Of a DNA stretch of 21,056 bases, positions 1 to 21,056 are shown piece by piece. Position 1 is the first letter of the stretch. Each line of letters opens with the position of its first letter. The notes under the pieces are model-generated. The model was not told the origin of the DNA and searched no databases. It worked only from the letters and a program-made list of their open reading frames with translations. The DNA lies in contig JADHVS010000057.1 in assembly GCA_016783865.1 (NCBI GenBank), positions 1-21,056 on the forward strand. The letters run 5' to 3'. Made by a program: the position numbers and the translations under genes. Source of the DNA: Bacteroidales bacterium (lineage in GTDB: Bacteria > Bacteroidota > Bacteroidia > Bacteroidales > SM23-62).

Positions 1-220
1 GCTCTCCAAGGAAATCGACAGGGCATTGGCTACACTCACCGAGAGAGAAAGAGATATTATCAAACTTTTCTTTGGCATTGGTATCCAGGAGATGACCCTC
101 GAAGAAATTGGGGAGCAGTTTGGATTAACCAGGGAGAGGGTGCGCCAGATAAAGGAAAAAGCGATAAGAAGGCTTCGTCATACATCCAGGAGCAGGCTTT
201 TGAAATCATACCTGGGATAA
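1..220 (+). CDS. rpoD: RNA polymerase primary sigma factor RpoD, C-terminal fragment (5' end outside window)
   Basis: This is the last 72 codons of a sigma-70 factor; the reading frame is open from base 2 and the gene begins upstream of the window. What is present is region 4: [16 protein letters not shown] is the region 4.1 helix, and [21 protein letters not shown] is the region 4.2 helix-turn-helix that reads the -35 (here -33) promoter element. The tail ending in KSYLG is typical of the short RpoD proteins of Bacteroidota. The product directs core RNA polymerase to housekeeping promoters. A TTG at position 26 could be taken as a start but lies inside conserved region 4, so it is not one. 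The gene is convergent with uvrB, with about 95 bp between the stop codons. The family call is very secure; primary rather than alternative sigma is inferred from the strong region 4.2 match. Confidence 0.93.
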
Positions 221-222
221 TA

Positions 223-309
223 GAAATGAATTACGAATATCGAATAACAATTTTTGATTTTAGAAGTAGATCATAAATCAAATATCGTTAATCGTTATTC
301 TGAAATCGA
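223..309. repeat. Two degenerate 7-bp-period arrays in inverted arrangement between rpoD and uvrB
   Basis: From 223 to about 264 the sequence runs in 7-bp steps (for example ATTACGA then ATATCGA at 230-243). From 275 to 309 a second array runs in 7-bp steps (ATATCGT then TAATCGT at 282-295). The two arrays are roughly inverted: GAATAAC (242-248) and TTGATTT (254-260) face AAATCAA (275-281) and GTTATTC (294-300). The whole stretch fills the gap between two convergent genes. An AT-rich stem-loop that serves as a bidirectional terminator is possible, but there is no GC-rich stem with a T-tract, so the role is an inference. Confidence 0.6.
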
Positions 310-316
310 TCGCATA

Positions 317-2329
317 TTATTTCTTACTCAGGATCTCTTCCAGCTTCTGGATCTCATCCCTGAACATTGCAGCTTCAATAAAATTTAATTCCTTTGCTGC
401 CTTTTCCATTGATTTCCTTGTCTTATCAATGGTTTTCTGAAGGGCAGCCTTGTCCATATACCGGATCAACGGATCGGCAGCCACATTAACCTCCTCGGGT
501 TCGGTATAGTAGTCACCCCGGGTAATGCTGTTAATCGGCCTGCCCATAAAGTTTTTTGAGGCTTTAATGATCTGTTTGGGTGTGATCTTGTTTTCCTCGT
601 TATATGATAATTGCTTCTCGCGCCTGCGAACCGTCTCATCAATAGTACGCTGCATCGAATTCGTAACTTTATCGGCATACATAATTACCTTCCCGTTGAG
701 GTTTCTTGCCGCCCGGCCCGCAGTCTGGGTCAGTGAGCGCTCCGACCTGAGAAATCCCTCCTTATCGGCATCGAGAATGGCAACCAGTGATACTTCAGGC
801 AGATCAAGTCCTTCCCGTAACAGGTTGATCCCAACCAGCACATCGAAGGTGCCTTTTCTTAAACCTTCCATAATCTCCACACGATCCAGTGTATCGATGT
901 CAGAATGAATATAACGGGTACGGATATTCAACTTGACCAGGTATTTTGTCAACTCTTCGGCCATTCGCTTGGTAAGAGTAGTCACCAGGATACGTTCTTC
1001 TTTTTTAACCCTTTCATGTATTTCTCCCAACAGGTGGTCAATCTGGTTTAAGCTTGGCTTTATATCAATGACCGGATCAAGCAATCCTGTCGGCCGGATA
1101 ACCTGTTCCACGATGATCCCTTCACATTTTTCCAATTCAAAATCGGCGGGGGTGGCACTTACAAATACCACCTGGTGGATAATTCCCTCAAATTCATCAA
1201 ATTTCAGGGGGCGGTTATCAATAGCAGCCGGCAAACGAAATCCGTATTCAACCAGATTCGTTTTACGCGAATGATCTCCTCCGAACATGGCTCTTACCTG
1301 GGGCAGTGTAACATGACTTTCATCCACGAACATCAGGAAATCCTCGGGGAAATAATCGAGCAGACAGAATGGCCTGGCGCCGGCTGGCCTTCCATCGAAA
1401 TATCTTGAATAATTTTCAATGCCCGGGCAGTGCCCCAGCTCTTTTATCATCTCCAGGTCATAGTTGACTCTTTCTTCTATCCTTTTGGCTTCCAGATCTT
1501 TCCCGTGATCCTTGAAAAAGTCTATTTGCTTGATCAGGTCATTCTCGATCTGTTCAATGGCCGCCTTCATCCGGTATTTCGTTGTAACAAAAATATTGGC
1601 CGGATAGACAAATACCTTTTCAAATTTTTCCAGTGTATTTCCATTAATCGGATCGAACGAGGAAATCTCCTCAATCTCGTCCCCCCAGAAAACAAACCGA
1701 TAGCCAAGATCATGATAGGCGAGAAACACATCCACGTTATCACCGCGAACCCTGAACGTACCCTTTTTGAAGTCGATCTCATTCCTGGAATACATGCTGT
1801 CAACCAATTTCCGAAGTAAATCGTTCCTTGAGATTTTTTGTCCCACCTCGATTTGCAGGGTGTTTTCATGAAAGTCTTCGGGATTTCCGATACCATACAA
1901 ACATGAAACAGAAGAGACCACAATCACATCCTTTCTTCCTGACAGCAGGGAAGAGGTAGTGCTTAATCGCATTTTCTCAATCTCATCATTGATCGAGAGA
2001 TCTTTCTCGATATAGAGGTTGGTGACGGGCAGATATGCTTCAGGCTGGTAATAATCATAATAGGATACAAAATATTCGACTGCATTTTCCGGGAAGAATT
2101 GTCTGAACTCTCCATATAGCTGGGCGGCCAGGGTTTTATTATGACTCAGTACCAGCGTGGGCCGGCCGATGTTCCGGATGACATTGGCCATTGTAAAGGT
2201 CTTCCCTGATCCCGTCACACCCAGGAGGGTCTGGTATTTGTCCTTATTCAGTAATCCCTCTGTCAGCTGCTTAATCGCCTCCGGCTGATCTCCTGTGGGT
2301 TTGTAGTCTGATGTCAGGTTGAAATTCAT
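317..2329 (-). CDS. uvrB: UvrABC excinuclease subunit B
   Basis: UvrB is the damage-verifying helicase-like subunit of nucleotide excision repair; it receives DNA from UvrA and recruits UvrC for the dual incision. The 670-residue length is usual. In order: Walker A GVTGSGKT (residues 37-44), the beta-hairpin region VSYYDYYQPEAYLP (88-101) that clamps one DNA strand, the DESH Walker B box (336-339), VSATP, the helicase motifs VGINLLREGLDLPEV and QTAGRAARN, and a C-terminal UVR coiled coil (about 630-665) that binds UvrC. The frame is open back to an ATG at 2371, but those 14 extra codons translate a 7-bp repeat array and are not conserved UvrB sequence. The start at 2329 (MNFNLTSDYKPTGDQP) matches the family N-terminus. 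There is no clear Shine-Dalgarno sequence, as is common in this phylum. It lies downstream of the EEP-family gene on the same strand with a gap of about 98 bp. Confidence 0.97.
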   Translation of the reverse strand: MNFNLTSDYKPTGDQPEAIKQLTEGLLNKDKYQTLLGVTGSGKTFTMANVIRNIGRPTLVLSHNKTLAAQLYGEFRQFFPENAVEYFVSYYDYYQPEAYLPVTNLYIEKDLSINDEIEKMRLSTTSSLLSGRKDVIVVSSVSCLYGIGNPEDFHENTLQIEVGQKISRNDLLRKLVDSMYSRNEIDFKKGTFRVRGDNVDVFLAYHDLGYRFVFWGDEIEEISSFDPINGNTLEKFEKVFVYPANIFVTTKYRMKAAIEQIENDLIKQIDFFKDHGKDLEAKRIEERVNYDLEMIKELGHCPGIENYSRYFDGRPAGARPFCLLDYFPEDFLMFVDESHVTLPQVRAMFGGDHSRKTNLVEYGFRLPAAIDNRPLKFDEFEGIIHQVVFVSATPADFELEKCEGIIVEQVIRPTGLLDPVIDIKPSLNQIDHLLGEIHERVKKEERILVTTLTKRMAEELTKYLVKLNIRTRYIHSDIDTLDRVEIMEGLRKGTFDVLVGINLLREGLDLPEVSLVAILDADKEGFLRSERSLTQTAGRAARNLNGKVIMYADKVTNSMQRTIDETVRRREKQLSYNEENKITPKQIIKASKNFMGRPINSITRGDYYTEPEEVNVAADPLIRYMDKAALQKTIDKTRKSMEKAAKELNFIEAAMFRDEIQKLEEILSKK

Positions 2330-2336
2330 ATTTTGG

Positions 2337-2364
2337 TTCCGAGTTCTCAGTTCCGGGTTCCGAG
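2337..2364. repeat. 7-bp-period tandem array upstream of uvrB
   Basis: Four consecutive heptamers lie directly upstream of the uvrB start: TTCCGAG at 2337-2343 and again at 2358-2364, with one-to-three-base variants between them. The array occupies what would be the 5' untranslated region of uvrB, ending 7 bp before its ATG on the minus strand. It shares the 7-bp period, but not the sequence, of the arrays at 223-309, 2401-2435, 7685-7712 and 10141-10182. The function is unknown. Confidence 0.7.
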
Positions 2365-2400
2365 TATACATGATCTAAGATAACCGATTAACACTAGAAG

Positions 2401-2435
2401 ACTTGCGACTTGTGTACTCGTCACACGTCACTTCT
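2401..2435. repeat. Degenerate 7-bp-period array overlapping the 3' end of the EEP-family gene
   Basis: Five 7-bp steps begin with ACTTGCG and ACTTGTG (2401-2414) and continue with more diverged units of the form CACNCGT. The array overlaps the stop codon of the minus-strand gene (TCA at 2428-2430 on the + strand). It is weaker than the other arrays: only neighbouring units resemble each other. Confidence 0.45.
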
Positions 2436-3462
2436 TAAAAAACGTTGCATAAACCGGCAGATGATCACTTACCCCACCGTAGTAGTTGGGACCTCCGTAC
2501 GTACGACTGGGAACAGCCTGTCCGAGTCTCTCATCATTATACATCATCCATTCGGCACTGAAAATTTTTCCACTATCATAATTTGTGCGCAGACCGGATT
2601 TTGGCGAGAGCAATGCCTGGGAAATGATGATCTGATCCAGCATATTCCAGGTGCCCCTGAAATTGTATGTTCCCGTGTTGGTTTCGTTATGCATATCATA
2701 CATCAGGTTGAACAGGTCCCTGCCTGATGCATTTTTTTTCTTGTTATTGGCCATCAGCATCCCAAAAATGCTGTTGTTGGTAGGTTCATCATTGAAATCA
2801 CCCATGATGACAATTTTAGCATTATCATCCCTGTTTAAGAGCATATCAATTTCCTTCCGCAGGGCCACCGCAGCGAATATTCTTTTCGGTTCTGTCTCCC
2901 TCTGTCCATCACTTCTTGAACTCCAGTGGTTAACAAAAAGGTGTAACGTTTCATTATAGTTGGTCTGTCCCTTCACATAAAGGATGTCTCTGGTGGTTTC
3001 TGTTGAATCAAAAGGAAACACAACTGTCAATGCCTTTTTTTCAGTAACAGTGAATTCTTCTGTCCTGTAAAGAAGTGCCACATCAATTCCTCTGATATCA
3101 GGACTTTCAATATGCACAATACCATAATTCCCTTTTCGCAAAGCATCTGTCCGGACCAGGTCCTGCAGAACCTCTTTGTTTTCAACCTCACATAATCCTA
3201 TAATTTCAGGTAATTCCGATGGATTCATGGACTGAATAACACGGGCAATATCATCCAGTTTCTTTCCGTAGCGCTCCTGGTTCCAGATCTTTTCGGATCC
3301 CGGTGTAAATTCCTCATCCATCTTATCCGGAGTATTCAATGTATCAAACAGGTTTTCAACATTATAAAACATTACTGTCCATTGATCCTCCTCTTTCTGG
3401 GCATAAACAGTCAGTGAAAGGATGAGAAGCAGAACGACAAACTTTAATTTGATTCGTTGCAT
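2428..3462 (-). CDS. Secreted endonuclease/exonuclease/phosphatase (EEP) family protein
   Basis: A 344-residue protein of the DNase I / exonuclease III / inositol-phosphatase superfamily, metal-dependent phosphodiesterases or phosphatases. Residues 1-21 look like an SPI signal peptide ending VYA, so it probably acts in the periplasm or outside. Superfamily motifs are in order: the N-terminal strand with NVENLFDT (residues 34-41), the metal-binding Glu motif GLCEVEN (89-95), VNHWSSR (177-183) with the Asn-His pair, IMGDFNDEP (219-227) with catalytic Asp222 and Asn224, and the C-terminal SDHLPV (332-337) with catalytic His334. All active-site positions are intact. The substrate cannot be read from the sequence; extracellular DNA, a phospholipid or a phosphorylated sugar are all possible. 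It is transcribed toward uvrB and may be co-transcribed with it. A perfect Bacteroidota -7 box precedes it. Confidence 0.9.
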   Translation of the reverse strand: MQRIKLKFVVLLLILSLTVYAQKEEDQWTVMFYNVENLFDTLNTPDKMDEEFTPGSEKIWNQERYGKKLDDIARVIQSMNPSELPEIIGLCEVENKEVLQDLVRTDALRKGNYGIVHIESPDIRGIDVALLYRTEEFTVTEKKALTVVFPFDSTETTRDILYVKGQTNYNETLHLFVNHWSSRSDGQRETEPKRIFAAVALRKEIDMLLNRDDNAKIVIMGDFNDEPTNNSIFGMLMANNKKKNASGRDLFNLMYDMHNETNTGTYNFRGTWNMLDQIIISQALLSPKSGLRTNYDSGKIFSAEWMMYNDERLGQAVPSRTYGGPNYYGGVSDHLPVYATFFKK

Positions 3463-3483
3463 AAGGGTACTTATTTGAGTTTA

Positions 3484-3491
3484 CAAATTTA
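3484..3491 (-). promoter_or_regulatory. Bacteroidota-type -7 promoter box for the EEP-family gene
   Basis: On the minus strand this reads TAAATTTG, a perfect match to the Bacteroidota -7 consensus TAnnTTTG, ending 21 nt before the ATG at 3462. No clear TTG -33 element stands 19-21 nt further upstream, so the call rests on the -7 box and its position alone. It implies a short 5' leader of roughly 10-15 nt. Confidence 0.45.
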
Positions 3492-3552
3492 GCAGAATAA
3501 AAATCCCGGAGAGAAGAATCAGGATCTGGTTTTATTAACCAAAAGAATTTTT

Positions 3553-3560
3553 TATCTTTA
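3553..3560 (+). promoter_or_regulatory. Possible -7 box for the cyclase gene
   Basis: TATCTTTA matches seven of eight positions of TAnnTTTG and lies 70 nt upstream of the cyclase start at 3631, in the divergent gap between the EEP-family gene and the cyclase. There is no convincing TTG -33 partner. It is a weak candidate, listed because nothing better is visible in this gap. Confidence 0.2.
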
Positions 3561-3630
3561 AATTTATGAAGGCATTTTTTATTCCTTGTAAATAATTTGA
3601 AAAAGTGCCGTAACAAATTTCAGGTCGATC

Positions 3631-5037
3631 ATGTCAGAGCAGAATGCCAATCTATTAAAGCGGATCTCAAAACTGGCCAAACAAAACCAGGAACTTATTG
3701 AGCAAAATGAAAAGCTCAGTAAGGAAAACGATAAGATCCAGGAAGAATTAATATACCTGCAGGAGATCCTGGACGAATTCAAGAAGGGGGGAGCATTACC
3801 TGAGGCTAAAGATGCCGATCGTCCAAAGTCTCTTAGCTTTAAGATGGCTACCGTGCTTTACGCCGATATCCACGGATTCTATAAGATCTCGGATGGGATG
3901 GATTCTGAAAAACTGATGGATGAGCTGGATGAGGTATTATTTACGTTTGACAAGATCCTTAAGAAGTACAAGATACAGAAGATCAAAACCATTGGTGACT
4001 CGTTTATGTGTGCGGGTGGTATCCCTGTAAAAAATATAACCAACCCGGTACAGGTTGTAATGGCTGCCATCGAAATGAATCAATTCCTGGATGAATTTAA
4101 GAGTCATCTTGATGAGGAAAAGAGGATATGGGATATCAAAGTGGGAATCCATACGGGGCCTGTGACTGCTAATGTACTGGGCAAGAAAAAAGTATCCTAT
4201 GACATCAAGGGTGATACGGTGAATATTACAACAAGAATGGAAGCTTCTGCAGAGTTTGGCAGTATCCTGATCTCGGTAATGACTTATGAGCTGACCAAGG
4301 AATTCTTCGTGTGCGAGTATTCAGGAAAATTACCGGTCAAATACCACAAGGACCTTGAGATGTTCAAGTTAAAGGGATTGAGACCGGAGTTCTCTGATGA
4401 TGAAAAGGGGATCGTCCCGAATGAGGCATTCAATACCAAGTTTAAGTTAATCCAGTTTACTGATATGCAGGAGATTATACTTGACAAACTGGAGCAGGGA
4501 CTCCCCAAATACCTGTATTACCATAATGTGAAGCATACCGTCGATGTGGTTACTGAGGTTGAGTTAATTGGCTGGGCTGAAGGATGCTCAGATGAGGAAT
4601 TAGTTTTGTTAAAAACCGCTGGTCTTTTCCATGATGCCGGACATACCATTGGGTATGATAATCATGAGGAGTATGGATGTGATATGGCGAGGGATTTTTT
4701 GCCCAAGTATGGATACAGTGAAGAGCAGATAGAAAAGATTTGTGATATTATTATGGCCACTAAAATGCCTCCACAGCCTAATGATCTGCTGCAATCCATT
4801 ATTTGTGATTCAGACCTGGATTACCTGGGCCGGACTGATATGATACCCGTTTCAAATACACTGTACAAAGAATTGAAAGAGCAGAACAAGATCGGAACTT
4901 ACAATGACTGGAATAAGCTGCAGGTAAAATTTATTACAGGGCACCAGTATTTTACTGAAACCGCAAGGAACCTGCGCGAGGTAAATAAGCAGAAGCAGAT
5001 AGAGCGGATCAAGGCGCTTATTACAAAGGAGGACTAG
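3631..5037 (+). CDS. Class III adenylate cyclase fused to a phosphodiesterase-like HD domain
   Basis: A 468-residue soluble protein with no signal peptide or membrane segment. Residues 1-52 are a charged, heptad-like coiled coil, probably for dimerisation. Residues about 70-225 are a class III cyclase homology domain: metal-binding Asp79 (YADIHGF) and Asp123 (IGDSFM), adenine-selecting Lys119 and Asp191 (SYDIKGD), and transition-state Asn198 and Arg202 (VNITTR). All six catalytic positions are present and the base-selecting pair points to ATP, so cAMP is the expected product. Residues about 290-440 are an HD-type metallohydrolase domain: YHNVKH (297-302), HDAGH (334-338), and Asp393/Asp395. 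The Y-H-N-x-x-H and H-D-x-x-H pattern is that of class I cyclic nucleotide phosphodiesterases. The protein may therefore both make and hydrolyse cyclic nucleotide, or the HD half may act on another nucleotide. The ATG at 3631 begins the coiled coil; there is no upstream extension. Domain identities are secure; the coupled activity is inferred. Confidence 0.9.
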   Translation: MSEQNANLLKRISKLAKQNQELIEQNEKLSKENDKIQEELIYLQEILDEFKKGGALPEAKDADRPKSLSFKMATVLYADIHGFYKISDGMDSEKLMDELDEVLFTFDKILKKYKIQKIKTIGDSFMCAGGIPVKNITNPVQVVMAAIEMNQFLDEFKSHLDEEKRIWDIKVGIHTGPVTANVLGKKKVSYDIKGDTVNITTRMEASAEFGSILISVMTYELTKEFFVCEYSGKLPVKYHKDLEMFKLKGLRPEFSDDEKGIVPNEAFNTKFKLIQFTDMQEIILDKLEQGLPKYLYYHNVKHTVDVVTEVELIGWAEGCSDEELVLLKTAGLFHDAGHTIGYDNHEEYGCDMARDFLPKYGYSEEQIEKICDIIMATKMPPQPNDLLQSIICDSDLDYLGRTDMIPVSNTLYKELKEQNKIGTYNDWNKLQVKFITGHQYFTETARNLREVNKQKQIERIKALITKED

Positions 5038-5050
5038 CCTTTAAAAATAG

Positions 5051-5094
5051 AACCTCCAAGGTTTTAACCTCCGGAGGTTTAAACCTTGGAGGTT
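5051..5094. repeat. 44-bp near-perfect palindrome built from CTCCAAGG-type units
   Basis: Two 22-base arms (5051-5072 and 5073-5094) are reverse complements except for one position, with no loop. Within the palindrome the word AACCTCCAAGGTT and its complement recur with a spacing of about 15 bp. It starts 13 bp after the stop codon of the cyclase gene. It could act as a transcription terminator or attenuator for the cyclase, although no T-tract follows. Related units occur at 7262 and 18457, also directly after stop codons. Confidence 0.7.
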
Positions 5095-5208
5095 AAAATA
5101 GCGAAAAAGTTAATTGCCTGATTAATAGATACTTTGGAAAGAAGATGGCTGGCACTCAAGAATAGTGCCAGGAATTCGGCCAATTACATCAACCAAAAAC
5201 TAAACATC

Positions 5209-6582
5209 ATGAAACGCATCAGCCTTTCATCAAATTTGAAAACTATAGCTGCTGTTATAGTTTTCTGTTCTGTCCTTTTTAGTTGTAGCCAGGAGAAAAA
5301 AGATCTGAAAGTGATCACCGTTTCAGGTTGTGTTTTTATTGATAATGTATCTATGCACAATGCTAAGTTCGGTTCACTTTCTGATTCAGGTGAAACCAGT
5401 GCTTTGCTTGTATCAGAAGGAGACCTGCTTCTGGCTTTCGGTGAACCGGATGGATTCATCGGGTATATTATGTATAGAGAAGAGTTTGGACTGCATCTTG
5501 AAATTACCATTGATTCAACAGCTCCGGGAATACTCAGGATAAATGATAAGATCCATTCATTGTATCTGGATAATGATACTGAATTAAGTGAAAGGATAGG
5601 TGAAATGAATAGTGAAGACCTTGCAGTCCTGGATTTGTTATATGTAAGTGACGTGACTGGAGAAGATGATATAGCTGCATTAAATATGATCGCTGAAGCG
5701 AATCCGGGCATCGGATTATCGCTTGAGAATATCGATAGCCTGGAACTGGTTTATGAAATACTTTCAATGTTCCATCCCACCTGTCTGATCATTATGGATA
5801 TTGATCTGGATAGCCGGATAAGTGACCTGACTGCAAATTTTGAGAATCTTGAATTGGTACTACTGGGTGAGGAAAACCTGGAGGTGGGTGATTTTCTGAA
5901 TGAATTGCCAAAATTAAAATCATTGATCCTTGGTGGCTGGGATCCCGGCGAATCAAATCATATCCAATTTGAAAAAATGTCTGGCCTGGAATCATTAACC
6001 ATTGCCGAATCAAATATAGAGTCACTGGATGTTCTGGGTGATCTGAAAAAACTGTCGTCATTGTATTTAATCATGTGTGATGACCTGAGGGATATCTCAA
6101 AGGTAAAGACCTTTCCCGGACTACAGTGTTTAAGCCTTATGGATTGTGATACATTAACGGAACTGTCTGTATTAAAAGAGATTCCCTCGTTGCTTTGGCT
6201 GTCGTTTCCATTGGAAACAAGCCAGGCGGATTTCGATGACATACTGACACTTCATACATCCTTACAAGGAGTTGAATTACTCGGATGTGAAAATCTGACC
6301 GATATATCATCCCTTACCCGGCTTCAGAAATTGAAGGCTCTGACTATTGGAGGGATGGAGATTGATTACAAAACACTGCAGCAACTTGAAGGGATTGAGC
6401 TGATTGTAATTGAAGAGGAATCTTTTTCAGCTGCCGGGGATGAAATTGCAGCACTTAAGGAAGCATTGCCTGGTGCACAGATCGTCCCGGGAGGAGGATT
6501 CTGCATGGGATCGGGATGGATACTGCTAATACTTCCTGTTTTTTTGCTCGCATTTGGTTATAGAAGGTTTATCAGGAATTGA
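5209..6582 (+). CDS. Leucine-rich-repeat lipoprotein with a CTERM-like C-terminal sorting tail
   Basis: The product is 457 residues from the ATG at 5209. The frame is open back to 5134, but the start at 5209 (MKRISLSSNLKTI) gives a proper SPII signal with lipobox LFSC, so it is preferred. Residues after the lipidated Cys read SQEKKD, which loosely recalls the charged surface-export signals of Bacteroidota lipoproteins. The middle and C-terminal half (residues about 210-395) hold roughly eight leucine-rich repeats of 21-24 residues, for example LKSLILGG, LESLTIAES, LSSLYLIMC, LQCLSLMDC, LKALTIGG, giving a curved protein-binding surface. The last 30 residues are a tripartite tail: GGGFCMGSG, a hydrophobic helix (WILLILPVFLLAFGY) and the basic end RRFIRN. 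This is the layout of CTERM sorting signals of the GG/Cys type (MYXO-CTERM, Synerg-CTERM). A CPBP protease gene follows 16 bp later. Ligand and biological role are unknown. Confidence 0.8.
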   Translation: MKRISLSSNLKTIAAVIVFCSVLFSCSQEKKDLKVITVSGCVFIDNVSMHNAKFGSLSDSGETSALLVSEGDLLLAFGEPDGFIGYIMYREEFGLHLEITIDSTAPGILRINDKIHSLYLDNDTELSERIGEMNSEDLAVLDLLYVSDVTGEDDIAALNMIAEANPGIGLSLENIDSLELVYEILSMFHPTCLIIMDIDLDSRISDLTANFENLELVLLGEENLEVGDFLNELPKLKSLILGGWDPGESNHIQFEKMSGLESLTIAESNIESLDVLGDLKKLSSLYLIMCDDLRDISKVKTFPGLQCLSLMDCDTLTELSVLKEIPSLLWLSFPLETSQADFDDILTLHTSLQGVELLGCENLTDISSLTRLQKLKALTIGGMEIDYKTLQQLEGIELIVIEEESFSAAGDEIAALKEALPGAQIVPGGGFCMGSGWILLILPVFLLAFGYRRFIRN

Positions 6583-6598
6583 TCACAACCTTTGCTGA

Positions 6599-7258
6599 AT
6601 GACATCCCTGTTTAAAATTCAAAATGAAAAAAACTCTGTATTACTTGAGACCATTTTACTGGTAGCGGGGATAGGTGTATTTGCATGGTTTATCCAGGAA
6701 GATAATTATTTAATTGCTGTTGCCTTTGGTGGTTTGTTACTGGCCTCACTCGTTATTTCTGCAATCATTGTCAAATCAGAATCCCCTGCAGAGATTTTTG
6801 GAATAGACCGCTTCAATAAGAGGATACTGCTCTATTGTCTGGCAGGAGTGATCATAGGGGTGTTGCCGGCATTTTATGGCAGGTACTATTATGATTTACC
6901 GGATTTCCCCGGATCCCTTACAATTATTGCCCTTGTTTCTCCATTAATTGGGATTACAGAAGAGCTCGTTTTCAGGGGATTTGTTCAGGGCAGGCTGAGG
7001 ATCCTTGGAGTGTTTGGTTCTGTATCAATTGCCGCAGCCGCCCACACGATATACAAGTTTTTTATATTATGGTCTGTGAATGAATTAGTTGAAGTTAATT
7101 TTTTGGCTCTTACAGGTCTTACGTTCTTTTTCGGGATAATTTATGGATTGCTGCGGGCCGGATCCAGGAGTGTATTACCAGCCCTGGTAGCACATGCATT
7201 CTTTGATCTGCTCATGTACGGCGATTTTACCTCAATGCCTGTCTGGGTGTGGGGGTAA
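6599..7258 (+). CDS. CPBP-family intramembrane glutamic endopeptidase (Rce1/MrtX-like)
   Basis: A 219-residue, highly hydrophobic protein with about six to seven membrane segments. It carries the three CPBP (Abi/Rce1) motifs: EELVFRG with catalytic Glu121-Glu122 and Arg126, the second-motif His149 (AAAAHTIYKF), and the third motif His199...Asp203 (VAHAFFDLL). This family includes the CAAX protease Rce1, bacteriocin-immunity proteins and the dedicated CTERM-processing proteases (myxosortase-type). The start at 6599 lies 16 bp after the stop of the LRR lipoprotein, so the two are almost certainly one operon. The lipoprotein's Gly/Cys-helix-Arg tail is exactly the kind of substrate such proteases cleave. 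I infer that it processes its neighbour in the inner membrane. Alternatives are a generic housekeeping CPBP protease or an immunity function. The family call is secure and the pairing is a hypothesis. Confidence 0.9.
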   Translation: MTSLFKIQNEKNSVLLETILLVAGIGVFAWFIQEDNYLIAVAFGGLLLASLVISAIIVKSESPAEIFGIDRFNKRILLYCLAGVIIGVLPAFYGRYYYDLPDFPGSLTIIALVSPLIGITEELVFRGFVQGRLRILGVFGSVSIAAAAHTIYKFFILWSVNELVEVNFLALTGLTFFFGIIYGLLRAGSRSVLPALVAHAFFDLLMYGDFTSMPVWVWG

Positions 7259-7261
7259 CAC

Positions 7262-7275
7262 CTCCAAGAAAATTG
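7262..7275. repeat. Single CTCCAAG-type 14-bp unit after the protease stop codon
   Basis: CTCCAAGAAAATTG begins 4 bp after the stop codon of the CPBP protease gene. It matches the unit of the arrays at 5051-5094 and 18457-18512. On its own it would not be noticed; the shared placement directly behind a stop codon is the reason to list it. Confidence 0.35.
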
Positions 7276-7543
7276 GGGCTGTCTCAAAAGGTACAATTAG
7301 GTCATTCTGAACTTGTTTCAGAATCCGTATTTAGCTGATAATGAGATTCTGAAATAAATTGCTAATGACATCATTCTGACCAATCGTCATGCTGAACTTG
7401 TTTCAGCATCTGAATATCAGTAATTTAGATCCCGAAACGAGTTCGGGATGACTGGATGTCAATTGCATCATGAATCTCAGTTTCTGAGTTCTGTGCTTCA
7501 GAATGACTAATAGAATAGATTTCAGGTCTTTTGAGACAGCCTC
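7275..7543. mobile_element. MITE-like element, 269 bp, with 16-bp terminal inverted repeats and internal REP palindromes
   Basis: The ends are GGGGCTGTCTCAAAAG (7275-7290) and CTTTTGAGACAGCCTC (7528-7543), inverted copies that match at 15 of 16 positions. The GGCTGTCTCAAAA-type end resembles insertion-sequence termini, so a non-autonomous element moved by a transposase elsewhere in the genome is likely. No transposase is encoded within it. The interior holds at least three small hairpins: ATTCTGA/TCAGAAT (7304-7324), ATGCTGA/TCAGCAT (7389-7409) and ATCCCGAA/TTCGGGAT (7429-7449). No target-site duplication is evident. The element makes up most of the 470-bp gap between the protease and the GH127 gene. 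Confidence 0.65.
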
Positions 7544-7728
7544 ATCTTCAATTATATTTTGTAAGCCTGAAAATAGTGAAATTAGGTAATTATAAAGGAG
7601 AACCATTTGGAAGAGTTAGCGAAAGTGTTGAACTTTATAACCGAACTGAATAATATATTTATTAGCAAACCTAATGCCCCAAATCCCACACCCAACCTGC
7701 AACCTGCAACCTTTAAAAACTGTTAATA
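7544..7728 (+). other. Leader region of the carbohydrate locus, AT-rich, with a possible promoter
   Basis: This is the remainder of the gap before the GH127 gene. TATATTTA at 7654-7661 matches seven of eight positions of TAnnTTTG, with a TTG at 7628-7630 that is 23 nt upstream, slightly wider than usual. If used, it would place transcription start near 7669 and put the 7-bp array at 7685-7712 in the 5' leader. A 25-codon open frame (7576-7653) shows no recognisable family and is not annotated as a gene. Nothing else is recognised here. Confidence 0.3.
7685..7712. repeat. 7-bp-period tandem array upstream of the GH127 gene
   Basis: Heptamers of the form GCAACCT occur twice exactly (7699-7705 and 7706-7712) and are preceded by CCAACCT and a more diverged unit. 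The array ends 16 bp before the ATG at 7729. Period and placement match the arrays near uvrB and before the aldose epimerase gene, but the unit sequence is different. Confidence 0.75.
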
Positions 7729-10137
7729 ATGAAGAACCATAGCACCTGTGTCCCTAATTTTATTATTGCATTTTCAGTCTTTATACTCCTGTCCTCTTGT
7801 GAAAAGAAGGCTGATCGGGTCAGCGACTATCCTATAAAACCTGTTCCGTTCACTGCTGTACAGGTAACGGATAATTTCTGGGCACCGCGCATAAAGAAAA
7901 ATCATGAGGTTACTATTCCTATTGCATTCCGGCAATCTGAGGAAACAGGCCGGATTAAAAATTTCCATATTGCCGGCGGATATGAAGAGGGTGAATTTTG
8001 TTCCAATTACCCGTTTGATGATTCTGATGTGTATAAGATAATTGAAGGAGCCAGTTATTCACTGCAGATGTTTCCGGATCCTGAATTGGAATCTTACCTG
8101 GATACTTTGATTTTTTATATTGGTGAAGCACAGGAAGAAGATGGTTACCTGTATACCTACCGGACCATTATGGGCGATAATTCTCATCCGTGGGTTGGCC
8201 CAACCAGGTGGGAGATTCTTGACCACAGTCATGAGTTATACAATCTGGGTCATATGTATGAAGCGGCAGTTGCCCATTTCCAGGCGACAGGCAAAAGAAG
8301 CTTTCTGGATATTGCTATCAAGTCGGCCGACCTTGTTTACAATGACTTTGGATGGGGAAAAGTTGAAAAATATCCCGGGCACCAGGAAATTGAGATAGGA
8401 CTGGTTAAATTATTTCGTGCTACAGGGGACGAAAAATATCTCGAACTTGCAAAATTTCTCCTCGATGTCAGAGGAAATGGTGAGGAATACAACCAGGCCC
8501 ATATGAAGGTAGTAGAGCAGACCGAGGCGGTGGGACATGCAGTCCGTGCCGGTTATATGTATGCCGGTATGGCCGATGTGGCCGCACTGACCAATGACCC
8601 GGCCTACATCAATGCCACCCGGGAAATATGGGAGGATATTGTTCAGAAAAAAATGTATATCACGGGGGGAATTGGTGCGGCAGGTGGAAATGAGGGATTT
8701 GCCGATCCCTATGAACTGCCCAATATGTCGGCTTATTGTGAGACCTGCGCATCCATCGCCAACGTATTCTGGAATTTCAGGATGTTCCTTCATTCCGGAG
8801 AGGTGGAATTTTATGATGTACTGGAAAGGACGTTGTATAATGGATTGCTTTCCGGCCTTGGACTGACAGGTGATCTGTTCTTCTACCCCAATCCGTTGGA
8901 ATCATACGGCCAGCACCAGCGGCAGGAATGGTTTGGCTGTGCCTGCTGTCCTTCCAACATCAGCAGGTTTATTCCCTCTATTCCCGGCTATATTTATGCG
9001 ACACGGGAAAATGATCTGTTTGTTAATATGTATATGGCAAATAAAGCCACTATTGATTTGAACGGCACACCCGTTAACATCCGCCAGGATACACGGTACC
9101 CATACGATGGAGCCATTAAGTTGATCCTTGATCCGGAGCAGGAATTAACTTTTACATTGAATCTGAGGGTTCCCGGCTGGGCAAGAAATGAAGTCATTCC
9201 AGGCGATCTGTATCATTTTACCAAACATTACAATGGCGATGTAACAATCACTGTTAACGGTGAAAAAAAAGCAGTTGATGTGTTAGATGGTTTTATTCTA
9301 CTGGATCAGACCTGGAGGAAAGGGGATATTGTGGAAGTTCATTTTTCCATGCCCGTCAGGTTAATTGAAGCCAATGAATTGGTTAAGGCCGACCAGGGAA
9401 GGTTGGCTGTGCAGCGTGGCCCGCTTGTATTTTGTGCTGAATGGCCCGACAATCCTGAAGGACATGTCCTGAACCTGGTGTTTGATCCCGAACAGGAATT
9501 TACCGAAGAATTTCATCCTGATTTACTGGGAGGTACGGTGGTTTTATCCGGATCATCCGTGCCATCAAAAAGAAAACCGGAGGATGAGATTGAGGTGGGA
9601 GAGAAGCAAGAGCTGAAACTTATCCCGTATCATCTCTGGGCCAACAGGGGACCGGGTGAAATGATGGTCTGGTTGCCCTTGTCGGTTGAAAAGTCAAGGC
9701 CACTTCCGGCGCCTACCATTGCTTCGAAAAGCAAAGTTTCTGCTTCTAAGGAGACGAAAGCATTGGTGGGACTGAATGATCAGTTTGAACCGGAAAACTC
9801 TGATGACCGCACGGCAGCTCGTTACCACTGGTGGCCGGATACCAATATGGTCCATTGGGTACAATACGATTTTGAAAAAACTGAAACAGTGGAAAGGGTA
9901 GAGGTTTACTGGTTTGATGACAGTCCGCACGGTGGATGCAGGATCCCTGCTTCCTGGGAGGTTGAATATAAGTCAGGCGGATCATGGTTGCCGGTGAGTA
10001 ACCCGGGTGAATACACTGTTACAAAGGATAGGTATGATGTGGTCAAATTTAAACCGGTGAAAACAAAGGCGCTGAGGTTGAATGTAACCTTACAGGAAAA
10101 CTGGTCGGGCGGGATCCTGGAGTGGAAGGTATACTAG
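7729..10137 (+). CDS. GH127 (DUF1680) beta-L-arabinofuranosidase-like lipoprotein with C-terminal discoidin-like domain
   Basis: An 802-residue exported enzyme. Residues 1-24 form an SPII signal with lipobox LSSC (Cys24). Residues about 35-650 match glycoside hydrolase family 127, retaining enzymes that remove beta-L-arabinofuranose from arabinans and glycoproteins, using a zinc-bound cysteine as nucleophile. The key residues are visible: Glu322 in GGNEGF (acid/base candidate), Glu338 and Cys340 in YCETC, and Cys406-Cys407 in GCACCPSN. These correspond to the Glu-Cys-Cys-Cys zinc cluster and the nucleophile of the characterised family member HypBA1. Residues about 678-802 form a beta-sandwich of the F5/8 (discoidin) type, probably a sugar-binding module. 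It is the first gene of the carbohydrate locus, 61 bp upstream of the epimerase gene. The family is sure. The exact sugar is less sure, because GH127 relatives (GH142, GH146 and others) share the fold. Confidence 0.92.
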   Translation: MKNHSTCVPNFIIAFSVFILLSSCEKKADRVSDYPIKPVPFTAVQVTDNFWAPRIKKNHEVTIPIAFRQSEETGRIKNFHIAGGYEEGEFCSNYPFDDSDVYKIIEGASYSLQMFPDPELESYLDTLIFYIGEAQEEDGYLYTYRTIMGDNSHPWVGPTRWEILDHSHELYNLGHMYEAAVAHFQATGKRSFLDIAIKSADLVYNDFGWGKVEKYPGHQEIEIGLVKLFRATGDEKYLELAKFLLDVRGNGEEYNQAHMKVVEQTEAVGHAVRAGYMYAGMADVAALTNDPAYINATREIWEDIVQKKMYITGGIGAAGGNEGFADPYELPNMSAYCETCASIANVFWNFRMFLHSGEVEFYDVLERTLYNGLLSGLGLTGDLFFYPNPLESYGQHQRQEWFGCACCPSNISRFIPSIPGYIYATRENDLFVNMYMANKATIDLNGTPVNIRQDTRYPYDGAIKLILDPEQELTFTLNLRVPGWARNEVIPGDLYHFTKHYNGDVTITVNGEKKAVDVLDGFILLDQTWRKGDIVEVHFSMPVRLIEANELVKADQGRLAVQRGPLVFCAEWPDNPEGHVLNLVFDPEQEFTEEFHPDLLGGTVVLSGSSVPSKRKPEDEIEVGEKQELKLIPYHLWANRGPGEMMVWLPLSVEKSRPLPAPTIASKSKVSASKETKALVGLNDQFEPENSDDRTAARYHWWPDTNMVHWVQYDFEKTETVERVEVYWFDDSPHGGCRIPASWEVEYKSGGSWLPVSNPGEYTVTKDRYDVVKFKPVKTKALRLNVTLQENWSGGILEWKVY

Positions 10138-10140
10138 GGA

Positions 10141-10182
10141 AGAAGACAGAATTCAGAATACAGAAGACAGAAGGAAGAAAAA
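10141..10182. repeat. 7-bp-period tandem array between the GH127 and aldose epimerase genes
   Basis: Six consecutive heptamers each begin with AGAA. The first and fourth are identical (AGAAGAC at 10141-10147 and 10162-10168) and the others differ in the last three bases. The array starts 3 bp after the GH127 stop codon and ends 16 bp before the epimerase ATG at 10199. It is the clearest example in the window of the strict 7-bp period. Confidence 0.8.
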
Positions 10183-10198
10183 TCAAAAATAAATCATT

Positions 10199-11326
10199 AT
10201 GAAAAGAGCAATTAATTATTTATGGATTTTACTATTATTGATTTCAAATTCATGCCAGGAGCCGGCCAAAATCAAACACATTTCTGAGGAACCTTTTGGC
10301 GAGATCGACGGTAAGAAGGTAATACTCCATACCCTGACCAACAGCACCGGCAGCCAGGTGAAAATTACAAATTACGGAGCCAAGGTAGTGTGGATAACGG
10401 TTCCCGATAAAAATGGAGAATTGGAAAACATCACCTTTGGATATGAAACGCTGGCTGATTATGAGTCCGGGGATAAATATTTTGGCGCTGTAGTGGGAAG
10501 GTATGCCAACCGAATCGCCAAAGGACAATTCACCCTTGACGACCAGGTATATAACCTGGAAATAAATAATGAGCCAAACACGTTACACGGAGGCCCGGGT
10601 GGATGGCACAGCACGGTTTGGGATGTGGAAGAAACAACTTTCAATGAGCGGCCTGCACTTCATTATACCTATTCCAGTCCGGATGGAGAAGAAGGATATC
10701 CCGGCAACATGAAAGCCGAGGTGTTTTATTCCTGGACTGATAACAATGAGTTGATAATCAATTATGTCGTTTCAACAGAGCAGAAATCGGTATTGAATAT
10801 TACCAACCATGCATACTTTAATCTTAAGGGTGCAGGGGCAGGCAATATCCTTGATCATGAACTGCAGATTTTTGCTTCGCGCTTTACTCCGGTCGACAGT
10901 ACCCTGATTCCTACAGGTGAGCTCAGATCCGTTAAAGGCACACCATTTGACTTTTTAGAGCCGCATCTGGTTGGAGAAAGAATTGACGAACCTTATGATC
11001 AGCTGATCCTGGGACGTGGCTATGATCATAACTATATTCTCGACAATCCCGGTGATTTGGAAGTGGATGCCATTGTTTATGAGCCGGTTAGCGGCAGGCA
11101 AATTGAGATGCGCACCGACCAGCCGGGTGTACAGTTCTATTGTGGCAATTTTCTGGATGGATCACAAAAGGGACATGGCGGGAAAGCATATGAATATCGG
11201 GGAGGACTGTGCCTTGAAACACAGCATTTCCCTGACAGCCCTAACCAGCCCGATTTCCCGTCAGTGATCATCGAGCCGGATAAACCATTTACTTCGTACA
11301 CTATTTATAAGTTTACGCTAAGATGA
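10199..11326 (+). CDS. Aldose 1-epimerase (mutarotase) lipoprotein
   Basis: A 375-residue protein with an SPII signal (lipobox ISNSC, Cys19), so it is anchored in the cell envelope and not cytoplasmic like the GalM of sugar catabolism. It interconverts alpha and beta anomers of aldoses. The fold-defining motifs are complete: NTLHGGPGGWH with His130, NITNHAYFNL with catalytic His204 (general acid), DHNYIL with Asp276, and LETQHFPDSPNQPDFP with catalytic Glu340 (general base). Length and motif spacing are normal for the family. Downstream of a retaining arabinofuranosidase, its likely task is to equilibrate the anomer of released sugars before uptake; this is inferred from position. Only 61 bp, mostly the 7-bp array, separates it from the GH127 gene, so the two are likely one transcript. 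A hairpin follows the stop codon. Confidence 0.95.
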   Translation: MKRAINYLWILLLLISNSCQEPAKIKHISEEPFGEIDGKKVILHTLTNSTGSQVKITNYGAKVVWITVPDKNGELENITFGYETLADYESGDKYFGAVVGRYANRIAKGQFTLDDQVYNLEINNEPNTLHGGPGGWHSTVWDVEETTFNERPALHYTYSSPDGEEGYPGNMKAEVFYSWTDNNELIINYVVSTEQKSVLNITNHAYFNLKGAGAGNILDHELQIFASRFTPVDSTLIPTGELRSVKGTPFDFLEPHLVGERIDEPYDQLILGRGYDHNYILDNPGDLEVDAIVYEPVSGRQIEMRTDQPGVQFYCGNFLDGSQKGHGGKAYEYRGGLCLETQHFPDSPNQPDFPSVIIEPDKPFTSYTIYKFTLR

Positions 11327-11329
11327 TCC

Positions 11330-11357
11330 ATTGCCGTCAGTTTTAACTGACGGCAAT
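11330..11357 (+). terminator. Hairpin after the aldose epimerase gene
   Basis: A perfect 13-bp stem (ATTGCCGTCAGTT and its complement, 11330-11342 and 11345-11357) with a 2-base loop starts 3 bp after the epimerase stop codon. A second small hairpin follows (CAGGG/CCCTG, within 11373-11388). Neither is followed by a T-tract, so it may be a stabilising or REP-like structure and not a classical intrinsic terminator. The position suggests the GH127-epimerase transcript ends here. Confidence 0.5.
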
Positions 11358-11405
11358 CGATATATAAAGATCTTCAGGGTTTTAGCCCTGTAAAACTCTG
11401 TGTTC

Positions 11406-12075
11406 ATGATCAAATTAATCAGAGCATCATTCATAATCATCCTGTTAATATAAGCTTCTTGTAAACAGGGAACTGAAAAGCAAAAGCATGATGTCCTGTT
11501 TATTTCAATCGACGATATGAACGATTGGGGCGGATGCATGGGATGCCGGGAAGGCTTTTACAGGGACTGGAAGAGAGTGACCGTACTGAAAATACCATCA
11601 TTGTTTTATGGTCGGACCACGGCATGAATATCGGGAAAAGGAGCATTGGGAGAAATTTACACTTTGGGAGGAGTCAACCCGAATCCCGCTGATAATAAAA
11701 GCTCCAGGCATTACGCCTGAAAGCGGTGCTGTATGTCACGAAGCCGTGAGCCTGCTGGATGTATATCCCACGCTGGTGGAACTAATGGATGCCGAAGCCT
11801 GGAAGCAGCTGGAGGGAACCAGACTGCTGCCACAATTATCAGATCCGGGAACCGACCGGCCTGTACCGGCCATCACCACCTATGGTCAAAATAATCACCC
11901 AATACGGACAGAACGATGGAGGTACATACAATACCACAATGGCGGCGAGGAGCTGTGCGACCATGAAACCGATCCGGATGAGTCCTTTAATTTCGCAGGA
12001 AAAGAAGAATACCGGCATCTGATGGATTCACTTAAAACCTGTCTCCCGGAGATTAATGAAAAGGCCCCGGGTTGA
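11406..12075 (+). pseudogene. Sulfatase (S1, iduronate-2-sulfatase-like) pseudogene: nonsense mutation, internal deletion, frameshift
   Basis: Reading from the ATG at 11406, the first 15 codons look like a lipoprotein signal (MIKLIRASFIIILLI). They are followed by an in-frame TAA (11451-11453) and then ASCKQG, the remains of a lipobox. The same frame continues with DVLFISIDDMNDWGGCMG, the canonical sulfatase N-terminus with its metal-binding Asp pair. Near 11540-11546 the sequence jumps directly to the C-terminal half in another frame (GRLLQGLEESDRTENTIIVLWSDHG), so the whole CxPxR active-site region is missing, probably more than 700 bp. At about 11632-11640 a one-base loss moves the rest into a third frame (EKEHWEKFTLWEESTRIPL, then to the stop at 12075). 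The open frame at 11608-12075 (155 residues) is thus a relic and not a gene. The parent was probably about 480-500 residues. Loss appears old, since three lesions have accumulated. Confidence 0.88.
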
Positions 12076-12392
12076 ACAGGATTTAATGAAAGGATACTAT
12101 TGTTTACAGAACTCACCTTTTTAGTATCTGAAGTAATTAACAGAGCGAAAAATTTACGGATTGCAATGATTAATATATTATGTGCTTATTACATGGACTA
12201 ATTAAATCAATTGCAGATTTGTGGTAATTATGAATGATTCATGTTATTGATTTTTTCAGAATTTAATCACAAATTGTTATGTTCTCGAGAAATTTGTTAT
12301 CACAATTAAAATTCACTGATAACCGATGGATATTTTGTGAATAATCATCTCAGAAAAATACGTTTAAACAACTATTAACCAAATTAAAGACT
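12076..12392 (+). other. 317-bp AT-rich gap before the T9SS protein gene
   Basis: No open frame with a recognisable product, no RNA gene and no repeat array is visible. The region is strongly AT-rich, as expected for a leader with a promoter. TATTTTG at 12331-12337 is an imperfect -7 candidate (one T short of TAnnTTTG) with no well-placed TTG. Two similar words (AAATTGTTAT at 12271-12280 and AATTTGTTAT at 12291-12300) flank the palindrome TCTCGAGA; this could be an operator but is too short to assert. Confidence 0.3.
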
Positions 12393-15300
12393 ATGAAAAA
12401 ACTACTGCTTTCTATTGTTTTACTGGCTGGTGCAGTACTGGCCTACGCACAGGCTGACACCGTTCCCAATTTACTTATTACAGAGTGGCGGGGGGAAAGC
12501 TGGAATAATTCCTACGTTGAGATCACCAATATCGGTGATACGGCCATAGACATGGCTGATGTTTTTTATTCCTCGATCCCCCCGGGGCGGCAACTGTACG
12601 CAGCGCCTTATGGGTATTCGATGGATCCCGCCGTTGACGATGTACATGGAACCTACCTGTCGGGCATTCTGGGACCGGGGGAATCCATGGTCATCGCATC
12701 GATGTATGATGCTCCGGATGCTGCCGGTGCTACAAAAAACCTTCAACGGTTCCTCGATTCGAAGCATTTCTTTTCATACAAGCTGGAAGCTTCAGATTAT
12801 TATTTCCCGTACCATCCGGAGGTGGAGATGTGGGGAAAGGATAGTGTTTCCAATGTCGCAGCGGGAGCTGATAATAATTTTGAACAATTATTGAGATTGT
12901 GGGGTTCATATGCAAGTGCAATATGGTACAAATATCCGACAGGAGATTCTGTAATGGTTGACCAGGTAAGGTTTGCTGTAGATGCAACGCTGCATGTTGA
13001 TAGTGATCCGGAAAAGGATAATGTGGCTGGTGTTGAAGATGCAACCTCCACCCACACACTTGTTCGCAAAGCTAACACTCCAAGGGGTAACCTTGACTGG
13101 GACGACTCAAGAGGAATTGATATTGCTGATTCAGAATGGCTGCCTATCCCCTTTTATGGAGGGAAAACACTCTATACAACAGTGGGTAACCATGGGGATT
13201 ACAGCATTGTCCTGGAACCTGAATCAACCATCGAGGTTATTGATACCACTGCATTAACCGTAAACTGGGGTATTTATAAGGGCGATTCCATCATGGATGA
13301 ATTTACAATAGGTGACGGTATGGGATGGCAGTATATTGAGGATACAATCGATTTCGCCGATTCAGCCCATGCTATCGTACAGACAGGTGATATATTAAAT
13401 GTTTTTGCCTGTGGAAACGACCTGGAGTGGCATTCCTATAAGATTACGGTTGCTACGCCGGCAACAGATATGGCACTGGTATTCCCGAAAAGAAGGATGC
13501 GCTTTGAGGCCATGCAGGAAGAGGATTTCAATGGAATTATGTGGGGTGCTGAGCCCTACTATGTGACTGAAGACCAGCCGGAGATGGATACGATCGGTGA
13601 TGTGCCTTTTGCCACCCGGGTGGATACATTGTATAAGTACCTGGAAAAGGCATCAAACGCTTCATGGGAAATAGTATGGGTAGATGATAATGAGCGGGTC
13701 GATGTAAAATATGGAGATATTCTTAAGGTGACCGCTGAAGATGGCACAACGATAGAGGAATACTTCATCGATGTACAGGAATTTGAAGCCAGCGATAATG
13801 CAAGGCTTGGAGCCATAACCTGGCCGGAGAAGCCCGAAGGGATTTTTGACTGGAAGGGGGATACGATCCCGGGATTTAATCCTTCATCTCAAAGCTACAT
13901 ACTTAAACTGGACTATGGAACGAAGCTTGTACCTGCTTTATTAGCCTCACCGGAAGATATGAATGCAACCATCAGTGTGAACAGGGCAACATCTCTCACA
14001 GGAGGCACCGAACAGAGGACAACCACCTTTATTGTTACCGCGGAAGATGATTCCACAGTTCTCGAGTATAAAGTATTGTTCGTGATTGACAGGCCATTGG
14101 AGCTGGATCAGCCATACGTTGGTGAACCCTTTATCTCTGAGATGGTAGCGAGGGAACAGGCCTGGGGGGCAATGCTCGAAATTATGAATCCTCAGGGAAT
14201 ACCCCTTGATATTTCGGAATATATGATTGTAACGACCGGCACTGGTTTGGACAATCCGGCTGATGCTGTGGCAGATATAAGGCCAGTTAGTTATGATGCT
14301 ACAAGCTTCGATATCAGGTACCAGAAGGCCTATGTACCGGGTTATAAATTTGCAGGGGATACATCTGAATGGAAGGTGGACGGGATGAGGCTGAAAAGTG
14401 ATCAGGCGGTTGATCCGTTTGTTGAGCCAATGGATGTATTTGTGGTTTCGCAAGCGCATCAAAAACCTGAAAAAGTTTCACCTTATATTAATGAGGCCGA
14501 TGTTATTGTCAGTCCGATCGAATACAGTCCATGGCCCAATGAATCCCACCATATCAGGAACCTGTTAAACAATCTGAGCTTTGATGGAGACAATTATGTA
14601 TTTCTGTTTAAAATAACGAGTGATTCTGTATTTAATGGGCTTAAAGAAGTAGGAGATATCGGTGACCTGGAACTTGTTGACAGGTTCGGACCTACTATAG
14701 AAGGATATAATATTGCAGGAAGGATCCTGGATAACAGCAAGGCAACCCGGTTGATGCTGAAACCAAACATCTTCTACCCAACGATAGAGCTGGGAGCCGG
14801 ATTCGGCACCACGGAGGAAAACAGCGATTGGATTATGAACCACTCATTTGATCCGGGTTGGAACGAATTCAGGATGTCCGAAAATATCGGTAGCCATGCC
14901 ATGGATCTTCCAACCGTTCACAAATCAACGGTTGCCTCCCTGGTCTACCTGGTGGACGACGGTTTCACCGGAAATCTTATGATACAGGGTGATTTCACAG
15001 GGCTTGCCGTCAGTGGTTTTATGGACAATATTATTAAGGCAGATACCGGGCAGGTGCTGACAATTATGAACGGAGTGGAAAAAGCAGCCGGCGATGACAT
15101 TGCCGGCGGAGATACCCTGCAGGTAGTATCGGCCGATGGCAATAATACCACCCTTTACAGGTTGCTAAACCAGCCGTTGGATGATGATGCCCTCCTGGTA
15201 GTGAAACCGGCTTATACGGGTTCTTATACTGTTACTGTAGATGGAGCAAACGGGACCATCTCAGGTTCTGGTATCCAGTGGGGCAAGCCCATTAAGGATA

Positions 15301-16601
15301 TCCTATCAGCACTGGAAGTGCCGGTTCTGGCCACATTCAACATCATTGACCAGGACGACAGGCAGGTACCCCTGAAGATCATCAATTATGACCTGCAAAC
15401 GGTCGATGTGAGGCTAAGTGATTCCATTTTCTTTGAAGTAATTGCTCAGAATGGAACCACAATTATTTACTATCAGTTAAAACCTGAGTCTATGTCGAGT
15501 GAGGCCTTCGTGGTTTCTTCGATGTTCCTGGTTGATCAGGATAATGTCAATATATCCCTGATTCCTGAAGGTATCGGAGTGGAGGTATTCATGGAATGGA
15601 TCGATCCTGTCACAGGAGCTACTGCAGCAGTCATTGATAAATACAGCAATGTAAGGATATCAGGTACCCTGGCGTACGATGACAAGCTTGAGGTCGTATC
15701 AGAGGACGGCACAAACAGGGTGGTTTATTATCTGAACTTCCTGAATGAGGCTTCACCGGATAACAACCTTGCGCCTACATTATCAGTTGCTTTTGCTGAC
15801 ACAAACATTATTGTAAATCAGACAATTACTCTAAAAGCAACTGCCGATGATGATGACATGCCGTTGCCAACGTTACTTACCGTAACCTGGAAAGTTATCA
15901 GTGGAGAAGGTGTAACCATCGCTGATCCCGGAGCATTAGAAACTGATGTTACTTTTGCCCAGGCGGGTGCCGTGGTGCTTCAGGTAACAGTTGATGATGG
16001 TGAGATCAGCAGGACAGAGATCATTAATGTAGGTGTATCCACACCCGGTAACAGTGCACCAACCGTTTCGGTAACTACCGCCAATTTCACGATAGAGGAG
16101 GGAGAATCCATTAATGTCGGTGCCACGGCTGATGATGATGGCAACCCAATCGGCTCAACATTGACCTATGAATGGACTGTGAAAACAGGAGTAAATGCCA
16201 ATGTTACCATTACCTCAGCTAACCAGCTGGATACTGAAGTTACCTTTAGTACAGCCGGTGTATATACATTGCAGATAACGGTTACAGATGGCGAGCTTAT
16301 TGCCACAGATATTGTTGTTGTAGTGGTAGAAGAAGCAGTTGGTTTTGCCCCGGTTCTTGAACCTGGATTGAGCCTTTATCCTAATCCTGTATCGGGTATA
16401 CTAACCCTCGAATTGCAGAACATGGGTGATATTTCTTCTACTGTGAAGTTGTTTAACATAACCGGACAGGCTGTTTACAATGGCGAGTTTACTATGAGCA
16501 AACTGCAGATTGATGTTAGTAATTTCGATGCAGGACTATATTTCGTAACGGTCCATGCAGCAGATCAAACATTTACAGAGAGGATTCAGATTGTGAAGTA
16601 G
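12393..16601 (+). CDS. T9SS-secreted multidomain protein with lamin-tail and PKD domains
   Basis: A 1402-residue protein beginning with an SPI signal peptide (MKKLLLSIVLLAGAVLAYAQ). Residues about 25-110 resemble a lamin-tail domain (NLLITEWRG...NSYVEITNIGD). A second related segment starts near residue 575 (PFISEMVAREQAWGAMLEIMN). Between and after these lie several short beta-rich modules with the recurring ending DILKVTAEDGTTIEEYFI / DTLQVVSADGNNTTLYRL / KLEVVSEDGTNRVVYYL, so a repeated beta-sandwich is likely. Two PKD-type domains begin at residues 1127 and 1222 (APTLSV, APTVSV). Residues 1326-1402 are a type A T9SS sorting domain (LYPNPVSGILTLEL...LFNITGQAVYNG...LDVSNFDAGLYFV type), so it crosses the outer membrane by type IX secretion. 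No catalytic motif was found; the lamin-tail and PKD domains suggest binding or scaffolding at the surface. A strong terminator follows. Confidence 0.85.
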   Translation: MKKLLLSIVLLAGAVLAYAQADTVPNLLITEWRGESWNNSYVEITNIGDTAIDMADVFYSSIPPGRQLYAAPYGYSMDPAVDDVHGTYLSGILGPGESMVIASMYDAPDAAGATKNLQRFLDSKHFFSYKLEASDYYFPYHPEVEMWGKDSVSNVAAGADNNFEQLLRLWGSYASAIWYKYPTGDSVMVDQVRFAVDATLHVDSDPEKDNVAGVEDATSTHTLVRKANTPRGNLDWDDSRGIDIADSEWLPIPFYGGKTLYTTVGNHGDYSIVLEPESTIEVIDTTALTVNWGIYKGDSIMDEFTIGDGMGWQYIEDTIDFADSAHAIVQTGDILNVFACGNDLEWHSYKITVATPATDMALVFPKRRMRFEAMQEEDFNGIMWGAEPYYVTEDQPEMDTIGDVPFATRVDTLYKYLEKASNASWEIVWVDDNERVDVKYGDILKVTAEDGTTIEEYFIDVQEFEASDNARLGAITWPEKPEGIFDWKGDTIPGFNPSSQSYILKLDYGTKLVPALLASPEDMNATISVNRATSLTGGTEQRTTTFIVTAEDDSTVLEYKVLFVIDRPLELDQPYVGEPFISEMVAREQAWGAMLEIMNPQGIPLDISEYMIVTTGTGLDNPADAVADIRPVSYDATSFDIRYQKAYVPGYKFAGDTSEWKVDGMRLKSDQAVDPFVEPMDVFVVSQAHQKPEKVSPYINEADVIVSPIEYSPWPNESHHIRNLLNNLSFDGDNYVFLFKITSDSVFNGLKEVGDIGDLELVDRFGPTIEGYNIAGRILDNSKATRLMLKPNIFYPTIELGAGFGTTEENSDWIMNHSFDPGWNEFRMSENIGSHAMDLPTVHKSTVASLVYLVDDGFTGNLMIQGDFTGLAVSGFMDNIIKADTGQVLTIMNGVEKAAGDDIAGGDTLQVVSADGNNTTLYRLLNQPLDDDALLVVKPAYTGSYTVTVDGANGTISGSGIQWGKPIKDILSALEVPVLATFNIIDQDDRQVPLKIINYDLQTVDVRLSDSIFFEVIAQNGTTIIYYQLKPESMSSEAFVVSSMFLVDQDNVNISLIPEGIGVEVFMEWIDPVTGATAAVIDKYSNVRISGTLAYDDKLEVVSEDGTNRVVYYLNFLNEASPDNNLAPTLSVAFADTNIIVNQTITLKATADDDDMPLPTLLTVTWKVISGEGVTIADPGALETDVTFAQAGAVVLQVTVDDGEISRTEIINVGVSTPGNSAPTVSVTTANFTIEEGESINVGATADDDGNPIGSTLTYEWTVKTGVNANVTITSANQLDTEVTFSTAGVYTLQITVTDGELIATDIVVVVVEEAVGFAPVLEPGLSLYPNPVSGILTLELQNMGDISSTVKLFNITGQAVYNGEFTMSKLQIDVSNFDAGLYFVTVHAADQTFTERIQIVK

Positions 16602-16626
16602 TAGTTTGTGTTTTTCAAATTTAATT

Positions 16627-16664
16627 AAAAGCCTGCTCCTGGGGATTTGGGAGCAGGCTTTTTT
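16627..16664 (+). terminator. Rho-independent terminator after the T9SS protein gene
   Basis: GCCTGCTCC (16631-16639) and GGAGCAGGC (16650-16658) form a 9-bp GC-rich stem, extended by four A-T pairs, with a 10-base loop and followed by a run of six T (16659-16664). It lies 25 bp after the stop codon. This is the only textbook intrinsic terminator in the window and indicates that the sulfatase downstream has its own promoter. Confidence 0.92.
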
Positions 16665-16848
16665 AAATTACAGGATTATTAGCCTGGGAAGCAAATATAT
16701 TTTCTTAGTGATGTATGTTTTGGTATGGACAGAATTTGTGTATTAAGGTTGAAAGAAGCGATTTAATAATCATTCAGAGGGGGGAAATGGGGACTCGTAA
16801 AAATCCTTTATGAAACAATCTTTCTTTTAAAATTTATTCAAAACAAAT

Positions 16849-18468
16849 ATGAAGACGTTGAGATGTATTATTAGTCCTGTACTTATTCTTGCACTTTTTT
16901 GTGCCTGCAACGGGCAGGATCCTTCTTCAAGGCGCAAGCAGGAAAGGCCAAACATCATCTTTCTGCTGACTGACGACCAGGCATATAATACAGTTGGTTA
17001 TAGCGGGAATGGACAGGTCAAGACACCCAACATTGACCGGCTGGCACAGGACGGGATCTGGTTCAATAATTACTATTGCACTACATCGATATGCATGGGC
17101 AGCAGGGCAACCTACATGACCGGGATGTATGAGTACAAGACCGGGTGCAATTTTATGCATGGCCCGCTATCCAAAGATAAGTTTGCAGGATCCTATCCTG
17201 AGTTGTTGCAGGAAGCCGGTTACCGGACAGGTTTTGCAGGAAAGTTCGGATTTGCCGTCAAGGAGGATCCGAATTCAGGATCGGGTTATAATGATTATGG
17301 TGTCATGCCGGTTGATGAATTTGACTGGTGGGCCGGGGGACCGGGACAAACAAAATATGAGACAGCACAGAATAAATACATTGCCAGGTATGCGGAGGAA
17401 TGTCCCCATAGTTCCCGGGCCTACGGGGCAGCAGCTCAAGATTTTATTAAAGAATCGGTTATGGATGGCAGACCATTCTGCCTGTCCGTCAGCTTTAAGG
17501 CACCGCACGGCCCCCTGTCCCCGGATCCTGTATTCGATACCGTATATGAAAATACCATCTTTGATAAGCCAGTCAATTACGGGAGGGAGTCGGCCGGGCA
17601 CCTGGCCCTTCAGAGTAAACTTGGCCGGCAATACTTAAGGCTTTTTGGTGGGGATTATATGAAGAAATTCCAGGAGAGCTACAGGAAATACCATCAGCTG
17701 ATTTATGGTGTGGATTATGCCGTTGGAATGATTCGGGAAGAACTTGAAAGACAGGGTATTGCTGATAATACAGTCATTATTTTCACCTCCGATAACGGAT
17801 ATAACCTCGGATCGCATGGTTTCGGCGGGAAAGTGCTGCCATACGAAGAGGGATGCAGGGCCCCGCTGATCGTCTTCGATCCAAGGAGCAGAAGTGCAGG
17901 GAAAAAATGGCACAATGAAGCGGTTACAGGAAATACGGACATCGCACCGACCATTATTGAGCTGGCCGGGTTACCGGTACCTGAAAATATGGACGGGGAA
18001 AGCCTGTTGCCAGCCCTTGAAGATCCCGATGTTGATTTCCGGGAAGCCCTTCCCGTCATCCAGGCATGGGGTTCGGCCCCGAACCTGGCCTTTTCCTTGG
18101 TGACAGAGGAATGGAAATACATCTACTGGTATTTTGGTGACAATATGGATCCGGCAGAAGAGCTGTTTGATCTCAGAAATGATCCATACGAGATGAAGAA
18201 TATGGTTGCCGAGGAGTCTGCTAAAAAAGTCCTTGAAGAGATGCGAAAGTTATACGATTCGGAGATCCAGAGATGGAAGGATGAAGCCGTAACGACGGGC
18301 CATTACAAAGAGTTTGGGACCCTCTTTGACCGGCACGTCCCCTGGGCTCAGAAAGAAGACCTCATCCCCGGTCAATTTTTGAAGGTTTACTCCCGTGAAG
18401 TCGAGCATACAGGCTATTCAGGCGCACCGGATAATTATAGTGAAGTTATAAAACACCTCCAGGAATAA
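16849..18468 (+). CDS. S1-type sulfatase lipoprotein with atypical C-M-G-S-R active-site motif
   Basis: A 539-residue exported protein; residues 1-20 look like an SPII signal (LFCAC, Cys20 the likely lipid site). Arylsulfatases of this family hydrolyse sulfate esters on polysaccharides with a formylglycine made from an active-site Cys or Ser. Motifs in order: PNIIFLLTDDQ with metal-binding Asp42-Asp43, KTPNIDRLA, the active-site block TSICMGSRATYMTG with Cys82 and Arg86, GKFG with Lys132, APHGP with the active-site His, FTSDNGYNLGSHG with the Asp-Asn metal pair, and the C-terminal subdomain EWKYIYWYF...ELFDLRNDPYEMKNM. Nearly everything is standard. The exception is Gly84 at the place of the Pro or Ala in C-x-(P/A)-x-R, the motif read by maturation enzymes. 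The gene lies between a terminator and a fucosidase-like gene whose start is 60 bp beyond its stop codon. The specific sugar and sulfate position cannot be read here. Confidence 0.92.
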   Translation: MKTLRCIISPVLILALFCACNGQDPSSRRKQERPNIIFLLTDDQAYNTVGYSGNGQVKTPNIDRLAQDGIWFNNYYCTTSICMGSRATYMTGMYEYKTGCNFMHGPLSKDKFAGSYPELLQEAGYRTGFAGKFGFAVKEDPNSGSGYNDYGVMPVDEFDWWAGGPGQTKYETAQNKYIARYAEECPHSSRAYGAAAQDFIKESVMDGRPFCLSVSFKAPHGPLSPDPVFDTVYENTIFDKPVNYGRESAGHLALQSKLGRQYLRLFGGDYMKKFQESYRKYHQLIYGVDYAVGMIREELERQGIADNTVIIFTSDNGYNLGSHGFGGKVLPYEEGCRAPLIVFDPRSRSAGKKWHNEAVTGNTDIAPTIIELAGLPVPENMDGESLLPALEDPDVDFREALPVIQAWGSAPNLAFSLVTEEWKYIYWYFGDNMDPAEELFDLRNDPYEMKNMVAEESAKKVLEEMRKLYDSEIQRWKDEAVTTGHYKEFGTLFDRHVPWAQKEDLIPGQFLKVYSREVEHTGYSGAPDNYSEVIKHLQE

Positions 18469-18512
18469 ACCTCCAGGCAATTTGCTCCAAGGTAAAAGCT
18501 CCAATGTTAAAT
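18457..18512. repeat. Four tandem 14-bp units across the sulfatase stop codon
   Basis: Four successive 14-bp units each begin CTCCA: at 18457, 18471, 18485 and 18499 (for example CTCCAGGAATAAAC and CTCCAAGGTAAAAG). The first unit encodes the last three residues and the stop codon of the sulfatase. The last contains the ATG at 18504 that opens the apparent N-terminal extension of the next gene. The same word occurs at 5051-5094 and 7262-7275. Confidence 0.75.
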
Positions 18513-18527
18513 AAAAATTTAAACCAA

Positions 18528-19736
18528 ATGAAAAAAATAAAATTTTTTATCCTTTTGTTGTTCATTGTTTTGAGTACAGGATGCAAGAATAAATCCACAA
18601 CCAATACCTCTGATGATATACCTTACTGGCTGGAAGATTATGCTGATATCTATAAGGAAGATCGCCGGGAAGCCTCTAAAGCCTGGTTCAGAGATGCGAA
18701 ATTTGGTCTGTTCGTGCACCTGAACCTGGCCAGCCTGTGTGAAAACGGTAAAGCCGACTACCTGCTTTGGGCCGATGGGAAAGCTCCTGACAGGTTGCTC
18801 GATTACGTCGGTTACAGCAGGGAGGAATATGAAGCAGCCGAGGACAAGGATGAACTGCTCTTCCGGAAATATGAGTTGAAAAATTTCGACGCGGATGCCA
18901 TTTGTGAAATGGCCAGAGCAGCCGGAATGAAATACCTCAACCTGACGACCATCCACCTGGGCAGATGCTATAATTTTAAGACAGCACAGGCCGGTTTTAA
19001 CAGTTTAAATGCACCGTGCGGGCGGGACCTGGCCGGGGAGTTGGCCGAAGCATGCAAACGCCATGGTCTGGCCCTGTTTTTCTATGTGCCTCCCGAATAT
19101 GCCGAAACGAAAGATGAGGAACAAATCAGGCATAATCATGCAGTTCTCACTGAGCTGTTAACTCAATATGGACCGGTTGCCGGGATATGGTTTGACGGGA
19201 TCGGACCGTTTTACAGGAATCCGGAAAACTATACCAGGACAAAGGAGACTTTTGCCCTGGTCAGGAAATTGCAGCCTCATGCCCTGGTATCCTTCAAGGA
19301 AGGCGGTTTATGCGACGAGGATTTTCGCTCCCCTGAACACTTTATGCTGCCCATTGATTATGAATTTGACACACCGGAACGCCAGGAACGGTTTAACCTG
19401 AGAAAAGAAAGATGGCAGACAAACAATAATGAAAGATGGGAGGAGTGTGGCCAATATATGCTCAGGGAAGTGAATACGGTCATGCAGGAGTGCTTTGGCC
19501 GGGACGGTAAGCATGTACGATCCGGGTGGATCAATGATGAAAGTGCCAGGCACCTGACCGCCGATGAAGTATATGACTGGTTGACTTACTCCCGGTATAC
19601 CGGGTCCAATATGCTCATGAATATTGGTCCCAGAGCGGATGGATCGATCCATCCGGATGATCTCCATGCCCTGACCGAAATGGGAGAAATGATTCGTGAA
19701 AAAGGCTGGCCGGAGCTACATAATGAAGTTAAGTAG
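18528..19736 (+). CDS. Divergent GH29 alpha-L-fucosidase-like lipoprotein
   Basis: A 402-residue exported protein. The ATG at 18528 gives a clean SPII signal (MKKIKFFILLLFIVLSTGC, Cys19). The in-frame ATG at 18504 lies in the 14-bp repeat array and is rejected. The fold is a GH29-type barrel: WFRDAKFGLFVH (His64), the strand LNLTTIHLG with His143, NAPCGRDLAGELAEACKRHGL, the nucleophile strand YGPVAGIWFDG with Asp223, and the closing TGSNMLMNIGPRADGSIHPDDL. GH29 enzymes are retaining exo-enzymes that release alpha-L-fucose. Two usual fucose-binding features are changed: the HWG after the first strand is HLN, and the KHH pair of the barrel is reduced to a single His (TIHLG). The predicted nucleophile is retained, so it is probably an active hydrolase, but its sugar may not be plain fucose. 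It likely shares a transcript with the sulfatase. Confidence 0.85.
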   Translation: MKKIKFFILLLFIVLSTGCKNKSTTNTSDDIPYWLEDYADIYKEDRREASKAWFRDAKFGLFVHLNLASLCENGKADYLLWADGKAPDRLLDYVGYSREEYEAAEDKDELLFRKYELKNFDADAICEMARAAGMKYLNLTTIHLGRCYNFKTAQAGFNSLNAPCGRDLAGELAEACKRHGLALFFYVPPEYAETKDEEQIRHNHAVLTELLTQYGPVAGIWFDGIGPFYRNPENYTRTKETFALVRKLQPHALVSFKEGGLCDEDFRSPEHFMLPIDYEFDTPERQERFNLRKERWQTNNNERWEECGQYMLREVNTVMQECFGRDGKHVRSGWINDESARHLTADEVYDWLTYSRYTGSNMLMNIGPRADGSIHPDDLHALTEMGEMIREKGWPELHNEVK

Positions 19737-19755
19737 ACTATCGGAAATAGTTGCT

Positions 19756-19857
19756 GAAACGAGTTCAGCACGACCGAAGAACTGAGTTCAGCTTGACTGA
19801 AGGAACGGGTTCAGCTTGACTGAGCATAATAGGTCATTCTGAATTTATTTCAGGATC
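19756..19857. repeat. Cluster of REP-like repeats between the fucosidase-like and beta-helix genes
   Basis: Three direct copies of a unit of about 23-24 bp (starting at 19756, 19779 and 19803) share the core GAGTTCAGC or GGGTTCAGC followed by GACYGA. The first copy can fold through GCTGAA (19753-19758) with TTCAGC. At 19834-19857 a further element (TCATTCTGA...TTTCAGGATC) is a diverged copy of the palindrome inside the MITE-like element at 7303-7325. The cluster fills most of the 160-bp gap, and no promoter could be picked out there. Confidence 0.65.
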
Positions 19858-19896
19858 TTTTTAATGACAACAGCATCTGAATGATAAGAAAAATCA

Positions 19897-21056
19897 ATGG
19901 TTAAAGCGAACAGCCTATTAACATCTGCTTTTATATTGCTGAGTTTGAGCTGCCAGTATTCCCGGTCCCAGAATATTTTCGTCGCGGTAGATGGAGATGA
20001 CGGCAATCCCGGTACCCTGGAAAGCCCGAAACGAACCATACAGGCAGGTGTGGACCTGCTTGAAGCAGGTGATACCCTGTTCATCAGGGAAGGAACATAC
20101 CACGAGGAGGTAATCATCGACCAGCTTATTGGAACGGAAGGTGCCCCGGTCGTCATCATGCCGTTCAATGGTGAGGCTGTTACCTTTGACGGAACAGTAC
20201 CTGTAGAAACGGACTGGACAATACACGAAGGGGCCATCTATAAATCAACAACAGGATTCGATACCTGGCAGCTTTTCCAGGGACAAAACATGATGATGCC
20301 GGCCCGCTGGCCGAATGCATTCCTGCACGATCATTCCGTCTGGGACCGGGAATTGAACTGGGCCCACGGGAACGAGGATGCAAGTGAAAACGGAATCCTT
20401 GTGGATGCTCCCCACGACAATGTAAGCCTTGCCGGTTCAGGGATCGATGCCACCGGGGCCATGGCCATTTTAAATGTCGGTTCGTGGAAAACATACAGCA
20501 GGGAAGTGATTACCCATGAAAAGGACACAAACATATTTACATATACTCCCGTCCCCGGCTATAAAACGAAACAACATTATTATTACCTCGAAGGAACCCT
20601 CGAACTCCTCGATGCGCCCGGCGAATGGGTTTATGATAAAACATCCGGTGAATTATATGCCTGGATGCCCGGCAGTCAGCCCCCCGATACCAGCCTCAGG
20701 GCCAAGGTCCAGTCATGGTGCATTTCGGCCGAAAGATCCGAACACATAAAGATCTCCGGAATTCAATTTTTTGCCACTACCTTCCTTTTTCATAACTGCT
20801 ACAATATAACCGTTGAGGACTGTACGATGAAATTTCCAAGCTGTTCAAGGCGAATGCTGAAAGAAACTGCAGAACCCGATGTAACCAGGATGTATAACAG
20901 CAATACCTATTCACCGACTAACAATTCACTGATCAATTGCGACATTTCCTTTACTGAAAGCGAGGCCATCTACTTCAGGGGCAATGCCAACCTGGTGGAA
21001 AACTGCAGGTTCTATTTCATCGACTGGGTGGTTGCCGACCGGCCAAAACTGATGAC
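19897..21056 (+). CDS. Right-handed parallel beta-helix lipoprotein (polysaccharide lyase-like), 5' part only
   Basis: The frame from the ATG at 19897 stays open for 386 codons and leaves the window at 21056, so only the N-terminal part is seen. The signal is SPII-like (AFILLSLSC, Cys19). Residues about 26-75 carry the start of a DUF1565/pectate-lyase-like domain: FVAVDGDDGNPGT, SPKRTIQAGVDLLEAGDTLFIREGTYHEE. Beta-helix coils appear from about residue 280 (HIKISGIQFF, YNITVEDCTMKF, NSLINCDISF, NLVENCRFYF), with the regular N-x-(I/L)-x-(N/D)-C ladder pattern. An insert between (residues about 100-275) is rich in Trp and His. Such proteins are lyases, epimerases or hydrolases acting on acidic polysaccharides; which one cannot be told without the C-terminal half. 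Position after sulfatase and fucosidase-like genes supports a role in degrading the same glycan. Confidence 0.85.
   Translation, partial: MVKANSLLTSAFILLSLSCQYSRSQNIFVAVDGDDGNPGTLESPKRTIQAGVDLLEAGDTLFIREGTYHEEVIIDQLIGTEGAPVVIMPFNGEAVTFDGTVPVETDWTIHEGAIYKSTTGFDTWQLFQGQNMMMPARWPNAFLHDHSVWDRELNWAHGNEDASENGILVDAPHDNVSLAGSGIDATGAMAILNVGSWKTYSREVITHEKDTNIFTYTPVPGYKTKQHYYYLEGTLELLDAPGEWVYDKTSGELYAWMPGSQPPDTSLRAKVQSWCISAERSEHIKISGIQFFATTFLFHNCYNITVEDCTMKFPSCSRRMLKETAEPDVTRMYNSNTYSPTNNSLINCDISFTESEAIYFRGNANLVENCRFYFIDWVVADRPKLM

Follow-up and report, generated by a model that had tools for sequence, protein, structure and literature searches.

A conserved LRR protein with a C-terminal cysteine tail and an adjacent CPBP protease form a probable processing pair in Bacteroidota

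The window (the whole stretch of DNA analysed, 21,056 nucleotides from a Bacteroidales bacterium) carries a two-gene unit on its forward strand, in which the gene for an LRR protein with a cysteine-containing tail is followed at close distance by a gene for a CPBP protein (Table 1). The LRR reading frame likely starts at its ATG, the TTG listed at 5134 being a merely mechanical start. All checked coordinates of the first-pass annotation were right, including both reading frames, the gap between them, the codon of the tail Cys and the positions of Glu121/Glu122, Arg126, His149 and His199 in the CPBP protein. Upstream, positions 3631–5037 encode a class III nucleotide cyclase domain (PF00211) and then an HD domain (PF01966) in one protein, possibly a make-and-break cyclic nucleotide enzyme, whose end lies 171 bp before the ATG of the LRR gene. 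Downstream, positions 7729–19736 hold a possible polysaccharide-use cluster, with a GH127-type enzyme that has an F5/8 domain (aceric acid hydrolase model at 468.7 bits, cut-off 950), genes of the sulfatase and alpha-L-fucosidase families and, by eye, a mutarotase-like gene. A 155-aa ORF at 11608–12075 resembles by eye the C-terminal part of a sulfatase and is possibly a remnant, and a 1402-aa protein at 12393–16601 combines PKD repeats with a T9SS type A sorting domain.

Table 1. Features of the two-gene unit, in positions of the window.
Feature	Position	Strand	Basis
LRR protein with N-terminal signal/lipobox and C-terminal Cys tail, 457 aa, proposed substrate	5209..6582	+	ORF, conservation, model; Pfam PF25019 34.2 bits, cut-off 27
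Signal peptide with lipobox LFSC; Cys26 codon 5284-5286	5209..5286	+	sequence; model helix 8-25
N-terminal beta-strand region, residues about 34-120	5308..5568	+	AlphaFold2 model
Alternating strand/helix region with LRRs, residues about 121-429	5569..6495	+	model, Foldseek, Pfam
Signature motif GFCMGSGW, residues 430-437; Cys432 codon 6502-6504, TGC	6496..6519	+	most conserved stretch
C-terminal hydrophobic helix and basic end GYRRFIRN	6514..6579	+	model helix 436-456
Intergenic gap, 16 bp	6583..6598	+	coordinates of both ORFs
CPBP (Rce1-like) intramembrane glutamic protease, 219 aa	6599..7258	+	Pfam, conserved residues, structure model
E121/E122 codons	6959-6964	+	catalytic set
R126 codon	6974-6976	+	catalytic set
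H149 codon	7043-7045	+	catalytic set
H199 codon	7193-7195	+	catalytic set
D203 codon	7205-7207	+	catalytic set

The LRR protein is modelled with good overall certainty (AlphaFold2, mean pLDDT 88.9), and the best Foldseek matches of the model are LRR proteins such as internalins, a generic LRR likeness that implies no virulence. Its C-terminus reads GGGFCMGSGWILLILPVFLLAFGYRRFIRN, in which GGGFCMGSGW is followed by a hydrophobic helix and then RRFIRN; this is the general Cys-CTERM layout of a Cys motif, one hydrophobic helix and a basic end at the extreme C-terminus. In the model, Cys432 lies in a short loop ahead of the helix; within the C-terminal end, this loop is predicted with the lowest certainty (mean pLDDT 61 for residues 431–440, then 82–88). 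The motif GFCMGSGW is the most conserved 8-residue stretch of the protein (mean 0.94; best stretch outside the tail 0.77, median 0.55) across 60 full-length homologues, a set that includes near-duplicates, excludes sequences below 420 aa as well as P0146 and the G129 protein, and admitted locus proteins only if they bore the tail. Cys432, Gly434, Gly436 and Trp437 are each present in 60/60 of these homologues, and Asp72 of the LRR body equals them (60/60). Among 270 pairs of homologues with a mean identity of 22% in the body, the 11 tail positions reach 81%. Furthermore, when identical motif residues were compared pairwise among 12 loci, the codons differed in 213 of 431 cases, so that the conservation is one of protein sequence and goes beyond a common DNA segment. 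A few members have only a weak basic end (P0015, for example, ends RGYLLKSGD).

The N-terminus of the same homologues is more variable by eye. A Cys preceded by G, A or S follows the signal-like helix in 50/60, the preceding residue is N, Q, R or K in 7/60, and three (P0015 and the proteins of G395 and G798) have no Cys there; a strict lipobox pattern applied by script matched 35/60. Judged from these sequences, N-terminal lipidation is not universal in the family. The first-pass annotation had described the protein as anchored twice until its tail is cut, a description that fits members with an N-terminal lipobox Cys and does not extend to the family as a whole, in which only the tail Cys is constant.

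Presence of the tail is also a regular property of relatives. Among the 37 proteins returned by a homology search, the 23 best (P0001–P0023, E 2.1e-61 or better) all bear it; the remainder (P0024–P0037, E 1.9e-25 and weaker) are other LRR proteins without the tail and were dropped. To avoid selecting for the tail, we used a tail-free query (residues 28–215 of the L001 protein), and the tail was present in 33/34 matches, mostly close relatives (the first 31 are at least 58% identical to the query region). Absence of the tail from orthologues, which would have spoken against the pairing proposed at first, is therefore not the rule, and the end of the sole tail-less match (P0146) resembles another reading frame. 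Each of the four genomes in which all first-look candidates were scored to E 10 (G001–G004) has one tail (2.8e-16 or better), the next-best match (E 0.051) covering the helix part of the model only, and the remaining carriers have one tail match each below the threshold used. Matches in G601, G667, G695 and G736 (E 0.0015–0.008) and in G832, G838 and G841 (E 0.004–0.008) were rejected as tails, with partial model cover and surrounding frames that look unrelated by eye. One frame in G736 (L025 1348–2103, minus strand) holds WCIGSGW inside an unrelated protein and not at its end.

The window CPBP protein scores 44.4 bits with Pfam PF02517 (cut-off 22.4) and has the EE-x3-R, His and His-x3-(N/D) catalytic set of CPBP/Rce1-like proteases. 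Glu121, Glu122, Arg126, His149, His199 and Asp203 are invariant in a 57-row alignment (A6, the window protein plus 56 of 85 search matches, P0104 not included). His199 and Asp203 were only nearly invariant in an earlier 23-row alignment because P0104, which looks by eye to be out of frame at its C-terminus, diverges there. Asp203 stands where MmRce1 has Asn231 (excerpt of PMC10811503). No PDB chain matched the A6 profile up to E 0.1, so that a fold search with the structure model was required. This search found the CPBP/Rce1-like fold; Foldseek gave no match below 0.001, and the best VIA-align structural match was the SagB–SpdC complex.

A CPBP fold need not cut its partner. The protein could instead be a scaffold that holds the tail helix in a stable complex, as SpdC does with SagB, the motif being a helix-docking site that is never cleaved, and with SpdC as a precedent the conserved pairing alone is no proof of proteolysis (excerpt of PMC10581084). 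However, the full glutamic-protease residue set is invariant in the 57 aligned relatives, known cleaved C-terminal tags are built in the same way, with Cys and glycines at the membrane face ahead of a helix and a basic end (excerpt of PMC11980579), and the tail helix is mostly poorly conserved in the alignment of 60 homologues, unlike a docking interface. We consider a non-proteolytic complex unlikely.

We next turn to how regularly the two genes occur together. A pattern scan with the CPBP protein over a species-genome collection gave 9 loci. Four of them (L001–L004, in MAGs titled Bacteroides sp. (three) and Prolixibacteraceae (one)) are 35–41% identical over nearly the whole protein and have a tail-bearing LRR gene directly upstream of the CPBP gene (4/4); the other five are weaker (26–33%). 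Whole-genome profile searches yielded seven further two-gene loci (G011, G129, G395, G798, G915, G917 and G919). The co-occurrence anticipated by the first-pass annotation is borne out, as every genome with a strong CPBP match carries the tail (10/10), and the two genes are neighbours in the window and in 11/12 tail-bearing genomes. The exception is G156, where a remnant of the LRR protein, an ORF of 106 aa (L020 446–766), retains the tail at its end, and a CPBP gene was found neither beside the remnant nor in a genome-wide search.

The pair is nevertheless thinly spread. In the order of G001, a strong CPBP match occurs in 5/393 genomes, all five with the tail, and the tail in 6/393, the sixth being G156. 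In the family of G004, the tail occurs in 5/140 genomes and the CPBP gene in the same five (three weak partial tail matches uncounted), and in the family of G001 the tail is found in 4/7, the fourth (G395) with an adjacent CPBP gene. Both genes occur in G001 alone of the 395 genomes in a phylum sample (four weak matches per side uncounted). Weaker CPBP matches in G373 (E 5.4e-11) and in G472, G510, G667 and G730 (E 1.3e-10 to 8.8e-9) were not taken as members of the family, whose members score 1.5e-55 or better. At the sensitivity used, few genomes carry the pair and their distribution is patchy, with at most 19 tail or at most 7 CPBP candidates scored per genome in the order and phylum searches, where divergent members may be missed. 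Exact agreement in the length of the longest contig between 18/56 lipoprotein clusters and a CPBP cluster is suggestive only.

Conservation of the pair can be set against that of its surroundings. In a comparison of 12 loci, namely the window and 11 genomes picked for holding both genes (ORFs of at least 130 aa, some contigs short), the CPBP family lies within 6.5 kb in 12/12, the LRR body in 11/12 and the next most shared family in 3/12. By first candidate start, spacing in the 11 other loci ranges from −37 to +27 bp, and 4/12 loci have a 4-bp gene overlap. The tail of G129 is carried by a non-LRR body. By eye, this reading frame (L035 6368–7450) runs from an efflux membrane-fusion-protein-like body into the tail, where one motif Gly is replaced by Ala, with the CPBP gene after it. 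G011, which shares the downstream gene of G129, has by eye an RND pump, a TolC-like protein, the LRR protein and the CPBP protein in that order, from which the G129 fusion may have arisen by in-frame deletion or misassembly.

These data bear on the simplest alternative, that an ordinary C-terminal membrane anchor happens to lie beside an unrelated CPBP gene and that the adjacency is inherited and not functional. The carriers are related Bacteroidota, some of them sharing the genes by descent (compared without a tree), as this alternative would have it. Yet the other neighbours differ between loci while the LRR bodies have diverged to as low as 17% identity, the two genes overlap or lie within 27 bp of each other in 12/12 loci, and the only tail without a neighbouring CPBP gene belongs to the G156 remnant. 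Tail conservation and the 12-locus comparison thus speak against a meaningless neighbourhood, which we hold to be very improbable. The pairing of LRR protein and CPBP protein is strongly supported, and the original proposal of a dedicated pair of one substrate and one enzyme gains support from tail conservation, adjacency and the single tail per genome.

We estimate a probability of about 0.7 that the two genes form a dedicated C-terminal processing pair, in which the LRR protein is exported, its motif recognised and its chain cut next to the Cys. Cleavage, lipidation, topology and final location of the LRR protein are what we infer in the following scheme. After Sec-dependent export, the C-terminal helix would keep the protein in the inner membrane, its basic end on the cytoplasmic side and GFCxGSGW on the outer side. 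The CPBP protease encoded next to it would recognise this motif and cut beside the invariant Cys432, which would probably be lipid-modified ahead of the cut. Loss of the helix would then allow the protein to be carried on, lipid-attached by the tail Cys, by the N-terminal Cys (where present), or by both. Cleavage and sorting by the CPBP protein are likely on this evidence. Points against a processing pair are the weak basic end of some members such as P0015, Asp203 in place of Asn231, the non-LRR body in G129, the tail-less P0146, the invariance of Asp72, which lies outside the tail, and the scaffold role that a CPBP fold can have, as in SpdC.

Cleavage could also serve signalling or shedding, the CPBP protease freeing the LRR ectodomain or a tail peptide on cue and not sorting every copy. 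LRRs are commonly binding domains, and the protein has LRR matches; a single substrate per genome is as compatible with a sensor or shed protein as with a sorted one. A tail cut could release the 10/60 homologues whose N-terminal lipid site is missing or atypical by eye, but it would not free most of the 60, since in 50/60 the N-terminal Cys is preceded by G, A or S (by eye). Furthermore, a regulatory gene common to the 12 compared loci was not found. We give regulated release little credence.

The export background of the carriers bears on where a processed LRR protein might go. MYXO-CTERM proteins rely on the T2SS, and exit by the T2SS is also reported for GlyGly-CTERM (excerpt of PMC11980579). 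The T2SS secretin GspD was detected in 0/11 carrier genomes at E 0.001 (completeness of genomes not given), with a model that gave matches in 6/14 control genomes, over the cut-off in 2, and the T9SS protein SprA was over the cut-off in 11/11 carriers. The carriers seem to lack access to the T2SS route that MYXO-CTERM proteins take. With a T9SS and without a detected T2SS secretin, tail processing in these genomes would not feed the MYXO-CTERM/GlyGly-CTERM exit route. NCBIfam and Pfam profiles gave no T9SS sorting-domain match on the LRR protein, and the presence of a T9SS in the carriers is no evidence of its use by this protein.

Together, these observations allow a more specific version of the processing pair, which we offer tentatively and at somewhat less than even odds. 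The pair would represent a T2SS-independent, myxosortase-like pathway in T9SS-bearing Bacteroidota, in which a cut at the lipidated tail Cys leaves a C-terminal lipid anchor and the N-terminal lipid is dispensable. As part of this version, the GFCxGSGW tag and the CPBP subfamily would be the pair's own, neither reaching the cut-off of any listed NCBIfam sorting model.

We compared the window CPBP protein with the NCBIfam models Mrt_core, MrtJ, MrtS, MrtX, MrtC and MrtP, and it reached the cut-off of none. Its scores (bits/cut-off) are 29.9/100 for Mrt_core, the best, 26.9/130 for MrtS, 24.6/75 for MrtJ and 17.4/180 for MrtX. Five comparison CPBP loci (L005–L008 and L015: two Lactobacillus, one Oscillospiraceae, one Mucilaginibacter and one of G001's order; L009 left out) scored 18.8–39.6 bits on Mrt_core, three of the five above the window, and all five scored above it on MrtS and MrtJ; L005–L008 are weak relatives of the window protein, and three of the five queries are partial. 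Membership in a myxosortase-type family, which the first-pass annotation had brought up, is rejected on these sub-cut-off scores and on the similar or higher scores of other CPBP proteins. The MrtS model is weakly matched by all 23 members of the set A5. On the side of the tag, the Synerg-CTERM model is listed for 1/22 tails, at E 1, the MYXO and JDVT models are absent from the 9 families listed for the 22 tails (weak matches can be filtered out), and no family was listed for the window tail.

The pair adds a one-enzyme, one-substrate Cys-tag system to a phylum in which the carriers of the pair have a T9SS and gave no T2SS secretin match. As two short genes, it is a minimal system for testing what CPBP proteases recognise and whether lipidation of the tail Cys has to come before the cut, a question left open in the excerpt of PMC11980579. 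The tail is a recognisable signature and a possible basis of a new family model. Among the literature matches listed, the LRR/CPBP pair was not found described; a mention is possible in an in-silico study (ref. 16 of PMC11980579).

Known systems resemble the pair in different respects. The CPBP protease probably cuts the tag off in a manner similar to myxosortase, though apparently in the absence of the myxobacterial export machine. The tripartite tag with an invariant Cys, a hydrophobic helix and a basic end, together with a CPBP protease, is shared with MYXO-CTERM and MrtX of Myxococcus xanthus. The Synerg-CTERM tag of MrtS is of the Cys/Gly type, as is the tag here. MrtX of M. xanthus cleaves TraA only when the tail cysteines are present, and lipidation ahead of MYXO-CTERM cleavage is a hypothesis (excerpt of PMC11980579). 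Unlike the laboratory strain of M. xanthus, with its 35 MYXO-CTERM-tagged proteins (PMC11980579, same excerpt), genomes here carry a single tail, as seen in 4/4 genomes scored to E 10. SagB–SpdC of Staphylococcus aureus likewise joins a CPBP fold to one membrane-anchored partner, with SpdC as scaffold (excerpt of PMC10581084), but that partner is a hydrolase, whereas the pair described here has a Cys-tailed LRR protein in its place. The pair is closest to the published MrtJ/JDVT-CTERM pair, in which a CPBP protease likewise adjoins a single protein with an invariant-Cys C-terminal tag in a two-gene neighbourhood of one enzyme and one target (excerpt of PMC11980579), and it differs from that pair, known from beta- and gammaproteobacteria, in its phylum and in having an LRR protein family as substrate.
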